Assembly: GCA_016932965.1 (NCBI GenBank)
Contig: JAFGBW010000190.1
Coordinates: forward strand, 1-5,117
Length of the DNA: 5,117 nucleotides
Direction of reading: 5' to 3'
Origin: Candidatus Auribacterota bacterium
GTDB lineage: Bacteria; Auribacterota; JAFGBW01
The notes below the pieces were generated by a model that saw nothing but the letters and a program-made list of their open reading frames with translations, was not told the DNA's origin and ran no database searches. The translations under genes and the position numbers were made by a program. Positions 1 through 5,117 of the stretch are shown piece by piece (position 1 is the stretch's first letter; every line of letters begins with the position of its first letter).

Positions 1-515
1 ACCCAAAACGCCTTCCATTTGCCTGGATCATGTTTGATTTCGTCCGGAATAAACTCATGGAATTGGCTGTAGAATTTCAATGATGCGGGAAAAATGTGGA
101 TATATTGCCAGAGTCCATACAAGGAAATAACCGTGCCTAAGCCCATGAGAATGGAAATGATGATTTTTTTATTGGATTCACTATCACAGAGGATGGATGA
201 ACTATAAAAAAAGGAAACTCTTGTAATCAGAAGGATGATGGACTTGTTTGACAGGGCGGCTGAATCCATGTTCCAGAAACCCAGGCTCATGAATAAAAGG
301 TAAAGAAGCCCCCATTGGATGGAAGATGCATTAGGATGTTTGAAACTCAGTATGATGGCAAAAACAACAGACAACAGGCAAATCAATGGTGAAAGAACCG
401 GATCATAGGAGAAATAGGGATAAAATAAAGAAAGTGAAAGAAGGATAGAGAAAATAAAAGCGGAGGGCCTGTTCTGGATGGAGAATTTAGGAATGGATGA
501 TGTCATGGAAAGCAT
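1..515 (-). CDS. Polytopic membrane protein, probable O-antigen ligase/polymerase family (N-terminal 171 residues, gene continues off the left edge)
   Basis: Reading the minus strand from the ATG at 515 gives 171 open codons with no stop to the window edge. An in-frame TAA at 521-519 fixes the start to the ATG at 515 or the one at 506. After a short polar N-terminus, hydrophobic segments lie at about residues 19-38, 40-58, 66-80, 92-105 and 118-138. The fifth contains GLGTVISLYGLWQYI, the kind of helix ending in YGLxQY that I associate with Wzy/WaaL-type O-antigen ligases, which join or polymerise polysaccharide at the periplasmic face of the inner membrane. It is followed by a polar stretch where that family has its first larger loop. 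The diagnostic catalytic loop would lie beyond the window, so the family call is inference from hydrophobicity and one motif. A different multi-spanning transporter or glycosyltransferase is possible. No Shine-Dalgarno sequence is visible before either ATG; a pyrimidine tract lies there instead. It is transcribed divergently from the large gene. Confidence 0.6.
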   Translation of the reverse strand, partial: MLSMTSSIPKFSIQNRPSAFIFSILLSLSLFYPYFSYDPVLSPLICLLSVVFAIILSFKHPNASSIQWGLLYLLFMSLGFWNMDSAALSNKSIILLITRVSFFYSSSILCDSESNKKIIISILMGLGTVISLYGLWQYIHIFPASLKFYSQFHEFIPDEIKHDPGKWKAFW

Positions 516-581
516 GAGTTATTTTAACAGAAAAAGGGGGGTGGAAATAAGAAAATATTTAATCATGACAACAGGGTTTTT

Positions 582-610
582 ATTATAAATAATCATTTTG
601 AGCATTTGAT
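582..610 (-). promoter_or_regulatory. Possible promoter for the divergent membrane-protein gene
   Basis: On the minus strand a perfect TATAAT lies at 587-582, about 66 bases before the ATG at 515. Seventeen bases further upstream the hexamer at 610-605 reads ATCAAA, a poor match to TTGACA. A second candidate -35, TTGTCA at 571-566, has only a weak TATTTC at 549-544 after a 16-base spacer. The region is AT-rich, so a chance TATAAT is plausible. If real, this promoter is back to back with the plus-strand promoter and its upstream hexamer abuts the other -35. Confidence 0.25.
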
Positions 611-625
611 AAAATCAGCTATAAT
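598..625 (+). promoter_or_regulatory. Sigma70-type promoter of the large gene
   Basis: A -35-like TTGAGC (598-603, four of six consensus bases) is separated by 16 bases from a perfect TATAAT (620-625). Transcription would start near 632, leaving a leader of about 35 bases before the ATG at 667. No operator-like dyad, long leader or riboswitch-like structure is visible, so there is no sign of elaborate regulation. The call rests on consensus match and position only. Confidence 0.55.
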
Positions 626-648
626 TTTATTGTTCTGTCTTACAGCGT

Positions 649-657
649 GGAGGAAGG
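649..657 (+). promoter_or_regulatory. Ribosome binding site of the large gene
   Basis: The purine run GGAGGAAGG contains GGAGG and AGGAAGG cores. The second core ends nine bases before the ATG at 667, a normal spacing. Together with the J-like homology beginning at residue 8, it supports 667 as the true start. Confidence 0.65.
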
Positions 658-666
658 TATTCAGTT

Positions 667-3600
667 ATGCAGCATTTTCTATCGGACAATCTTTTTGATC
701 AGCTTCGGATCAATACTCAAGCGACGGAAGAGGATATCGCAAGAAGTTATGATCTCTTGAAGAGGCAGGTGGAATCCGGCTTCATGGTGAACGAAGAAGA
801 TCAGAAAAAAGTCCAGGAGTTGTCCCGGTACCTCCAGGATAAGGAATACCGGATACGGTCGCTTGTTTTTCACGGCGGTTTCGGTAATCAGGAATGGGAT
901 CAGCAATTGGCTCTTTTGCGTAAACTCATGGATAAAGACAAACTGGTTCTAAAAGAGTGGGAAGATTGTTTCCTGTCGCTGTATGAAGTATGGGATTCTC
1001 CTGCCTTTTCTCCGGCTCTTCTGGATTCCGGGCATATCACAAAAAAAGATGATCCCGAAGACATCGCTATTCTTGGGAGGGTTTTGAATCACCTGATTAA
1101 AAATATACTGGATGTTCTTTTGCAACGCATGGAAATGTGCTTGAAAATCGGAGACAGATCCGCGGCCCTTCTTTATTTGGAGTTGCTGAATAAACTATCA
1201 TTGAAGGAGGATTCCCTTAAAAAAATTGCTTTGGAAAGACTGGCACAGGCTTTTTCCGGCTATATTTTATCCAAGATCAATGAATTGAAGTCCTTTGGAA
1301 GCAAATTAAGAAATCAGGATAATAAATTTCACGCTCAGGCGGTTATTTCAAGGATTGACCGGGATACCAAGGATGTCGTTGTACCTTTGGTCAGTCAGAT
1401 TCAGGCTTTGGAGTATTCAGGAAAGGAAACGTTACAGCGCGAATTCGATTCATTTATTGAGAATCTTGTTCAGCTGATAGGGCGTTTCGATAAACCAGAA
1501 AAAGCGGATTTTTATACGAAAGGCGACCTTTTAAAAAAGCCTGATGCAGTTCCAAGTGCGTCAGAAAAGAAGAAAGACACCAGGATCGAAAGAAGAATCC
1601 CAGCCGGAGCCCCCCAACTCGCCGGGGGTGTCTCATCTGCCGTCGGTTTGGATGAAATAAAAAAAATGGCTTCTGACGGAAAAATTGAGGTGGCAAAAAA
1701 TTTGTTTAAGATCAACAGAAAAAAAGTAAAAACCCCTGATCAGATTCAGCAATATGAAAAAGCCGCCGCGGATCCATTTTTTTTCATGGATGAACAACAT
1801 AAGAAATATTCGGCAAGAAACCCTTTTTTTACGTTGAAGCCGACTTCCTGCGCTACGGAAGATGGAAGGAGCATGAAAATTTTATGGTTCAGGTTTATTA
1901 TTCCTTTGATACCTGTCAGGGCACTGGTTTTTAAAGAAGGAGAAAAAGAGCCCTTGGGACGGCTTCTTCTGCCGTTCAAATATCAATTGATGCACTTTCT
2001 GGTTGCCCTGATCATGGCCATGGCCCTGTACGGCTTGTTCGTGATAAAGGGGAAAGGAGGCTATGAGACAAAAGACAACGAGGCAAAGGAGCTGTTGTCG
2101 GAAGTACGCTCTTCGGATTCTATGGAGGATACTTTGGAAAGGGCCCTTCATTTACTCAGCCGCCAGGAATTTTCCCAGTCACAAGCTTATTCGGATGCCT
2201 TTCGGCTGTGTTTACGTCTGACTGAAGGCGTGTTTTATTATTATGTGAAACACCGAAGAGTAAATACTTTTTTAAAACGTTACGGAAATGCTTATTTGCA
2301 GTTGAACCGGAAGGATAGACTGGTCATTCATCACCGTCTTTTCCGTTGCATCAGGAATCGCCTTTTTGAAAATCATTATGTGTCTGAGGATTTTTTTGAA
2401 TGGGCTATTAAAATGGGGGATTATGAATCAGGCCGTACTCTTTTGCTGGATCGTCTGCATTTTCATGAACAAAAAAATGATGTGGCTAACGTGAGAAAAA
2501 CACTTGATATGGGAAGAAAATATCAAATCCGGTTTTCCGGCGCTATCCTTCTTCCCTTTGCCAAAAGAAATATTTTATCTCCGGAGGAGATTCTGCTTTT
2601 TTGTGAAAATCAGGAATCAATTCCTGAAACATATTGGAAAGAGGGAATTCTAAAAATCTGGGAATGCCGTTCTATTTTAAATGACGACGAGAATCTGGCG
2701 GTGGTTCAAAAAACCTCTAACCGTTTTCCTGAGCTTCGATGCGATTTACTGGCTATCCTTCTGGATGTAAACAAGAATGCTGTTTATGACTGGACAAAAG
2801 AAATCCGGCAGGTTTTTAAGGCCCCTTCCGTGGAAAAAAGAATTAAAATCATTGCCTGCAGGGATTTGATCAGAAAAGATAAGATGGCAAGAGCGCTGGA
2901 AGTTGCCAAAACGATCCCCATCCATCCGGACAATGAAGCATTGACGTATTTGAGTGTTCCCATTTTCTATGCACAGAAAAAATGGCATCAGATGATTGAA
3001 TTTCTTGAAAATTATCAGAAAAAGCATGCTTTGGAATCCTATGATAAATTGCTGATGGGGGTAGCTTATATCAAGCAGGGCGATCATCAAAAGGGAAAGG
3101 ATATTTTACAGCCTCTGGTGAATACTTATCTGGAACCTTATCTTGTTCTATGGCAGGAACTTCATTCAAGGGAAAAAACGGTCCGGGAAGATGTCAATAT
3201 GAAGTTGAAGGGTAAAGTCGGAAAATACGAGGCTGTGGCGAGGAAGATCTATCTCATTCAGAGTGATGAGGAGGCTCGACAGGAAAAGGAGAAATTCATC
3301 CTTTCCGAGATAGCCTCTGATTTTCATGTTGTTAAATTGAAAGAGAAGATCGCAACGCAGCAGCGGTTTTTGGATGCCGTTTATGCTTATACTGAAGCTG
3401 TGATTCAGCTGAAAAATCCCGCTCAATTGCGGCCCGTCCGGGATATGCTTTATTCCATCAAAAAAGCTTTTTTCAGTTTTGATACGGATATCCTTTTAGC
3501 CAGGGTCTTACTGGATTCCGATAAAGGCGCATCAGCCAAGGACATTTTAGAGGAGACGGAGAATCTGGCCTTTGAAAGGAAGGAATACAGGCCCTTGCTG

Positions 3601-4977
3601 CGGCTGCTTTCCACTTTTTATGAACTGGGATGGAATGACAATAGGATGAAACTGGCTAAGAGAATTTTTAAAAAATGTGACGATCAGGATTTCAAGGATA
3701 TGACGGCTCGTCAGATGGGCATGCAGATGGCTGATGAAGATGATAAAATGGACTGGCTTAAAAAAATCAAGAGTAAAAACAGCATCGATGAAGCCATGAT
3801 TCATCTCATCTCTATCCGAATTGAAAAAAAGAAGAGAAACATGAATGCTGCACTGGAATTGTCGCAGCGTTTAACCTCCTGGTCACAGGAAAAAATAAAA
3901 GGAATTGATGATATCAATCTACTGAAAGAGCTGGGCAGGGAATTATTTCGATATTACCGATTATCCGGACGGGTGGATGCGTTGATCAGCGCTGAATATA
4001 GTCTGGAAAGGGCTGCTGTGTATGATAAAAGAAACAGCCAATTGATGAATGAATTATGGAGTGTTTTATGGTTTCGTTTACTTTCTGATCTGTTTCCCTC
4101 CTTCCCTGATCTGTATCTTCTTTCTGAAACCAATACAGATTTATTATGGGCTTGCTTTGATTCTGTTTTGGAAACAAAAACTGAAAAAGCTTTCATTGAA
4201 AAGGTTAATGATCATCCTTACTTTACGCGGATCAAGGCCTTATTGCAGAAAATGAACGGAAGCGAATGGCTTTCGACAATCACGGTTCCACCCGGTTTTT
4301 TTCTCCTATTAAGAACCGAAGGTGTTCTTTGGGACGGGATGATGAATTTAAAGAGAGATTCTATGGCTTCTGTCCCCTTTTCTGAATTATGGAGAAGATA
4401 TCCCGAGGAAGAAGATCTGATTAAAAAGAAAATGCAATCCGATCTGGACTTCGCGAAGAAAAATATGAAAACGACGGAGGAAAAGAATTCCCCGGAATAT
4501 GCCTTGGTGCTTTTATCCTACGTGAAGGCAGAAATACAAAACTGGTTATACAACGATCAAACGTTGAAGGTGGGATTTGACAGATTGCTTGAGAACGCGG
4601 AACTAAGCAGGGCCATAAGGGGGGGCATCCAGATCAAAAGGGCCGTGCTTGTTGTTAAATTATACAGGCTGGCTTTCTGGCATGATCCCAATAAAGAGGC
4701 ATTGATTTCTCTCCCACCGGCCATGGTGATCAAAAAAGCGATATTAAGCGGTCAGGGATCAAAACAAAATGAATTGAATGCGATTTTAAATGAGATAAAG
4801 GAATTGTATAAGGAAAGCAGGCCTTTTTTTAATGAAGACATGTTTGTGCTTTTGTCTCTTTTTGAAAATGAGAGTCCTGGCATAAGTCCTGAATTGGCGG
4901 ATATCATTCATCAGGAAGCACGCTGGGATTTTAATAATGCCAAAAGTCAGATCCTGAGACAGAGTCTGAAGAAATGA
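667..4977 (+). CDS. Large membrane-anchored protein: degenerate J-like N-terminus, one transmembrane helix, long TPR-like helical C-terminal region; function unknown
   Basis: I do not recognise this 1436-residue protein as a named gene. Residues 8-66 look like a J domain: NLFDQLRI and ATEEDIARSY match helices I-II, and VQELSRYLQDKEYRIRSL matches the end of helix III plus helix IV. The HPD tripeptide needed to stimulate DnaK is absent; VESG lies about where it should be. Residues 90-280 are helical and charged. Residues 285-325 form a Lys/Glu/Pro/Ala/Gly linker. A hydrophobic block at 406-438 with core PLIPVR precedes a single transmembrane helix at about 441-460. There is no signal peptide. 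Residues 461-1436 are almost wholly amphipathic helix, with TPR-like stretches near 792-825 (GVAYIKQGDHQKGKDILQPL) and 941-1003, suggesting an alpha-solenoid. Positive charges flank both sides of the membrane helix, so topology is unclear; a cytosolic N-terminus is assumed from the J-like domain. The frame is intact over 4.3 kb, so the gene appears functional. It is monocistronic here, divergent from the left gene and convergent with dprA. A scaffold or assembly role is inference. Confidence 0.9.
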   Translation: MQHFLSDNLFDQLRINTQATEEDIARSYDLLKRQVESGFMVNEEDQKKVQELSRYLQDKEYRIRSLVFHGGFGNQEWDQQLALLRKLMDKDKLVLKEWEDCFLSLYEVWDSPAFSPALLDSGHITKKDDPEDIAILGRVLNHLIKNILDVLLQRMEMCLKIGDRSAALLYLELLNKLSLKEDSLKKIALERLAQAFSGYILSKINELKSFGSKLRNQDNKFHAQAVISRIDRDTKDVVVPLVSQIQALEYSGKETLQREFDSFIENLVQLIGRFDKPEKADFYTKGDLLKKPDAVPSASEKKKDTRIERRIPAGAPQLAGGVSSAVGLDEIKKMASDGKIEVAKNLFKINRKKVKTPDQIQQYEKAAADPFFFMDEQHKKYSARNPFFTLKPTSCATEDGRSMKILWFRFIIPLIPVRALVFKEGEKEPLGRLLLPFKYQLMHFLVALIMAMALYGLFVIKGKGGYETKDNEAKELLSEVRSSDSMEDTLERALHLLSRQEFSQSQAYSDAFRLCLRLTEGVFYYYVKHRRVNTFLKRYGNAYLQLNRKDRLVIHHRLFRCIRNRLFENHYVSEDFFEWAIKMGDYESGRTLLLDRLHFHEQKNDVANVRKTLDMGRKYQIRFSGAILLPFAKRNILSPEEILLFCENQESIPETYWKEGILKIWECRSILNDDENLAVVQKTSNRFPELRCDLLAILLDVNKNAVYDWTKEIRQVFKAPSVEKRIKIIACRDLIRKDKMARALEVAKTIPIHPDNEALTYLSVPIFYAQKKWHQMIEFLENYQKKHALESYDKLLMGVAYIKQGDHQKGKDILQPLVNTYLEPYLVLWQELHSREKTVREDVNMKLKGKVGKYEAVARKIYLIQSDEEARQEKEKFILSEIASDFHVVKLKEKIATQQRFLDAVYAYTEAVIQLKNPAQLRPVRDMLYSIKKAFFSFDTDILLARVLLDSDKGASAKDILEETENLAFERKEYRPLLRLLSTFYELGWNDNRMKLAKRIFKKCDDQDFKDMTARQMGMQMADEDDKMDWLKKIKSKNSIDEAMIHLISIRIEKKKRNMNAALELSQRLTSWSQEKIKGIDDINLLKELGRELFRYYRLSGRVDALISAEYSLERAAVYDKRNSQLMNELWSVLWFRLLSDLFPSFPDLYLLSETNTDLLWACFDSVLETKTEKAFIEKVNDHPYFTRIKALLQKMNGSEWLSTITVPPGFFLLLRTEGVLWDGMMNLKRDSMASVPFSELWRRYPEEEDLIKKKMQSDLDFAKKNMKTTEEKNSPEYALVLLSYVKAEIQNWLYNDQTLKVGFDRLLENAELSRAIRGGIQIKRAVLVVKLYRLAFWHDPNKEALISLPPAMVIKKAILSGQGSKQNELNAILNEIKELYKESRPFFNEDMFVLLSLFENESPGISPELADIIHQEARWDFNNAKSQILRQSLKK

Positions 4978-5012
4978 TCATGAATTGAGAAGGGAAAAAA
5001 TTGGAGATATCC
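4978..5012. other. Short gap between convergent genes
   Basis: Only 35 bases separate the TGA of the large gene from the TAG of the dprA-like gene. I see no strong GC-rich stem followed by a T run on either strand. Candidate arms GAGAAG (4987-4992) and CTTCTC (5017-5022) are 24 bases apart and the second lies inside the dprA-like coding end. Termination may be Rho-dependent or lie outside this gap. Confidence 0.5.
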
Positions 5013-5117
5013 CTAACTTCTCTTATTAAGAAGAAGATAGTCTCCTGCCAGACGACGTATCAATTTTTTCATTTCCAGCTTCAAGAGAAGATAGGAAATC
5101 TGCTGGGATGAAATATC
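5013..5117 (-). CDS. dprA: DNA-processing protein DprA, C-terminal 34 residues (gene continues off the right edge)
   Basis: The minus strand from 5117 is open for 34 codons and ends at TAG (5015-5013). The peptide includes ISYLLLKLEMKKLIRRLAGD and ends DYLLLNKRS. This fits the last part of the DprA C-terminal winged helix (DML1-like), where family members typically read LLxLELxGLVxRLxGxxY close to the stop. DprA/Smf is a cytoplasmic Rossmann-fold protein that binds single-stranded DNA and loads RecA during uptake of transforming DNA. The Rossmann core lies outside the window and cannot be checked. The identification rests on about 30 residues. Another winged-helix protein with the same terminal pattern is the main alternative, but the position at the C-terminus and the LE...GlvrrL.G..Y spacing favour DprA. 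It converges on the large gene. Confidence 0.65.
   Translation of the reverse strand, partial: DISSQQISYLLLKLEMKKLIRRLAGDYLLLNKRS

Follow-up and report, generated by a model that had tools for sequence, protein, structure and literature searches.

The window, an entire contig of 5117 bases (G000:C269) of the host genome, carries a gene for a 1436-aa protein with one strong membrane segment, a long tail of helical composition and no detectable homologue (667-4977, + strand). The protein looks like a scaffold. Tentatively, and at somewhat less than an even chance, we read it as a bitopic inner-membrane scaffold particular to its lineage: the N-terminal part would be cytoplasmic, and the TPR-like tail would lie outside, holding envelope partners.

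The gene, its neighbours and the search for relatives

The open reading frame is a real, single-copy bacterial gene. A codon usage model trained on other ORFs from the host genome (3.14 Mb in 300 contigs, about 93% complete) gives a log-odds of 0.187 per codon in its frame vs. at most 0.079 in the remaining five, and the value is positive in 9/9 blocks of 450 bases along the ORF. A plausible ribosome-binding site, GGAGGAAGG, can be read directly from the sequence about 9 bases 5' of the ATG (about 649-657, + strand). Further upstream, a motif match (TTGAGC-16-TATAAT, 598-625, + strand) is possibly the gene's own promoter; shuffles yield promoter-like sites about as often as the window does (10.0 vs. 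11). No paralogue is present in the host genome.

The neighbouring gene was recovered by joining two contigs. Reverse-complemented, bases 1-29 of the window match the opening 29 bases of contig G000:C12 exactly, and after joining, a minus-strand frame stays open across the joint. It encodes a 694-aa O-antigen ligase (Wzy_C, E 9e-19) with a TPR-like tail; the window holds the N-terminal part (3-515, - strand) and G000:C12 the remainder. This gene is divergent from the 1436-aa ORF, and a GDSL hydrolase gene comes next after it. Beyond the hydrolase, judged by inspection only, come a gene resembling a cysteine desulfurase, one for a 581-aa membrane protein, genes resembling glutamate synthase and one for a LysR-like regulator. 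Transcription of the 1436-aa ORF points away from all of these. At the opposite end, the window may hold the C-terminal end of an ORF convergent with it (5013-5117, - strand).

Wzy_C-like genes are present in many other genomes of the phylum, and no relative of the 1436-aa ORF lies near them in the stretches examined. In two of these genomes, a Wzy_C-like gene is located within a few kilobases of dnaJ (L152 on G015:C31 and L157 on G022:C513), and in G015, a DnaK-like ORF is also close by; these neighbourhoods are unrelated to the 1436-aa ORF.

The phylum was represented by 44 genomes, three of them in the order of the host and none other in its family, and a whole-protein search (E up to 10) found no homologue among them. 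Neither did the searches of 384 genomes (these 44 and about 340 more), of 21 genomes picked via a scan for the gyrase/topoisomerase B subunit, or of plasmids and phages. The genome_contigs and viral_contigs sets contain no relative at exact-peptide sensitivity. Three weak matches from the search of the 44 genomes (L002-L004), all around the transmembrane region and overlapping unrelated ORFs, were rejected as homologues. The initial annotation had assigned the protein to no recognised family, and this holds: no family in Pfam or NCBIfam exceeds its curated cut-off, PHROGs and PADLOC give no match at all, the solved structures, searched by sequence, give none either, and a literature search combining J domain, TPR and candidate phyla found nothing. 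Because no set searched contains a homologue, the protein is, by sequence comparison, an orphan within these genomes, plasmids, phages and viral contigs, and no conservation backs any of its domains. Since just two further genomes of the order, and no further one of the family, were covered, absence from the wider diversity of the order is not implied.

The membrane helix and the N-terminal half

The layout first proposed for this protein stands in outline, its J-like domain and its helical repeats being the two weaker parts. The single membrane helix is clear: residues 442-460 (1990-2046, + strand) reach a 19-residue Kyte-Doolittle mean of 2.34. The hydrophobic block reported ahead of it, ILWFRFIIPLIPVRALVFK, is found at residues 405-423 (1879-1935, + strand) with a borderline mean of 1.63, and the third most hydrophobic segment, at residues 133-151, has a mean of 1.30. 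The hydropathy scan finds no hydrophobic segment at the N-terminus. The low-complexity linker is equally recognizable, at residues 281-330 (1507-1656, + strand): it is P/G/K-rich, with 18% P+G, and a low-confidence model is devoid of secondary structure between residues 276 and 327.

Structure prediction had been suggested as a check of the folds. Only single-sequence models were made, with a mean pLDDT of 44 (residues 1-498) and 48 (residues 1-118), too poor for testing folds. The helical segment described for the N-terminal half is helical in a low-confidence prediction, in which residues 130-275 (1054-1491, + strand) would form a bundle of long helices (block pLDDT about 44-66; amphipathic moment z 3.8). 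The same model places a beta hairpin at residues 391-407. A putative helical hairpin at residues 340-384 (1684-1818, + strand) bears a weak likeness to the YvbH_ext oligomerisation region (PF11724; E 0.006, 17.3 bits vs. a cut-off of 22). Between this hairpin and the membrane helix, the stretch ILWFRFIIPLIPVRALVF (1861-1935, residues about 399-423) looks like the FIPLIP hairpin known from small zinc-ribbon proteins, minus its cysteines; Pfam has no match for it.

The J-like N-terminus and the comparison with Ftn2/ARC6

A degenerate J-like segment may occupy residues 9-62 (691-852, + strand). These residues align with positions 2-59/63 of the Pfam DnaJ model (PF00226; E 0.12), at a score of 12.9-13.2 bits that is far under the family cut-off of 27.8. 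In a genome-wide search with this model, three J domains pass the cut-off and the 1436-aa ORF is the best of the rest (E 0.32); over the 44 genomes, it is among the few sub-cut-off DnaJ matches spanning the whole domain. The HPD motif of J domains is absent from residues 1-70, and in the hhalign alignment, its position is a gap preceding VESG. This alignment of residues 10-62 with a J domain has 25% identity (P 0.021). Among 150 decoy N-termini, one, which has its own weak DnaJ match, scores higher and one about equal. The low-confidence models place helices at residues 4-15, 21-36 and 43-59, positions that would fit a J fold. In genome G006, a 182-aa ORF (L161:2333-2878, - strand) also has a sub-cut-off DnaJ match, to positions 14-63/63 (C61:7663-7809), with a Wzy_C-like gene on the same contig; it is possibly another degenerate J-like protein.

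The resemblance could also be due to chance, the protein then being simply a helical one of degenerate TPR-like type, anchored in the membrane and diverged past recognition. This explanation has a substantial chance of being correct, well short of even. The low bit score and the missing HPD are in its favour, as are the controls. With our own J profile, which combines four J domains of the host genome and a same-order relative with two E. coli ones, 93/4770 reported shuffles (about 2%) score at least as high as the N-terminus of the 1436-aa ORF, and so do eight other ORF N-termini (about 2%), one of which belongs to a real DnaJ. With hhalign, 3/200 shuffles score higher and about one ties. The decoy tests give about p 0.02 and are not mutually independent. 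Structure searches with the models returned no J-fold match, though at pLDDT 44-48 the models are uninformative and this result carries no weight. Against chance speaks the match itself: it runs end to end right at the start of the protein, and no other sub-cut-off DnaJ match of the genome scores better. The degenerate J-like domain of the initial annotation keeps its N-terminal register from end to end, a predicted helix spacing like that of DnaJ and a weak score, whereas the protein differs from a DnaJ J domain in lacking HPD and in staying far under the cut-off. Given the weak scores, the decoy results and the missing motif, a J-like identity is suggestive and not established.

A distant parallel with Ftn2/ARC6 had also been drawn. 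Ftn2/ZipN of cyanobacteria and ARC6 of plastids combine, as our protein may do, a J-like N-terminal segment (about residues 6-70), a helical body and a single membrane span. The ZipN protein of Anabaena has 798 residues, with the J-like segment at 6-70 and one span at about 608-630; the protein interacts with FtsZ, and its N-terminus is regarded as cytoplasmic (PMC6391411). The parallel is limited to this layout, in which the membrane span is clear and the J-like part weak. The proportions differ: about 170 residues follow the span in Anabaena ZipN, as against about 977 after residues 442-460 here. No relationship in sequence was seen, and no ARC6 family model is matched in Pfam (E up to 10) or NCBIfam (E up to 1). 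Judged by family models and described layout, membership of Ftn2/ARC6 is not supported. By analogy with ZipN, whose parts come in the order suggested here, the protein might still act like Ftn2/ZipN/ARC6, its cytoplasmic J-like part tethering FtsZ or the divisome and its outer part recruiting envelope partners. We consider this highly unlikely in view of the unmatched models, the different proportions, a known neighbourhood with no cell-division gene (by inspection) and the lack of homologues in the phylum.

The helical tail, its orientation and the scaffold reading

The region behind the membrane helix, about 977 residues (2047-4974, + strand), looks all-alpha. The last 977 residues have a helix propensity of 1.067 and 5.9% P+G. 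Three TPR proteins give similar values (1.074-1.085; 6.6-8.7%), whereas 15 other ORFs of the host genome differ (0.99-1.053; 8.8-15%). One TPR-like stretch is found at residues 733-821 (2863-3129, + strand; EccA1_N E 8e-4). Within it, residues 744-819 match canonical TPR proteins from two further genomes (phmmer, 34% identity, E 4e-6 to 5e-6 per genome), and Pfam TPR_6 aligns at residues about 795-821 with 22.4 bits vs. a cut-off of 26.3. Searched with a profile of 22 TPRs, the C-terminal region shows no array; the profile does pick up repeats in several O-antigen ligases from these data. At lags 33-34, the autocorrelation of hydropathy is small (z about 2), a TPR consensus scan of the tail is slightly above shuffles (58/1000 shuffles), and the PPR and SEL1 scans are no better than shuffles. 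Of the helical repeats proposed earlier, the helical composition and the TPR-like stretch are retained, and these are common to TPR solenoid proteins (PF13174 and others); the protein differs from them in having no profile-found array and nothing over a cut-off. Residues 460-1436 are likely all-helical, and a repeat array within them is not shown.

Because the N-terminal 440 residues contain no export signal, the protein probably has its N-terminus in the cytoplasm and its tail outside. The charges flanking the membrane helix do not settle the orientation, about three K/R being close on each side. The opposite arrangement, with a cytoplasmic solenoid and the N-terminal 440 residues outside, is decidedly unlikely: three lysines soon after the helix (KGKGGYETK) and eight cysteines in the C-terminal part would suit it, but neither a signal sequence nor a second strong membrane segment is there to export the N-terminal residues, and this arrangement would leave the J-like segment outside.

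TPR-like tails bind other proteins, which makes a membrane-held scaffold the simplest reading. A membrane-anchored scaffold had been proposed at the outset; the strong membrane segment is there, and scaffold action is a fair reading. About 440 residues would lie in the cytoplasm, comprising the degenerate J-like segment, the helical bundle, the flexible linker and a possible oligomerisation hairpin. Residues 442-460 would cross the inner membrane as a single helix, and the TPR-like tail of about 977 residues would hold envelope partner proteins outside, possibly of surface-polysaccharide assembly. With HPD missing, the J-like segment would act as a binding module rather than as an Hsp70 activator. 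The membrane segment, the lack of a hydrophobic one at the N-terminus, the helical composition, the TPR-like stretch, the N-terminal J-like register and the adjoining O-antigen ligase and GDSL hydrolase genes argue for this scaffold; the absence of homologues, of an array by TPR profile and of models good enough for fold tests argues against it, as does a polysaccharide gene that is divergent and not in the same operon.

As an orphan from a sparsely sampled phylum, the gene is mainly a lead. A more specific proposal, which we regard as unlikely, is a lineage-specific, envelope-spanning scaffold that combines a non-Hsp70 J-like cytoplasmic module with an outer solenoid of ~980 residues and evolved independently of ARC6/Ftn2. 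If the overall layout described above is true, scaffolds with a J-like segment, one membrane span and a solenoid would have arisen more than once, beyond cyanobacteria and plastids.
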